Below, piece by piece: positions 1 to 64,000 of a DNA stretch of 64,000 nt. The notes below the pieces were generated by a model, which was not told the DNA's origin, did no database searches, and was given only the letters and a program-made list of their open reading frames with translations. Positions within the stretch are counted from its first letter, which is position 1. Every line of letters starts with the position of its first letter. The DNA comes from Microtetraspora niveoalba (GTDB lineage Bacteria; Actinomycetota; Actinomycetes; Streptosporangiales; Streptosporangiaceae), in contig NZ_BBYM01000005.1 of assembly GCF_001570405.1 (NCBI RefSeq), positions 62,001 through 126,000 of the forward strand. The letters are read 5' to 3'. The translations under genes and the position numbers were made by a program.

Positions 1-407
1 GCCACCAGGACCAGCGTCCCCACCGAGCCGGCGACGTTCAGGCCGAGCCAGGTGAGGGAGATGGCGAGCACCACCGCGACCTGGGCCGCGGCCACCGCCC
101 CGAACCCGAGGGCGTAGCCGAGCAGCAGGTCGAACTTCCCGAGCGGGCCGGCCATCAGCCGTTCCAGCGTGCCGGTCGCCCGCTCCCGCTGGGTCGTGAT
201 CGAGGTGACCATGAACATCACGACGAACGGGAAGATGCCGAGCAGCGTCGGGCCCAGCCGGTCGAACGACGCCGGGTCGTCGATGACGTACCTGAGCAGG
301 ATCATCAGCAGGCTCGGCACGCCGACGAGCAGCGCGAGCGTGCGGCGGTCGTGGCGGAGCTGGGCGAGGATGCGGCCCGCCGTGGCGAAGGTGATCGCGG
401 GACTCAT
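1..407 (-). CDS. ABC-2 type transporter permease (partial, N-terminal part)
   Basis: Membrane subunit of an ABC exporter; the C-terminal part lies beyond the window edge. About 135 residues are visible, starting MSPAITFATAGRILAQLRHD. Hydrophobic segments lie at about residues 24-42, 52-70 and 93-120. Between the second and third is the TTQRERATGTLERL stretch typical of ABC-2/DrrB-like permeases. The ATG overlaps the TGA of the upstream ATPase gene (ATGA), so the two are translationally coupled and form one exporter. Substrate unknown; the family includes drug and polysaccharide exporters. Confidence 0.85.
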   Translation of the reverse strand, partial: MSPAITFATAGRILAQLRHDRRTLALLVGVPSLLMILLRYVIDDPASFDRLGPTLLGIFPFVVMFMVTSITTQRERATGTLERLMAGPLGKFDLLLGYALGFGAVAAAQVAVVLAISLTWLGLNVAGSVGTLVLV

Positions 408-1138
408 CGGACGCTCTCCGCCCTCTCCTCGACGAGGCGCAGGAACGCCTCTTCCAGATCGACGGTCCCGGCGCGCTCACGCAGCTCGCCGGGGGCGCCG
501 TCGGCCAGGATCTCGCCCTCCCTGAGCATGATCAGCCGATGGCACCGGGCCGCCTCGTCCATGACGTGGCTGGAGACGACCAGGGTCACGCCGCGTTCCG
601 CGAGGCTCTGGAAGAGCCGCCAGAGGTCCTGGCGCAGCACGGGGTCGAGACCGACGGTCGGCTCGTCGAGCAGCAGCAGCTCCGGCGAGCCGAGGAGCGC
701 GACGGCCAGGCTGGCCCGGCCGAGCTGCCCGCCGGAGAGCGCGGAGCCCAGCCGGTCGCCCGCGCCCGCGAGGCCGACCTCCTCCAGTACGCGCTCGGCG
801 TCGCCCTTGCCCGCCCCGAGGACCTTGGCGAAGTACCGCAGGTTCTCCAGCACCGTCAGATCCCGATATATGGCGGCACTCTGCGTCGAGTAGCCGATCT
901 TGCGGCGAAGGGCGGGGCTGCCCGCCGGAGCGCCGAGCACGGTCACCTCCCCGCTCCCGACGATCTGCACGCCCACGATCGAGCGGATCAGGGTCGTCTT
1001 GCCGCATCCACTGGGCCCGAGCAGGCCCGTCACCTGTCCGCGCGGCACCTCGAAGGTGAGGCCGCGCAGGACCTCGGCGCCGCCCCGGGAAACCCGCAGG
1101 TCCCGTACGGCCACCGCCGGTCCGGATAAATTCATCAT
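404..1138 (-). CDS. ABC transporter ATP-binding protein (DrrA-like)
   Basis: Cytoplasmic ATPase that powers the coupled permease. 244 aa with Walker A GPSGCGKTT at about residues 41-49, signature LSGGQ near 138, Walker B LLLLDEPTVGLDP and the switch His in VVSSHVMDE. The short C-terminal tail (GTVDLEEAFLRLV) is typical of the ABC-2 exporter ATPase class. There is no ribosome-binding site; a strong promoter places the transcription start at or next to the ATG, so a leaderless transcript is likely. A second in-frame ATG follows immediately. Confidence 0.9.
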   Translation of the reverse strand: MMNLSGPAVAVRDLRVSRGGAEVLRGLTFEVPRGQVTGLLGPSGCGKTTLIRSIVGVQIVGSGEVTVLGAPAGSPALRRKIGYSTQSAAIYRDLTVLENLRYFAKVLGAGKGDAERVLEEVGLAGAGDRLGSALSGGQLGRASLAVALLGSPELLLLDEPTVGLDPVLRQDLWRLFQSLAERGVTLVVSSHVMDEAARCHRLIMLREGEILADGAPGELRERAGTVDLEEAFLRLVEERAESVR

Positions 1139-1144
1139 GTGTTG

Positions 1145-1173
1145 AAATTAGACCTCGTGCGACACCCCGTCAA
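1145..1173 (-). promoter_or_regulatory. Housekeeping-type promoter of the ABC exporter operon
   Basis: On the minus strand TTGACG (1173-1168), a 17-nt spacer, then TAATTT (1150-1145). The expected transcription start, about 7 nt after the -10, coincides with the ATG at 1138. This is the best sigma-70-like promoter match I found in the window. Confidence 0.75.
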
Positions 1174-1215
1174 CATCGCTCGAACCGGCCGGGCCGCCAC
1201 CTCGTTTAATGAGAT

Positions 1216-1704
1216 ATGCGAAGGTTCCCGGCCACAACGCTCCTGTTCACGGCACTCCTGTTCACGGCGGTCGCGTGCGGGCAGCAGCCGTCCACGTCGT
1301 CCGCCTCGCCCGGCGCGCCGGGCTCCGCGGGGACGTCCGCGCCGCCCGGCGGCGACGGCACGACCAGCGCGCCCGCACAATCGGAGCCCGTCCGCGGGAC
1401 ACCCTCACCGGAGACGCCCATGGGTAACACGCTCAACCCTCGGAAGATCCCCTGGACCAGCGCGACGCCGTCGGCGGACGGCACGTCGCTCACCCTCGTC
1501 TGGTGGTCCGGCGTCGCCCCCTGCACGGTGCTCGACCGGGTCGAGGTGGAGGAGGCCGCGAAGCGCGTCACCGTCACGATCTACGAGGGCCGCGACCCGC
1601 ACTTCCCCGACACCGCCTGCATCGAAATCGCCGTCGAGAAGACGACGACGGTGCGGCTCTCCGCGCCGCTCGACGGGCGCGAGGTGGTGGACGGCGCCAA
1701 GTGA
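1216..1704 (+). CDS. Putative lipoprotein, WWSG paralogue 1
   Basis: 162 aa, function unknown. The N-terminus MRRFPATTLLFTALLFTAVAC is a lipoprotein-type signal with Cys21 as the probable lipidation site. A Ser/Pro/Gly/Thr-rich linker (about residues 22-75) follows, then a conserved C-terminal domain with the signatures WTSA, WWSGVAPCTVLDRV, VTIYEGR, CIEIAVEKTTTVRL and VVDGAK. Two Cys in the domain could form a disulfide. Its stop codon overlaps the start of the next gene, which carries the same domain. I do not recognise the family; a surface-attached binding or sensor role is only a guess. Confidence 0.8.
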   Translation: MRRFPATTLLFTALLFTAVACGQQPSTSSASPGAPGSAGTSAPPGGDGTTSAPAQSEPVRGTPSPETPMGNTLNPRKIPWTSATPSADGTSLTLVWWSGVAPCTVLDRVEVEEAAKRVTVTIYEGRDPHFPDTACIEIAVEKTTTVRLSAPLDGREVVDGAK

Positions 1705-2189
1705 TGAACCGGCCGCGGAGGCGCTCCGTCAATACGGTCATGCGGACCATTCCACGAACGGCGGCGCTGGCCGCGACGCTCCTGATCACGATCGCCGGGA
1801 CGGCCGCGGCCTCCCTGGCCTCCTCGGGCGCGCCGGCCGCGTCCGCCGTCCCCGCCTCCCCTGCGGACGTTCCGGCCCCGGCCGCCGCGCCTACCCCGGT
1901 GAAGCCCAGGGGCGGCACCATCGACCCGCGCGCGGTCAGGTGGACCTCGGCCAAGCCGATCAGGAACGGCAGATACCTGCGCGTCACCTGGTGGTCCGGC
2001 GTCGAACCCTGCTCGGTGCTCGACCGGGTCGGGGTCAAGGAGACCGGGAGGAAGGTCATCGTGACCCTCTATGAGGGCCGCGGGAAGGACGCCCAGATGT
2101 GCATCATGATCGCCGTCAAGAAGAGCACGATCGTGAAGCTCAGGGCCCCGCTCGGCGACCGCGTGGTCGTCGACGGCGCCAAGCGCTGA
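1704..2189 (+). CDS. Putative secreted protein, WWSG paralogue 2
   Basis: 161 aa from the ATG that overlaps the previous stop (TGATG). A second in-frame ATG at 1740 (MRTIPRTAALAATLLITIAG) would start directly at the signal peptide and is also plausible. After an Ala/Pro-rich linker the C-terminal domain repeats the pattern of its neighbour: WTSA, WWSGVEPCSVLDRV, VTLYEGR, CIMIAVKKSTIVKL, VVDGAK. There is no lipobox Cys, so this copy is probably released or held by an uncleaved signal. The pair looks like a tandem duplication with different anchoring. Function unknown. Confidence 0.8.
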   Translation: MNRPRRRSVNTVMRTIPRTAALAATLLITIAGTAAASLASSGAPAASAVPASPADVPAPAAAPTPVKPRGGTIDPRAVRWTSAKPIRNGRYLRVTWWSGVEPCSVLDRVGVKETGRKVIVTLYEGRGKDAQMCIMIAVKKSTIVKLRAPLGDRVVVDGAKR

Positions 2190-4897
<2,708 letters not shown>

Positions 4898-4905
4898 AAC
4901 CCCGC

Positions 4906-4941
4906 GTTTCTCTCCCGATCCGGCAGGATCGGGAGAGAAAC
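4906..4941 (+). other. 16-bp perfect inverted repeat between grpE and dnaJ
   Basis: Arms 4906-4921 and 4926-4941 are perfectly complementary around a GGCA loop. No T-run follows, so it is not a classical terminator. It lies in the only real intergenic gap of the dnaK operon (78 nt). A role in mRNA processing, 3-prime-end stabilisation or partial attenuation that lowers DnaJ relative to DnaK/GrpE is inference. Confidence 0.85.
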
Positions 4942-4975
4942 CAGAGACACCCCCTTGCGCGGAGGAAAGCGATAG

Positions 4976-6160
4976 ATGAGCACCAAGGACTACCTGGAGA
5001 AGGACTATTACGCCGTCCTTGGTGTGCCCAAGTCCGCCACCGCCGCAGAGATCAAGACGGCGTACCGGAAGCTGGCCAGGCAGTACCACCCGGACGCCAA
5101 CAAGGGCAACACCGAGACCGAGGAGAAGTTCAAGGAGGTCTCCGAGGCCTACGACGTGCTCTCCGACACCAAGCGCCGCAAGGAGTACGACGAGGCCCGC
5201 ACCCTGTTCGGGTCGGGGATCGGCGGATACGCCGGCACCGGCGCGTCGCGGGGCGGCGGCTTCAACTTCGACTTCGGCGACCTGTTCTCCGGCGGCGGCT
5301 CCGGGCACAGCGGGGCGGGTGACCGCATCGGCGACCTGTTCGGCGGCCTGTTCAACCGGGGCGGCGGCCGCACCACGGCGACCGGCGCCACCCGGCCGCG
5401 CCGCGGCCAGGACATCGAGTCCGAGGTCACGATGTCGTTCGCCGAGGCCATCGAGGGCACCACGGTCTCGCTGCGACTGACCAGCTCGTCCGCCTGTGCC
5501 GCGTGCAGCGGCACGGGCGCCAAGGCGGGCACCACGCCGCGCGTCTGCCCGACTTGCGAGGGCACCGGCGCGGCCAGCCGCAACCTGGGGAACTTCGCCT
5601 TCTCCGAGCCGTGCCGCGACTGCCGTGGCCGGGGTCTGATCGTGGACGAGCCGTGCCCGGTGTGCGAGGGCAGCGGCCGGGGCAAGAGCACCCGCACCAT
5701 CCAGGCCCGCATCCCGGCGGGCGTCGGTGACGGCCAGCGCATCCGGCTCAAGGCCAAGGGCGCACCCGGCGAGAACGGCGGCCCCGCGGGCGACCTCTAC
5801 GTCCAGGTCCACGTCAAGCCGCACCCGGTGTTCGGCCGCACGGGCGAGAACCTCACGGTCACCGTGCCGGTCACGTTCCCCGAGGCGGCGCTCGGCGCCG
5901 AGATCAAGGTGCCCACCCTGAAGGGCATGCCGGTAACCCTGCGCGTCCCGGAGGGCACGCCCAACGGGCGCACGTTCCGCGTGCGCGGCCGGGGAGCCCC
6001 CCGCAAGGACGGCACCAAGGGCGACCTGCTCGTCACCGTTCAGGTGATGGTGCCGTCGCACCTCGACGACAAGGCGAAGGCGGCTCTTGAGGAGTTCCGC
6101 GACGCCAGCGAGGGCACCGACCTGAGAGAAGAGCTGATCAAGCAGGCCAGAAGCGAGTGA
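4976..6160 (+). CDS. dnaJ: Co-chaperone DnaJ (Hsp40), type I
   Basis: Delivers substrates to DnaK and triggers its ATPase. 394 aa with J domain at about residues 9-75 including the HPD motif (YHPDAN), a Gly/Phe-rich region (about 80-140), a zinc-finger domain with four CxxCxGxG-type repeats ([32 protein letters not shown]; about 173-236), then the substrate-binding C-terminal domain. The start is preceded by GCGGAGGAAAGCG. All zinc ligands are present. Four bases separate it from hspR. Confidence 0.97.
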
Positions 6161-6164
6161 GCGC

Positions 6165-6512
6165 ATGGATGCCAACTTCTTCGATCTGTCCGACGACACA
6201 CCGGTCTACGTCATTTCGGTGGCCGCCCAGCTCTCCGGACTGCACCCGCAGACACTCCGGCAGTACGACCGGCTCGGGCTGGTCAGCCCGGGGCGTACGG
6301 CCGGGCGCGGGCGGCTCTACTCGACGAGGGACATCGTGCTGCTGCGCGAGGTGCAACGGCTCTCGCAGGAGGACGGCATCAACCTCGCCGGCATCAAGCG
6401 CATCCTCGAACTCGAAACCGAGAACCTGCGCCTGCGCGACGAGGTGGTGCGGCTCCGCGGCGAGCTGACCATGATGCGCGCACTGGTCAGATACGAACTT
6501 CCACCAGCCTGA
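6165..6512 (+). CDS. hspR: Heat-shock repressor HspR (MerR family)
   Basis: 115 aa. MerR-type winged helix-turn-helix in the N-terminal half (YVISVAAQLSGLHPQTLRQYDRLGLVSPGRT...GRGRLYS), then a leucine-rich coiled-coil (LELETENLRLRDEVVRLRGEL). It binds the HAIR inverted repeats upstream of dnaK and so represses its own operon until heat titrates DnaK away. The start ATG lies 4 nt after dnaJ. Length and context are as in Streptomyces. Confidence 0.96.
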   Translation: MDANFFDLSDDTPVYVISVAAQLSGLHPQTLRQYDRLGLVSPGRTAGRGRLYSTRDIVLLREVQRLSQEDGINLAGIKRILELETENLRLRDEVVRLRGELTMMRALVRYELPPA

Positions 6513-6658
6513 TCCGGGAATTCACGGGACCGCGTGCCGCGTGGCGGTGAACCCGCCGAGCGGTTCGGGGAGCGCAGGGCCCCTCGACCGCCCGGGCGGG
6601 TGACAGCCGACGCGCCGGTGACGCGTGCCCGCTGAGCGAAGCGAGGCCACGAACCACC

Positions 6659-9253
6659 ATGGACTACAAGCTGACGCAGAAGAGCCAGGAGGCCCTGGCC
6701 GGGGCGGTCCGGCGGGCGGCCGCCGAGGGCAACCCCGAGGTGGCCCCCGCTCACCTCCTCACGACGCTGCTCGCCCAGACGGGCGGCACCGCCGTTCCCC
6801 TCCTGGAGGCGGTGGGCGCCGACTGGAAGCAGCTCCGGACCAAGGCCGAGGAGCTGCTCGCCGCGCTGCCCAAGGCGCACGGCGCCACGGTGAGCGCCCC
6901 GTCGAGCTCCCGGCAGCTCCTCACCGTGCTGAACACCGCCGCCCAGCGCGCCAAGCAGCTCGAGGACGAGTACGTCTCGACCGAGCACCTGCTGGTGAGC
7001 CTCGCGGCCGACGGCGGCGCGGTCGCCGGCCTGCTCACGTCGCAGGGGGCGACGCCGAACGCGCTGCTCGACGCGTTCGAGAAGGTGCGCGGCCACGCCC
7101 GGGTCACCAGCGAGACCCCCGAGGACACCTACCGGGCCCTGGAGAAGTACGGCGTCGACCTCACCGAGCGGGCCAGGTCCGGCAAGCTCGACCCGGTCAT
7201 CGGCCGGGACACGGAGATCCGCCGGGTCATCCAGGTGCTCTCCCGCCGCACGAAGAACAACCCCGTCCTGATCGGCGAGCCCGGCGTCGGCAAGACCGCG
7301 GTGGTCGAGGGCCTGGCCCAGCGGATGATCGCCGGCGACGTGCCGGAGAGCCTCAGGAACAAGCGTCTCGTCGCGCTCGACCTCGGCTCGATGGTCGCGG
7401 GCGCGAAGTACCGCGGCGAGTTCGAGGAGCGCCTCAAGGCCGTGCTCAACGAGATCAAGGAGAGCAACGGCCAGATCGTCACGTTCATCGACGAACTGCA
7501 CACCATGGTCGGCGCGGGCGCGGCCGAGGGCGCGATGGACGCCGGCAACATGCTCAAGCCGATGCTGGCGCGCGGCGAGCTGCGGATGATCGGCGCGACC
7601 ACGCTCGACGAGTACCGCGAGCGCATCGAGAAGGACCCCGCGCTCGAGCGCCGGTTCCAGCAGGTCTACGTGGGCGAGCCCACGGTCGAGGACACGATCG
7701 CGATCCTGCGCGGGCTGAAGGGCCGCTACGAGGCCCACCACCAGGTGCAGATCTCCGACAGCGCGCTGGTGGCCGCCGCGACGCTCTCCGACCGCTACAT
7801 CACGGCGCGGTTCCTGCCGGACAAGGCCATCGACCTGGTCGACGAGTCGATGTCCCGGTTGCGCATGGAGATCGACTCGCGCCCGGTCGAGATCGACGAG
7901 CTCCAGCGCATCGTGGACCGGCTCAAGATGGAGGAGCTGGCCCTCGTCAAGGAGACCGACGAGGCGAGCCGCCAGCGGCTGGGGAAGCTCCGCGAGGAGC
8001 TGGCGAACCGCCAGGAGGAGCTCAACGGCCTCGTCGGCCGGTGGGAGCGTGAGAAGGCCGGGCTCAACAAGGTCGGCGAGCTGAAGAAGCAGCTCGACGA
8101 GGCGCGCGGCGCGGCCGAGCGGGCCCAGCGCGACGGCAAGTTCGAGGACGCGTCCCGGCTGATGTACGGCGAGGTGCCCCGGCTGGAGAAGGAGCTGGCC
8201 GAGGCGACCAGGGCCGCGGAGGAGGCCGAGGAGACCGACGAGCCGCCGATGGTGAAGGAGGAGGTCGGCCCCGACGACATCGCCGACGTCATCTCGTCCT
8301 GGACCGGCATCCCCGCGGGCCGCCTCCTTGAGGGCGAGACCGCCAAGCTGCTGCGCATGGAGGACGAGCTCGGCCGCCGCCTGATCGGCCAGCGCTCCGC
8401 CGTGCAGGCCGTGTCCGACGCGGTACGGCGGGCCAGGGCGGGCATCTCCGACCCCGACCGCCCGACCGGGTCCTTCCTCTTCCTCGGCCCCACGGGCGTC
8501 GGCAAGACCGAGCTGGCCAAGGCGCTCGCCGAGTTCCTGTTCGACGACGAACGGGCGATGACCCGCATCGACATGAGCGAGTACGGCGAGAAGCACAGCG
8601 TGGCCCGGCTCGTCGGCGCGCCTCCTGGATACGTCGGCTACGAGGAGGGCGGCCAGCTCACCGAGGCCGTGCGCCGCCGGCCGTACACGGTGGTGCTGCT
8701 CGATGAGGTCGAGAAGGCGCACCCCGAGGTCTTCGACGTGCTGCTGCAGGTGCTGGACGACGGCCGGCTCACCGACGGCCAGGGGCGCACGGTCGACTTC
8801 AGGAACACGATCCTGATCCTCACGTCCAACATCGGATCGCAGTTCCTGGTCGATCCCACGATGGAGAACGGCGCCAAGCGCGAGGCCGTGATGACGGCGG
8901 TCAGGGGCGCTTTCAAGCCGGAGTTCCTCAACCGGCTCGACGACGTCATCGTGTTCGACGCGCTGGGCACCGAGGAGCTGTCGCAGATCGTCGATCTCCA
9001 GGTGTCACGCCTGGGGGCGCGGCTCGCCGACCGGAGGCTCACACTGTCCGTGTCGCCCGGCGCCCGCGAGTGGCTCGCGCTGACCGGCTACGACCCGGTG
9101 TACGGCGCCCGCCCGCTCCGGCGGCTGATCCAGTCGGCGATCGGCGACACGCTGGCCAAGGCGCTGCTGTCCGGCGAGATCCGCGACGGCGACGACGTGG
9201 CCGTGGACCTCGACGAGGCCGGGGACACCCTTTCCGTGCGGGCCGTTCGGTAA
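6659..9253 (+). CDS. clpB: ATP-dependent disaggregase ClpB
   Basis: Hexameric AAA+ unfoldase that pulls aggregated proteins apart together with DnaK. 864 aa: two Clp-N repeats (about 1-150), AAA-1 with Walker A GEPGVGKT near residue 205, the coiled-coil M domain (about 410-530, the ClpB hallmark), and AAA-2 with GPTGVGKT near 610 and the sensor/arginine-finger region at the C-terminus. No ClpP-binding loop is apparent. The 146-nt gap after hspR has no HAIR element that I can see, so clpB is probably read from the dnaK operon promoter or an unrecognised one. Confidence 0.97.
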
Positions 9254-9350
9254 GGACTCCCCCACCATTGGCCCAAGCTGGCCCCTTGCGATCCCCTCGG
9301 CGGTACGTTCTGTGTTCGTCAAGACACGTAAAGCAATCGGGGGGATTGCG

Positions 9351-10043
9351 ATGTCAGGGACATCTCGGAGCATCCGCGGACGGCATGCCGTGCTCGCCAC
9401 CATGACCGCCGGAGTGAGCTGGTTCGCCAGCGGTCCGGCGGTCGCGGCGGCGGGACCGTGCGCGGGCGAGACGACGGCGGCGGTCTGCGAGGCCGCCCTC
9501 ACGAACGGCCCGGCCCGGGCCGCCCGCACGATCACGATCGACAAGGTCGCCCAGGCGGCCGGCCTGCCCGGCCTCTCCTCGGCGGCCGGCGTGCTCAGCA
9601 TCGCCGACGCCGGGGGCGCGGCCGCGGGCCAGGGCCTCCCGGGCCTTCCCGGCACCCCGCCGGCGGCCGGGGCCACGTCCGTGGCCGCCGGCCTGCCGCG
9701 GGCCCTCGCCGTACCGGTGCGGATCCCCGAGCTGCCGGACGTCCCGGCGCTGCCCGCGATCCCCGCCCGGCCCGACGCCACCGGCGGGCAGGCCGGAGAG
9801 CCGGCGGCACGGCAGGTCCCGGGCGCGCAGCCGGCCCTCGATAAGCAGGGCAGGCCGGCGAAGCGGCACGAACAGGGAAAGCGGGCCAAGGCGGAGCGGA
9901 CGGCACCGCGCGAGGCGGAGCGGACGGCACCGCGTGAGGCGGAGCGGACGGCGCCGAAGGCCCCCGGGACGCGGCCGGGCAAGAAGGACGGGGCGGTTGC
10001 CGAGATCGCCAAGAAGTTGATCGACACCACGGTCCTGCCGTAG
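9351..10043 (+). CDS. Secreted Ala/Pro-rich protein with an 8-residue repeat
   Basis: 230 aa, not a recognised family. The ATG is preceded by GGGGGGATT, better than an upstream in-frame ATG. An N-terminal signal-like segment (about 12-38, ending AVAAAG) is followed by a domain with two Cys (CAGETTAAVC), then a long Pro/Ala/Gly-rich stretch, and a basic C-terminal tail with three tandem AERTAPRE/K repeats. It probably leaves the membrane. A hairpin terminator lies downstream. Function unknown; the low-complexity tail suggests cell-wall association. Confidence 0.7.
   Translation: MSGTSRSIRGRHAVLATMTAGVSWFASGPAVAAAGPCAGETTAAVCEAALTNGPARAARTITIDKVAQAAGLPGLSSAAGVLSIADAGGAAAGQGLPGLPGTPPAAGATSVAAGLPRALAVPVRIPELPDVPALPAIPARPDATGGQAGEPAARQVPGAQPALDKQGRPAKRHEQGKRAKAERTAPREAERTAPREAERTAPKAPGTRPGKKDGAVAEIAKKLIDTTVLP
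9891..9962 (+). repeat. Three tandem 24-bp coding repeats
   Basis: Three near-identical 24-bp units (GCGGAGCGGACGGCACCGCG plus 4 nt) encode AERTAPRE, AERTAPRE and AERTAPKA inside the secreted protein gene. Copy number may vary between strains through slippage. Confidence 0.85.
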
Positions 10044-10090
10044 CGGGGCCGTACGCGCCCGCTCCTGGGTGAGCGGGGACGACGAGACGA

Positions 10091-10116
10091 GAAGGGGCCG
10101 CGACCGCGGCCCCTTC
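10091..10116 (+). terminator. Hairpin terminator after the secreted protein gene
   Basis: Perfect 12-bp stem (GAAGGGGCCGCG / CGCGGCCCCTTC) with a 2-nt AC gap, 48 nt after the stop at 10043. No T-run, as is usual in high-GC actinomycetes. The following 215 nt, up to the convergent gene, hold no gene that I can support. Confidence 0.7.
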
Positions 10117-10331
10117 GTCATGTCCGGCGGGACGTGCTCCACGGGGTCGGCACCACGTCCGCTCGCTCCCTCGGGACGACGTCTGATCCATGTGCTCGCC
10201 GGAATCGGCATCCGGCCCACATGCACGTGGCGCGGCGTCCGGACAGCGGTCCACGTGCCCACAAATGGCATCCGCACAGGCGATGCGGAGACGGCGTCCG
10301 CACGTACGGGCCGGGAGTGGACGGCGTGCGG

Positions 10332-10868
10332 TCAGCGGGCGATGTCGAGTGAGGCGTCCAGATCGTCCTCGGGCAGCCCCAGATCGACCCTGATGCGGTA
10401 TCTGGTGCGCAGCAGCGCCTCCCGCATGGTGGTGCCGGGCGCGCAGGCCGCGGCCCCCTCGGTCGCCCATTCGTGGCCGCCGTCCAGGTCCCCGTACGCG
10501 ACCAGCGTCTCGGCGACGGTGAGCGCCGTGGCGGGGTTCCAGACGCCGTCACGGATCGCCGCGATGACCTCTCGCGCCTCGTCGGGGCGGTCGAGCTCGA
10601 AGAGCGTGTCGGCGATGCCCGATCGCGGGTCCACGAGGACCTCTCCGCCGTCCCGCGCGGCCTCGTGGAAACGGTCGAGGGCCACCGCGGGCTGGCCCGC
10701 CTGCCGCCACTCCTCCGCCGCCATGACGAGGATCGCCGCGCGCGACATCTCTCCGGACTCGTAGACCCGGGCCAGCGTGTCGAGCTGACGCGCCAGCGCA
10801 CCGTGGTCGTCGAGCAGCAGTGCTTGTTCGAGCAGCCGGTCCAACTGCTCGTGTGTCACATGGGCCAC
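10332..10868 (-). CDS. TPR-like helical repeat protein
   Basis: 178 aa, cytoplasmic. It is a run of amphipathic helices with TPR-style spacing: LARQLDTLARVYES, MAAEEWRQAGQPAVALDRFHEA, IADTLFELDRPDEAREVIAAI, VAETLVAYGDLDGGHEWATEG. Such proteins mediate protein contacts; no partner is evident. It is encoded alone, convergent with the secreted protein gene. Confidence 0.7.
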   Translation of the reverse strand: MAHVTHEQLDRLLEQALLLDDHGALARQLDTLARVYESGEMSRAAILVMAAEEWRQAGQPAVALDRFHEAARDGGEVLVDPRSGIADTLFELDRPDEAREVIAAIRDGVWNPATALTVAETLVAYGDLDGGHEWATEGAAACAPGTTMREALLRTRYRIRVDLGLPEDDLDASLDIAR

Positions 10869-11015
10869 AAAGGGAGGCTATCGAGGCCGGCCGCCGTTCG
10901 CCCGGGATCCGCCCGCATTCCCCATACCACGAATTGCGTTCGATTAACTACGAAGTGTGTTTCGAGGGGGATTATCGGGCATATTGCCATGGCGCATAGC
11001 GATCAGGGAGCGGTG

Positions 11016-11327
11016 ATGCCGGTGTTCAGGCAGGTGAGTGTGACGCTCGCTTCGGTGATCGCGCTCTCCGCCGTGATCCCCGGCCTCGTCGGCTACGCGA
11101 CGGCCAGGTCCGAGGCGCTGGAGCGGGCGAGCGCCGAGCTGACGCGACTCCAGTCCGAGGTGTACTCCACCGGGGCCTCCATGCGGCCGGTCGCCGCCTC
11201 GTGCCTGATCGCCCGCCCGTTGAAGAAGCGGCGGGCCGTCCCCGTCCAGGTGAGATATCGCCTGATGCCGCTCTCCGACTCCCCGTCCGGCGAGCGGGAA
11301 GGGCTCCGCGGCCACCAGTCCGACTGA
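11016..11327 (+). CDS. Small membrane-anchored hypothetical protein
   Basis: 103 aa. A single hydrophobic segment at about residues 7-27 (VSVTLASVIALSAVIPGLVGY) is followed by a helical stretch (ARSEALERASAELTRLQSEVY) and a basic tail. The start at 11016 was chosen because AGGGAG lies 5 nt upstream; an in-frame ATG at 10989 would add nine residues. Convergent with the TetR gene. No family recognised; the frame may also be fortuitous. Confidence 0.45.
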   Translation: MPVFRQVSVTLASVIALSAVIPGLVGYATARSEALERASAELTRLQSEVYSTGASMRPVAASCLIARPLKKRRAVPVQVRYRLMPLSDSPSGEREGLRGHQSD

Positions 11328-11376
11328 CCCGGGGCTGTCCCGCCCGCCGGCCGTCCACCGGCGCCCCGGAGCGGGA

Positions 11377-12027
11377 TCAGCCGACGCCGAGCTGCCGGGA
11401 GAGATATCCGCGTACGAGCTGCTTGGCCTCGGCCACGATCTCGGGGGAGCCGTGAGGGTCGCGCCGGAAGGCCAGCTTCAGCACCGCGTCGCCCGCCTCG
11501 ACCGCGACGAGGACGGCGCGGTCCAGCTCCTCGCTGTCGGCGAGGCCGAACTCCTGGAGCAGCAGCGCCCGGAGCCGCCCGGCGATCACCGTGTTGTTGT
11601 CCGAGACCGAGTCGAGGAGGTTGAGGTCGACGACGTCGCCGAAGTGCAGGGACCGGAAACCTGGAACGGTCCGATGCATCTCGACGTACTCCTCGATGAT
11701 GGCGTCCACCGCGTCCCACCAGCCGGCGTAGTCCTCGGTCATGAAGCGGCGGCCCACGCGGGCGACGAAGAGCTCGATGTGCCGCCGGGTCAGCGCCTGG
11801 CTGATGGCCCGCTTGTCGGGGAAGAACTGGTAGACCGAGCCGATCGCGACGCCCGCGCGCTCGGCGATGCGGGTCGTGGTGAGCGCCTCGTAACCGATCT
11901 CGTCCAGCAGCTCGGCGCACGCGTCGAGCATCCGCTCCACCCGGCGCGCGCTGCGGCGCTGGGTGGGCCTGCGGCGGAGGGGGTCCGGATTGGCGGGGTC
12001 GTCGTCCTCTTCAAGCTGGATGGACAT
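11377..12027 (-). CDS. TetR-family transcriptional regulator
   Basis: 216 aa. N-terminal DNA-binding domain at about residues 26-75 with the TetR helix-turn-helix (ALTTTRIAERAGVAIGSVYQFFPDKRAI), then an all-helical ligand-binding domain. It lies 87 nt downstream of the CapA-like gene on the same strand. No inverted repeat close to its start identifies a target, and no ligand can be inferred. Confidence 0.88.
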   Translation of the reverse strand: MSIQLEEDDDPANPDPLRRRPTQRRSARRVERMLDACAELLDEIGYEALTTTRIAERAGVAIGSVYQFFPDKRAISQALTRRHIELFVARVGRRFMTEDYAGWWDAVDAIIEEYVEMHRTVPGFRSLHFGDVVDLNLLDSVSDNNTVIAGRLRALLLQEFGLADSEELDRAVLVAVEAGDAVLKLAFRRDPHGSPEIVAEAKQLVRGYLSRQLGVG

Positions 12028-12114
12028 CCCTCCATATTGCCCGCTCGACGCCTTCCGGTCAGTCCCCTCCCGGACAGTCCGCCGATTTCCCGTACGCGGC
12101 CGGCGGGGTGCGGG

Positions 12115-13218
12115 TCACTGCTCCCCGGACGGCCGGGCGGACAGGCCGGTGCACTGCCGCAGCGACGCGTACTCGGCCAGCGCCTGCTTCCCGGCCGAGC
12201 CGGTCAGCGGGACGGGGACGCCGCCGTTGATGCGGGCGGGGGTCCACCGGTCCTTGAGCACCTTCCTGCCGTTGATCGTGAGGGTGAGCACGCCCGTCTT
12301 CCCGGTCTCGGGACCCCAGTTGTAGAAGACGAAGTTGCCCAGGCCGTAGTGGACGTACGCCCGGCCGGAGTAGCCCCCGCCGAGGAGGATGTGCGCGTGG
12401 CTGCCCACGATCACGTCCGCGCCGGCCTCGGAGAGCTTGGCCGCCAGGCCGCGCTGCACGTCGGTCGGGCACTTGACCAGCTCGGCGCCCCAGTGGAGGA
12501 AGACGATCACGGTGTCGGAGTTCTTCCGGGCCTGCCGTACGGCCTGGATGAGGCGCGGCTCGTTCTTGGCGGAGGCGAGGCCGCCCTTGTCGTCGGTGGC
12601 CGTCCACGACTGGATGAACTCGGAGTCGAGCACCTGCGTGGCGCCGATGACGGCGACCCGGTTGCCCTTCACGGTGGTCCGGAACGGCCGGTACGCCTCG
12701 GCGGCGTTCTTCCCGATGCCGATCACGGGGAACCTGCTCCGCTTGATCGCGGCGAGCGAGTCCCGCAGCCCGCTCTCCATGTAGTCCATGCCGTGGTTGT
12801 TCGCCATGGTCACCGCGTCCACCCCGGCGGCCTTGAGTGCGGTGAAGGCGGTGGCGGGCGCGCGGAAGGTGAACTGCTTGCCCGGCGCGGGCGTGCCCCC
12901 CGTGGTGATCGCGGTCTCCAGGTTGAGCACGGCGAGGTCGGATCCGCGCAGCACGTTCGCGATCGGGCCGAGGGCGGTGCGGGGGTTGTTGTCGAGCCGG
13001 GTCCGCAGCACCCCCTCGAAGTGCACGTCCCCCGCGAACGAGATCGTGTACGGCTCCGGGGTCGGCTCGGGCTCCTCCGGCGTGGGCGAGGCGGCGGCGC
13101 CGGCCTTCCTCGACTCCTCCGGGATCGGCTCACCCTCCGCGGCCGTGCAGGCCGCGACGAGGAGGGTGAGGGTGACCAGAGCTGCGGCACGAATCTTCAC
13201 AGAATCCGAGCATGCCAT
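12115..13218 (-). CDS. CapA-family lipoprotein (PGA_cap metallophosphatase fold)
   Basis: 367 aa. A lipoprotein signal ends LLVAAC with Cys24 as probable anchor, then a Pro/Glu linker and the CapA domain: ISFAGDVHFEG near residue 60, VTMANNHGMDYM near 145, FLHWGAEL and VIVGSHAHILLGG near 250-285. These His/Asp motifs are the metal-binding core of the calcineurin-like CapA fold. CapA proteins are tied to poly-gamma-glutamate capsule assembly, but no capB/capC genes are nearby, so another cell-envelope role is likely. A GTG at 13200 is an alternative start. It diverges from furA over a shared 98-nt promoter region. Confidence 0.85.
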   Translation of the reverse strand: MACSDSVKIRAAALVTLTLLVAACTAAEGEPIPEESRKAGAAASPTPEEPEPTPEPYTISFAGDVHFEGVLRTRLDNNPRTALGPIANVLRGSDLAVLNLETAITTGGTPAPGKQFTFRAPATAFTALKAAGVDAVTMANNHGMDYMESGLRDSLAAIKRSRFPVIGIGKNAAEAYRPFRTTVKGNRVAVIGATQVLDSEFIQSWTATDDKGGLASAKNEPRLIQAVRQARKNSDTVIVFLHWGAELVKCPTDVQRGLAAKLSEAGADVIVGSHAHILLGGGYSGRAYVHYGLGNFVFYNWGPETGKTGVLTLTINGRKVLKDRWTPARINGGVPVPLTGSAGKQALAEYASLRQCTGLSARPSGEQ

Positions 13219-13277
13219 CTCTTGACGAAATCTGGGGAATACGGCGTCTCCTCCCCATCAGAGTTGTATCAATCAAA

Positions 13278-13296
13278 AACTTGAACTCTTCAAGTT
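13278..13296. promoter_or_regulatory. Palindromic operator of furA-katA (FurA/CatR-type box)
   Basis: Perfect 8-3-8 palindrome AACTTGAA-CTC-TTCAAGTT. Its centre overlaps the furA -35 element TTGAAC (13281-13286), with TACGGT (13304-13309) as the -10 at a 17-nt spacing. FurA bound here would block its own transcription and that of the catalase. It may also influence the divergent capA-like gene. Confidence 0.8.
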
Positions 13297-13316
13297 AAGC
13301 GGGTACGGTGTCAGGC

Positions 13317-13760
13317 ATGGGAGACGCCGACCGACTCCGAGAGGTGGGTCTGCGGGTGACCGCGGCGCGCCTGGCGATCATGCAGACCGTCCGGGACGGC
13401 GACCACCTGGACGTGGACGCCATCCACCGCGGCGTGCTCGATCGGGTCGGTCAGGTCTCCCTGCAAGCCGTCTATGACTCCTTGAACGCGCTCCAGCGCG
13501 GCGGGCTGCTCCGCCGCGTCGAGCCCGCGGGCAGTCCCACCCGGTACGAGGCGCGGGTGGGCGACAACCACCACCACCTCGTCTGCCGGGAGTGCGGGAA
13601 GGTCACAGACGTCGACTGCGCGGTCGGGGAGGCCCCCTGCCTGGATCCGGTGTCCACCTCGGGATACCTGGTCGACGAGGCGGATGTCACCTACTGGGGG
13701 ATCTGTCCCGACTGCCGCTCCGCACTCGACAAAGAGGAACCTCGGAGGAACGCGCGATGA
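13317..13760 (+). CDS. furA: Fur-family peroxide-responsive repressor (FurA/CatR-like)
   Basis: 147 aa. N-terminal winged helix ([19 protein letters not shown] ... [16 protein letters not shown]), then the metal-binding domain with the His run [19 protein letters not shown] and a second CPDC pair near the C-terminus (structural zinc). Likely a metal-bound repressor inactivated by H2O2, controlling the catalase encoded next. The ATG lies 7 nt after the -10 TACGGT, so the transcript should be leaderless; a GTG at 13308 is less likely because it overlaps the -10. Confidence 0.92.
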
Positions 13761-15205
13761 CCGATAGGCCGACCACCACGACGGACGCGGGAATCCCGGC
13801 GCCCAGCGACGAGTTCTCGCTGTCCGTCGGCCCGAACGGGCCCCTGCTCCTGCAGGACCACTATCTGATCCAGAAGATGGCGCACTTCAACCGCGAGCGG
13901 GTGCCCGAGCGCGTGGTTCACGCCAAGGGCGGCGGCGCCTTCGGCGTTCTGGAGATCACCGAGGACGTCAGCCAGTTCACCAAGGCGGGGCTGTTCCAGA
14001 AGGGCACGCGGACCGACCTGCTGCTGCGCTTCTCCACGGTCGCCGGCGAGCTGGGCAGCGCCGACACCGGCCGCGACCCGCGCGGATTCGCGCTGAAGTT
14101 CTACACGGACCAGGGCAACTACGACCTCGTCGGCAACAACACGCCGGTCTTCTTCATCCGCGACCCACAGAAGTTCTCCGACTTCATCCACAGCCAGAAG
14201 CGCCGCGCGGACAACCACCTGCGCGACAACAACATGCAGTGGGACTTCTGGACCCTCTCCCCCGAGTCGGCGCACCAGGTGACGCTCCTGATGACCGACC
14301 GCGGCACCCCGCGCACCTGGCGGAACACCAACGGGTACGGCTCGCACACGTTCCTCTGGTACAACGCGGCCGGCGAGAAGTTCTGGGTGAAGTACCACTT
14401 CAAGACCGACCAGGGCATCGAGAACTTCACGGCGGCCGAAGCCGACGCCATGGCCGCGTCCGACCCGGACTTCCACATCCGCGACCTGTACACCGCCATC
14501 AAGAACGGCGACCACCCGTCGTGGACCGTGCAGGTCCAGATCATGCCGTTCGAGGAGGCCGCGGACTACCGGTTCAACCCGTTCGACCTGACCAAGGTCT
14601 GGCCGCACGCCGACTATCCGCCGATCACCATCGGCCGGTTCGTCCTGAACCGGAACCCGGAGAACTACTTCGCCGAGATCGAGCAGGCGAGCTTCGAGCC
14701 GGCGAACTTCGTGCCGGGCATCGGGCCCTCGCCGGACAAGATGCTGCAGGGACGGCTGTTCTCCTACCCGGACGCCCACCGGTACCGGATCGGACCGAAC
14801 TACCTGCAGCTCCCGGTCAACCGGCCGAAGTCCCCGGTGCACTCCTACAACTTCGACGGGCCGATGGCCTTCACGAACCCGTCCGACCCGGTCTACGCGC
14901 CGAACACGGCGGGCGGCCCGGTCGCGGACCCCTCCGCGTTCGCGGGCGAGTCCTACGAGATCAGCGGTGAGATCATCCGCTCCGCGTACGCGAAGCACCG
15001 CGAGGACGACGACTTCGTCCAGCCGCGCGCGCTGTGGGAGAACGTGCTCTCGGAGACCGACCGCGAGCACCTGGTGAGCAACGTCGTGGGCCACGCCTCG
15101 GCTCCCGAGGTCACCTCCGACATGAAGAAGCGGGTCGTGGACTACTGGACCAACGTCCACAAGGACCTGGGCCAGAGCGTCGCCCAGGGCCTCGGCATCG
15201 CCTGA
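13757..15205 (+). CDS. katA: Catalase (haem, small-subunit clade)
   Basis: Converts H2O2 to water and oxygen. 482 aa, typical of small-subunit monofunctional catalases. Visible features: active-site His in [12 protein letters not shown] (about 55), active-site Asn in [12 protein letters not shown] (about 130), and the proximal haem Tyr in [17 protein letters not shown] (about 336). The ATG overlaps the furA stop (ATGA) and is preceded by GGAGGAA. It is the peroxide-scavenging output of the furA operon. Confidence 0.97.
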
Positions 15206-15225
15206 TCGTCCCAAGAAGCGCCAAG

Positions 15226-15253
15226 GGCCCCCGGCGGATGTGCGCCGGGGGCC
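15226..15253 (+). terminator. furA-katA terminator
   Basis: An 11-bp GC-only stem GGCCCCCGGCG / CGCCGGGGGCC with a 6-nt loop, 20 nt after the katA stop. Confidence 0.75.
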
Positions 15254-15352
15254 TCGGTTCGTACGGCGGGACCGCCTCGCCCGCTGCGCGCCGGGGCGGC
15301 TCCGCCGCTTCAGCTCTTCCGCGATCGGCGGGAGGGCGTGGACCCGCGAAGG

Positions 15353-15559
15353 TCAGAGGTCGAACTCACCGTCCTTGACGCCCCCGATGAAGGCGTCCCA
15401 CTCGCCGGGTGTGAAGACGAGGACCGGACCGTCCTGGTCCTTGCTGTCACGGACCCCGACATGGCCCTCGGGGAGCGTCGCCACTTCGACGCAGTTTCCG
15501 TTGCCGGCGCTGCGGATGCTCTTACGCCATACCGCACCGGAGAGATCGATCGAGTACAT
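15353..15559 (-). CDS. DUF397 protein
   Basis: 68 aa. It shows the DUF397 pattern: W-KS-RS-GNGNCVEVA near residues 11-27, VGVRDSKDQDGPVL and FTPGEWDAFIGGVKDGEFDL at the C-terminus. These small proteins are found next to WhiJ-like HTH proteins in filamentous actinomycetes and are thought to act with or against them. It starts 51 nt downstream of the HTH gene. Confidence 0.92.
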   Translation of the reverse strand: MYSIDLSGAVWRKSIRSAGNGNCVEVATLPEGHVGVRDSKDQDGPVLVFTPGEWDAFIGGVKDGEFDL

Positions 15560-15609
15560 TTATGGTCTTTCTCCTCAGTGGACACACTGAGGCGATGTAG
15601 GGAAGCGTC

Positions 15610-16467
15610 TCACTTCCAGCGTTCGATTGATTTTCGGATCAGCTCCCGACTGGCGTCGACGTCGAGGGCCTCCGCCTGCAGGCGGTCGAAGGCGATCTCG
15701 TAGCCGTACACGGTCTCCTCTTCCTCGACGAAGCGTGCACCGAAAAGGGACTCCAGGTACACGACGTCGTGGAACTCCGGGAACTTCAGGTGAAGAAAAG
15801 ACCCGGTGTTGACCGGATGTCCGGCGTCCAGCGGAAGCACTTGAATCCGGATGTTGGGCAGCCGGGACACGGTCAGCAGGCGGCCGAGCTGGCCCCGCAT
15901 GACCGCCCCACCCCCGAAGCCCCGCAGGAGGACGGACTCGTCCAGGACCACCCACAGGGTCAGCGGCTCGTCCTCGCGGAGGATGATCTGCTGCCGGGCC
16001 ATCCTCGCCTCGACCCGGCTGCGCACACCCCCCTGCGCGAACCGCGTGATCGGCTGAACCGCCTTGACGACTTCGAGAGCGTAGTCCTCGGTCTGCAGGA
16101 GGCCGGGCACAACCTGGGGTTCCCAGTTGCGCGCGAAGGTGGCCTCCACCTCCAGCCCCAGCAGCGTCGTGTACTCGTGGGGCAGGGAGCTCTGGTAGTC
16201 CTCCCACCAGCCTTTTCTCGCGGCGTCCTGATGCAGGTCGAGCAGCTCTTGGCGCTGACCGGAATCGACCTCGTACGTCTCCAGCAACGCCTCGACGTCC
16301 GCCTTTCGAGGCGAGGTCTTGGCGGTCTCGATGCGGCTGACCTTCGCCGCCGACCAGCCGAGCTGGGCGGCGACCTGATCTCCGGTGAGCTCGGCACGCT
16401 CTCTGAGGCGGCGAAGCTCCTGTCCGAGCCTGCGCCGGCGGACGGTAGGACTCCCGCGGTCGGACAA
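15610..16467 (-). CDS. WhiJ-like XRE-family HTH regulator (DUF5753)
   Basis: 285 aa from a TTG start preceded by GAGGAGG. HTH_XRE domain at about 14-70 (LRRLRERAELTGDQVAAQLGWSAAKVSRIETAKTSP), then the DUF5753 domain with EYTTLLGLEVEATFARNWEPQ, VPGLLQTEDYA and the C-terminal FHDVVYLESL and RLQAEALDVDASRELI. Paired with DUF397 as in the whiJ and abaA-type loci of Streptomyces, which modulate development. A longer frame exists upstream but runs into the motif-rich intergenic region. Confidence 0.93.
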   Translation of the reverse strand: MSDRGSPTVRRRRLGQELRRLRERAELTGDQVAAQLGWSAAKVSRIETAKTSPRKADVEALLETYEVDSGQRQELLDLHQDAARKGWWEDYQSSLPHEYTTLLGLEVEATFARNWEPQVVPGLLQTEDYALEVVKAVQPITRFAQGGVRSRVEARMARQQIILREDEPLTLWVVLDESVLLRGFGGGAVMRGQLGRLLTVSRLPNIRIQVLPLDAGHPVNTGSFLHLKFPEFHDVVYLESLFGARFVEEEETVYGYEIAFDRLQAEALDVDASRELIRKSIERWK

Positions 16468-16521
16468 CCCGGTCGACCTCCTCACGCGCAGTGGAAGGCT
16501 TACGAGGGCGGACGCCCCTAG

Positions 16522-16616
16522 GTGCAATCGTAATGCAATTTGCACCGTTACATGCGGCGCATGTACTGAAGATTGTTGCAACTTTCCTTACGTTGAGTAT
16601 TGCAAGGAAATCGCTC
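16522..16616. promoter_or_regulatory. AT-rich motif cluster upstream of the WhiJ-like gene
   Basis: Lower GC than its surroundings, with several short palindromes: TGCAA-T-TTGCA (16534-16544), CATGCG-G-CGCATG (16551-16563), GTTGCAAC (16575-16582), plus TATTGCAAGG near 16608. The repeated TTGCA/TGCAA core between divergent genes suggests a multi-site operator, perhaps for the adjacent HTH protein (inference). Confidence 0.5.
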
Positions 16617-16752
16617 CGGCGTCACGATCGGAACAACAGGGGTACTCAGGGGAGTGATCGAGACACAGAAGAGCCGGGCCGGAAGGCTGCCACCGCCCGA
16701 CCCGGCGGACAAACGAGAGCTCCTCATCGAAGCGGCGAAAGGGGAGTCTCCT

Positions 16753-16968
16753 ATGCATTTCCACGGTACCAATCGGCTCTTACGAATCAAGGCCCGGCTC
16801 GACGTGCTCACGGGGCAGGCCGACCGGGACCTCTGCGTCGACCAGGATTGGTGGGCTCACCGGCTCGGCTGGACGGTCACCCGCACCGGGTTCGGCGCCC
16901 GCCATTACCGCGACCCCCGGTTCGACCTCGTGCTCGAACTCGAAGAGGCCGCGCCGCCCGCGAAATAG
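16753..16968 (+). CDS. 71-aa hypothetical protein divergent from the WhiJ-like gene
   Basis: MHFHGTNRLLRIKARLDVLT...; Trp-rich centre QDWWAHRLGWTVTRTGFGARHYRDPRFD. The ATG has AAAGGGGAG 6 nt upstream. A GTG at 16654 in the same frame would add 33 residues but has a badly spaced ribosome-binding site. No family recognised. Its position divergent from the HTH/DUF397 pair suggests shared control. Confidence 0.65.
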   Translation: MHFHGTNRLLRIKARLDVLTGQADRDLCVDQDWWAHRLGWTVTRTGFGARHYRDPRFDLVLELEEAAPPAK

Positions 16969-17056
16969 GCCCCGCGGAACAGGGCCGAGAAACAGGCCCG
17001 CGGAGCAGGGCCGAGAAACAGCCCACGAAACAGGGCCGCGAACAGGGCCGCGTAAC
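16965..17056 (+). repeat. Degenerate ~25-nt repeats rich in AACAGGGCCG
   Basis: Four to five imperfect copies of GAAACAGGCCCGCGGAGCAG-type units of variable length (about 12-27 nt), directly after the 71-aa gene. Apart from these and the terminator at 17097, the 318-nt gap to 17287 holds nothing I can identify. Confidence 0.6.
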
Positions 17057-17096
17057 AGGCCTCGACGGGAGCTTCGACGCCCGGTCCCAGATCCAC

Positions 17097-17123
17097 AGCC
17101 CCGGAGCCCCTCTCCGGGGCTTT
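17097..17123 (+). terminator. Rho-independent-like terminator
   Basis: 10-bp stem AGCCCCGGAG / CTCCGGGGCT with a 5-nt loop followed by TT. It ends the transcript of the 71-aa gene and its repeats. Confidence 0.7.
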
Positions 17124-17286
17124 CGTGTACCGCCTCGGCGACGCCACGCCCGGCGCGGGGCACGTCGTCACGACGTCGCCGCACGTCACCCACCCCGGCG
17201 ACACAGAGCGTCATGGATGACAACGCTGCGTGAACAAGCGCTTGAGGGATCGGCATTCGTTGATCACCAAGGTTAGGCTTGCCAAG

Positions 17287-17910
17287 GTGACCATCGCTAC
17301 CCAAGAGGATCGCCTGCACGCCCAGATCAGCTTCGCCATGGAGATCGACAAACTCAAGCGTGTCATCCGCCGCAACACCCTGATCGACGGGTCGCGACGG
17401 GAGAACGGCGCCGAGCACTCCTGGCACGTCGGCATGCTGGCGATGACCATGGGTGAGCATGCGCCTCCCGGCACCGACCTGGAGCGGGTGGTCGCCATGC
17501 TGCTCGTCCACGACATCGTGGAGATCGACACGGGGGACTGCTTCCGTCACGACCTGCCCCGCAGCGCTCGCCCCGACCCCTCCCCGGACGGCCCCGGCCC
17601 CGAGGCGCTCGCCGCCGCGGACCGCATCTTCGACCTGCTCCCCGACGACCAGCGCGTACGGCTCCGCTCCCTGTGGGACGAGTTCGAGGAGCGGCGGACG
17701 CCGGAGGCGCGGTTCGCCAGGGCGCTCGACCGGCTCGTGCCGATCATGGCCAACCACCACAACGAGGGAGGGACCTGGACCCTCTACAAGGTCACCGCCC
17801 GCCACCTGGCCGACAGCGTACGGATCATCGCCGAGGGCTCGGCCACGCTGGGCGCCTACGCCGCGCGGATGGTCGAGTCCTCCGTCGCGCGGGGTCACCT
17901 GGCCCCCTGA
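17287..17910 (+). CDS. HD-domain phosphohydrolase (YfbR/HDDC2-like)
   Basis: 207 aa from GTG. Metal-binding HD motifs: RRENGAEHSWHVGMLAM (His), VAMLLVHDIVEIDTGD (HD pair) and a later Asp in ARALDRLVPIMANHHNEGG. The family includes 5-prime-deoxynucleotidases that act on dNMPs; substrate not provable here. A TAGGCT hexamer (17274-17279) ends 7 nt before the GTG and there is no Shine-Dalgarno, so a leaderless mRNA is likely. Confidence 0.85.
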   Translation: MTIATQEDRLHAQISFAMEIDKLKRVIRRNTLIDGSRRENGAEHSWHVGMLAMTMGEHAPPGTDLERVVAMLLVHDIVEIDTGDCFRHDLPRSARPDPSPDGPGPEALAAADRIFDLLPDDQRVRLRSLWDEFEERRTPEARFARALDRLVPIMANHHNEGGTWTLYKVTARHLADSVRIIAEGSATLGAYAARMVESSVARGHLAP

Positions 17911-17969
17911 GCGCCCGCCCGTGTTCACCCCTCAAGGCCGGGGGTAAGTGCTGGTACAAGGGGGCGAAA

Positions 17970-18881
17970 ATGGACAAGACGACCAGATCGCGACGGGCGA
18001 TCCGGTTCCCGCGCAAGATCCCGTCCGGGAACCTTCTCGACGGGCTTGAGCAGGTCACGGCCCTCGACCGGCCGATCCGGGTCATCGCGAAAGCCGTACG
18101 CCGCAAGATCGGCCCTGGTCCGGTGCGGGACCTGCTGCACGGCGTTCCCATCGGGCATCCCCTCCACCCCGCGCTGGCGACGGTCGCCGTCGGCTGCTGG
18201 GTGGGGGCGGCGGTGGTCGACTGGTCCGGGGCGGACGAGCGGGCGGCCCGGGTGCTGGTGGCCACGGGCCTGGGCATGGCGCTCCCGACGGCCGCCGCCG
18301 GGCTGACCGACTGGTCCACCCTCCACCGCGAGCAGCAGCGCGTCGGCTTCGTCCACGCGCTGACCAACGCGACCGCGGCCGGCCTCTACACGGTGTCGCT
18401 GCTCCTGCGTACGGCGGGCAAGGAGCGGGCGGGCCGGATCCTCTCGTTCGCCGGGCTCGGCGCCGCCTTCGCGGGGGCCTACCTGGGCGGGCATCTCGCC
18501 TACCGGCAGGCCGCGGGCGCCAACCACGCCGAGTCGCTCAGCCATCTCGTCCCGCTCGGATGGCACGACCTGTGCGCGCTCAAGGACCTGCCCAACGGCC
18601 GGCCGGTGACCCGGCGGCTGGGATACATCGACCTGTTCGTGCTCCGGCTGGGCGACGGCGTGAGCGTGCTGGCCGACCGCTGCTCCCACCTCGCGGGGCC
18701 GCTGCACCAGGGCCGCCTCGTCATGGAGGAGGGCCAGCCGTGCGTGATCTGTCCGTGGCACGGCAGCGTCTTCCGCATCTCGGACGGCACAGTCGCACAC
18801 GGCCCGGCGACCTCGCGGCAGCCCGCGTTCCAGACCCGTCTGCGCGGCGACGGCATCGTGCAGGTCCGCCCCGCCCCCTGA
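17970..18881 (+). CDS. DUF2231 membrane domain-Rieske [2Fe-2S] fusion protein
   Basis: 303 aa. The N-terminal half has four hydrophobic helices in a DUF2231 arrangement (GVPIGHPLHPALATVAVGCWVGAAVVDW near residues 54-80, then TGLGMALPTAAAGLTDW and further segments to about 180). The C-terminal 100 residues form a Rieske domain with ligands in CSHLAGPLHQG and CPWHGSVF. All four cluster ligands (Cys, His, Cys, His) are present, so it should be an electron carrier held at the membrane. Its partner is unknown. RBS AAGGGGG precedes the ATG. Confidence 0.9.
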   Translation: MDKTTRSRRAIRFPRKIPSGNLLDGLEQVTALDRPIRVIAKAVRRKIGPGPVRDLLHGVPIGHPLHPALATVAVGCWVGAAVVDWSGADERAARVLVATGLGMALPTAAAGLTDWSTLHREQQRVGFVHALTNATAAGLYTVSLLLRTAGKERAGRILSFAGLGAAFAGAYLGGHLAYRQAAGANHAESLSHLVPLGWHDLCALKDLPNGRPVTRRLGYIDLFVLRLGDGVSVLADRCSHLAGPLHQGRLVMEEGQPCVICPWHGSVFRISDGTVAHGPATSRQPAFQTRLRGDGIVQVRPAP

Positions 18882-18938
18882 CGGCCCGTACGGCTCCCGC
18901 GCCGGCCCGGGCGGGGGCCGCCCGATCAGGCGCGGCGA

Positions 18939-19169
18939 TCAGTCGTCGGGACCGCGGTCGTCGGCGGGATGCTCGACCAGCGCGAGGATGCGGCTGGACA
19001 TGAAACGCGCGGTGCGGACGGGAGTGCCGTTCCGCGTGACCTCGCTGACCTCGACGATGCCGCGGCCCGTGGTGACCTCGACCCGCCTGCCCGCCCTGGT
19101 CGCGACCACTTCGTAGGTGCGGGGGGTGCCGCCCGCGTCGATGACGATCTCCACCCGGTCGCCCTTCAC
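18939..19169 (-). CDS. 76-aa hypothetical protein
   Basis: Start GTG at 19169 (GTG-AAG-GGC; MKGDRVEIVIDAGGTPRTYE) lies 7 nt after TATATA (19182-19177), which suggests a leaderless start. A longer frame to 19286 covers this promoter. Beta-rich sequence: TYEVVATRAGRRVEVTTGRGIVEVSEVTRNGTPVRTARF, then an acidic tail. No family recognised. Divergent from the IclR gene. Confidence 0.6.
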   Translation of the reverse strand: MKGDRVEIVIDAGGTPRTYEVVATRAGRRVEVTTGRGIVEVSEVTRNGTPVRTARFMSSRILALVEHPADDRGPDD

Positions 19170-19324
19170 AAAGGTGTATATACCCGGCGAAGAACCATCG
19201 ATCACCTGTGCGATCCGGCGAAGCGAACAAGCGACCAATCGACAGGAAATATTCTGGATGACAGGATGCTGTCTCGCAAAACGCAACGAACCACGACGAA
19301 TCGCACCGACCGGGGTGAACCGAC

Positions 19325-20104
19325 ATGGGTGATGCCGCCAGGCCCGTTCCCGAGGACTCCGCCGACGCGAAAGCGGCTCCGGCCATCCAGACCGTCCAGC
19401 GTGCCGCGCTGATCCTCAGCGCGTTCACGGTCAGCCGTCCCCAGCTCAGCCTCAACGAGATCACCACGAGCCTGGGCACCAGCAAGGCGACCGCGCACCG
19501 GTACACGAAGGCGCTGCGCGAGAGCAACCTGCTGCGCTACGACGAGCGTGAGGCGCTGTACTCGCTGGGCCCGCAGATCCTGACGCTGTCGGCCGCCGCG
19601 CGGGCCGGGATGCCGGTCATCGGCATCGCCGGGCCGTACATGCAGCGCCTGGTGCGCGAGATCGACGAGACCGTGGTGCTGAGCGTCTGGGACGGTGACA
19701 CGGCGGTCGTGGTGCGGGTGGACGACAACACCGACCGCATCATCCGGGTCAGCGTGCGCACCGGATCCCGGTTGTCGCGCACCGAGTCGGCCCAGGGGCG
19801 GGTCTTCTGCGCGTTCCTGCCCGAGGAGGAGGTGCCGGAGCTCGCGGAGGAGGTGCGGGCGAACGCCGAGCTGCGCCGCGAGCTGGAGAAGATCCGGCGG
19901 AACAACATCTCGGCCAACACCCCGTCCGTCAACGGCGTGCGCAGCATCGCCGCCCCGCTGTTCCGGGGCAGCACGCTGGTCGCCGCCATGGCGATCGTCG
20001 GCACGACCGCTTCGGTCCCCGAGGGCACCCGCTCGCCGCTCGCCGAGGCGCTCAAGCGGACCGCCGCCGAGGTCAGCGCCGAGCTCGGCCGCGAGGCGCG
20101 CTGA
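19325..20104 (+). CDS. IclR-family transcriptional regulator
   Basis: 259 aa. N-terminal winged HTH at about 20-85 (QTVQRAALILSAF ... LNEITTSLGTSKATAHRYTKALRESNLL), then an IclR effector domain (AGPYMQRLVREIDETVVLSVWDG ... SAQGRVFCAFLP ... GVRSIAAPLFRG). IclR proteins commonly control aromatic or acetate/glyoxylate catabolism; nothing adjacent identifies the regulon. Confidence 0.92.
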   Translation: MGDAARPVPEDSADAKAAPAIQTVQRAALILSAFTVSRPQLSLNEITTSLGTSKATAHRYTKALRESNLLRYDEREALYSLGPQILTLSAAARAGMPVIGIAGPYMQRLVREIDETVVLSVWDGDTAVVVRVDDNTDRIIRVSVRTGSRLSRTESAQGRVFCAFLPEEEVPELAEEVRANAELRRELEKIRRNNISANTPSVNGVRSIAAPLFRGSTLVAAMAIVGTTASVPEGTRSPLAEALKRTAAEVSAELGREAR

Positions 20105-20127
20105 CCCGGCCGGGCGGGGGCTCACGT

Positions 20128-20164
20128 CCGGCGGCCGGGCACCCCGGGGGCCCCACCCCGCCGG
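20128..20164. terminator. Possible bidirectional terminator
   Basis: Outer stem CCGGCGG (20128-20134) / CCGCCGG (20158-20164) with an inner CCCCGGGGG-type stem, between two convergent genes. The region is so GC-rich that several alternative folds exist. Confidence 0.4.
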
Positions 20165-20191
20165 ATCTCCCCGGGGCCGGCGGCAGGGCGT

Positions 20192-20938
20192 TCAGGCCAG
20201 GAGCTTGACGATCGCCACGACGCCGATGCAGACGATCACGGCGCGCAGGACGGGGGCGGGCAGCCTGCGGCCCAGCCTCGCGCCCAGGAACCCGCCGACC
20301 CCGGTGCCCAGCGCCACCAGGAGCGCGGCGGCCCAGTCCACGTGGGCGACCAGCGTGAAGAGAATCGCGGCCGTCAGGTTGACCAGCAGTGACAGGAAGT
20401 TCTTCGCCGCGTTGATCCGCTGCAGCTCCTCGTCGAGGAAGACGCCGAGCAGGCCGATCAGCACGACGCCCTGCGCGGCGCCGAAATAGCCGCCGTACAT
20501 GCCGGCGCCGAGCACGCCCAGCCACAACCAGGGGCCGCCGTGCGGGTGCGTACGCCGACCGGCCAGCCAGCCGTTGAGCTTCGGCTGCACGACCACCAGC
20601 ACGCACGCGATCCCGATCAGGGCGGGGACGATGATCTGAAACGCCTTCTCGGGCAGCCGGAGAAGCAGCACGGCGCCGATGAACGAGCCGATGACGGACG
20701 CCACGCCGAGCCGCAGCAGCCGCGCGCGCTGCCCCTTGAGCTCGGGCCGGTAGCCCAGCACGCCGGTCACGCCGCCGGGGATCAGCCCGACGTTGTTGGA
20801 GACGTTCGCGACGACGGGAGGCAGACCGACCGCGAGCAGCGTGGGAAACGTGATCAGCGAGCCCGAGCCGACGACCGCGTTGATGCCACCCGCTCCGACC
20901 CCGGCCGCGAACACCGCGACCGCCTCCCACGGCGTCAA
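20192..20938 (-). CDS. TauE/SafE-family (TSUP) membrane permease
   Basis: 248 aa with about eight hydrophobic helices and the internal two-fold repeat typical of the family: N-terminal GGINAVVGSGSLITFPTLLAVGLPPVVAN and C-terminal GTGVGGFLGARLGRRLP. The family exports sulfite, sulfoacetate or other organosulfur anions; the substrate here is unknown. Stands alone, convergent with the IclR gene. Confidence 0.9.
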   Translation of the reverse strand: MTPWEAVAVFAAGVGAGGINAVVGSGSLITFPTLLAVGLPPVVANVSNNVGLIPGGVTGVLGYRPELKGQRARLLRLGVASVIGSFIGAVLLLRLPEKAFQIIVPALIGIACVLVVVQPKLNGWLAGRRTHPHGGPWLWLGVLGAGMYGGYFGAAQGVVLIGLLGVFLDEELQRINAAKNFLSLLVNLTAAILFTLVAHVDWAAALLVALGTGVGGFLGARLGRRLPAPVLRAVIVCIGVVAIVKLLA

Positions 20939-21053
20939 GATCCCTGCTCCCTCGAACGGCTGTGGCCCGATGGTAGACGGAGGGCCGCCGCCGGAGTCCG
21001 GCCGGGGTAGGGGGGACCCCGCTCACCGGCGGTCCCCTCGTCGGGCGGGGCGG

Positions 21054-21842
21054 TCAGAACGGGCGGGCGTACCAGCGGTCGCCGGTCCCGCGGTCCAGCC
21101 GCAGCGGCACGCCGAAGGTGCGCGACAGGTTGTCCCCGGTCATCACCGACTCCACCGGTCCCTGGGCGACCACGGAGCCGTGGCGCAGCAACATCACGTG
21201 GGTGAAGCCGCTCGGGATCTCCTCGACGTGGTGGGTGACCAGGACCATCGTCGGCGCCTTGGGGTCGCGCGCCAGCGCGCCCAGGCGGCGGACCAGGTCC
21301 TCGCGCCCGGCCACGTCCAGCCCGGCGGCGGGCTCGTCGAGCAGCAGCAGCTCGGGGTCCGGCATCAGCGCGCGGGCGATCTGCACCCGCTTGCGCTCCC
21401 CCTCCGACAGGGTGCCGAACCGGCGCCTGATCAGGTGGGCGCACCCGAGCTGGTCGATCAGCTCGACCGCGCGGGTGACGTCGTGGGAGTCGTACTCCTC
21501 GTTCCACCTGCCGACGATCGCGTAGGACGCGGTCAGCACCAGGTCGATGACCTTCTCGTCCGGCGGCACGCGCTCGGCCAGCGCCGCGCTGGCGAGGCCG
21601 ATCCGGGGGCGCAGGTCGAAGACGTCGGCCTGGCCGAGCCGCTCGCCGAGGATCTCGACGGCCCCCTCCGTGGGGAAGAGCAGCGCCGCGGCCACCTGCA
21701 GCAGCGTCGTCTTACCCGCTCCGTTGGGGCCGATGACGACCCAGCGCTCGTCCTCGCGGACGGACCAGTCGATGGCGCGCAACAGCGCCGCGCCGTCCCT
21801 GCGAACCGTGACGTCCCGCAGCCGCAGCACCTGACCGCCCAT
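21054..21842 (-). CDS. ABC transporter ATP-binding protein (YlmA-like)
   Basis: 262 aa. Walker A GPNGAGKTT near residue 38, signature LSEGERKRVQIARALM near 145, Walker B LLLLDEPAAGLD and the H-loop LVTHHVEEI. No permease gene is adjacent, so it either works with a distant permease or as a soluble ABC protein. Divergent from the 240-aa hypothetical gene. Confidence 0.88.
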   Translation of the reverse strand: MGGQVLRLRDVTVRRDGAALLRAIDWSVREDERWVVIGPNGAGKTTLLQVAAALLFPTEGAVEILGERLGQADVFDLRPRIGLASAALAERVPPDEKVIDLVLTASYAIVGRWNEEYDSHDVTRAVELIDQLGCAHLIRRRFGTLSEGERKRVQIARALMPDPELLLLDEPAAGLDVAGREDLVRRLGALARDPKAPTMVLVTHHVEEIPSGFTHVMLLRHGSVVAQGPVESVMTGDNLSRTFGVPLRLDRGTGDRWYARPF

Positions 21843-21911
21843 GTGGCCCCCTCGTGTGGTTACTCAGATAAAACTATTGCAGCCGGTCGGCATATCGTGG
21901 ATCGGGTGCGT

Positions 21912-22634
21912 ATGGATTCACCGATCTCAGCCGTCCTCGTCTCGTGGGGAAACGCGTGGCTGGGCGGGCACGTCGGTCTCGACGAGGCCGTGGACCACGT
22001 CGAGCGGGCCGGCGGCCCTCAGGTCGTCGCCGAGGGCCCCGGGGAGTCGACGCTCCGCGTCTTTCTCGCCGGGCTCCGAGCCGAGGGGCTCGGCTCGTTC
22101 CGGCTGGCGCTGCCGGTGCCCGGCGACCCGCTCGGGCTGGCCGGCCCGCCCGCCTTCAACATCAGCGCCATCGACGCCGGCCAGGCCGCGATCGCCGTCC
22201 TGCGCGGGCGGCGGCTCGGCCTGGTGCCCGCGCCCGACCGGCGCGGCTCCTCGTACGCCGGGGTGCGCTGGACGGCCGTCGAGTCCGCGGACAGCGAGCC
22301 GTACGTGCCCTCGCTGGCCGAGGCCGAGCAGGAGCTGACAGGCGCGATGCGGGCCGCGACGGAGGCCCTGCGCGGTGTGGCGGGATCCGGCTCCGGCGCT
22401 CCCTCGCTGAACGACGTGGGCGACACGCTCGCCCCCGGCTATCCGGGGCGGGCCCACCGGGTGGGCGCGCTCGCCGCCCGGCTGTCCGCCGCGCTGCGTC
22501 TCGCCGGGGAGCGCGGTCTGACCTCCGGCCAGCTCTCGGCGCGCGGCGAGGCCCTGCGCGAGCTTGACCGGGCCGTACGGCGGGCGCGGGTCGCCGCCCA
22601 CCACGCCATCGTGGAGGGGCAGCCGCACGGCTGA
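21912..22634 (+). CDS. Conserved-looking hypothetical protein (240 aa)
   Basis: Starts MDSPISAVLVSWGNAWLGGHVGLDEAVDHV; a GTG two codons earlier is also possible. Alpha/beta-like N-terminal half with a GDPLGLAGPPAFN...AGQAAIAV segment, and a helical, Arg/Ala-rich C-terminal half (AARLSAALRLAGERGLTSGQLSARGEALRELDRAVRRARVAA). GC3 and codon use fit a real gene. I do not recognise a family. Its stop is only 4 nt from the convergent response-regulator stop. Confidence 0.75.
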   Translation: MDSPISAVLVSWGNAWLGGHVGLDEAVDHVERAGGPQVVAEGPGESTLRVFLAGLRAEGLGSFRLALPVPGDPLGLAGPPAFNISAIDAGQAAIAVLRGRRLGLVPAPDRRGSSYAGVRWTAVESADSEPYVPSLAEAEQELTGAMRAATEALRGVAGSGSGAPSLNDVGDTLAPGYPGRAHRVGALAARLSAALRLAGERGLTSGQLSARGEALRELDRAVRRARVAAHHAIVEGQPHG

Positions 22635-22638
22635 CCGC

Positions 22639-23268
22639 TCAGGCGACGCCATGCCGCACCGCGTAGAGGGCGGCCTGGGTGCGGTCCTGGACGCCGAGCT
22701 TCATGAGGACGTTGGAGACGTGGGTCTTCACGGTCTTCTCCGCGACGGCCAGCTCTCTGGCGATCTCGCGGTTGGAGCGGCCTCCGGCGATCAGCCGCAG
22801 CACCTCGCGCTCCCGCTCCGTCAGCGACGCGACCGCGTCGGCCGGGGCGCGGTCCTCGCCTGAGATCATCGCCTCGGCCGCCTCGGGCGCGAGCAGCACC
22901 TGCCCCCCGTGGACCGCCCGGATGGCCTGGACGAGGGCGGTGGGATCGACGTCCTTGTACAGGAAGCCGGAGGCACCGGCCCGCATGGCGGGCGCGACGT
23001 CCCCGCGGTCGCTCACCGAGGTCAGCACGATCACCCTCGTGCCGAGGTGGCCCGCGGAGCCGAGCCGGGCCAGCGCGCCCAGGCCGTCGAGCACGGGCAT
23101 CTTCAGGTCGAGGAGCAGGATGTCCGGCCGGGTCGACTCGGCCAGCGCGACCGCCTCCGCGCCGTCGGCCGCCTCGCCCACCACGGTCACGTCCTCCTGG
23201 ATCTCCAGGAACGTGCGCAGGCCCTGCCGGACGATCGGGTGGTCGTCGGCGATGAGTACGCGGATCAT
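22639..23268 (-). CDS. NarL/FixJ-family response regulator
   Basis: 209 aa. Receiver domain with acidic pocket IADDH and phosphoacceptor Asp54 (LLLDLKMP), the conserved Thr/Ser in VIVLTSVSD and Lys in GFLYKDVD. LuxR-type HTH at about 145-205 ([44 protein letters not shown]). The ATG overlaps the kinase stop (ATGA), making this its cognate partner. Confidence 0.96.
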
Positions 23269-24428
23269 GCGGGCACCACCAACCGGACCGTCGTGCCGGC
23301 TCCGGGCGCGGCGACCACCTCCAGCGAACCACGCGCGTTCTCCGCGCGGTCGCGCATCGAGGCCAGCCCGAGCCCCTTGACGGGGTCGGCGTCGGGGGCG
23401 AACCCCTTCCCGTCGTCGCCGACCTCCAGGACCAGCGCACCGTCCCGGTGCGCGAGCCGTACGTCGATGTGGGCGGCCTCGGCGTGCCGCAGCGCGTTGT
23501 GCAGCGCCTCCTGGGCCACCCGCAGCACCGTCACCTCGGCGGTCACGTCGCCCCTGGGGGCGGCGTCGGGATCGCCGTCGAAGGTGAACCGCGTCGTGAC
23601 CGGGTGCAGCCGGTCGAGCAGGTGGACGTGCTTGCGCAGCGTCTCGACCAGGCCGTGCCGGTCCAGCTCGGCCGGGCGCAGCTCGACGATCACCGCGCGC
23701 AGCTCGCTCAGGGCCTCGCCCGCGAGGCGCTGGACCTGGTCGAGCTCCCTGGCGGCGCGGCCGGGATCGGTGTCCAGGAGCGACGCGGCGGCCCGCGCGG
23801 TCAGCCGCAGCGAGAAGAGCTTCTGGGTGACCGCGTCGTGGAGCTCGTGCGCCATGCGGGTGCGCTCCTCGATCACGGTCAGCTCGCGCCCCCGCTCGTA
23901 CAGCCGGGCGTTGGTGAGGGCGATGGCGGCGTGCGCCGCGAACATGGTGAGCAGGTCCTCGTCCGCGGGGGTGAAGCCGCCGGGGGTCCGCTTGTTGGAG
24001 AGGAAGATGATGCCGAGGACCTGCTCGCCGTCGCGGATGGGCACGCCGAGGAAGTCCTTGAGCACCGGATGCGCCCTCGGCCACCACTCGAACCGGGAGT
24101 CCCTGCGGATGTCGGCCAGCCGGACCGGCTGGCCGTCGCGCAGCATCGCGCCGAGCATGCCGTGCTGCCGGGGGGTGGGGCCGATGGCCTCCCACTGCTC
24201 CTCGGAGATGCCCTCGGCGACGAACTCGGCGAACGCGCCCTGGTCGTCGGGGACGCCGAGCGCCGCGTAGCGCGCGTCGAGCAACTGGGCCGCCGAGCGG
24301 ACGATGACCTGCAGCACCTCGCGCACCGACAGGTGGCGGGTGACCGCGAGCACGGCCGAACTGACCGCGTGCAGGACGGCGTCGCGACCCGGACAGTCGA
24401 GGGGGAGATCAGGTGTCGGCTCGGCCAC
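23265..24428 (-). CDS. GAF-domain sensor histidine kinase (DevS/DesK-like)
   Basis: 387 aa, no membrane helix, so cytosolic. GAF domain at about 28-180 ([26 protein letters not shown] ... [19 protein letters not shown]) resembles the GAF modules of DevS/DosT. HisKA_3 dimerisation domain with phospho-His in [19 protein letters not shown] (His197), and HATPase_c with [11 protein letters not shown] and [10 protein letters not shown]. The ligand is not known; in DevS a GAF binds haem. Translationally coupled to the NarL regulator. Confidence 0.93.
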
Positions 24429-24583
24429 GCCCCCACCATATGGCGGGCCGCCGACATCGCCGCGCCCGGCCGCCGCCGTGGCCCTCCCCGGGGCCGGGCC
24501 GGTGGTCCTAGGGCGAACTGCCGAGGCGGTCCGAGGGCTGTGGCCCGATGTGCGGCCACCGCCCGATTCCTAGCGTGAGCGGC

Positions 24584-24883
24584 ATGAAGCACGTACTCAT
24601 CACCGGAGCCTCCCGCGGACTGGGACTGGCTCTGGCCAGGTCGCTCGCCGCCGACGGATGGGCGCTCACGCTCACCGCCCGGGGAGAGGAGGACCTCCAC
24701 TGCGCCGCGTTCGACCTCGACGCCTCCGCCGACGTGACCGCCATCGCGGGCGACGTGGCGGACCCGGCCCACCGGGCCCGCCTGGCGGCCGCCCCTGATC
24801 CGGAGACCGTCGCCCCGGCGCTGCTGCGCCTCGTCGCCGCCCGCCCCGCGAGCGGCCGGTTCACGAGGGACGCGCTGGAATGA
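24584..24883 (+). CDS. Internally deleted short-chain dehydrogenase (remnant)
   Basis: 99 aa only. It starts with a complete SDR nucleotide-binding motif (KHVLITGASRGLGLALARSLAADGW) and continues to IAGDVADPAHRARLAA. It then jumps to a sequence typical of the C-terminal end of such SDRs (PDPETVAPALLRLVAARPASGR). The NNAG region, catalytic Ser and YxxxK are absent, about 130 residues less than the family norm. The frame is open throughout, and the stop overlaps the next ATG (ATGA). Best read as an in-frame internal deletion; unlikely to be a working oxidoreductase. Confidence 0.75.
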   Translation: MKHVLITGASRGLGLALARSLAADGWALTLTARGEEDLHCAAFDLDASADVTAIAGDVADPAHRARLAAAPDPETVAPALLRLVAARPASGRFTRDALE

Positions 24884-25893
24884 GCCCGGCCCTCGATTTC
24901 ACGCTGCCCGCCGTACAGGAGGCGCACGAGCCGCCGGAGGAGCGCGGGCTCACCCGGGACGCCGTGCGGATGCTCGTCTCGCGCAAGGACACCGGGGAGA
25001 TCACGCACCGGACGTTCCGCGAGCTGCCCGAGGTCCTCGCGCCGGGCGACCTGCTCGTGGTGAACAACTCGGCGACCATCGCCGCCGCGGTGCGGCTCGA
25101 CCGGCTGGCCGTCCACTTCTCCGGCGAGCTGCCCACCGGGGAGTGGCTGGTCGAGCTGCGTACGCGCGTGGCGGGCGGGAGCCGGCCCTACGCGGGCGGG
25201 GCGGCGGGCGAGTGGCTTCCCCTGCCCGGGCAGGCCACGCTGCGGCTGGTGCGCCGGGAGACGCCGCGCCTGTGGCGGGCCGTGCTCGACCGTGACGTCC
25301 CGGACTATCTGGGCAGGTACGGCGTGCCGATCCGCTACTCGTACGTGCGGCGGGACTGGCCGCTCGACCGCTACCAGACGGTGTTCGCGGTCGCGCCGGG
25401 CAGCGCCGAGATGCCGAGCGCGGGCCGCCCGTTCACGGCCGAGCTGGTCACCGCCCTGGTCGCGCGCGGCGTCGCGGTCGCGCCCATCACGCTGCACACC
25501 GGGGTGGCGTCCCCGGAGAGGGACGAACCTCCCTCTCCTGAGCGCTTCCAGGTGCCCGAGCCCACCGCCCGGCTGGTGAACCTCACCCGCGAGAGCGGCG
25601 GGCGGGTCGTCGCCGTGGGGACGACGGTGGTTCGCGCTCTGGAGAGCGCGGCGCTGCCGGGGGCGGCGCGGACTGTTCGGGCGGCGGAGGGGTGGACGGC
25701 GCGTGTCGTGACCCCCTCCGAAGGCGTACGAGTGGTGGACGGGTTGGTCACGGGGCTGCACGAGCCGCGCTCCAGCCATCTGATGATGCTGTCCGCCGTC
25801 GCCGGGGCCGAGCTGCTGTCGCGCTCCTATCGGGCCGCGCTCGACGGCGGCTATCTCTGGCACGAGTTCGGGGACAGGCATCTCATCCTTTAG
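24880..25893 (+). CDS. QueA-like S-adenosylmethionine:tRNA ribosyltransferase-isomerase
   Basis: 337 aa. QueA-family features: VLAPGDLLVVNNSATIAAA near residue 55-73, YQTVFAVAPGSAEMPSAGRPFT near 165, PITLHTGV, VVAVGTTVVRALES and LVTGLHEPRSSHLMML. QueA transfers the ribosyl of SAM to 7-aminomethyl-7-deazaguanine in tRNA. This actinobacterial type is divergent, and no other queuosine gene is in the window, so the substrate is uncertain. Coupled to the SDR remnant. Confidence 0.85.
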   Translation: MSPALDFTLPAVQEAHEPPEERGLTRDAVRMLVSRKDTGEITHRTFRELPEVLAPGDLLVVNNSATIAAAVRLDRLAVHFSGELPTGEWLVELRTRVAGGSRPYAGGAAGEWLPLPGQATLRLVRRETPRLWRAVLDRDVPDYLGRYGVPIRYSYVRRDWPLDRYQTVFAVAPGSAEMPSAGRPFTAELVTALVARGVAVAPITLHTGVASPERDEPPSPERFQVPEPTARLVNLTRESGGRVVAVGTTVVRALESAALPGAARTVRAAEGWTARVVTPSEGVRVVDGLVTGLHEPRSSHLMMLSAVAGAELLSRSYRAALDGGYLWHEFGDRHLIL

Positions 25894-26009
25894 CCGCCCA
25901 GAGAATCAGACAGATGCCGACATTTCTCCGCTAAACCCGAGAAGCGATAAAACTTTCATAAAAAAGATCTTTACCGGTCGATCTCCCGGATGGTAGAAAC
26001 CTTGCGTTT

Positions 26010-26043
26010 ACTGGGGGGCCTTTACCTACTTTCCCCCCTTAGT
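26010..26043 (+). promoter_or_regulatory. 5-prime leader hairpin before the secreted protein gene
   Basis: ACTGGGGGG and CCCCCCTTAGT can pair around a CCTTTACCTACTTT loop in an otherwise AT-rich leader (25920-26050), and end just before the ribosome-binding site. It could control translation or mRNA stability. No known riboswitch recognised. Confidence 0.4.
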
Positions 26044-26061
26044 CCTTTGGGAGACAAACAC

Positions 26062-26625
26062 ATGCGTCACCCGATCGCCAAGATCGCCACGCTCGCGCTG
26101 GTCGCCCCGCTCGCCGGCGCCACGCTGCTCGCCACCGCGCCCGCCGGGGCCACGACGGCGACGACCGCCGCCGCCAAGGCGAGCGAGCCGTTCAGCGTCT
26201 TCAAGATCTCGAACGTCAAGTACACCAAGAAGGCCAAGCCCGGCGGGTGGGTCAAGTACACCTTCACCGCGACCAACACCGGTCCGTACGACGCGGACTA
26301 CTACTGGATCGGCGGCACCCTGCCCAAGGGTGTCGACATCAAGAAGAAGCTCTACTGGAACGGTCCGAAGGGCACCGAGTGCGACTGGGAGGGCCGCGAG
26401 TTCTGGTGCTGGACCCCGCACGTCCTCGAGGTCGACGAGAGCGACTGGCTCTCCCTCCAGTTCCGTCTGAAGAAGACCGCGCGCGGCGCCCAGGTGGGCG
26501 AGGTCGGCGCGATCAACTACGACGTTCCGCACGGCGCCGAGGACCTCGACAAGAAGCGCCTGAAGGATCTCGGCATCAAGGGCTGGATCTACACCACGAA
26601 GGTCAAGACCACCGTCGTCCGCTAG
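26062..26625 (+). CDS. Secreted beta-rich protein (DUF11/CARDB-like)
   Basis: 187 aa. Sec signal peptide (about 1-34; LATAPAGATTATTAAA) with the ATG 8 nt after GGGAGA. The mature part is a single Ig-like or CARDB-type beta domain: ISNVKYTKKAKPGGWVKYTF, NTGPYDADYYWIGGTLPKGVDI, LSLQFRLKK, VGAINYDVP. Two Cys (TECDWEGREFWCW) may form a disulfide. Lys-rich compared with neighbours. Probably extracellular; no enzymatic motif. Confidence 0.8.
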   Translation: MRHPIAKIATLALVAPLAGATLLATAPAGATTATTAAAKASEPFSVFKISNVKYTKKAKPGGWVKYTFTATNTGPYDADYYWIGGTLPKGVDIKKKLYWNGPKGTECDWEGREFWCWTPHVLEVDESDWLSLQFRLKKTARGAQVGEVGAINYDVPHGAEDLDKKRLKDLGIKGWIYTTKVKTTVVR

Positions 26626-26635
26626 ATCTCGCGAC

Positions 26636-26653
26636 GGGGCGTCGCAGCGCCCC
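26636..26653 (+). terminator. Short hairpin after the secreted protein gene
   Basis: Stem GGGGCG / CGCCCC with a 6-nt loop and then TT, 11 nt after the stop. Confidence 0.5.
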
Positions 26654-26679
26654 TTGAGGGGTGACGGCGGGCCCGGTCG

Positions 26680-27750
26680 TCAGCGGCCGTCACCGGTCGC
26701 CGCGGGATCCCGCCGGACACTCGCGGAACACGTCACGCCCGCCCGGGCCGCAGGCACATTCGCCGCCCGGGCGGGTGTTTCCGTTCCCGCCTCCATGTGC
26801 CGCTCCGGCGCCTCCCCGACCCCGGTCCGCACGTACGCCTCGGCGAGCCCGGCGAGGACCCGGCGATCCCCGCGCCGCCGTCCCCGCGGCGCGAGCCGTA
26901 CCTCGGGGAACCGCGTCACCTCGACCACGAGCCCCCGCGTCGCCACCACGCGCAGGACGGACGCGAGAAGCGAGTCCTCCCCCACGTAGCAGGCGCGGGT
27001 CGACGTCGCCTCCCCCTCGCGGTAGTGCAGCGCCACCGGCCGCACCGCCGCCCCCGTCTCGATCGCCGCCTGGAACACCGCGGGCCGGAACTCGCCCATG
27101 CCGCGCCCGCACCAGGTCGTCCCCTCGGGGAACGCCACGACCGTGTCGCCGTCGCGCAGCGCCCCGGCGACCCTCCCGACCGCCTCCGGCAGCGCCGACA
27201 ACCGCTCCCTGTCGATGAACAGCGCGCCCGCCCCGGCCGCGAGCGTACGGACCAGCGGCCATTCGCCGATCTCGCGCTTGGCCAGGGGCCGCGCGGGCAC
27301 GGTCGCCGCCACGACGAGCGGGTCCAGCCACGAGACGTGGTTGGCCACGACGAGCGTCCCCCGGCCGTCCTGCGTCCCGGCCGGCGCCTGCGGTGATCCG
27401 GCGACGAACGCGAACCCGGCCCGCACGTCCAGCCGGACGCCGAGGGCGCGGAGCAGGACGCGCGCCCAGGCGGCGACGATCCGGCCCCTGCGCGCGGTAC
27501 CCGCTCCTCTGACGGCGATCGAGAGCGGGGCCCCGGAGAGCACCACCAGCGCCGCGGCGGCGAGCCGTACGGCGCGGCGGGCGAGGCCGGCCCGCGCGAC
27601 CGGGGGATCCACGCACGCCGCGGTCGAGCACGGGCTCGGCCGCAACCACGGATCGCCGCCCGCCGCCGCCCGTGAAACGGACGCCCTCGAGACCGCGGCC
27701 ACTCCGGGGGCCGCGGCCATCCAGGGCGAGGTCACGTACGGCGCCGTCAC
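26680..27750 (-). CDS. olsA: PlsC-type 1-acyltransferase (probable OlsA)
   Basis: 356 aa. Lysophosphatidate/lyso-ornithine-lipid acyltransferase fold: hydrophobic segment at about 62-80, HX4D motif NHVSWLDP (His138-Asp143), FPEGTT at 207-212. The GTG start overlaps the stop of the upstream acyltransferase (GTGA). Pairing with an OlsB-like gene suggests the second acylation step of ornithine-lipid synthesis (lyso-ornithine lipid to ornithine lipid). A general 1-acyl-glycerol-3-phosphate acyltransferase role remains possible. The C-terminal 40 residues are Ala/Arg-rich and probably disordered. Confidence 0.8.
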   Translation of the reverse strand: MTAPYVTSPWMAAAPGVAAVSRASVSRAAAGGDPWLRPSPCSTAACVDPPVARAGLARRAVRLAAAALVVLSGAPLSIAVRGAGTARRGRIVAAWARVLLRALGVRLDVRAGFAFVAGSPQAPAGTQDGRGTLVVANHVSWLDPLVVAATVPARPLAKREIGEWPLVRTLAAGAGALFIDRERLSALPEAVGRVAGALRDGDTVVAFPEGTTWCGRGMGEFRPAVFQAAIETGAAVRPVALHYREGEATSTRACYVGEDSLLASVLRVVATRGLVVEVTRFPEVRLAPRGRRRGDRRVLAGLAEAYVRTGVGEAPERHMEAGTETPARAANVPAARAGVTCSASVRRDPAATGDGR

Positions 27751-28475
27751 CGCGCGCCTCCGAGGAAACGGCGCAGGTAGCGCCCGTCCACCCGGGCCAT
27801 GGACAGGAGCACGAAGAAGTCCGCCGTGCCGAAATCCGGGTCGTGCGCCGGCTCCCCGCACACCCACGCCCCAAGCCGGAGATAGCCGCGCAGCAGCGTG
27901 GGCGGCACGAAACGCCCGGACACCTCCGCCGCCGCCGCGCGCCTGGGAGGCCGCCACGCGTGTCGCGGCCGCACCCGGTACTCCTCCGGACCGAGGGGGA
28001 CGCCCTCGGCCACCCGCGCCGCCGTCACGCCCCCGTCGTCCAGCGGGACCGAGCAGCAGCCGCCGAGCCAGCGGAAGCCGCCCTCGGCCATGTACCGCGC
28101 GATGCCGGCCCACAGCAGGCCGACGACGGCGCCCTCGCGGTGATCCGGGTGGACGCAGGTGCGCCCGACCTCGACCAGCTCCCCCCGGATCCCGGCGAGC
28201 GCGCCGAGATCGAACTCCGCGTCGGCGTACAGCCGGTCGGCCCGGCCCGGCGGCAGCAGCCGGTACGTCCCGACCACCTCGCGCCCCTCGCGGACGACGA
28301 GATGGTCGCAGTAGGCGTCGAAGCCGTCCACGTCGAGGCCCGAGACCGGTGAGTCGAGCCTCGCCCCCATCTCCTCGGCGAACACACGGTGGCGCAGCCG
28401 CTGGGCGGCCTGCAGGTCGGCGGCGGTCACGGCCAGGCCCAGCGTGTAGCGGCCGGTGTCGAGAGAGATCGTCAT
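27747..28475 (-). CDS. olsB: OlsB-like ornithine N-acyltransferase (GNAT fold)
   Basis: 242 aa. It matches the Acetyltransf_5/OlsB pattern: RLRHRVFAEEMGARL near residue 28, GLDVDGFDAYCDHLVV, VVGTYRLLPP, EVGRTCVHPDHR, LWAGIARYMAEGGFRWLGGCCSV. OlsB transfers a 3-hydroxyacyl chain from ACP to ornithine. ATG at 28475 with GAGGGAAGGA upstream is preferred to a TTG 21 nt earlier. Coupled to the PlsC-type gene, giving a two-gene ornithine-lipid operon. Confidence 0.82.
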   Translation of the reverse strand: MTISLDTGRYTLGLAVTAADLQAAQRLRHRVFAEEMGARLDSPVSGLDVDGFDAYCDHLVVREGREVVGTYRLLPPGRADRLYADAEFDLGALAGIRGELVEVGRTCVHPDHREGAVVGLLWAGIARYMAEGGFRWLGGCCSVPLDDGGVTAARVAEGVPLGPEEYRVRPRHAWRPPRRAAAAEVSGRFVPPTLLRGYLRLGAWVCGEPAHDPDFGTADFFVLLSMARVDGRYLRRFLGGAR

Positions 28476-28619
28476 GGGCGCGCGTCCTTCCCTCAAAGCG
28501 TCTCACGACCATCACGACATGCCGAAATGACCTCCGCGCCTCCCGATGGCGGCAGTCAGGCGTCCGCATGGTGAACCCCATGCGCGACCACGGGCCCCGG
28601 CCAAGTAGCGTTGGCGGCG

Positions 28620-29843
28620 ATGAACCAGCGCACGCTCCTGATCACACTCACCGGTCCGGATCGGCCGGGAGTCACCTCGCGCCTGTTCACCGTGCTGGCC
28701 GGGTTTCCCGTGACAGTCGCGGACGTCGAGCAGGTCGTCATCCGCGGTCGGCTCACCCTCGGCGTGCTCGTCGCGTACGCGGGCGGGCCCCCGTCCGGCA
28801 CCGGGAGCACCCTGGGCGGACTGTGGACGGCCGTCGAACAGGTCGCCGCCGATCTCGACATGGAGCTGGAGATCGCCACCGGCACCGTCTCCAAGGAGAA
28901 ACGGCGCCGGGGACGGCTCCACGTCACCGTGCTCGGGGCCCCGCTCACGCCGTCCGCCATGGCCGGGATCAGTGGCAGGATCGCCGCGTGCGGGGCCAAC
29001 ATCGACCGCATCGAGCGGCTGTCGAGCTACCCCGTCACGTGCATCGAGCTCCAGGTGTCCGGGGCGGACCCGATGGCGATGCGGGCCGAGCTCGCCGCCG
29101 AGGCCGCGCTCCAGCACGTGGACGTCGCCGTCCAGCGCTCCGGCCTGCACCGCCGCGCCAAGCGCCTCATCGTGATGGACGTCGACTCGACCCTCATCCA
29201 GGCCGAGGTCATCGAGCTGCTGGCCCGGCACGCCGGGTGCCTCGACGAGGTCGCCCGGGTGACCGAGGCGGCCATGCGTGGCGAGATCGACTTCGCCGAG
29301 TCGCTGACCCGGCGGGTGGCCCTGCTGGAAGGGCTGCCCGAGGAGATCTTCGAGCAGGTCGCCAAAGAGGTGGTCTACACGCCCGGGGCCCGCACGCTCG
29401 TACGCACGCTGAAGCGCCTCGACTACCGCTTCGCGATCGTCAGCGGCGGGTTCACCCAGATCACCGACAGCCTGGTCGAGGAGCTCGGCATCGACTACTC
29501 CGCGGCGAACACGCTGGAGGTCGTGGACGGCAGGCTGACCGGCCGGCTGGTGGGCGAGATCGTGGACCGTCCCGGCAAGGCGCGGGCCCTGGAGCGGTTC
29601 GCCGCGCAGGCCGGCATCCCGATCAACCAGACGGTCGCGATCGGCGACGGCGCCAACGACCTCGACATGATCGCCGCGGCGGGCATAGGGATCGCCTTCA
29701 ACGCCAAGCCGATCGTGCGGCAGGCCGCCGACACCGCGGTGAACGTCCCGTACCTGGACTCGATCCTTTACTTGCTCGGCATCTCGCGCGAGGAGGTCGA
29801 GGCGGCCGACGCCGAGGACGGGGTCGTCACCTCTCATCGCTGA
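28620..29843 (+). CDS. serB: Phosphoserine phosphatase SerB with ACT domains
   Basis: Last step of L-serine synthesis. 407 aa: two N-terminal ACT-like domains (LLITLTGPDRPGVTSRLFTVLAG; LHVTVLGAPLTPSAMAGI), then the HAD phosphatase with DVDSTLIQ (nucleophile Asp, about residue 187), SGGFTQ and GDGANDLDM. The ATG follows TAGCGT (28606-28611) by 8 nt with no Shine-Dalgarno, a leaderless pattern. Its last 10 bp overlap the convergent FUSC gene. Confidence 0.95.
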   Translation: MNQRTLLITLTGPDRPGVTSRLFTVLAGFPVTVADVEQVVIRGRLTLGVLVAYAGGPPSGTGSTLGGLWTAVEQVAADLDMELEIATGTVSKEKRRRGRLHVTVLGAPLTPSAMAGISGRIAACGANIDRIERLSSYPVTCIELQVSGADPMAMRAELAAEAALQHVDVAVQRSGLHRRAKRLIVMDVDSTLIQAEVIELLARHAGCLDEVARVTEAAMRGEIDFAESLTRRVALLEGLPEEIFEQVAKEVVYTPGARTLVRTLKRLDYRFAIVSGGFTQITDSLVEELGIDYSAANTLEVVDGRLTGRLVGEIVDRPGKARALERFAAQAGIPINQTVAIGDGANDLDMIAAAGIGIAFNAKPIVRQAADTAVNVPYLDSILYLLGISREEVEAADAEDGVVTSHR

Positions 29844-32032
29844 AAGGCCGCCGACCCGCCGGCCCCTTCGGCGCCGTCCGCTGCGAAGGCCGCGGCGGCG
29901 CACTCGCACAGCCGCGCCGACTCCGAGTTGAGCGAGCGCATCGCGTGGTGGACCGCGGCCGCCTGCAGCAGGGTCCGCCGCACCTTGGTCGCGCTGTCGG
30001 CCGGCGCCGTGTCCAGCTCGTCCAGACGCCGCCCGGCCAGCGTGCCCAGCCAACCGCCGAAATCGGCCAGCGTGCCGTCCACCTCCCCGCCCGGCTCGTA
30101 CGGCTCGCCGGCCTCCACGGCCGTCGCCGCGTCCTCCAGCCGGTCGGCGACGGCGTCGAGGATCTCGGGAACGGGCCCCGCGTCGGCCCGGTCCGCGCGC
30201 AGCACCGAGGTGACCGCCATCAGGTCGTCGCGTACCCGCTGGGAGAGGGACACCGCCTCACCGACCCCCTCAGGCGCCGTGACGCCCGGCTCGTGCTCGA
30301 TGTAGTCGAGGGCCCGCGACACCGCCACCGTGGCGCGTGACGCCTTCCTGATGGCCTCCTCGGCCTTGTCCCGCGGCAGCTCGTCCCTGCTCACCTGGGC
30401 CAGGGTCCGCGAAGCCGCGCCGTGGGTCCGCAACATCCGCGCGACGCGGTCGCTCAGCCGGGCGGTCTCGCCGCGCGGCCACAGCAGGCGCGTGCAGGCC
30501 AGCGCGATCACCGCGCCGAGGATCGTCAGCCCGATCCGCGCGCCCGCGAGCTGCGGCCGCTGCGGCACCTGGAAGTCGATGAGCAGGAGCACGAACATGT
30601 TGAGGAACGTGATCCAGTACGCGAACCGGGCGCCGGCCATGCTGAACGCCAGGAACGCCGCGACGGCGATCATGATCGCCAGCGGCCAGCGGTGCGGCGC
30701 GACCAGCAGGATCATGGCCGCGGCGAGGCCGCCGACCGCCGTCCCGAGCGTGCGTCCGCCCGCCTTCGCGATCGTCTCACCGTACGTCGGCTGGATCGTC
30801 ACCAGCACGGTGATCGCGAGCCACTGCGGATAGGCGGGCTTGGCGAACACGATGATCAGCATGGCGATCAGCGTGCCGAGCGCGACCCGCAGCGCGTGCC
30901 GGAACCCCGGGTCGTCGAGGGCCAGCCGGTAGCGCACCTCGGGCGTGACCGGGGCCCCGAACTGCGGCAGCGCCAGGCGCGGCGAGGACAGTTCCAGGGC
31001 GGGGCCCGCCGCCTTCTCCACCGCCGCCGTGAGCCGCTCGGCGCAGTTCTCGACCTGGCGGAGCATGACGAGGACGAGCAGCTCGCGCTCCCCCTTCGGC
31101 CGCACCCCCCGCAGCTCGTCCACGCGCCCCTTGAACTCGCCGATCCCGGCCGGGAGCTCCAGGCCGGCCTCCGGGTGGGCGAGCGCGTGCGACATCGAGC
31201 GCAGCGACCGGGCGAGCGTCGCGGTCAGCTCCGAGAGGCCCACCCGCTCGTCCACGTCGGGGCGCTGGCGGTGCAGCGTCGCGCACAGCCCCCGCAACGT
31301 CACCGCCTCGTACAGCACCCGCCGGAAGGCGGCCACCACCGCCTCCGCCTGGGGGGAGCGCCGCTGCCAGCGGCGCCGCGCGCACGCCTTCGCGGCCTTC
31401 TCCCGGGCCGCCGTGGCCGCGCGCCGCCGTTCGTCCCAGGCGTCCCGGTCGAGGCTCATGTCGTCGGCCGCGTCCACGAGGTCGGCGAGGCAGGCGGCGG
31501 TCTCCGACAGAACGACCGGCAGGGGGCGGGTGCCGCGCCACGGCCACGGCAGCGGGAGCAGCACCGTGGCCAGCAGCCCTCCGAGGAGCATCAGTCCCAG
31601 GTGCGGGAGCGGGTCGACCGGCAGCGGGTTCGCCGCGGTCAGCAGGAGCGCCAGCGCCGCCGTCGGGCCCATCATCGGCACCACGATGCCCAGCCCCGCG
31701 AGCGCGGGGGTGACCAGGATCAGCAGCCATTCGTTCCGGCCGACCAGCACGATGCCGAGCAGCGTGCCGACCGCCAGGGCGAAGGTGGCGCCGAAGAGCC
31801 GGGCCATCCGCACGCCCCCGGGATCGCGGGCGCCCCTGACCGCGACGAGCCAGGCGCCGGTGCTGATCACCGCGCCTCCGGCGGGATGCCCCAGCACGAG
31901 CCCGACGATCATCGGGACCGCCACGCAGGCGCCCCCGATCAGGCCGAGCCCGAGCGCCAGGCGAGGGTCCTCGACCTTCAGCGCCCGGGCGAGCCGGCCG
32001 GCCCAGCGTCTAGGGGCGGTGAACCCGGACAA
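29834..32032 (-). CDS. FUSC-family membrane protein (aromatic-acid/efflux exporter-like)
   Basis: 732 aa with the typical FUSC architecture: an N-terminal block of about six hydrophobic helices (residues 25-165), a cytoplasmic helical domain, a second block (about 375-500, starting FRHALRVALGTLIAMLIIVFAKP), and a C-terminal cytoplasmic domain. Related to YccS/AaeB exporters. Its start overlaps the SixA-like gene by 23 bp, so it is likely cotranscribed with it. Substrate unknown. Confidence 0.88.
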   Translation of the reverse strand: MSGFTAPRRWAGRLARALKVEDPRLALGLGLIGGACVAVPMIVGLVLGHPAGGAVISTGAWLVAVRGARDPGGVRMARLFGATFALAVGTLLGIVLVGRNEWLLILVTPALAGLGIVVPMMGPTAALALLLTAANPLPVDPLPHLGLMLLGGLLATVLLPLPWPWRGTRPLPVVLSETAACLADLVDAADDMSLDRDAWDERRRAATAAREKAAKACARRRWQRRSPQAEAVVAAFRRVLYEAVTLRGLCATLHRQRPDVDERVGLSELTATLARSLRSMSHALAHPEAGLELPAGIGEFKGRVDELRGVRPKGERELLVLVMLRQVENCAERLTAAVEKAAGPALELSSPRLALPQFGAPVTPEVRYRLALDDPGFRHALRVALGTLIAMLIIVFAKPAYPQWLAITVLVTIQPTYGETIAKAGGRTLGTAVGGLAAAMILLVAPHRWPLAIMIAVAAFLAFSMAGARFAYWITFLNMFVLLLIDFQVPQRPQLAGARIGLTILGAVIALACTRLLWPRGETARLSDRVARMLRTHGAASRTLAQVSRDELPRDKAEEAIRKASRATVAVSRALDYIEHEPGVTAPEGVGEAVSLSQRVRDDLMAVTSVLRADRADAGPVPEILDAVADRLEDAATAVEAGEPYEPGGEVDGTLADFGGWLGTLAGRRLDELDTAPADSATKVRRTLLQAAAVHHAMRSLNSESARLCECAAAAFAADGAEGAGGSAAFQR

Positions 32033-32510
32033 GAGCGCCGGTCCCCGGGTCGAGGTCCTGCCAGCCTCCGTGCGACTCGATCACGGCGTACGCCCCGGGA
32101 GGAAACCCCGCGTCCCCGTCCCCGGTGAGAGTGAGCACCAGCTCGTGGACACCCGGGTTGTGGCCGACGAGGACCAGCGTCGCCACCTCCGGACCGGTAC
32201 GGCGCAGCAGGTCGAGCAGCTCGTCGGCGTACGCCTCGTAGATGTCGCGCTCGATCTCGATCGGCGCGTCGATCCCGAGCAGCTCCGCCGTCTCTCTGGT
32301 GCGCGTCGACGGCGAGCAGAGCACGAGCCCGGGCTTCAGCGGGCGGATGAGATCGCCCGCCCGGCGGGCGTCGCGCTTCCCCTGCTCGGTGAGCGGACGT
32401 TCGCGGTCGGCCAGACCGGGCACCTGCGCGGCCGCGGCGTGCCGCACGACGATCAGCGTCTTCACCGGGCCCGCGCTTCCCGGACCCACGTTCGCCGGGC
32501 CGCCGTTCAT
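32010..32510 (-). CDS. SixA-like histidine phosphatase
   Basis: 166 aa. Phosphohistidine phosphatase fold: LIVVRHAAA (RHG-type motif with the catalytic His, about residue 24), CSPSTRTRETAELL, and the second His in VLVGHNPGVHEL. E. coli SixA dephosphorylates phospho-His in phosphotransfer proteins. Coupled on both sides: ATGA with the upstream 34-aa gene, and a 23-bp overlap with FUSC. Confidence 0.9.
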   Translation of the reverse strand: MNGGPANVGPGSAGPVKTLIVVRHAAAAQVPGLADRERPLTEQGKRDARRAGDLIRPLKPGLVLCSPSTRTRETAELLGIDAPIEIERDIYEAYADELLDLLRRTGPEVATLVLVGHNPGVHELVLTLTGDGDAGFPPGAYAVIESHGGWQDLDPGTGALVRVHRP

Positions 32511-32611
32511 CGGGACGCCCAGACCGCGAGAGCGACGATCACCGCGAACATCGCCACCATGCCGAGCAGGATCAACAGGAGGCCCCGGCCGCCGCCGGAT
32601 CGCTTGTCCAT
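32507..32611 (-). CDS. 34-aa single-pass membrane peptide
   Basis: MDKRSGGGRG then LLLILLGMVAMFAVIVALAVWASR: a basic Gly-rich head and one transmembrane helix. Its TGA overlaps the ATG of the SixA-like gene (ATGA). It is the first cistron of the SixA-FUSC unit and may help assemble the FUSC complex (inference). Confidence 0.65.
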   Translation of the reverse strand: MDKRSGGGRGLLLILLGMVAMFAVIVALAVWASR

Positions 32612-32645
32612 GACTCCTGAGTCTAGATGCGCCGGAAAAGGCCGA

Positions 32646-32673
32646 GGGCCCCCCGCGTACGCGCGGAGGGCCC
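32646..32673 (-). terminator. hppA terminator
   Basis: 12-bp stem with one mismatch (GGGCCCCCCGCG / CGCGGAGGGCCC) and a TACG loop. On the minus strand it is followed by a TTTT run. Confidence 0.8.
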
Positions 32674-32690
32674 CCTGCCTGACGGTCATC

Positions 32691-35039
32691 TCAGCTCGCC
32701 ACGGTCTCCGGGGCGCGCTCCTCGTTGTTGGAGGTGATGCTGCCGGAACGGCGCTTGGACACCACGATCGCGCCCACGACCACCGCGACGGCGACGGCCG
32801 TCGCGCCGACGCGCAACGCGACGTTGTCGGCGTACGCCACGACCGCCGGGGCGATCAGCAGCGCCACCAGGTTCATCACCTTGATCAGCGGGTTGATCGC
32901 GGGACCGGCGGTGTCCTTGAACGGGTCGCCGACGGTGTCGCCGATGACGGTCGCCGCGTGGGCCTCCGAGCCCTTGCCGCCGTGGCTGCCGTCCTCGACC
33001 AGCTTCTTGGCGTTGTCCCACGCACCACCGGAGTTCGCGAGGAACACCGCCATCAGCGTGCCGGCCGCGATCGCACCGGCCAGGTAGGCGCCCAGCGGCG
33101 CGTACCCGAAGGCGAAGCCGACGGCGATGGGCGTCATGACGGCGAGCAGACCGGGCGTGGCCAGCTCGCGCAGCGAGTCGCGGGTGCAGATGTCCACGAC
33201 CCGGCCGTAGTCCGGCTGCTCGCTCCCGTCCATGATCCCCGGCTTGGTGCGGAACTGCTCGCGCACCTCGAAGACGACCCGTCCGGCCGCCCGGCCGACC
33301 GCCATGATGGCCAGTCCGGAGAACAGGAACACGACCGCGGCGCCGATGATCAGGCCGACCAGCGCGTTCGGCGAGTCGACGGAGAGGCTGAAGGTCGCGA
33401 ACGACCCCAGCGCGTCCTTGACGCCCTGGCTGGCCTTGGCGAGCTGATCCTCGACCGCCGTACGGAACGAGCCGAACAGCGCCGTGGCCGCCAGTACCGC
33501 GGTCGCGATGGCGATGCCCTTGGTGATGGCCTTGGTGGTGTTGCCGACCGCGTCGAGAGAGGTGAGGACGCGGGCGCCCTCGCCCTCGACGTCGCCGGAC
33601 ATCTCCGCGATGCCCTGCGCGTTGTCGGACACCGGGCCGAACGTGTCCATGGAGACGATCACGCCGACCGTGGTCAGGAGACCGGTGCCGGCGAGCGCGA
33701 CCGCGAACAGGGCCACGGTCACGTTCCCGAAGCCGAGCAGGAACGCGCCGTACACCGCGCCGCCGATGAGGAGCGCGGAATAGACGGCCGACTCCAGGCC
33801 GACCGAGATGCCGGACAGGATGACGGTCGCCGGGCCGGTCAGCGAGCTCTCGCCGATCTCCTTCACGGGACGCCGGTTGGTCTCGGTGAAGTAGCCGGTG
33901 AGGATCTGGATCGCGCTGGCGAGCACCAGGCCGATCAGCACCGCGCCGATGGCGATCAGACGCGGGTCGGAGCCGAGAGCGGCGATCTCCGCGCTCACGC
34001 CGTTCAGCTCGCTGAAGCTCGCGGGCAGGTAAATGAACGCCGCACCGGCCACCAGCACGGCGGAGATCGCGGCGGAGATGAAGAAGCCGCGGTTGATCGC
34101 GGCCATCCCGTTGCGGTCGCCCGAGCGCGGAGCCGTGGTGAAGATGCCGATGATCGCGGTGATGACGCCGATCATCGGGACGATCAGCGGGAACACCAGG
34201 CCCTCGGTCCCGAAGGCGGCCTTGCCCAGGATCAGGCTCGCGACCAGCATGACCGCGTACGACTCGAACAGGTCGGCCGCCATGCCGGCGCAGTCGCCGA
34301 CGTTGTCGCCCACGTTGTCGGCGATGGTGGCCGCGTTGCGCGGGTCGTCCTCGGGGATGCCCTGCTCGACCTTGCCCACCAGGTCGGCGCCGACGTCGGC
34401 GGCCTTGGTGAAGATGCCGCCGCCGACCCGCATGAACATGGCGAGCAGCGCGGCGCCGAAGCCGAAGCCCTCGAGCACGCTGGGGGCGTCGCCCTTGTAG
34501 ATGAGCACGACGATCGCCGCGCCCAGCAGGCCGAGCCCGACCGTGAACATGCCCGCCACGCCGCCGGTGCGGAAGGCGATGCGCATCGCGGCCTTCTCAC
34601 CCGGCGTGATGCCCTCGCCGCCCGCCTGGGCGCCCCGGGCGGCGGCCGCCACGCGGACGTTGCCGCGTACGGCGAGCCACATGCCGGTGAAACCGGTCAG
34701 CGCGGAGAACACCGCGCCGACCACGAAGAACAGGGACCGTCCCACTGCCACGCCGGTCGAGGACGACGGCAGCAGGAGCAACAGGAAGGGAATGACGACA
34801 ACGAAAATAGCGAGCGTACGGAACTGCCGCGTGAGATACGCGGCGGCGCCCTGTTGGACGGCCCGGGCGATGTTCTGCATCCGCTCGGTGCCTTGTCCCG
34901 CGGAGAGCACCTCGCGGACCAGACCGCCCGCGACGGCGAGAGCGATCAGGGCCACCGCGGCGACCACGACGACGAGTGTGAGATGGGAACCGTTCAGGGA
35001 GACCGCTGCGCCTTCGTCAGCGGCGAGATAGGCAGACAT
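32691..35039 (-). CDS. hppA: Membrane-bound proton-translocating pyrophosphatase
   Basis: Hydrolyses PPi and pumps H+ across the membrane. 782 aa, about 15-16 transmembrane helices. The PPi-binding motifs GGGIFTKAADVGADLVGKVE and DNVGDNVGDCAGMAADLFE (near 200-265) are present. GNTTKAITKG carries Lys where K+-dependent enzymes have Ala, which marks the K+-independent, H+-pumping subgroup. It sits behind a 411-nt non-coding leader with palindromes and has its own terminator. Confidence 0.96.
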   Translation of the reverse strand: MSAYLAADEGAAVSLNGSHLTLVVVVAAVALIALAVAGGLVREVLSAGQGTERMQNIARAVQQGAAAYLTRQFRTLAIFVVVIPFLLLLLPSSSTGVAVGRSLFFVVGAVFSALTGFTGMWLAVRGNVRVAAAARGAQAGGEGITPGEKAAMRIAFRTGGVAGMFTVGLGLLGAAIVVLIYKGDAPSVLEGFGFGAALLAMFMRVGGGIFTKAADVGADLVGKVEQGIPEDDPRNAATIADNVGDNVGDCAGMAADLFESYAVMLVASLILGKAAFGTEGLVFPLIVPMIGVITAIIGIFTTAPRSGDRNGMAAINRGFFISAAISAVLVAGAAFIYLPASFSELNGVSAEIAALGSDPRLIAIGAVLIGLVLASAIQILTGYFTETNRRPVKEIGESSLTGPATVILSGISVGLESAVYSALLIGGAVYGAFLLGFGNVTVALFAVALAGTGLLTTVGVIVSMDTFGPVSDNAQGIAEMSGDVEGEGARVLTSLDAVGNTTKAITKGIAIATAVLAATALFGSFRTAVEDQLAKASQGVKDALGSFATFSLSVDSPNALVGLIIGAAVVFLFSGLAIMAVGRAAGRVVFEVREQFRTKPGIMDGSEQPDYGRVVDICTRDSLRELATPGLLAVMTPIAVGFAFGYAPLGAYLAGAIAAGTLMAVFLANSGGAWDNAKKLVEDGSHGGKGSEAHAATVIGDTVGDPFKDTAGPAINPLIKVMNLVALLIAPAVVAYADNVALRVGATAVAVAVVVGAIVVSKRRSGSITSNNEERAPETVAS

Positions 35040-35322
35040 CCGTCCTCCTCGGCCAGACGGGTTCTGGAGTCCGCGCGAACAACGAGGAAATACGCTGCTA
35101 TCCGCGCCGACTCATATGTCCCGGGCGGCGCTGCTGTAATGGTTTAGGCGGTCCGAGCGGCGCCTTCCGGGTGGTTGGCAGTGCCGCTTCCGGTTGCATC
35201 CGCAATACCTTGGCCGGTGCGGGGAGTCTACGCAGCGGGACGGCGGATATGAAGGCCCTTTCGACCGTCAATCGCGACGGCGTTTCGCAATGACGTGATC
35301 TTTGCCTGGCCACGCCGCTTGC

Positions 35323-35387
35323 TTGACCGAATGCGGTCAAATATACGGCGGGCCCGATATCCGGGTTTCGGTCGACCGGATATCGGG
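35323..35387. other. Two perfect palindromes upstream of hppA
   Basis: TTGACCG-AATG-CGGTCAA (35323-35340) and CCCGATATCCGG / CCGGATATCGGG (35353-35364 and 35376-35387, 11-nt loop). They lie 280-350 bp upstream of hppA in an AT-richer part of the 411-nt gap (35040-35450), the rest of which holds only the terminator at 35402-35445. They may be regulator sites or structured RNA in a long hppA leader. Confidence 0.65.
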
Positions 35388-35401
35388 GATGGTGGGCAAC
35401 A

Positions 35402-35445
35402 CAAAAAGATCGAGCGCCGCCCCCTGCGAGGAGGGGCACTCGATC
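35402..35445 (-). terminator. bldG operon terminator
   Basis: Long stem GATCGAG(N)GCCCC-type (35408-35445, perfect outer 7 bp) with an inner GCCCC/GGGGC stem. On the minus strand it is followed by TTTTTGT. A classical rho-independent terminator 6 nt after the anti-sigma stop. Confidence 0.85.
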
Positions 35446-35450
35446 TCGGA

Positions 35451-35879
35451 TCAGACCGCGGCCACGCCGTTGGGCGACGCGGGCCAGCTCATGCGGATGC
35501 GCATGCCCTTGGCGCCCGATGACACCTCGACGTCGTCGGCCAGGCCTGCGATGACCGCGATCCCGAGGCCGGGCATCTCGGGCAGGAGAGCGCCGTCCGT
35601 GGGAACCACGGGTTGCTGGAGGTCGTCGCTCGGGGCGACATCGGTGACGGTCACCTCGAAGCGCCCCGAGTCGTCGCGCAACTCGATCACGATCGGCTCT
35701 CCCGGGCAATGGACGCGATGTGCCTCCACTGCCCGCGAGCACGCCTCCCCGACAGCGAGCCGCACCTCGTCCAGCAGTGCCTCCGACACACCGGTGCGCC
35801 GGGCGATGGCCGTGGCGACCAGCCGCGCCGTACGCACGTGGGCCGGGAGAGCGCTGAACGTCAGCTCGACGGTGGCCAT
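35451..35879 (-). CDS. Anti-sigma factor (RsbW/SpoIIAB-like ATP-binding), BldG partner
   Basis: 142 aa HATPase_c-type protein. N box VRLAVGEACSRAVEAH near residue 43-58, then the shortened ATP-lid region ending PEMPGLGIAVIAGLADDVEV and MRIRMSW. It lies 16 nt downstream of bldG, matching the bldG-SCO3548 pair of S. coelicolor. It likely phosphorylates BldG and sequesters a sigma factor. Confidence 0.9.
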   Translation of the reverse strand: MATVELTFSALPAHVRTARLVATAIARRTGVSEALLDEVRLAVGEACSRAVEAHRVHCPGEPIVIELRDDSGRFEVTVTDVAPSDDLQQPVVPTDGALLPEMPGLGIAVIAGLADDVEVSSGAKGMRIRMSWPASPNGVAAV

Positions 35880-35895
35880 GCTGGCTCCTCGGCCG

Positions 35896-36246
35896 TCACT
35901 TGTCTCGGCCGTGGGCTTCCTTGGCCTCGTCCACCGAGGCGTAGATCCCGAAGACCTTCGTGAGACCGGTGATCCGGAAGATCTTCAGGATGCGCTCCTG
36001 CGTGCAGACGAGCTCCAGGGAGCCGTCGTGCGCCCGCACCCGCTTGAGACCGCCGACCAGCACGCCGAGGCCGGTCGAGTCCAGGAAGTCCACCTTCTCC
36101 ATGTTCACAAGAAGGTGGAAGTTGCCCTTGTTGACCAGGTCGATCAGCAGCTCACGCAGCCGGGGCGCGGTGTAGACGTCGATCTCACCTTCGACATCGA
36201 CGATGGTGAGGTTGTCCTCGGAATGGTGGTCCAACTTCAGATCCAC
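35896..36246 (-). CDS. bldG: Anti-anti-sigma factor BldG (STAS)
   Basis: 116 aa from a GTG with GGAGG 5 nt upstream. STAS domain with phosphoacceptor Ser in [24 protein letters not shown] (about Ser57). The block [16 protein letters not shown] is nearly the same as in Streptomyces BldG. In Streptomyces BldG is needed for aerial growth and antibiotic production. A longer reading frame upstream would enter the divergent promoter region. The 175-nt gap to the helicase holds both promoters. Confidence 0.94.
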
Positions 36247-36421
36247 AGATCCTCCAGCGCCTTGCATGCGTAGGTCCTCGGATGAGGTCGTGCATCCTGG
36301 TAGCTCGGAAAGCCCCGGAAGAACGACCCCGACGCGCGGCATTCAACCACGCTACGACTCCGTGTCTATACGAAATCCCGACTCCGAGCGACTCTCCCCA
36401 CAGATGCCATAGTGGAAACCA

Positions 36422-38734
36422 GTGACTTCGTCTACCTCACCTTCACGTCGGACAGGCCCTCTCCTGGCACGGCTGCTCTCGGCGCCGTCGCGTAGCGGGC
36501 GGGTCACCCATGTCGAGCACGTTCCAGCACGTCAGGCGGGCCACGCCAGATGGCCCGACTGGGCGCCTGACGTGCTGGTAAGCCGCCTGGAGAGCCAGGG
36601 CATATCGGGCCTTTGGCAGCACCAGTTCGAGGCCGCCGAGCACGTCCGACGTGGCCAAAACGTGATCATTGCCACTAGCACCGCCTCCGGGAAGTCCCTG
36701 GCGTACCTGCTCCCGGCCGTCTCCGAGGTCCTGGAGGGCGGCACGGTGCTGTACCTGACGCCCACCAAGGCCCTCGCCGCCGACCAGCTCCGCGCGATCA
36801 GGGCGCTGCGGCTGGCCCAGGTCAGGGCGGCCACCTTCGACGGGGACACTCCCGCCGAGGAGCGGCCCTGGGTCCGCCGGCACGCCAACTACGTCCTGAC
36901 GAACCCCGACATGCTGCACCGGTCGATGCTCCCGGGTCACGCCCGCTGGCCCACGTTCTGGCGGCGGCTGCGGCTGGTGATCGTCGACGAGTGCCACGGT
37001 TACCGCGGCGTCTTCGGCTCGCACGTGGCCCAGATCCTGCGCCGGCTGCGCCGGATCTGCGCGAAGTACGGCTCCCGCCCCACCTTCCTGCTCGCCTCCG
37101 CCACCGCGAGCGACCCCGCGGTCGCCGGAGGCCGTCTGACGGGGCTTGAAACGGCCGAGGTGACCGCGGACGCCTCTCCCCGGGGTTCCGCGACCTTCGC
37201 GCTCTGGGAGCCGCCCCTGACCGACCTGCGGGGCGAGAACGGCGCCCCGATCCGCCGGACGGCCACCGCGGAGACGGCCGACCTGCTCACCGACCTCGTC
37301 GTCGAAGGAGTGCGGACGCTGGCCTTCGTCCGGTCCCGGCGCGCCGCCGAGACCGTCGCGCTCGCCGCCCGAAGGAACCTGGAGGAGATCTCCCCCGAGC
37401 TGCCGGCCCAGGTGGCGGCCTACCGCGCGGGCTTCCTCTCCGAGGACAGGCGGGCGCTGGAGAAGGCGCTGCGGTCCGGATCGCTGACCGGCCTGGCCAC
37501 CACCAACGCCCTGGAACTCGGCGTCGACGTGTCCGGCCTGGACGCCGTCCTCATCGCGGGGTGGCCGGGCACCCGGGCCTCGCTCTGGCAGCAGGCGGGG
37601 CGGGCCGGGCGGGCCGGCCAGGACGCCCTCGCCGTGCTCATCGCCCGGGACGACCCCCTGGACACCTATCTCGTCCACCATCCGGAGGCGCTGTTCGGCC
37701 GGCCGGTGGAGGCGATCGTCCTCGACCCGGACAACCCGTACGTGCTGGCGCCCCACCTGTGCGCGGCCGCCGCCGAGATCCCCCTGACGGAGCCGGACCT
37801 GGAGATCTTCGGCCCTGCCGCGAGGGACGTCCTCGACGACCTCGTAAGCCGTGGGATGCTGCGCAAGCGCGCCACCGGCTGGTTCTGGACCAGCAGGGAA
37901 CGCGCCTGCGACCTGGCCGACATCCGCGGCGCGGGAGGCGCCCCGATCCAGGTGGTGGAAGCCGACACCGGACGGCTCCTCGGCACCGTGGACGAGCCGT
38001 CCGCTCACATGTCCGTCCATCCCGGCGCGGTCTATCTCCATCAGGGTGAGACGTTCGTCGTGGACCTGCTCGATCTCGACGGCGACGTCGCCCTCGTGAC
38101 CGCGGCCGAGCCCGACTACTCCACCTATGCCAGGGACATCACCGACATCCGGGTGGTCGAGTCGTTCCGTACGCGCCCCTTCGGGCCGGGCGAGCTGCAT
38201 TTCGGCTCCGTCGAGGTGACCCAGCAGGTCGTCTCGTACATCAAGCGGCGCACCCAGACCGGCGAGTCCCTCGGCGAGGAGCCGCTCGACCTGCCACCCC
38301 GGACACTGCACACCCGGGCGGTCTGGTGGACCCTGCCCGACGCGGCGCTCGCCCCCTTGCTGACGGGCACCGAGGGCAAACCGGTGGATCTCGGCGGCGC
38401 CGCCCACGCCGCCGAGCACGCCTCCATCGGCCTGCTCCCCCTGTTCGCCACGTGCGACCGCTGGGACATCGGCGGCGTGTCCACCCCCGTTCACCCGGAC
38501 ACCGGACTGCTCACGGTCTTCGTCTACGACGGCCACGACGGCGGAGCCGGCTTCGCCGAGCGGGGCTTCGCCCGCGCCGCCGACTGGCTCTCCGCGACCC
38601 GCGAGGCCATCGCCTCGTGCGAATGCGACCACGGTTGCCCGTCGTGCATCCAGTCCCCCAAGTGCGGCAACGGCAACGAACCCCTCGACAAGGCGGGCGC
38701 ACTACGCCTGCTCGACATCCTTCTCACCCCCTGA
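36422..38734 (+). CDS. DEAH-box helicase with DUF1998 domain (MrfA-like)
   Basis: 770 aa SF2 helicase. Walker A IATSTASGKS near residue 85, motif II DECH (VIVDECHGYRGVFG), motif III ASATASDP, motif VI QQAGRAGRAGQDALAV. The C-terminal DUF1998 has four Cys (CECDHGCPSCIQSPKCG) binding zinc. B. subtilis MrfA repairs mitomycin C adducts, and this domain order is the same. Gene order next to bldG is as in Streptomyces. The GTG lies 8 nt after CATAGT, with no Shine-Dalgarno. Confidence 0.93.
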   Translation: MTSSTSPSRRTGPLLARLLSAPSRSGRVTHVEHVPARQAGHARWPDWAPDVLVSRLESQGISGLWQHQFEAAEHVRRGQNVIIATSTASGKSLAYLLPAVSEVLEGGTVLYLTPTKALAADQLRAIRALRLAQVRAATFDGDTPAEERPWVRRHANYVLTNPDMLHRSMLPGHARWPTFWRRLRLVIVDECHGYRGVFGSHVAQILRRLRRICAKYGSRPTFLLASATASDPAVAGGRLTGLETAEVTADASPRGSATFALWEPPLTDLRGENGAPIRRTATAETADLLTDLVVEGVRTLAFVRSRRAAETVALAARRNLEEISPELPAQVAAYRAGFLSEDRRALEKALRSGSLTGLATTNALELGVDVSGLDAVLIAGWPGTRASLWQQAGRAGRAGQDALAVLIARDDPLDTYLVHHPEALFGRPVEAIVLDPDNPYVLAPHLCAAAAEIPLTEPDLEIFGPAARDVLDDLVSRGMLRKRATGWFWTSRERACDLADIRGAGGAPIQVVEADTGRLLGTVDEPSAHMSVHPGAVYLHQGETFVVDLLDLDGDVALVTAAEPDYSTYARDITDIRVVESFRTRPFGPGELHFGSVEVTQQVVSYIKRRTQTGESLGEEPLDLPPRTLHTRAVWWTLPDAALAPLLTGTEGKPVDLGGAAHAAEHASIGLLPLFATCDRWDIGGVSTPVHPDTGLLTVFVYDGHDGGAGFAERGFARAADWLSATREAIASCECDHGCPSCIQSPKCGNGNEPLDKAGALRLLDILLTP

Positions 38735-38945
38735 CCACGTCTCCCCACATCCCTCGCACTCCCCGCGTCTCCCCGCATCCCTCTCACTCCCGACAGCGTC
38801 GCCACGGGATTCCCCTCACCTCTGACCAGACCCCGCAGCCCTCCCCTCTGACCGCGTCTCCCGCAGCGTCCTCACCCCCCGGACCACGCACCCTTTGCAG
38901 CGTCCTCACCCCCGACCAGGTCTCCCCGCATCCCCACAGCGGCCC
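38729..38945 (+). repeat. C/T-rich degenerate repeat tract
   Basis: Between mrfA and the Tad locus (38735-39008) the plus strand is strongly C-rich and G-poor. It is built of short repeats such as GACCACGTCTCCCC, CCCCGCATCCC and GCAGCGTCCTCACCCCC (the last twice). The minus strand carries many GGGG runs. I see no gene here. Confidence 0.75.
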
Positions 38946-39008
38946 CCACGTCCTCCCCGGCGATGCCACGTTGCTCTGGAGTGGTCCGGCGCGGTGATGG
39001 TGTGGTGA

Positions 39009-39389
39009 TCAGGGGGCCGTGACAGGTCCCGCGCGGGCCAGAGCCGTCACCGGAGGGATGTCCACGAGAGGCAGGACACGTGGCACTACGACGGACGCGT
39101 AAACGCTCACGACGCCGTCCAAGAGGTCACAGGAGTCGATCCTCGCGCCGTTGGCGATCGCCACCGCCCGGGCGCGTTCGCAGGCCCCCTCAGGGCCGGA
39201 GAGGGCACGCGCGGCCGCCGCCAAGGCACTGAGGTCGGCCGCGCTCTGCGCGCGATGACGGGCCACCCTCACCGCCCCCATCTGGAGAACGACCAACGCG
39301 ACAAGCCACACCACGGCCATGAGCGTGACCATCCAGATCGTCGCCGCCCCTCTCTCCCCTTGATCACGCTTCACTCGCCCCCTCCCCAA
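39009..39389 (-). CDS. Rv3654c-like TadE/TadG-family minor pilin
   Basis: 126 aa, last gene of the Tad unit. N-terminal class III-like signal RDQGERGAATIWMVTLMAVVWLVALVVLQMGAVRVARHRAQSAADLSALAAA: prepilin-type Gly followed by a hydrophobic helix, then a helical region. A GTG 15 nt in (MKRDQGERG) is an alternative start. Likely a minor pilin or envelope-spanning helper of the Flp pilus. Confidence 0.85.
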   Translation of the reverse strand: MGRGRVKRDQGERGAATIWMVTLMAVVWLVALVVLQMGAVRVARHRAQSAADLSALAAAARALSGPEGACERARAVAIANGARIDSCDLLDGVVSVYASVVVPRVLPLVDIPPVTALARAGPVTAP

Positions 39390-39449
39390 CCGATCCCGCG
39401 GCGGCGATCGCGCCCTTTGGCCGGTCTCCTCCCGTTATCCGCGGAGAAG

Positions 39450-40019
39450 TCACCGAACACCGTCCTGAGATGGTCCATCTGCGCTTTCAAACGTTTCGCC
39501 GGGACTTTGATACGTCTGCTCGGCCCCCGGAGACATGGCGTCGGAGAGATCGGCAAGGCCGGGCTCGGTGGCGGCGCTGGCGGACGCCTCGATGTGGACG
39601 GGCGGAAGCATCCGCCCCCAGGTCGGGCGGACCTGCGCCGAGATCGTCACGCGGGCCATCTCACCGGCGATCGAGACGGTGATCTCCGCCCCGTGCGGTG
39701 CTGAGAGGGCCGCTGCGGCGCGTACCGCTGCGGCCGGTTCCCCTCTGGCCGCCGCCCGGGCTCCCGCCCGAGCCGCGTCCACGCAGGCCAGTTGAGCACT
39801 GACGAGCGCCACCGCCCAGAGGGCGGCGCCGAGAACCGCGACCAGGGCGGGCAGCCCTACCGCCGCCTCGGCGGTGACCGATCCTCGATCTCCACGTCGC
39901 GGCAGCACCGGCCGCCGTGCCCATAGTGGCGCGACGCCCCTGTCCGGGATCCTCACGATGCCCACGCTCAGACACCCGAGCCCTCGGTCTTCAGCTCCGC
40001 GGCAACCGCCCCGCATCAT
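39450..40019 (-). CDS. TadE-like pseudopilin (Rv3655c type)
   Basis: 189 aa. TadE motif [50 protein letters not shown] at about residues 45-95: the prepilin cleavage and methylation Glu context followed by one helix, then a small beta-rich domain. The ATG overlaps the stop of the pilin gene (ATGA). The first 44 residues are basic and poorly conserved in type; an internal start (for example near WARRPVL) is possible. Confidence 0.85.
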   Translation of the reverse strand: MMRGGCRGAEDRGLGCLSVGIVRIPDRGVAPLWARRPVLPRRGDRGSVTAEAAVGLPALVAVLGAALWAVALVSAQLACVDAARAGARAAARGEPAAAVRAAAALSAPHGAEITVSIAGEMARVTISAQVRPTWGRMLPPVHIEASASAATEPGLADLSDAMSPGAEQTYQSPGETFESADGPSQDGVR

Positions 40020-40270
40020 CCCGCCAGCTTGAGAGCCTTTTGGATCAGCGTGGTCAACATCTCTCTGACTTCACCGCTAGTCACGATCTTGTAGAGAAGG
40101 CCGGCGAAAGCACAGGCAGCGATCGTGCCAACCGCGTATTCCGCCGTCGACATGCCCGCCTCGGCCCTCGTACGGGCGATCACGGTCCACTGGACCGCCC
40201 TGTGTCGGGCGCGGGCGCTCAGCGCGCCGATCAGCGACCGAACGGGGCGCGTTCCGCTGTTCGGGCGCAT
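40016..40270 (-). CDS. Flp-type pilin subunit (DUF4244)
   Basis: 84 aa from ATG at 40270 (AAGGG 4 nt upstream). C-terminal part EAGMSTAEYAVGTIAACAFAGLLYKIV is the DUF4244/Flp pilin core: cleavage Gly, Glu at +5 and a hydrophobic helix. Probably the major pilin of this locus. The frame stays open to 40798; a start at 40723 with AGGGGGATCG upstream would give a ~235-aa protein that contains a second STAEYA motif. The shorter form fits the usual pilin size. Confidence 0.78.
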   Translation of the reverse strand: MRPNSGTRPVRSLIGALSARARHRAVQWTVIARTRAEAGMSTAEYAVGTIAACAFAGLLYKIVTSGEVREMLTTLIQKALKLAG

Positions 40271-40499
40271 GTGCCCTTGTGGGGGTGCGTTCACTTGGCG
40301 GGGATCGGCCCCAACCCCACGCTCAACGCCCGAGGCACGCTCACCCTCAGGAGAGAAATCAGTCTGAAGCGGAACCGCCGCAGCAGGGCCGCGATCGGCG
40401 GCAGTCGGACGTGAGGAGCCCAGATCGCGGCCAACCGGGGCGAAGCGTGCTTCCGGGGCCGCGAAGCGATCGTCTGACAAGGGGCGAGGCGACGCCCAG

Positions 40500-40517
40500 G
40501 CGTATTCCGCGGTCGAC
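40500..40517 (-). repeat. Degenerate copy of the pilin STAEYA core
   Basis: This 18-mer matches 40134-40151, inside the pilin gene, at 17 of 18 positions, and lies in the same reading frame 366 bp away. Both encode STAEYA on the minus strand. Suggests a duplicated, decayed pilin segment. Confidence 0.7.
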
Positions 40518-40566
40518 TGACACGCCGAGGCCCCGGAGACCACGCCATCACGCCGACCAGCCGCCA

Positions 40567-40602
40567 TCCGGAGGCGAACCGGCGTCCGGAGGCGAACCGG
40601 CA
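40567..40602 (+). repeat. Two 18-bp direct repeats
   Basis: TCCGGAGGCGAACCGGCG-type units starting at 40567 and 40585, in the tract upstream of the pilin. Confidence 0.7.
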
Positions 40603-40814
40603 TATGCCCGGCCGCCACCGGTTCGCGGGAGAGCCTCGCCAACACTCGGAGAACTGCCGAGAAGGCCCGGTATATCCGTCCGGCACTTTTGCCGAATTTG
40701 AATTCGCCGACCCACATGCCCATCGATCCCCCTGCTCGGAACCCCCACGGACCTTCCGCGGGTGCCCCAAGGTTCTTCGATGGGGCTTCCTCTCCCAACG
40801 GCCGAATGCGGTTC

Positions 40815-40978
40815 TGTGGATAAGCGCCGACGCCAAGAGCAACTGTGGAAAACAGACTTCGGTCGACAAGCGAATGCCAGCAGTGCCCGCACGCGTTTTA
40901 TGCCTAGGACCGGCTCAGAGCAGTGGGCAGCGATCATTGCGGCGTGCTGTGGACAGCTCCCTCCACATCTGTGGACAA
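40815..40978 (-). promoter_or_regulatory. Cluster of DnaA-box-like 9-mers
   Basis: On the minus strand: TTATCCACA (40823-40815, E. coli consensus), TTTTCCACA (40852-40844), CTGTCCACA (40956-40948) and TTGTCCACA (40978-40970, the Streptomyces consensus). All have the same orientation, four in 164 bp. CCACA-TC-TGTGG at 40964-40975 is palindromic. No dnaA, dnaN or oriC genes are in the window. Confidence 0.65.
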
Positions 40979-41089
40979 CCAATGCTCGCTCCGGCGTGTT
41001 CGGGTTACAGCACGTGGGGGTGGAGCGGTCGCGGCTGCCCCCTGGCACCCGCAGGCGCGACCGCCCCTGCCCCCGCGACGGGGCGCCGT

Positions 41090-41349
41090 GGGTGGGACGG
41101 GGAACCGCCCCAGAAGAGGCGGGAAGCCCGCAGCATCGCCCTCCTCGCCAGCACCGGCGACAGGGAACCACCCATGGGTGGTACAGGGAATCGCGCCTAG
41201 GAGACGCGGAGAGTCCGCAGCATCGCCCTCCTCGCCAGCACCAGCGACAGGGAACCACCCGTAGGTGGGACGGGGAACCACGCCCAGGAGACGCGGAGAG
41301 TCCGCAGCATCGCCCTCCTCGGCAGCACCGGCGACAGGGAGCCGACCGG
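41090..41349 (+). repeat. Three tandem 86-87-bp repeats
   Basis: Units start at 41090, 41176 and 41263. Shared core: GGTGGGACGGGGAACC ... GCAGCATCGCCCTCCTCG ... CGACAGGGAACCACCC, about 80-90% identical by eye. They lie inside the 1.27-kb gap (40271-41538) between the pilin and tadC. Open frames across them on both strands are low-complexity by-products of the 87-bp period. Confidence 0.85.
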
Positions 41350-41371
41350 GGAGAGACGGGAAGCCTCACCT

Positions 41372-41451
41372 GACGGGGCGAGCGCCTTCCCCGAGCGGGC
41401 ACAGTGCCCTGGACGGGCCGAGTGCCTTCCGGGGAGCGGACACAGTGCCGT
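41372..41451 (+). repeat. Two tandem 40-bp repeats
   Basis: Units at 41372-41411 and 41412-41451 share GACGGG-CGAG-GCCTTCC, GAGCGG and CACAGTGCC. They directly follow the 87-bp repeat block. Confidence 0.75.
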
Positions 41452-41538
41452 AGTTGGAAGCAGTGGCCGGATGGCATCGGCAGGATGCGTGAGTCCGTGG
41501 CACCTCGTCACGTCGATCTCTTCGGTCACGGCCAGAGG

Positions 41539-42513
41539 TCACGGCAGGAGCACCTGCACGGCCAGACCGGCGACCACCGGCACGATCCCGAGGAGCACGA
41601 AGGCCGGCAGAAAGCACAGCCCGAGCGGAGCCACGGCTTGCACACCCGCCTTCCGAGCGGCGGCCGACGAGGAGGCGCGGGCCGCCTGGCGTGCGTCGTC
41701 CGCCAGTCTGGTGAGTACCTCCGCGACCGGGGCTCCACGCCGGACAGCCCTGATCATGGTTCTGGCGAGCGGAGCGAGCGGCGGATCGTGGGCGAGCGCA
41801 TCCCACGCCGACTCCGGATCCGCCCCGAGCCTCATCTGACCGCCCACCCAGGAGAGCCGCTCCCCCAACGGCCCGGCGACGGCCTCCGCCACTGTCTCCA
41901 CCGCGCCGATCACCGGCTGCCCGGCACGCAGGCAGGCCACCATGAGATCCACCGCGAACGGGAGATCCGCAGCCACACGTTCACGGCGACGGCGAACGTC
42001 GGCCGGTTCCCGCCTGCGCATGATCGCCCATGTGCCTCCCGCGACCAGCGCACCGGCGATCACCCCCGGGACTCCACCGAGCATGAGGAACACGACCACA
42101 CCCGCCGGAGCCGCGACGGCGAGTCCGCGAAGCCGGGGGGCCGATGTCTCCCCTCCGCCGCCGTCCACCTCGCCCTCGACGGGCTGCTGAGATGACCGAA
42201 CGCCGTTGATCGTTCCGCTGCCGATCGGCCGCCCTGGCTCTCCACCGGCGATCCGTGAAGAGAGCGAAGCGATCCCCGGAACGCCCTCGGGGTCCGGGAC
42301 GCCTACCGCCGTCGGCTGCGCTCTGGCGTTCCCCACGGATCTTTCCGCCCAAGCCCCCGCAGTGCCGCGAACCGGGCTCTGCCCATGTCCGTGTCGCAGC
42401 TCTCCCGACGGACCGAGGCCGACGATCGCACGCAGGCGCTCCGAAGGGGAGACACGCGTGGGCCACACCACCACTGCGAGCACGGCGAAGAGGATGGCGA
42501 ACACCGCTGTCAT
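41539..42513 (-). CDS. tadC: Type II/IV secretion system membrane protein TadC
   Basis: 324 aa. A long variable Gly/Pro-rich N-terminal cytoplasmic part after one helix (about 3-17), two further helices near 130-165, then a T2SF domain: DLPFAVDLMVACLRAGQPVIGAVETVAEAVAGPLGERLSWVGGQMRLGADPESAW and the terminal hydrophobic segment APLGLCFLPAFVLLGIVPVVAGL. Inner-membrane platform of the Flp pilus machine with TadB. Order as in Rv3657c/Rv3658c. Confidence 0.88.
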   Translation of the reverse strand: MTAVFAILFAVLAVVVWPTRVSPSERLRAIVGLGPSGELRHGHGQSPVRGTAGAWAERSVGNARAQPTAVGVPDPEGVPGIASLSSRIAGGEPGRPIGSGTINGVRSSQQPVEGEVDGGGGETSAPRLRGLAVAAPAGVVVFLMLGGVPGVIAGALVAGGTWAIMRRREPADVRRRRERVAADLPFAVDLMVACLRAGQPVIGAVETVAEAVAGPLGERLSWVGGQMRLGADPESAWDALAHDPPLAPLARTMIRAVRRGAPVAEVLTRLADDARQAARASSSAAARKAGVQAVAPLGLCFLPAFVLLGIVPVVAGLAVQVLLP

Positions 42514-42552
42514 GCTTCGGCCTCCCTTCTACACTTCCTGGATCTCCTCAAG

Positions 42553-42611
42553 CCCTGCTCCGGCAGTCCCCGCTCGGTAGTCCCCGACTGGAGAGTCCCT
42601 GCTCCGGCAGT
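42553..42611 (+). repeat. Direct repeat CCCTGCTCCGGCAGT
   Basis: 15-bp copies at 42553-42567 and 42597-42611 flank two short AGTCCCCG-type repeats in the 143-nt gap between tadC and tadB. Confidence 0.6.
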
Positions 42612-42656
42612 TCCAGATCTTTCCGAGCCCCCGCTCCCGTGCCGTGGCCCCACGCG

Positions 42657-43382
42657 TCATCGGGCCGGCTCCGCCGCGCGGGCGACGAGGCGGTTGGTCC
42701 ACCACACACCGGCACCGTCCAGAAGGAGGCCCGTGAGGAGGCAGCCGATCCCGGCAGGTTCCCCGAACAGGAACGCCAAAGGGCTCATGCCGAGCCCGGC
42801 GGCCATCAGCAGGCCGAGCGCGGGCAGGACGGCGAGGAGGCGAGCCGTGGCGCGAGGACCGGCGAGCTGGGCGTCGAGATCCTGTCTGTGGGCTTCCGCC
42901 TCGCGCAACGAACCGCCCAGGCGCTCGACGAGCGCGGCCAGACCGCCGCCGGTGGCGACGCTGACCCTCCAGCAGGCGGCGAGCCGTACGAGGCCCTCCC
43001 CTCCCCGAGGGGGAACGGCGCGGAGCAGGGCGGCAGCCACGTCGCCCCCGTCCTTGGCCACCGCCGCCACGGCGGTGAACGCCTCCACGTCCGGAGGAGT
43101 GAGCGCGGAGGCGGCGCGCGACAGCGCCTCGCCCGGCGTGCCGCCGGCCGCGAGTTCGGCCACGAGGCCCTGGCAGAGCTCGATGGAGAACGCTCGCCAC
43201 GCCGCCGCCTGCCGCTCCGGGCGGGGACGGTTCAGCAGCGCGGGCAGCCCGCGCTTTGAAACGCGGTCACCGGAGCCGACGAGTCCGGCCACCCGGACGG
43301 CCGCCGCGCCCGGCCCCGCCCAGATCCACACCGCGAGCGCGGCGGCCAGTACGGCTACGGCGACCACGGGAACCTCGGGCAT
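42657..43382 (-). CDS. tadB: Type II/IV secretion system membrane protein TadB
   Basis: 241 aa from ATG at 43382. N-terminal helix ([18 protein letters not shown]), then the T2SF domain (FSIELCQGLVAELAAGGTPGEALSRAASAL ... LAACWRVSVATGGGLAALVERLGGSLREAEAHRQDLDAQLAGPRATARLLAVLPALGLLMAAGLG) and a terminal hydrophobic hairpin. The start lies inside the tadA gene (28-bp overlap). Confidence 0.88.
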   Translation of the reverse strand: MPEVPVVAVAVLAAALAVWIWAGPGAAAVRVAGLVGSGDRVSKRGLPALLNRPRPERQAAAWRAFSIELCQGLVAELAAGGTPGEALSRAASALTPPDVEAFTAVAAVAKDGGDVAAALLRAVPPRGGEGLVRLAACWRVSVATGGGLAALVERLGGSLREAEAHRQDLDAQLAGPRATARLLAVLPALGLLMAAGLGMSPLAFLFGEPAGIGCLLTGLLLDGAGVWWTNRLVARAAEPAR

Positions 43383-44611
43383 CGGCCCGCGAGCACCGGA
43401 GCGGCGGCACCGGAGGTCACACCGCCATCGGAACCGAACGTCAGGGCCGGGACGGCGGTCACCAGCCCGGAAGCGTCGCGTTCCAGAAGGCAGATCTCGG
43501 CGACCCTCCGCCGCCCGGTCCCGGGATCTCGAACGAGGTGGATCACCACGTCGAGCGCGGCCGCGAGCTGGCTGTGCACCGCCTCCCTTGCCAGCCCCGC
43601 CGCGCAGGCGAGCGCCTCCAACCGGGCCGGCACATCGGCGGCGGTGTTCGCATGAAGCGTCCCGCACCCGCCCTCATGACCCGTGTTGAGCGCGGCCAGC
43701 AGGTCCACGACCTCGGCTCCGCGCACCTCACCGACCACGAGGCGGTCGGGCCGCATCCGGAGCGCCTGCCGTACGAGGTCTCGGAGAGTAACGCCGCCCG
43801 CGCCTTCCAGGTTGGGCGGCCGGGTCTCCAGACGCACGACGTGAGGATGCCGGGGGCGCAGCTCGGCGGAATCCTCGACGAGCAGGAGCCGTTCTCCGGG
43901 ATCGGCGAGAGACAGCAGGGCCGACAGCAGGGTGGTCTTTCCCGTGCCGGTGCCCCCTGTGACGAGAAAGGCCAGCCGCACCGCCATGATCTCCCGCAGC
44001 GCCGCCGCCCCGATGCCCGGGACCAGTTCCTCCAGCGGGAACGTGCGACGCGAAGGGAGCCGGAGCGACATGCACGTCCCCTCCGGCGCGATCGGGGGAA
44101 GCACGGCGTGCAGCCGGACACCCCCCGCCAGCCGTGCGTCCACGTAAGGACTGGCGTCGTCCAGACGCCGACCCGCCGCGGAGGCGAGCCGCTGGGCGAG
44201 GCGGCGCACCTCCTCGTCGCCGGAAAAGGTGACAGAGGTGCGCCGCAACCCTCGGCCGTCGTCGATCCACACCTCGCGTGGCCCGTTGACCAGCACGTCG
44301 GTGACCTCAGGCTCGGCGAGGAGGCCGTCGAGCGGCCCCGCCCCGATGAAGTCGGCGCGCAGAGTGCGCGCGATCGCGAGCACCTCGGCGTCTCCGAGCA
44401 CGGCGCGCTCGGCACGTAGGGCGGCCGCCACGCGCGCCGCCGTCGGCTCCAGCCCTGAGCGAGCGAGCCGGACCCGGACCGCCTCGACCAGGTCCGGGGA
44501 GACCACAGGATCGGGCGCCGGCGTGTCGTTCATTCGCCGTGGATCGGCGGACCGGACCGCGACCGGCGGTGCCGCGCCGTACGGAAGACCCTGACCGGCA
44601 CGCGTGCTCAC
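43355..44611 (-). CDS. tadA: Secretion ATPase TadA (CpaF family)
   Basis: 418 aa hexameric ATPase that drives pilus assembly. Walker [17 protein letters not shown] near residue 225, Asp box [11 protein letters not shown], Walker [15 protein letters not shown], His box [14 protein letters not shown]. The N-terminal domain has [15 protein letters not shown] as in CpaF. The ATG overlaps the CpaE-like stop (ATGA). Confidence 0.95.
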
Positions 44612-45648
44612 GCTGCCACCGCCAGGGTGTCGAGCAGGTTCGAGCAGAACCGGCCCAGGGGTGTGCGGCCGAGCGGAGGCGGAGCGCCACGGTCGAGCGC
44701 CTCGGTGAGGCCCCGCTGGTCCGGGAGCACTCCGGCCTCCGGCACACCGAGAGAGGCCGCGACGACGTCGGGAGCGAGGGCGCCCGGGCGCAACACCAGC
44801 CGGAGATCCGCGGTGTGACGGCGGAGCTGCGCCAGGACCTGCCCGGCGGCGAGCACACCCCGGACGTCGGAGCGGACGACGACCAGCGTCGTCGCGGCCC
44901 GGGACAGCGCCTCCGTGTCGGCGTCCGTCAGATGGCGCGGCAGATCGGTGACGACCAGGTCGCAGCCCCTGCGGGCCGCATCGAGCACGGCTCGCATGGC
45001 CTGGCCCGGGATGCCCCCCGGCTCGCCGCGATGCCAGGACAGCACGGTCAGCTCGCCGAACGTGGGCAGCGCGTCCTGTAGGGCGGCGAAGCTGACGCGC
45101 CCTTCCCTTCCCGCGATGTCCGGCCAGCGGGCTCCGGTCGCCTCCTCCTCACCGAGGACCACGTCGATCCCTCCGCCCAACGGGTCGGCGTCGACCAGCA
45201 GGGTCCGAAGGCCGCGCCGGGACGCGGTGAGGGCCAGGGAGGCCGCCAGGACGGTCGCGCCCGCGCCGCCTCCGCCGGCCGACACGCAGACGACCGTGCC
45301 CGCCCTCGTCACGGGTTCGGCGGCCTCGCCCAACTCGTCGACCAGCAGGCGCTCGGCCTGGGGCAGCTCCACCACGGCGCGCGCGCCCACGGCGACACAG
45401 CGGCGCCACATGGACGGATCGTCCGGGGTGCGTGTCACGAGCAGCACGTCCTGCCGCTGGGGTGGGCCGGTGGCGGCGAGGGCATCCGCCAGATCGCCTC
45501 CGACGAGGACCAGCGGCGCGCCGCTCCAGTACGGCCGGGCGTGGGCGGCCGCGTGCGCGACGTCGAGCTCGACCCCGGCCGCGGCCGCGATGCGGAGCAG
45601 GTCGTCGAGGAGTTCCCGGTCGTCCGTGATGGCCAGAGGCCGGTGCAT
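44608..45648 (-). CDS. CpaE/Ssd-like MinD-family ATPase (septum-site/pilus localisation)
   Basis: 346 aa from an ATG with AGGAGGGAG upstream. N-terminal receiver-like domain (about 1-95), then a deviant Walker A region VCVSAGGGGAGATVLAASLAL where the classical Lys-Ser/Thr is replaced, followed by VDADPLGGGIDVVLG and VVTDLPRHLTDAD. The M. tuberculosis counterpart (Rv3660c, Ssd) affects septation; CpaE homologues position pili. First gene of the Tad operon. The missing Walker Lys suggests weak or no ATP hydrolysis. Confidence 0.9.
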   Translation of the reverse strand: MHRPLAITDDRELLDDLLRIAAAAGVELDVAHAAAHARPYWSGAPLVLVGGDLADALAATGPPQRQDVLLVTRTPDDPSMWRRCVAVGARAVVELPQAERLLVDELGEAAEPVTRAGTVVCVSAGGGGAGATVLAASLALTASRRGLRTLLVDADPLGGGIDVVLGEEEATGARWPDIAGREGRVSFAALQDALPTFGELTVLSWHRGEPGGIPGQAMRAVLDAARRGCDLVVTDLPRHLTDADTEALSRAATTLVVVRSDVRGVLAAGQVLAQLRRHTADLRLVLRPGALAPDVVAASLGVPEAGVLPDQRGLTEALDRGAPPPLGRTPLGRFCSNLLDTLAVAA

Positions 45649-46126
45649 AGAAGTCTCCCTCCTGGCAGGAAGACCACCATGCGCGTGCGGCGTCGACGCC
45701 GGCCGCACCGAACACGGCTCTGGGGATAAGTCCTCTCCTGTGGAGAACCACAGCCGGCGCGGTCTCCTCCATGGCGGTCGACGTAGAGGAGGCGTGCCCG
45801 GGGCATGGGGCAGGAGGGGCGAGTGGGCCGACTCCGAAAGCGGCGACCCCCGCCGGGGGGAGAGCGGGGGTCGCCTACCGGGTCCGGCACTGGGGGGGTA
45901 GGGCCGGATCCGTATTCGGAAGAAAGCTTTCAACAGTTGGACATGGCCTGGCAAGGGAGTCGCCAAGTCCGCGTACAAACGGAGGTCAACTCTCTGTAAT
46001 GGGAGTCCCCACCGTATGCTGCCTGATCCTCGCAGCGACGTCGAGCGGCAATCGCCGGATTGGGCGGGTTTTCTTCCTCCCGCGACCGCCGCGTCTCCAC
46101 AGCCGTTGTCAATTCGCGACCTAAAA
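45649..46126. other. Non-coding upstream region of the Tad operon
   Basis: About 480 nt with no gene that I can support; open frames lack codon bias. Contains TGGGGATAA (45721-45729) and TGTGGAGAA (45739-45747), near-matches to DnaA boxes like those inside the locus, and the operon promoter is expected here. Confidence 0.5.
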
Positions 46127-46145
46127 CGATCACACAATGTGATCG
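46127..46145 (-). terminator. Terminator hairpin containing the stop of the 40-aa gene
   Basis: Perfect 8-3-8 palindrome CGATCACA-CAA-TGTGATCG. On the minus strand it is followed by TTTTAG, a classical intrinsic terminator, and the TGA at 46132-46130 lies in the stem. It could also serve as an operator. Confidence 0.65.
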
Positions 46146-46252
46146 GCGGCGTTTGTAACGATCCAATATCCCCGAGCCCAAGGGAGCCTTCGCGCATGGT
46201 CTCGGGCGTCTTCGCGATCGTCGGTAAAGGTCTTGGCCCAGGGGGTTCCCAT
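46130..46252 (-). CDS. 40-aa hypothetical protein
   Basis: MGTPWAKTFTDDREDARDHA then RRLPWARGYWIVTNAADHIV: a compact Trp/Arg-rich peptide. In-frame start codons upstream exist, but the sequence becomes Pro/Gly/Arg-rich there. A perfect -35 TTGACA (46282-46277) lies upstream, although a good -10 is not obvious. Its stop sits in a terminator, which supports a real short gene. The rest of the gap to 46616 holds nothing I recognise. Confidence 0.45.
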   Translation of the reverse strand: MGTPWAKTFTDDREDARDHARRLPWARGYWIVTNAADHIV

Positions 46253-46615
46253 GTGCGGAAATCCGACGTAGAAAGGTGTCAACGGGCCCTGAGCCCGGGT
46301 ACGGCCGCCGGGTACCCACGCGCGACCAGCCGCGGGAGGCGTGTCGAGACGGGCTTGCCCCGATCCGACAAATACAAGGTGCACGCTTGGTAACCCGGTG
46401 CGACGTACTGGCGGCGGCGTCCCATACCAGGGACGCCGTCTGCTGCTGTTTCGGCCTTCTCTAACCCGGCCCGGCGGCTTCCCCGAACGGCTCTCGACCG
46501 GACCGGGCCGTCTCTCCGGTCCGGGCCCGCTTCCCCGGCGGCCCTGTACGACCGCCCGGAAACGATCGGACGGCCCCGCGGACTCGTCCCGCGGCCGTCC
46601 GGGTGGCGGGGCGCG

Positions 46616-47392
46616 TCAGCGGGAGAGCGCCTCGCAGATGGCGGTCGTCTCCCTCGCCCCGAGCACCACGGCCGAGGCGCAGTGCCGCACCCAGGCGCCG
46701 ACCCCCTCGGCGGTGCCGGTCAGGTAGCCCCGCAGCGCCTCCGTGTACGCGTCTCCGAGATCGACGTGCCCCACCTCGACGACGGTGAGCGACTTGGGGT
46801 CGAGGCCGTGCTCCACGAGGATCAGCCGCTCGGCCGCACGGGCCACGATCCCGTCCGCGACCCCGAAGGGCCGCAGCACGACCAGCTCCGCGTGCACGAT
46901 CGCGGCGAGGACGAGCGCGGGAGCGCCGCCGCCCCCCGTGACGAGATCCGCCAGCGCGGCCATCCGTACGCCGGTCTCCTGGGGGCCGGGCGCGGGGCCG
47001 AGGCCGAGGGGGTCGACGGACGTCGGCTCGGTTCTCGGACGTCCCGGCTCCTCGCTCAGGCCGGCCGCGGCGAGGGTGTGCAGCCGTGCCAGCACCTGGC
47101 GCGGAGCCGTACGCCACGTCTTGCCGAGCCGTCCCAGCTCCGCGGAGGCGCGGAGCGCGCCCTGGACGGTCGCGTCGGTGGCCTCTCCCGCGCGCAGCGA
47201 CTCCAGCGGGACGTCGGCGCCTTCGAGCGCGGCCGACGCGCGGGCGCCGCGCAGGGCCGACTCCGCCGAGACCTCGGGGCTGCGCCGCCGCAGAACGCGG
47301 TGACCGTAAAGCCGGTCCACCGCCTCGCGCGCCTCCTGTACGGCCTGCGGCACTCCGGGAAGTTCGGCGATGACTGCCAATGGGTCGCTCAC
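46616..47392 (-). CDS. Degenerate Fic-domain protein
   Basis: 258 aa from a GTG 8 nt after TATGGT (47406-47401), probably leaderless. N-terminal helices include ARASAALEGADVPLES, resembling the Fic inhibitory motif (S/T)xxxE(G/N). The core segment HAELVVLRPFGVADGIVARAAERLIL lines up with the Fic motif HPFxxGNGRxxR, but the catalytic His is replaced by Arg and GNGR is lost (ADGI). So it has the Fic fold but should lack AMP-transfer activity. A longer frame to 47464 exists. Stands alone between the Tad locus and acs. Confidence 0.75.
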   Translation of the reverse strand: MSDPLAVIAELPGVPQAVQEAREAVDRLYGHRVLRRRSPEVSAESALRGARASAALEGADVPLESLRAGEATDATVQGALRASAELGRLGKTWRTAPRQVLARLHTLAAAGLSEEPGRPRTEPTSVDPLGLGPAPGPQETGVRMAALADLVTGGGGAPALVLAAIVHAELVVLRPFGVADGIVARAAERLILVEHGLDPKSLTVVEVGHVDLGDAYTEALRGYLTGTAEGVGAWVRHCASAVVLGARETTAICEALSR

Positions 47393-47637
47393 GGGAACCG
47401 ACCATACCGGCGGGTAAACGTCATTCAGCGAGGAGGTCCCGCCGTTGACCGCAGAATCCGGCACCCCCTATCGCATTCCACTCTGTTTCATCAGGTATCC
47501 AGATATCAGGTGAATTGCCCTCTTCGGCGACCCGACGCCCCATCGGTACAGACCTGTCTAGACCTCTTGTCGTGGGCGCTTCAGGACTGGTGAAGTGGGA
47601 CGCGACAATCATGACCCGCCACGCGAAGGAGTACGTT

Positions 47638-49614
<1,977 letters not shown>

Positions 49615-49627
49615 CCCGGTTTTTCCG

Positions 49628-49664
49628 ACGGGCGCGGGTGTTCCCGGCGAACACCCGCGCCCGT
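49628..49664 (+). terminator. acs terminator
   Basis: Perfect 16-bp inverted repeat ACGGGCGCGGGTGTTC / GAACACCCGCGCCCGT with a CCGGC loop, 14 nt after the acs stop. Confidence 0.9.
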
Positions 49665-49768
49665 TCACGTGCCAGGACATAGGTAGCCTTGGCGGGAGGT
49701 GTGCCGGGAAGTCTGGTCGGCCGTCGGGGGAGTCACCCGGCGACGTTCCGGCCCACCGAGGGGGATCA

Positions 49769-50968
49769 TTGCGTCGCGCTGCCGAAATCTGGCCTGTCCG
49801 GCCGACGGTCAGGTACGCCCGCCAACTGGCGGAGGCGCTCAGGACGGAGACGATCGGCGGTGTGATCATGCTGGCCGCCACCGTCGCCGCGCTTGTCTGG
49901 GCCAACTCCCCGTGGTCGGACTCCTACCAGGCGCTGAGGGAGCTCGTTCCCGGTCCCCTCGGCCTCTCGCTCTACCAGTGGGCCGCCGACGGCCTGCTCG
50001 CGGTCTTCTTCTTCGTCGCCGGTCTCGAGGTGAAGGAGGAGTTCGTCCACGGCGAGCTGTCCAACCTCCGGGACGCCGCCCTGCCGATCATCGCGGCCGT
50101 CGCCGGCATGATCGTGCCCGCGCTCCTCTACCTCGCGGTGAGCTGGGGCGTGGACGGCGCCGCGAGGGGCTGGGCGATCCCGACCGCGACCGACATCGCG
50201 TTCGCTCTGGCCGTCCTCGCCGTGACCGCCTCCGCGATGCCCGACGCGCTGCGCGCGTTCCTGCTCACCCTCGCCGTGGTGGACGACCTGGGCGCGATCA
50301 GCGTCATCGCCGTCTTCTACAGCGACCAGGTGCATCTCGCGCCGCTGCTCGGCGCCGTGGCCGTCCTCGCCCTGTACGGACTCCTCCAGTGGAAGCGGGT
50401 GCGCGGCCCTCTGCTCTACGTCGCGCTCGGCGTGGCCGCCTGGGTGCTGGTTCACGAGAGCGGCGTGCACGCGACGGTCGCCGGGGTGATCTGCGGCCTG
50501 CTCACCCGCGTACACGCCTCCGAGGACGAGGACGGCTCGCCGGCCGAGCGCGCCGACCACTTCGTCCGGCCGATCTCGGCCGGTTTCGCGGTTCCCGTGT
50601 TCGCCTTCTTCGCCGCCGGGGTCCGGCTCGACCCCCAGTCGCTGGGCGCGGTCCTCACCGAGAGGATCACGCTCGCCGTCATCATCGGGCTGGTCGTGGG
50701 CAAGTTCCTCGGTGTGTTCGGCGGGGCCTGGTTGTCGGTCCGGCTGGGCTTGGCGAGGATCAGCGAGGACCTGTACTGGCGCGACCTGGCGGCCGTGTCC
50801 GTACTCGCCGGGATCGGTTTCACGGTCGCGCTGCTCATCGGCGACCGCGCCTATCCCGGAATGGAGAGGATCACCACGGCGGTGCTGGTCGCGAGTTTCG
50901 TCGCGTCGGCGCTGGCCGCGATCCTCCTGCACGTCCGTGTACGCAGGCGGGCACGGAATGATGTTTGA
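49769..50968 (+). CDS. nhaA: Na+/H+ antiporter NhaA
   Basis: 399 aa, about 12 transmembrane helices. Exports Na+ in exchange for protons. Motifs: GGVIMLAATVAALVWANSPW, FFFVAGLEVKEEF, PTATDIAFALAVL and the essential Asp pair in LAVVDDLGAISVI. TTG start with GAGGGGGATC upstream. Followed by the holin-like gene after 25 nt. Confidence 0.96.
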   Translation: MRRAAEIWPVRPTVRYARQLAEALRTETIGGVIMLAATVAALVWANSPWSDSYQALRELVPGPLGLSLYQWAADGLLAVFFFVAGLEVKEEFVHGELSNLRDAALPIIAAVAGMIVPALLYLAVSWGVDGAARGWAIPTATDIAFALAVLAVTASAMPDALRAFLLTLAVVDDLGAISVIAVFYSDQVHLAPLLGAVAVLALYGLLQWKRVRGPLLYVALGVAAWVLVHESGVHATVAGVICGLLTRVHASEDEDGSPAERADHFVRPISAGFAVPVFAFFAAGVRLDPQSLGAVLTERITLAVIIGLVVGKFLGVFGGAWLSVRLGLARISEDLYWRDLAAVSVLAGIGFTVALLIGDRAYPGMERITTAVLVASFVASALAAILLHVRVRRRARNDV

Positions 50969-50993
50969 TGGTTCGCAGAATAGGAGAACGCTG

Positions 50994-51509
50994 ATGCCCG
51001 AGGACGAATCGCTCGGCGCGCTCGTCGCCCAGGCGAGCACGCACATCTCGACACTCGTCCGCTCGGAGATCGAGCTGGCGAAGGCCGAACTGAAGTTCGA
51101 CGCCAAGCGCGCCGGGACCGCCGCGGGGCTGTTCGGCGCGGCCGCCTTCATGGGCCACCTGTGCCTGATCCTCGCCTCCTTCACGATCGCGTACGCGCTG
51201 GTGGCGGCGGGGCTGGCCCAGTGGCTCGCGTTCCTCATCGTCACGGTGTTCTACCTCGTGGTGGCGGGCGGGCTGGTCTTCGTCGGCTATCGCCGGCTGA
51301 AGGGCCTGACCCGCATGCGGCGCACGACCCGCACCATCAGGAGCCTCAAGGGCGGCGGCGAGGGCGGCGAGACGGCCGAGGCCGGCGCGGAGACTTTCAG
51401 CCTGTTCCCGGAGACGGCCCCGCCGCGCAAGCCGTACACCGGGCCGACGGCCGGGCAGATCGGCGCGCACCGGGAGACGGTGAGCGGGTCGTCGGGCCAT
51501 GGCGGCTGA
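50994..51509 (+). CDS. Phage-holin-family (Phage_holin_3_6) membrane protein
   Basis: 171 aa. LGALVAQASTHISTLVRSEIELAKAELK (amphipathic helix), two transmembrane segments (about 45-70 and 78-103), then a basic and disordered tail. The family is widespread in actinomycete core genomes and is not evidence of a prophage. ATG preceded by TAGGAG. Overlaps the next gene by 11 bp. Confidence 0.88.
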   Translation: MPEDESLGALVAQASTHISTLVRSEIELAKAELKFDAKRAGTAAGLFGAAAFMGHLCLILASFTIAYALVAAGLAQWLAFLIVTVFYLVVAGGLVFVGYRRLKGLTRMRRTTRTIRSLKGGGEGGETAEAGAETFSLFPETAPPRKPYTGPTAGQIGAHRETVSGSSGHGG

Positions 51510-52419
51510 CGAGTCCCTGGTCCAGATCGACGGGCCGTGGACGCATCGCACGGTGCACGCGGGGGGCACCCGGTTCCACGTCGTGGAGGCGGGTGACGGC
51601 CCGCTGGTGCTGCTGCTGCACGGGTTCCCGCAGTTCTGGTGGACGTGGCGGCACCAGCTCGCGTCGCTGCCCGCGGCCGGCTACCGCGCGGTCGCCGTGG
51701 ACCTGCGCGGCTACGGCGCGAGTGACAAGCCGCCGCGCGGCTACGACCTGCCGACCCTGGCCATGGACGCCGCCGGGCTGATCCGCGCGCTGGGCGAGGC
51801 CGGCGCGACCGTCGTCGGCCACGACTGGGGCGGCCTGGTGGCCTGGACCATGGCGGCGTTCGACCCCAAGGTGGTGCGCCGGCTGGTCCCGGTCGCGGCG
51901 CCGCATCCGCTGCGGCTGCGGGCGTCCCTGGTCACCGACCCGCTGGGGCAACTCAGGGCGAGCGGGTACAGCCTCGGCTTCCAGTTGCCCGCGCTTCCCG
52001 AGCGGCGGCTCACCGCCCACGGCGGCGCGCTCGTCGGGCGGCTGCTCGACGAGTGGTCGGGGCCGGGCTGGCCGTCCGAGGAGGTCGCCCTGGCCTACCG
52101 GGACGCGTTCCGCATCCCCGGCGTCGCGCACTGCGCGCTCGAATATCACCGCTGGTTCGGCCGTTCCCAGCTCCGGCCGGACGGCCTGCGCTACGCGCGC
52201 CAGATGCGCGCCGAGGTCGAGGCGCCGACGCTCCAGCTCCACGGCTCGCTCGACTCCTGCATCCTGCCGCGTACGGCCCAGGGGTCCAGCCGGTTCGTGG
52301 CCGCGCCGTACCGGTGGCGGATGCTCGAAGGCGCCGGGCACTTCCCGCACGAGGAGCGCCCCGAAGAATTCGACGCCGAGCTGATCGCCTGGCTGGCCGA
52401 CCCCGAGCCGGACCACTAG
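51499..52419 (+). CDS. Alpha/beta hydrolase, epoxide-hydrolase-like
   Basis: 306 aa. Oxyanion motif HGFPQFWWTWRHQL, nucleophile Asp in VGHDWGG (about residue 110), cap domain, and the catalytic His in GAGHFPHEERPEEF near 285. The Asp nucleophile and HGFPQ motif fit epoxide hydrolases or haloalkane dehalogenases. The substrate is unknown. Overlaps the holin-like gene. Confidence 0.9.
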   Translation: MAADESLVQIDGPWTHRTVHAGGTRFHVVEAGDGPLVLLLHGFPQFWWTWRHQLASLPAAGYRAVAVDLRGYGASDKPPRGYDLPTLAMDAAGLIRALGEAGATVVGHDWGGLVAWTMAAFDPKVVRRLVPVAAPHPLRLRASLVTDPLGQLRASGYSLGFQLPALPERRLTAHGGALVGRLLDEWSGPGWPSEEVALAYRDAFRIPGVAHCALEYHRWFGRSQLRPDGLRYARQMRAEVEAPTLQLHGSLDSCILPRTAQGSSRFVAAPYRWRMLEGAGHFPHEERPEEFDAELIAWLADPEPDH

Positions 52420-52486
52420 CCGGACCGCCGGCCGCCCTCGGCGGCCACCCGGCCGCTCCCGGACACAAGAGCGCTCTGGAGGGATC

Positions 52487-52999
52487 ATGCGCGACCGTGA
52501 CGACGCGGGCCGTCCCCGCAACGCCCGCCCCCGGGACGAGTACGGCAGGCCGCTGCCCCGGGGCGCCCAGGGCGTGCCCCGCGTCCCCGACGACTACGCG
52601 CCGAGCGCCGAGGAGGCGCTGGCCGACGCCGCGCGGCTGCTCGCCGCCGGACGCCCGTTCCACGCGCACGAGGTCCTCGAAGCCCGCTGGAAGACCGGTC
52701 CGGGCGGCGAGCGGGAGCTCTGGCAGGGGCTGGCCCAGATCTGCGTCGGCCTCACCCACCTTCAGCGCGGCAACCTCTCCGGAGCCGCCGCCCTGCTCTC
52801 CCGCGGGTCCGCCCGCGCCGCCGCCCACGGCCGGTCTCTGCCGCCGGGCGCCGTGCCGTACGGGCTGGATCTGGACGGGGTGGCCGGGGCCGCCGAGGCG
52901 ATCGTCGCCGGGCTGGCGACCGGGGCGGCGGAACCCGGCGCGGCGATCGAGGAGATCCGGCGCGGCCTGGTCCGCGAGGCCCCACGGCCGGGAGCCTGA
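52487..52999 (+). CDS. DUF309 protein
   Basis: 170 aa. Core motif FHAHEVLEARWKTGPGGERELWQGLAQICVGLTHLQRGNLSGA at about residues 65-107 with the family His/Glu residues that suggest metal binding. Basic disordered N-terminus. Function unknown. Convergent with marP. Confidence 0.88.
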   Translation: MRDRDDAGRPRNARPRDEYGRPLPRGAQGVPRVPDDYAPSAEEALADAARLLAAGRPFHAHEVLEARWKTGPGGERELWQGLAQICVGLTHLQRGNLSGAAALLSRGSARAAAHGRSLPPGAVPYGLDLDGVAGAAEAIVAGLATGAAEPGAAIEEIRRGLVREAPRPGA

Positions 53000-53021
53000 G
53001 CCTCCGGCCCGCCCCCGAGGT

Positions 53022-54206
53022 TCAGTCGCACTCCTGGGTGTTGGCGGGGGCCAGGGCGGCGCTGGCGTCGTCGGCGTCGGGACGGACCTCGTCCGCCGTC
53101 AGGGCGTACCCCGTCTCCGCCTGGTCGGTCGCGGCGGCGAAGATGACGCCGTAGACGCGGCCCTCGGGGCTGAGCAGCGGGCCTCCGGAGTTGCCCGGCT
53201 GCACGACGCCGCGGATCGCGTAGACCTCGCGCTCGACCTTGTGCCGGTTGTAGATGTCGTACGACTCGGCGGGCTGCTTGATCCGGATGCGGGCGGCGAG
53301 CGGCGTGAACCCGTGTCCCTTGGGGTATCCCGCGATGATCGCGTTGTCGCGGCTCCTGGCCGTGTAGTCGAAGCGCAGCGGCGTCACGTTCAGCCCGGGA
53401 ACGTAGAGGACGGCGATGTCCCGGTCGGGGTTGTACAGAACCACCCGGGCGCTGTGCTGGGCCCCGCCCGAGTCGGTGACCCGCAACTCCTGGCTGACCC
53501 CGGCGACGACGTGGGCGTTGGTCATGATGCGGTTGCGCGCGTAGACGAAGCCGGTGCCCTCGATGCGCTTGCGGCAGCTCGGCGCGGTCCCCTGGATCTT
53601 CACGATCGCCCGCCGCGCCCGGGTCAGCCCGGGGCTGCCCCTCAGCACGCCCTCGTCCGGCGGTGGCACGTTCTGCCCGCCGATGGACGTGATCACCTCG
53701 GGCCACTCCGAGGAGTCGACGAAGTCGCGGAACGGCTTCTGCAGGGCGCGCACGCCGTTCGGGATGGCCTCGTCCACCGCCTGCCAGACGACCGAGCCGT
53801 TGATCTGCTCCTTGGGCAGCGGGAAGCCCATGGAGACGATCAGCGAGCCGAGCAGCCAGGCGATGAGCAGCACCGAGAGCCCGCTGGCCAGCGAGCCTCC
53901 GAAGGCGTCCACCACGCGGGCGGGCTCCCAGGTGACGTGGCTGCGCACCACCGCGCCGACGGTGGACGACGCGAACTGGCCGATGGTCGCCGCGAGGAAG
54001 ACGATCACGATGGCGAGCAGCGCGCGCTCGGTGTCGCCGCTCACGATCGCCCCCGCGATCGGGGGCGCGATGAACATCCCGAGGACGGCGCCGCCGATGA
54101 AGCCGACGAAGCTGAACGCCCCGATGATGAAGCCCTGCCGGTATCCGGATACGGCGAAGGCCACCACCAAGCCGATCAGGATGAGGTCGAGGAGATCACC
54201 GCGCAC
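53022..54206 (-). CDS. marP: Membrane-anchored serine protease MarP
   Basis: 394 aa. N-terminal CvpA-like domain with four transmembrane helices (about 5-130), then a periplasmic chymotrypsin-like protease with catalytic His (MTNAHVVAG), Asp (NPDRDIAVL) and Ser (VQPGNSGGP). Two Cys (APSCRKR and the C-terminal QEC) may form the redox-sensitive disulfide described for M. tuberculosis MarP, which confers acid and oxidative resistance. GTG start. Confidence 0.94.
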   Translation of the reverse strand: MRGDLLDLILIGLVVAFAVSGYRQGFIIGAFSFVGFIGGAVLGMFIAPPIAGAIVSGDTERALLAIVIVFLAATIGQFASSTVGAVVRSHVTWEPARVVDAFGGSLASGLSVLLIAWLLGSLIVSMGFPLPKEQINGSVVWQAVDEAIPNGVRALQKPFRDFVDSSEWPEVITSIGGQNVPPPDEGVLRGSPGLTRARRAIVKIQGTAPSCRKRIEGTGFVYARNRIMTNAHVVAGVSQELRVTDSGGAQHSARVVLYNPDRDIAVLYVPGLNVTPLRFDYTARSRDNAIIAGYPKGHGFTPLAARIRIKQPAESYDIYNRHKVEREVYAIRGVVQPGNSGGPLLSPEGRVYGVIFAAATDQAETGYALTADEVRPDADDASAALAPANTQECD

Positions 54207-54277
54207 AGATTCAACGGTATCCAGCCACGCCCGTCATCGTGCACACCTTCCTCGACGCCGCTCGATATCGTGACGTC

Positions 54278-54829
54278 ATGGGGGGACCGGTCGAGGAACT
54301 GATCCAGATCGCATTGGCCGACGGCGACCCGGACGGCACGGTGCGCTGGCAGGCGATAGCCGTGCTCCAGGAGCGCGGAGACCTGGAGACCTTCACTCTG
54401 GCGAGACGCCTGTGCGCCGCGAACACCACCGCGGAGCGCGTCCTCGGGGTGGACATTCTGGGCGAGCTCGGCCGGGACAGGCCGTTCGCTGACAAGACGC
54501 TCCCGATCCTGCGTTATCTCGCGGCCAGCGAGCAGGATCCGCGCGTGCTGTACTCGGTGCTGATCGCCTTCGGCCACCTGCGTGACGCGCGGGCGCTGCC
54601 CTCGGTGATCGAGCTGGCCTCGCATCCCGAGCATTCCGTCCGGTACGGCGCGGCGTACGCGCTGCCGAACGTGATGGGAATCCCGCCCGACCCGGCCGGG
54701 GTCGCCGCGCTGCGCCTGCTGGCAGGCGATCCGGACGACGACGTCGCCGACTGGGCGACGCTCGGGATCAGCCTCGTCGGCGACCACCGCGCCTCCCCTT
54801 CCCGGGACGCGGAGCCCGACCAGCGGTGA
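54278..54829 (+). CDS. HEAT-repeat protein
   Basis: 183 aa, with ATG 6 nt after TATCGT (54266-54271; leaderless pattern). A GTG 39 nt upstream is an alternative. Repeating helical pairs: VRWQAIAVLQERGDLETFTLARRL, RVLGVDILGELGRD, RVLYSVLIAFGHLRDARALPSVIELA, SVRYGAAYALPNVMG. A protein-interaction scaffold; partner unknown. Convergent with the Nudix gene, 10 nt apart. Confidence 0.85.
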   Translation: MGGPVEELIQIALADGDPDGTVRWQAIAVLQERGDLETFTLARRLCAANTTAERVLGVDILGELGRDRPFADKTLPILRYLAASEQDPRVLYSVLIAFGHLRDARALPSVIELASHPEHSVRYGAAYALPNVMGIPPDPAGVAALRLLAGDPDDDVADWATLGISLVGDHRASPSRDAEPDQR

Positions 54830-54839
54830 CCACCCCGTT

Positions 54840-55607
54840 CTAGCCCCGGGCGGCGAGCCTCAGGACGTCGGGCGGCAGGTCCTCGACGCGCGACAGGTCC
54901 CAGGGCCGCGCGAAGCCGGACATGGCGAGCACCCGATCCAGGACGCCCGCGGTGAAGCCCCAGACCAGCAGGCCGCGCACCCGGAACGCGGGCGCGCCCG
55001 CCGGCTCGCCCGCGTACGTGCGGGACGGATCCTCCTCCGGCATGGCCCGGGCTCCCGGGTAGCGCAGCAGCAGCCGGTTCGCGGGATCGACCAGCTCGGC
55101 GATCGGGATGCGCTCCACGGACTCGACCTCGTCCGGCGAGGCCGCGTGGACCGCGGACGGCGTGCGCCACCACCCCAGGACGGGGGTCACCCGGTTGTCG
55201 CTGCGCCACACGTAGAGCTCGGGCATCGTGCCCACGACCTCCACCCCGCCCGGATCGAGGCCGGTCTCCTCCTGGGCCTCCCGCAGGGCCGCCCCCACCG
55301 GGCCGTCGTCGCCGGGGTCCACGCCGCCGCCGGGGAAGGCCGGCTGGCCGGCGTGCCGGCGGCCGTTGGAGCTGCGCTGGATGAGCAGGACGTCCGGCCC
55401 CGACGGCCCCTGGCCGAAGAGCAGGAGCACCGCGGCCCGCCTGCCCGCTCCGTCGCCCGGGGGCCGCAGCACCTCGGGAACCGGGTTCCGTACGGCTTCC
55501 GCCGCCAGGTCCGTCAGCCAGCCGGGAACCAATGTCTCCTCCGAATGCAGGTCGAGCCGCGCGAGCCGTACAACCGCGGGAAGGCGGGGGAACTTCCCGC
55601 CGGTCAC
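54840..55607 (-). CDS. Nudix hydrolase, CoA-pyrophosphatase-like
   Basis: 255 aa. Nudix box GGGVDPGDDGPVGAALREAQEETGL near residues 92-116, flanked by RSSNGRRHAGQPAFPGG, which resembles the CoA-hydrolase (NudL) signature. Likely cleaves CoA or a related nucleotide. Starts 16 nt after nth in the same operon. Confidence 0.9.
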   Translation of the reverse strand: MTGGKFPRLPAVVRLARLDLHSEETLVPGWLTDLAAEAVRNPVPEVLRPPGDGAGRRAAVLLLFGQGPSGPDVLLIQRSSNGRRHAGQPAFPGGGVDPGDDGPVGAALREAQEETGLDPGGVEVVGTMPELYVWRSDNRVTPVLGWWRTPSAVHAASPDEVESVERIPIAELVDPANRLLLRYPGARAMPEEDPSRTYAGEPAGAPAFRVRGLLVWGFTAGVLDRVLAMSGFARPWDLSRVEDLPPDVLRLAARG

Positions 55608-55623
55608 CGCCCGGGCCGGCGGC

Positions 55624-56343
55624 TCAGGAAAACGGGCCTTCCTTCACGAGCTTGGCCGCCTCGGCGGCGTCGGTGGGGCCCGTGCCGTACGAGGGGCACA
55701 GGGCGGCCACCGAGCAGGCGCCGCAGGCGGGCCGGCGGGCGTGGCAGACGCGGCGGCCGTGCCAGATCAGGCGGTGCGAGAGCATCGTCCACTGGGACTT
55801 GGGGATCAGGTCGCCGACCTCGTGTTCGATCTTGACGGGGTCGGTGGACGTGGTCCAGCCGAAGCGCCTGGTCAGCCGCCCGAAGTGGGTGTCCACGGTG
55901 ATGCCCGGGACATCGAACGCGTTGCCCAGCACCACGTTGGCGGTCTTGCGCCCGACGCCGGGGAGGGCGACGAGCTCCTTGAGCGTGCCGGGCACCTCTC
56001 CGTGGTGGCGGTCGCAGACCGCCTGGGCCATGCCGATGATGCTGTTGGCCTTGGCGCGGAAGAACCCGGTGGACCTGATGATCTCTTCGATCTGCGTCCG
56101 GTCGGCGGCGGCGTAGTCGGCAGGTGTCCGATACTTCGCGAAAAGCACCGGAGTAACCATATTTACCCTTTTGTCCGTACACTGCGCCGAGAGGATCGTG
56201 GCGACCAGCAGTTCAAGGGGGTTGGCGAAGTCGAGTTCGCAATGAGCGTCAGGATAGGTTTCCGCCAGGATTCTGTTGATCCGCCGCGCGCGGCGAACGA
56301 GAGCGAGCCGGGACTCCCCAGCCGTCTGGACTTTGCGGGGCAC
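55624..56343 (-). CDS. nth: Endonuclease III
   Basis: DNA glycosylase/AP lyase for oxidised pyrimidines. 239 aa: HhH motif [18 protein letters not shown] with the catalytic Lys near 146, catalytic Asp in [11 protein letters not shown], and a [4Fe-4S] cluster motif [17 protein letters not shown] (C-x6-C-x2-C-x5-C) near the C-terminus. Divergent from crp; followed by the Nudix gene. Confidence 0.96.
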
Positions 56344-56425
56344 CCCCTAAGAGTACGCGGACGGTGTAGGTCACAATGGCTTGCACGGCGCCAACGACCG
56401 AGCGCGACCATTGCAAGGAGGCACC

Positions 56426-57106
56426 GTGAGCACCGAAGACGTACTGAGCAAGGCGCCGCTGTTCTCCGCGCTCGACCGTGAGGGCGCCGCCGCACTGCGG
56501 ACCAGCGTCACCGAGGTCGAGTTGTCCAAGGGACAGATTCTGTTCAGTGAGAACCAGACCGGCGACCGGCTCTACGTGGTGCTGGAAGGGAAGATCAAAC
56601 TCGCCCGCACCGCGCCCGACGGCAGGGAGAACCTGCTCAGCGTGCTGGGCCCGGGCGAGATGTTCGGGGAGCTCTCCCTGTTCGACCCCCGCCCGCGTAC
56701 GGCGTCCGCCATCGCCCTGACCGATGTGCGGCTGGCCGGTCTCGGCCACGACGACCTGCGGCCCTGGCTGACCGGCCGGCCCGAGGTGGCCCTGCACCTG
56801 CTGCGCGCCCTCGCCCAGCGGCTGCGCCGTACCAACGACGTGCTGGCCGACCTGGTCTTCACGGACGTGCCTGGGCGGGTGGCCAAGCAGCTTCTCGACC
56901 TCGCCGACCGTTTCGGCCGCAAGACCGAGGACGGGCTCCGGGTCCACCACGACCTCACCCAGGAGGAGCTGGCCCAGCTCGTCGGCGCCTCCCGCGAGAC
57001 GGTCAACAAGGCGCTGGCCGACTTCGCCCAGCGCGGCTGGCTGCGCATCGAGGCCAAGGCCGTGGTCATCCTGGACATGGAGCGGCTCTACAACCGCTCC
57101 CGCTAG
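56426..57106 (+). CDS. crp: Crp/Fnr-family regulator (cAMP receptor protein)
   Basis: 226 aa. cNMP-binding domain with phosphate cassette FGELSLFDPRPRTASAIA, the C-helix (LLRALAQRLRRTNDVLADLVF), and the C-terminal HTH DLTQEELAQLVGASRETVNKALADFAQRGWL. GTG with AAGGAGG upstream. The position next to nth is as for Streptomyces Crp, a regulator of germination and secondary metabolism. Its TAG shares the CTAG palindrome with the convergent MBL gene. Confidence 0.95.
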   Translation: MSTEDVLSKAPLFSALDREGAAALRTSVTEVELSKGQILFSENQTGDRLYVVLEGKIKLARTAPDGRENLLSVLGPGEMFGELSLFDPRPRTASAIALTDVRLAGLGHDDLRPWLTGRPEVALHLLRALAQRLRRTNDVLADLVFTDVPGRVAKQLLDLADRFGRKTEDGLRVHHDLTQEELAQLVGASRETVNKALADFAQRGWLRIEAKAVVILDMERLYNRSR

Positions 57107-57912
57107 AGCGACTTGAGGTAATCGAGCTGGGCCGCCACCGACATCTCGGCGGCGGGCCACAGCGCGCGGTCCACGTCCGCGTAGACGATCTCGACGATCT
57201 GCCGGGCGTCCCCGGCCCCGTCGCGGATGGCCTGGCGGATCTGGTCCAGACGCCGCCGCCGGTGGGCGATGTACCCGTCCAGGACGCCGACGGGATCGGC
57301 CAGGACCGGTCCGTGACCGGGCAGCAGCGCCTCCGCGGCGAGGATCTCGGCCCCGGCCCGCAGGCGGTCCAGGCTCCGCAGGTAGTCGGCCAGGTGGCCG
57401 TCCGGCGCGATCACCGTCGTGCCCCGGCCCAGGATCGTGTCACCGGTCAGCATCGCCCGGTCCTCCGGCAGCCAGAAGCAGAGCGAGTCGGAGGAGTGCC
57501 CCGGGGTGCCGACCACCCTGACCTCCAGGCCGTCCAGGTCGATGACGTCGCCGTCGCCGAGCCCCTCGTCGCCCAGCCGGTGACGCGGATCGAGCGCCCG
57601 GACCGGCGCGCCCACCATCTCGGCGAACTTCCGCGCGCCCCCGCTGTGGTCGTCGTGGCCGTGGGTGAGCAGCACGGCCGCGACCCGGCGTCCGGCCAGA
57701 TGATCGGCCACCCGCCGCAGGTGCGCGTCGTGGTCCGGCCCCGGGTCCACCACGATCACGGTCTCCGCCCGCCCGACGACCCAGGTGTTCGTGCCGTCCA
57801 GCGTCATCGGCGAGGGGTTCGGGGCCAGCAGGGCGGTGGCGTGCGCGGTGCCGGACCCGTCGATGCCCGAGACGCCGGAGGTGTCCTCGACCGGGATCGG
57901 AATGCCGCTCAT
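57103..57912 (-). CDS. Metallo-beta-lactamase-fold hydrolase (LACTB2/glyoxalase-II-like)
   Basis: 269 aa. Zinc motif THGHDDHSGG near residue 83-92, His in GTPGHSSDSL, Asp in MLTGDTILG, His in LLPGHGPV, and the winged-helix-like C-terminal part. The ATG overlaps the upstream Nudix stop (ATGA). Substrate unknown. Confidence 0.9.
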   Translation of the reverse strand: MSGIPIPVEDTSGVSGIDGSGTAHATALLAPNPSPMTLDGTNTWVVGRAETVIVVDPGPDHDAHLRRVADHLAGRRVAAVLLTHGHDDHSGGARKFAEMVGAPVRALDPRHRLGDEGLGDGDVIDLDGLEVRVVGTPGHSSDSLCFWLPEDRAMLTGDTILGRGTTVIAPDGHLADYLRSLDRLRAGAEILAAEALLPGHGPVLADPVGVLDGYIAHRRRRLDQIRQAIRDGAGDARQIVEIVYADVDRALWPAAEMSVAAQLDYLKSL

Positions 57913-58757
57913 CTCTCCCCGCTTCCGTCGCCGCGCGCCGCCATGCCGGCGGGATCGGGGACGATCAGCACCATCTCGCCGTCCACCTCGGCCGCCGACG
58001 GCTGGACCGTGCTGAACACGCGCTCCGCGCACAGCACGTCGTCGATCGTCTCGAAACCGGACAGGTCGGTCAATGTGCTGAATGTCGGTGGCATGAGGAA
58101 GATCTCACCGGCCGTGGCCCGGGCGAGAGCGGCGGCGGGCGGCATCCAGACGACCATGTCCGCCTCGCCCCCGACGTCGCGCGTACGCTGGCCCGGCGGG
58201 AGCGCGGCCACGAAGAACCGGGTGTCGAACCGCTTGGTCTCGATGTCGGGCGTGATCCAGTGCGCCCACGGACGCAGGAGGTCGGAGCGCAGCACGAGGC
58301 CGCGGCGGTCGAGGAACTCCGCGAACGCGAGCTCGCGGGCGATCAGCGCGAGGCGGTCGGCCTCCCAGTCGTCGCCGGTGGTGTCCGCCACGACCGTGGT
58401 CGCGCTCGGCCCGGCCAGCAGCACCCCGGACTCCTCGAAGGTCTCCCGTACGGCGGCGCACACCAGCCCGCGCGCGGTCCGCTCGTCGGTGCCGAATGCC
58501 TCGCCCCACTCGCGCGGCGACGGGCCCGTCCAGGCGACCGCGTGATCGGTGTCCCGGGGGTCCACCGACCCTCCCGGGAAGACGTAGGCGCCCGCGGCGA
58601 ACGCCATCGTCGCCTTCCTGCGCAGGAGGTAGACCTCCAGCGGATCGTCACGGAGGACCACCACGGTGGCCGCGTCCCTCGCCGGCACGACCGGGACGCG
58701 CCCCGCGAGGACGTCCCGCGCCCGTCGCCCGATCTCTCCTGGAAGCGGGATCGCCAT
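57909..58757 (-). CDS. Nudix hydrolase (NUDT19-like)
   Basis: 282 aa. Split Nudix box: FPGGSVDPRDTD near residue 60 and, after an insertion, AAVRETFEESGVLL near 101-114, as in the NUDT19/RP2 group. A large C-terminal part (RPWAHWITPDIETKRFDTRFFVAALP). Likely acts on CoA species or another nucleoside diphosphate derivative. Coupled with the MBL hydrolase. Confidence 0.88.
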   Translation of the reverse strand: MAIPLPGEIGRRARDVLAGRVPVVPARDAATVVVLRDDPLEVYLLRRKATMAFAAGAYVFPGGSVDPRDTDHAVAWTGPSPREWGEAFGTDERTARGLVCAAVRETFEESGVLLAGPSATTVVADTTGDDWEADRLALIARELAFAEFLDRRGLVLRSDLLRPWAHWITPDIETKRFDTRFFVAALPPGQRTRDVGGEADMVVWMPPAAALARATAGEIFLMPPTFSTLTDLSGFETIDDVLCAERVFSTVQPSAAEVDGEMVLIVPDPAGMAARGDGSGER

Positions 58758-58894
58758 ACACCCTCCACGCGGTAGCGCCTCTGTGCCACCCCATCATGAC
58801 GTGTACGGAAACGCCGGGTACATCCGGCGGGGGGCGCGGGGGCACCCGGGAACGGACACCCCGCGCGCGATCTCGCACCGCGTACGAGGAGAGG

Positions 58895-59356
58895 TCAGCG
58901 GACCTCGGCGATCAGCTCGACCTCGACCGGAGCGTCCATCGGGAGGACCGCCACGCCGACGGCGCTGCGCGCGTGCTTCCCGGCGTCTCCGAGGATCTCG
59001 CCGAGCAGCTCGCTGGCGCCGTTGGCCACCTGCGGCTGGCCGGTGAACCCGGGGGCGCTCGCCACGAAGGCGACGACCTTCACGATCCTGACGACGTTCG
59101 ACAGGTCGCCGACGACGGACTTCACCGCAGCCAGCGCGTTCAGCGCGCAGATCCGCGCCTGGGCGGCGGCCTCCTCGGCGGAGACCTCGGCGCCGACCTT
59201 CCCGGTGACGGCGAGCTTGCCGCCGACCATGGGGAGCTGGCCGGAGGTGTACACGTAGTCACCCGTGCGTACGGCGGGCACGTAGGCGGCGAGCGGCGCC
59301 ACCACCTCGGGCAGGGTCAGCCCGAGGTCGGCGATGCGCTTTTCGGGGCTGGTCAT
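58895..59356 (-). CDS. RidA/YjgF-family protein
   Basis: 153 aa. Deaminates reactive enamine/imine intermediates in the characterised members. Features: VRTGDYVYTSGQLPMVGGKL, QARICALNALAAVKSVVGDLSNVVRIVKVVAFV, ARSAVGVAVLPMDAPVEVELIAEV. The longer variant with N-terminal LPEVVAPLAAYVPAV. The usual active-site Arg position is not certain. Its ATG overlaps the stop of the 50-aa gene (TGATG). Confidence 0.92.
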   Translation of the reverse strand: MTSPEKRIADLGLTLPEVVAPLAAYVPAVRTGDYVYTSGQLPMVGGKLAVTGKVGAEVSAEEAAAQARICALNALAAVKSVVGDLSNVVRIVKVVAFVASAPGFTGQPQVANGASELLGEILGDAGKHARSAVGVAVLPMDAPVEVELIAEVR

Positions 59357-59508
59357 CACTTCTCCCGCTTCATGTAGGCGACAAGCTGCTCGGGGTTCGG
59401 CCCCGGGATGACGGAGACCAGCTCCCAGCCGTCCTCGCCCCAGTTGTCCAGAATCTGTTTCGTCGCGTGCGTCAGCAACGGCACCGTGACGTATTCCCAC
59501 TTGGTCAT
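59356..59508 (-). CDS. 50-aa DUF4177-like protein
   Basis: MTKWEYVTVPLLTHATKQIL followed by DNWGEDGWELVSVIPGPNPE and a short basic tail. WEY at the start and GWELV in the centre are the DUF4177 signature. Encoded immediately upstream of the RidA gene and overlapping it by one base, hence cotranslated. Function unknown. Confidence 0.8.
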   Translation of the reverse strand: MTKWEYVTVPLLTHATKQILDNWGEDGWELVSVIPGPNPEQLVAYMKREK

Positions 59509-59564
59509 GGGGCCAGGTTAGCGATGGATCCCCCGGCACGCCCCGGGGGCCGATCGTCCAACCG

Positions 59565-60509
59565 TCAGGGGGTGTCGCGGTTCCAGACGGGGTTCTGGAC
59601 GGTCGGAGCGCGGTCCGCCCCGTCCGCCGTACCGGGAAGGCCGGAAAGCCCGGGAACGGAGGCCTGGGGCTCGATGGCGGGCAGTTCCTCGATGGCCTCG
59701 TCCACCGGCTCGGGCTCCTCGGGCGCGGCCGGGGCCTTGGCCGCCTCGGGGGCCATCCGGTCGAAGAAGCGCAACATCTCCACGGGCAGCGGCATGACGA
59801 GGGTGCTGTTCTTCTCCGCGGCGACCTCCACGACGGTCTGCAGCAGGCGGAGTTGCAGCGCGGCGGGGTCGGACGACATCTCCTTCGCCGCGGCGGCCAG
59901 CCGCTTGGACGCCTGGAACTCGCCGTCGGCGGTGATGATGCGGGCCCGGCGCTCACGCTCGGCCTCGGCCTGGCGGGACATCGACCGCTTCATGCCCTCG
60001 GGAAGCGCCACGTCCTTGATCTCGACCCGCTCGATCCTGATGCCCCACGGGCCCTCGGTCGGCTCGTCGATCACGGCCTTGAGCCGGGCGTTCAACGCGT
60101 CGCGGTCGGAGAGGAGCTGGTCCAGCTCCGACTGGCCGATCACCGAGCGCAGCGAGGTCTGGGCGACCTGCGAGACCGCGAAGAGGTAGTTCTGCACGTT
60201 GACGACGGCCTTGATCGGGTCGATGACCCGGAAGTACACGACGGCGTCGACCCGGACCGACACGTTGTCACGGGTGATCCCCTCCTGCGCGGGGATGCCC
60301 ATCGTGACGATCTGCATGTTGACCTTCTGCATCCGGTCGATCACGGGGACGACCAGATGGACTCCCGGCCCACGCACGTTCGACTGGATGCGCCCGAGAC
60401 GGAAGACGATGCCGGTCTCGAACTGCTGGACGACCCGGACGCTGCGTGCCAGCACGATCAGCACGAAGATCGCCAATAACAGGACAAGCGCGAACACGAC
60501 CGACTCCAC
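59565..60509 (-). CDS. SPFH/band-7 protein (slipin/stomatin-like)
   Basis: 314 aa. N-terminal membrane helix (VVFALVLLLAIFVLIVLA), SPFH domain (about 20-190: VVQQFETGIVFRLGRI, GPGVHLVVPVIDRMQKV, NVSVRVDAVVYFRVIDP), coiled-coil (RSMSRQAEAERERRARIITADGEFQASKRLAAAA), and a Pro/Glu-rich tail. Forms oligomeric membrane scaffolds. GTG at 60509 with GGGGGAG upstream is preferred to a GTG 18 nt earlier. No NfeD partner gene is adjacent. Confidence 0.9.
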   Translation of the reverse strand: MESVVFALVLLLAIFVLIVLARSVRVVQQFETGIVFRLGRIQSNVRGPGVHLVVPVIDRMQKVNMQIVTMGIPAQEGITRDNVSVRVDAVVYFRVIDPIKAVVNVQNYLFAVSQVAQTSLRSVIGQSELDQLLSDRDALNARLKAVIDEPTEGPWGIRIERVEIKDVALPEGMKRSMSRQAEAERERRARIITADGEFQASKRLAAAAKEMSSDPAALQLRLLQTVVEVAAEKNSTLVMPLPVEMLRFFDRMAPEAAKAPAAPEEPEPVDEAIEELPAIEPQASVPGLSGLPGTADGADRAPTVQNPVWNRDTP

Positions 60510-60650
60510 GCCCGCTCCCCCTTTCACTCCATTGTGTAAAAAGCGGTGACGTCAGCCCCCAACCCAATCGACGCGCAAGCCGTACCGCAAGGGTTCACAA
60601 CGGACGGCCTCCGCGAAATCGACATGTGACCTTTGGGTAGCCTTCAAACC

Positions 60651-60734
60651 GTGAGCGAGCGGAGCGAGCGAACGACCCGGCGCCACGGCGTCGCCTACGC
60701 CGTTTCCGCGCCGTCCGGCGAGGAGGAGCCGTGA
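60651..60734 (+). CDS. 27-aa leader ORF (MSERSERTT) coupled to arsA
   Basis: GTG-initiated MSERSERTTRRHGVAYAVSA then PSGEEEP. TAGCCT (60638-60643) ends 7 nt before the GTG, so it would be leaderless, and the TGA overlaps the arsA GTG (GTGA). The GAGCGAGCGGAGCGAGCGAA stretch that encodes SERSER is repetitive. Could be a translated leader or only a promoter-proximal repeat. Confidence 0.45.
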   Translation: MSERSERTTRRHGVAYAVSAPSGEEEP

Positions 60735-61735
60735 GCTCTCGGGACACCGATTGGGACGGCGTGCGCCTGCACGTCGTCACCGGAAAGGGCGGCACGGGCA
60801 AGACCACCGTGGCCGCCGCCCTGGCCCTGGCCCTCGCGGCCGGCGGCCGCAAGGTGCTGCTCGTCGAGGTCGAGGGCAGGCAGGGCATCGCCCAGGTCTT
60901 CGACCTGCCGCCGCTGCCGTACGAGGAGCGGAAGATCGCCGTCGCGCCCGGCGGCGGCGACGTGTACGCCCTGGCGATCGACCCCGAAGAGGCCATGCTC
61001 GAATACCTCGAGATGTTCTACGGCCTCAAGCGGATGGGCAAGGCGCTCACCCGGATGGGGGTCGTCGACTTCGCGACCACCATCGCCCCGGGCCTGCGCG
61101 ACGTCCTCGTCACCGGCAAGACCAGCGAGGCCGTACGCCGCCGCGACAGATCCGGACGGCGTGTCTACGACGCGATCGTGATGGACGCGCCGCCGACCGG
61201 GCGGATCACCCGGTTCCTCAACGTCACCCAGGAGGTCGCCGGGCTGGCCCGCGTCGGCCCCGTCAAGAACCACGCCGACCTGGTGCGCGGCGTCGTCGCC
61301 TCGCCCGAGACGGCGGTGCACTTCGTCACGCTCCTTGAGGAGATGCCGGTCCAGGAGACGTTGGACGGCGTCGCCGAACTGCACGCCGCCGGGCTGCCGG
61401 TCGGCGGCGTCTTCATCAACATGGTCCGCCCCGTCGGCCTGCCCAAGCCCGTGCTCGACGCGGCGGTCAAGAACCGGTTCGACCACGCCGAGCTGGCGCT
61501 GGGGCTGAAGGCCGCCGGTCTCGCCGGCGGGCCCGCCGACGCGTCGGCGATCGCCCAGGCCCTCGCCGAGGAGGTCCTCGACCACGCCCACCGGACCCGG
61601 CTGGAGAAGCGGGAACGGGCGTCCCTGGCCAAGGCGGGCACGCCCCGCTACGAGCTGCCGCTGCTCGCCGACGGCGCCGACCTTGCCGGGCTGTACGAGC
61701 TCGCGGAGTCCATCCGGGCGCAGGGCGCCGCATGA
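60731..61735 (+). CDS. ArsA/GET3-family ATPase 1
   Basis: 334 aa, cytosolic P-loop ATPase of the SIMIBI class. P-loop GKGGTGKTT near residue 19 (signature Lys present), VLLVEVEGRQGIAQVF, AIVMDAPPTGRITRFLNV. Paired with a second ArsA-like subunit, as in Streptomyces upstream of wblA. No arsenite or tail-anchored-protein function can be assigned; Cys ligands of true ArsA are not apparent. Confidence 0.92.
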   Translation: MSSRDTDWDGVRLHVVTGKGGTGKTTVAAALALALAAGGRKVLLVEVEGRQGIAQVFDLPPLPYEERKIAVAPGGGDVYALAIDPEEAMLEYLEMFYGLKRMGKALTRMGVVDFATTIAPGLRDVLVTGKTSEAVRRRDRSGRRVYDAIVMDAPPTGRITRFLNVTQEVAGLARVGPVKNHADLVRGVVASPETAVHFVTLLEEMPVQETLDGVAELHAAGLPVGGVFINMVRPVGLPKPVLDAAVKNRFDHAELALGLKAAGLAGGPADASAIAQALAEEVLDHAHRTRLEKRERASLAKAGTPRYELPLLADGADLAGLYELAESIRAQGAA

Positions 61736-61796
61736 CCCCTCTCCTGCGGCGCGGCCGGCTCCGATCCGATGCGTCCCGACGTGGAAAGGCTGAGCT

Positions 61797-62948
61797 GTGA
61801 CCAAGACGGCGCCCGTTCTGGACATCGACGCGATCCTCGACGACGAGAACACCCGCATCGTCGTCTGCTGCGGCTCGGGCGGCGTCGGCAAGACCACAAC
61901 GGCGGCGGCCCTCGGGCTGCGCGCGGCCGAGCGGGGGCGCTCGGTGGTCGTGCTGACCGTGGACCCGGCGAAGCGGCTGGCCCAGTCCATGGGGCTGACC
62001 GAGCTGGACAACGTGCCCCGCCGCGTGAAGGGCGTCGGCTCCCCCGACGGCTCGGGGAACGGCTCCCGGGGCGAGCTGCACGCCATGATGCTCGACATGA
62101 AGCGGACCTTCGACGAGATCATCGAAGCGCACGCCGACCCCGAGCGCGCCCGCCAGATCCTGACGAACCCCTTCTACCAGTCGCTGTCGTCGAGCTTCTC
62201 CGGCACCCAGGAGTACATGGCGATGGAGAAGCTGGGCCAGCTCCGCCGGTCCGGCGACTGGGACCTGATCATCGTCGACACGCCGCCGTCCCGATCCGCG
62301 CTCGACTTCCTCGACGCGCCGGAACGGCTCGGCCGCTTCCTCGACGGACGGCTCATCCGCGTCCTCATGGCCCCGGCCAAGGCCGGAGGCAGGAGCGCGT
62401 TCAAGCTGCTCAACGCCGGTTTCGGCATCGTCGCCGGCGCGCTGACCAAGGTGCTCGGCGCCCAGGTGCTCAAGGACATCCAGATGTTCGTCTCGGCGCT
62501 CGACGCCGTCTTCGGCGGTTTCCGCCAGCGCGCCGAGCAGACGTACAAGCTGCTGCAGGCGCCCGGGACGGCGTTCGTGGTCGTCGCCACGCCGGAACGC
62601 GACGCGATCCGCGAGGCGTCGTACTTCGTGGAACGGCTGGCAGAGGAGCGCATGCCCCTGGCCGGTCTCGTGATCAACCGCCTGCACCGTTCGCCGGCGT
62701 CCGCACTGTCCGCCGCCCGGAGCACCGCGGCGGCGGAGGACCTGGAGGCCCGTGGCGAGCACGAGCTGGCCGCCGCCGTCCTGCGGCTGCACGCGGGCCG
62801 GATGCAGTTGGCCGCCCGCGAGCAGCGTGAGCAGGAACACTTCATGTCGGCGCACCCGACCGTGCCGATCGCCCACGTCCCGGCGATGGCCGAGGACGTG
62901 CACGATCTGGACGGGCTGCGCGAGATCGGAGGACTCCTCGCCACGTGA
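61797..62948 (+). CDS. ArsA/GET3-family ATPase 2
   Basis: 383 aa. Deviant Walker A CCGSGGVGKTTTAAALGL near residue 24, switch I-like VVLTVDPAKRLAQSMGL, switch II DLIIVDTPPSRSALDFLDAPERL, and a basic, helical C-terminal part. Starts with GTG 61 nt after its partner. The two probably form a heterodimer in place of a fused ArsA (inference). Confidence 0.92.
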   Translation: MTKTAPVLDIDAILDDENTRIVVCCGSGGVGKTTTAAALGLRAAERGRSVVVLTVDPAKRLAQSMGLTELDNVPRRVKGVGSPDGSGNGSRGELHAMMLDMKRTFDEIIEAHADPERARQILTNPFYQSLSSSFSGTQEYMAMEKLGQLRRSGDWDLIIVDTPPSRSALDFLDAPERLGRFLDGRLIRVLMAPAKAGGRSAFKLLNAGFGIVAGALTKVLGAQVLKDIQMFVSALDAVFGGFRQRAEQTYKLLQAPGTAFVVVATPERDAIREASYFVERLAEERMPLAGLVINRLHRSPASALSAARSTAAAEDLEARGEHELAAAVLRLHAGRMQLAAREQREQEHFMSAHPTVPIAHVPAMAEDVHDLDGLREIGGLLAT

Positions 62949-62978
62949 CGGGCGGAGGAGGGAGGGGGCGACCCCGGC

Positions 62979-63275
62979 TCACCCGGCGATGAGCTCGTTG
63001 GTCCGCTCGTACTCTTCCTTGGCCGACTCCAGCAGGTCGCGCCAGGAGTTCACATCGGGCCGGCGCCTCAGCAGCGCGCGGCGTTCCCGCTCGGTCATCC
63101 CGCCCCACACCCCGAACTCGATGCGGTTGTCCAGCGCATCGGCGAGGCACTCGGTACGGACCGGGCATCCCCGGCAGATCAGTTTCGCCCGGTTCTGCGC
63201 GGCGCCCTGCACGAAGAGAGCGTCAGGATCCGCACCTCGACAGGCGGCACGGGAGGTCCAATCCGTGATCCACAT
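62979..63275 (-). CDS. wblA: WhiB-like regulator WblA
   Basis: 98 aa. [4Fe-4S] cluster ligands: AACRGADPDALF, CRGCPVRTEC (C, CxxC, C-x5-C spacing) and the GVWGGMTERERRALLRR motif. The segment LFVQGAAQNRAK and CLADALDNRIEFGVWGG is almost the same as in Streptomyces WblA, which switches aerial growth to sporulation and represses antibiotics. The ATG at 63275 was chosen; a GTG 12 nt upstream has no spacing to GGGGAG. Divergent from the PBP gene, as in Streptomyces. Confidence 0.95.
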   Translation of the reverse strand: MWITDWTSRAACRGADPDALFVQGAAQNRAKLICRGCPVRTECLADALDNRIEFGVWGGMTERERRALLRRRPDVNSWRDLLESAKEEYERTNELIAG

Positions 63276-63533
63276 GTTCGACCCCACTCCCCTTAAGGTG
63301 GTCAGTCGTCATTTCGGCCGACGGGCGCGGGCGTCGAGCCTCCTGGTTGCATTGCCGCAGAGGAGAACGTACGCAAGATGACGATCGGGCCGACAGACCC
63401 GGGCGGACCAATTTCCCGGATGGTCATGTCAGGCCATGTGGCCGGGAATGACTAGTCCTCCCGGTCAGGGTCGACAGTAAAGTGGGCGCCTCCGGTAGCG
63501 ATCGAGTGCCGCGACCCGCGTACCCTTGGTAAC

Positions 63534-64000
63534 GTGCAAGCTCAAGGCAAAGCTCAGGCAACGGCGCTCGGTACCGTCCTGCGGCTGTTCGTCGCCGCAG
63601 GCGCGGCGGGGGTGCTGGCGGCGGCCATCGCGCTACCGGCTGTCGGCGGCGCGGGCATCACGGTGAAGTCCGTCAAGGAAGAGTTGAACATCGCTCCGGA
63701 GGACCTCGACGAGCCTCCGCTTCCCGAAAAGACCACTCTGCTCGACGCGGGCGGGAAGCAGATCGCGCAGTTCTACTTCCAGAACCGCGAGTCCGTCCCG
63801 CTGGACAAGATCGCGCCGATCATGCGGAAGGCCATCGTGGCCATCGAGGACTTCCGCTTCTACGAGCACGGCGCGCTCGACCTCGAGGGCACCAGCCGCG
63901 CCCTCATCAAGAACCTCACCTCGGGGGGCGTCACCCAGGGCGGCTCCTCGATCACGCAGCAGTACGTGAAGCAGGTCATCTTCAACAAGGCCGAGACCAA
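63534..64000 (+). CDS. Class A penicillin-binding protein (partial, N-terminal)
   Basis: Runs off the window. Residues 1-155 visible: a short cytoplasmic tail, membrane helix (LFVAAGAAGVLAAAIALPAVGG, about 19-40), then the start of the GT51 glycosyltransferase with IVAIEDFRFYEHGALD (catalytic Glu) and GGSSITQQYVKQ. It should continue to a transpeptidase domain. GTG lies 7 nt after TACCCT (63521-63526): leaderless pattern. Confidence 0.93.
   Translation, partial: MQAQGKAQATALGTVLRLFVAAGAAGVLAAAIALPAVGGAGITVKSVKEELNIAPEDLDEPPLPEKTTLLDAGGKQIAQFYFQNRESVPLDKIAPIMRKAIVAIEDFRFYEHGALDLEGTSRALIKNLTSGGVTQGGSSITQQYVKQVIFNKAET

Follow-up and report, generated by a model that had tools for sequence, protein, structure and literature searches.

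The closest described counterparts of the locus analysed here are an intact SDR of Microtetraspora glauca (BBYL01000008.1, L060; PF00106 adh_short), the tRNA-modifying enzyme QueA (tRNA preQ1 SAM ribosyltransferase-isomerase; PDB 1vky, 1wdi and 1yy3) and the leaderless mRNAs of S. coelicolor, of which 264 with leaders shorter than 10 nt are given in the part of PMC4681348 drawn on here. The portions of PMC10570037 used here report many tgt-less, non-Q species among actinobacteria and assign queA by COG0809 membership; those portions hold no discussion of QueA without TGT, and the parts consulted of the open-access literature, including PMC1282579, PMC12503941, PMC10570037 and PMC10491745, contained nothing on point about a QueA–SDR pair or about QueA without TGT. 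The window, by which we mean the whole stretch of 64,000 nucleotides of Microtetraspora niveoalba DNA that was analysed, resembles M. glauca in the N-terminal TGxxxGxG motif, the C-terminal tail, the gene position and the ATGA overlap, and it differs in that its SDR has 99 aa instead of 224 and is without NNA, the catalytic Asn, Ser, Tyr and Lys, and DPG. The protein encoded downstream is a full-length member of PF02547 and matches the three solved QueA structures by sequence; it differs in that it stays under the equivalog cut-offs, its genome is without TGT and an SDR stands upstream in 108 of 110 locus rows. With the S. coelicolor leaderless mRNAs the window shares a promoter-like hexamer near the start codon and the lack of a strong SD before the SDR; unlike them, the window case is known here from sequence alone.

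The explanation that we consider probable, and hold with reasonable confidence, is that a recent and lineage-specific in-frame deletion of 375 bp gutted the SDR gene of this Microtetraspora species, that the product is no SDR enzyme, and that the QueA-family gene behind it continues to be transcribed and translated. The deletion would have occurred at a short microhomology and cut the catalytic core out of what was a classical SDR, and the surviving promoter, start codon and ATGA overlap would allow transcription and translation of the downstream gene. What remains, a product of 99 aa, cannot act as an SDR enzyme, and the activity of this SDR has presumably been lost.

The remnant lies at 24584–24883 on the forward strand, as indicated by the ORF list, the PF00106 match and the DNA alignment with relatives; the frame consists of 99 codons followed by a TGA stop, and the protein starts with MKHVLITGASRGLGLAL and ends with GRFTRDALE. 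A start at the alternative in-frame ATG, at 24548, would lengthen the protein to 111 aa; 24584 was chosen over it on the grounds that this start is common to the relatives and that TAGCGT lies 7 nt ahead of it. The N-terminal part (24584–24787, forward strand) represents codons 1–68 of the ancestral SDR, matches PF00106 over residues 2–68 (profile positions 1–68 of 195; 44 bits) and has the nucleotide-binding motif of classical SDRs in the form TGASRGLG at residues 7–14; the C-terminal part (24791–24883, forward strand) represents approximately the last 30 codons. The window row of the SDR alignment is gapped at the NNA motif and the catalytic Asn, as well as at the columns of the catalytic Ser and of the Tyr and Lys of YxxxK, and DPG is also absent.

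Our genus sample comprised four genomes, namely that of the window (G000), G001, G002 and M. glauca (G003). Residues 1–70/71 of the remnant are 93% identical to each of the three relatives, a likeness beyond chance, and residues 58/59–99 are identical at 68% to G001, 76% to G002 and 73% to G003. At the same position G001 and G003 encode an SDR of 224 aa, and in G002 the gene is split over two contig ends, whose pieces jointly cover it. When compared with the full-length G003 protein, the remnant aligns in two pieces, with G003 residues 1–70 (94%) and 183–224 (71%), and the DNA alignment with G003, G001 and the two G002 fragments shows that the window coding sequence lacks 125 codons (375 bp) in a single gap. 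The junction lies at 24784–24793 (forward strand), where 375 bp are missing relative to G001 and G003; GGCG(G) forms a microhomology there, and the window is one GCC unit short of the relatives. Among the features that the lost span carried are NNASG, the catalytic Asn, Ser, YGATK and DPG. The GCGGAGG repeats of G003, 7 nt long, were considered as the source of the deletion by slippage and rejected, the product expected from it reading differently from the window. The initial annotation had proposed an in-frame internal deletion that kept both ends of the SDR, removed the middle with NNA, Ser and YxxxK, joined near 24785–24790 and left the ATGA coupling intact, and the comparison with full-length same-genus orthologues, together with the profile match, the gapped columns and the ATGA at 24880–24883, bears out each of these points.

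We then compared 110 locus rows of QueA-like genes, 30 from a genome search and 80 kept of more from a scan of named genomes, the window included. An SDR stands upstream of the QueA-like gene in 108 of them; in the other two, L090 and L114, the contig ends 1306 and 52 bases ahead of that gene. These 108 rows represent 100 distinct proteins (eight pairs are identical), among which 96 have at least 216 aa and all 96 have both Tyr and Lys, which supports an in-frame internal deletion in the window. The remaining four are the window remnant of 99 aa, two contig-edge fragments (G002, 118 aa; G053, 131 aa) and an SDR of 188 aa from Streptosporangium pseudovulgare (two rows). Over the 108 rows, Asn is found in 104 and 102 at its two columns, Ser (the column aligned as S2) in 107, Tyr in 107 and Lys in 105; the two rows with Gln are one frameshifted genome counted twice. 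Among these rows, the window alone has lost the catalytic core through internal deletion, and the family of natural 99-aa homologues that would have spoken against a deletion was not found in the 108 SDR rows listed. The deletion is limited to the window lineage. In Streptosporangium pseudovulgare (L073, 4200–4763), the SDR frame breaks near YxxxK, apparently through a G too many in a run of G, which is possibly a sequencing error.

The age of the deletion was considered on the basis of substitutions in the part that remains. The dN/dS of the remnant against G002 is 0.147 over 97 codons, a divergence like that of an intact orthologue, and the changes private to the window (69 N-terminal plus 28 C-terminal codons) are nine synonymous and three non-synonymous, one of them at the junction codon. 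Supposing that the remnant has evolved neutrally since the deletion, at most 0.24–0.16 of the branch can fall into that period when the earlier dN/dS is set at 0.05–0.14, this limit being a rough Poisson bound that uses two changes. These data are compatible with a recent deletion, with a remnant that is still constrained and with a deletion that is not real; if the remnant is unconstrained, the deletion is recent. For the QueA-like gene, the ratio of non-synonymous to synonymous private changes is 24:15 in the window (from a list in which two codons are counted twice), 16:27 in G002, 11:16 in G001 and 13:24 in G003; the window ratio gives a Fisher p of 0.014 against the pooled 40:67 and of 0.046 against G002 alone (both uncorrected). 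None of the 24 non-synonymous window changes falls at a column with at least 90% conservation, and the pattern reads as mild relaxation or adaptation, not decay; as a point against the deletion reading preferred here, the whole module may be relaxing or adapting.

The SDR stop and the QueA-like start overlap as ATGA at 24880–24883 (forward strand), as read from the sequence, and the same overlap is present in G001, G002 and G003. The hexamer TAGCGT, which is of the -10-like form TANNNT, lies at 24571–24576 on the forward strand, 7 nt before the ATG, where TCCTAGCGT is common to the four Microtetraspora sequences. TANNNT is the -10 form of actinomycetes, and TAGCGT is probably a leaderless promoter of both the remnant and the QueA-like gene. 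In a wider comparison, TANNNT ending 5–10 nt before the SDR ATG was found in 41 of 67 testable loci (of 82 in all), whereas 200 shuffles averaged 1.9 and reached 7 at most; it occurs in 29 of 30 among L029, L038 and L060–L088 and in 12 of 37 elsewhere. Of the 30 loci in the same set that gave a value, 29 have an SD ahead of the SDR that pairs more weakly than -4.5 kcal/mol, and the hexamer and the weak SD together predict an mRNA that is leaderless and begins at the SDR ATG. The survival of the promoter and the ATGA overlap indicates that the downstream gene is probably still expressed, presumably from this same mRNA.

The strongest of the rival explanations, which we nevertheless find doubtful, is that selection keeps the remnant as a leaderless feeder: ribosomes would load at the SDR ATG at the mRNA 5' end, read 99 codons and re-initiate at the QueA-like ATG. 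The hexamer frequency just described supports it, as does the frame at the junction, because one further base lost would make the frame run 415 nt past the QueA-like ATG and two further bases lost would make it stop 82 nt short of that ATG; however, random deletions are in frame in one of three cases. The SD survey of QueA-like starts, which covered 83 loci (40 with the 4-nt overlap, 22 with a gap of at least 20 nt, 13 without an SDR within 1.5–1.8 kb and 8 between), speaks on both sides. Mean pairing is -6.0 kcal/mol in the overlap class and -8.6 in the 13 loci without a near SDR, or -9.0 for 12 of them when the contig-edge row L114 is left out; these 12 are a related group of starts behind an MFS-sized gap or a contig cut, and the overlapping starts are weaker than they are (Mann–Whitney p 2e-5, calculated on related sequences), a point in favour of the feeder. 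Against this, SD strength does not simply track coupling, because the 22 gapped loci have no stronger SD (mean -5.05), and the window start, at -6.4, equals those of G001 and G002, which have their SDR. Moreover, the SDR frame of Streptosporangium pseudovulgare ends 216 nt ahead of an intact QueA-like gene, which counts against a feeder if the frameshift is real, and the window remnant is too young to display a constraint of its own. As for the suggestion in the initial annotation that the remnant may be kept to couple translation, frame and ATGA are preserved and coupling between the remnant and the QueA-like gene is plausible, but its retention for this purpose is unproven in view of the one-in-three odds, the SD values of the gapped loci and of the window, and a deletion that may be too recent to tell. 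In the deletion reading that we prefer, the preserved frame would be a by-product.

The QueA-family gene is intact, encoding 337 aa at 24880–25893 on the forward strand. Its protein matches PF02547 at 256.7 bits, with residues 5–336 covering profile positions 4–322 of 322, and it has the commonest residue at 100 of 100 columns with at least 95% conservation among 80 loci (L060–L139). Its scores against the NCBIfam QueA equivalogs are 177.7, 152 and 92 bits, below the respective cut-offs of 324, 267.45 and 588. A search for TGT (PF01702) gave no match in the window genome, while 14 of 14 control genomes matched; PF02547 is present in nine of these controls, all nine with TGT. Among 60 relatives, including the window's own genome, the QueA-like match is strong in 33 (E below 1e-50) and weak in two others, and TGT is present in three. 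In 295 actinomycete genomes at the class level (at least 95% complete, drawn evenly from a larger group), PF02547 was found in 67 and TGT in 95, and both together in none, against 21.6 expected (Fisher p 9e-14, kinship ignored). As the two never co-occur in these 295 genomes, the window "QueA", and the actinomycete "QueA" with it, is probably not a queuosine enzyme; the name QueA-like, used in the initial annotation, is not supported in its queuosine sense, the genome being without TGT. The context suggests that the QueA-family genes of actinomycetes are not markers of queuosine synthesis, and a role in a small-molecule or unknown nucleoside pathway may be supposed. Microtetraspora sp. NBRC 13810 (L104, G012) is the only one of the 60 genomes with both a QueA-like gene and TGT.

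The feeder explanation can be extended accordingly, and in this form too we regard it as rather unlikely: the remnant would serve an orphan QueA-family enzyme outside queuosine synthesis, belonging to a widespread SDR–QueA module (sometimes with MFS or VOC) and acting on a small molecule or other nucleoside, and the QueA-like step would now proceed without a reductase of its own or with a borrowed one. The window genome has 105 SDR-type matches (PF00106, E at most 0.001), so a borrowed reductase is conceivable. Under the preferred reading of a recent deletion, the locus adds an instance of ordinary gene loss, here in a probably mis-named gene pair. The remnant as such is ordinary, and its value is that of a natural knockout: an SDR stands upstream in 108 of 110 rows, this species appears to manage without the enzyme, and the division of labour in the pair becomes testable.

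That the strain has a full-length SDR, and that the 375 bp were lost in amplifying or assembling DNA of approximately 73% G+C, is improbable in our judgement, even though G002 gives it some substance. Contigs C48 (L011 1–520) and C80 (L030 1–30) of G002 both end within the SDR gene; in C48, sequence from about codon 112 of the SDR passes into an inverted kinase gene, the two pieces being separated by a stretch with a weak match of 29 nt (90%) to the reversed kinase–SDR intergenic region of the window, and kinase residues 1–38 were not found in G002. The reversed match would fit a fold-back contig end; the stretch between the SDR and kinase pieces, for which a transposon or a real inversion was considered, gave short matches only. 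Since G002, the nearest relative by QueA-like dS, breaks in the same gene, the region can mislead assemblers. Against an artefact, the join in the window is clean, in frame and inside a contig of 270 kb; a search of the window assembly (99.86% complete) for the lost middle found no stray copy, only 36 paralogue matches, the best-scoring 41% identical; and the assemblies of G001 and G003 run through this span, at 74% and 73% G+C. The deletion is probably present in the organism, not only in its assembly.

A function of its own for the 99-aa protein, for example as a half-Rossmann nucleotide-binding or regulatory protein, is very improbable. In its favour, an AlphaFold2 model (29 homologues) gives a beta-alpha-beta-alpha-beta-alpha half domain at a mean pLDDT of 85.5; against it, the model takes its fold from homologues and is silent on stability, and the 108 SDR rows listed hold no second 99-aa homologue. 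Block values of pLDDT are 89–95 over residues 1–60, 85 over 61–70 and 67–79 beyond, so that the remnant would be compatible with the parent fold, stability not being implied.

Upstream of the remnant, a divergent gene at 23265–24428 on the reverse strand was named as a sensor histidine kinase by reading its translation. In the kinase–SDR intergenic region (window 24500–24583), GGTCCTAGGGC, whose last base context varies, and TTCCTAGCGT are common to the four Microtetraspora genomes, and GGTCCTAGGGC may be a regulator site. The QueA-like gene and the SDR occur together, in some loci with an MFS or VOC gene separating them. In 11 loci (nine of Actinomadura and two MAGs), the SDR lies beyond 1.5–1.8 kb upstream with a gene in between, which in Actinomadura L099 (3637–4998) is an MFS gene by Pfam and in Actinomadura L093 (ORF 3346–4998) by resemblance; in the other nine, an MFS gene is presumed from the gap of 1335–1536 nt. 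Six loci have gaps of 313–554 nt, and the four small gap ORFs that were scanned (L107, L111, L121 and L129) all exceed the Pfam cut-off for the VOC/glyoxalase family (PF00903), each encoding a small protein of this type between the SDR and the QueA-like gene.
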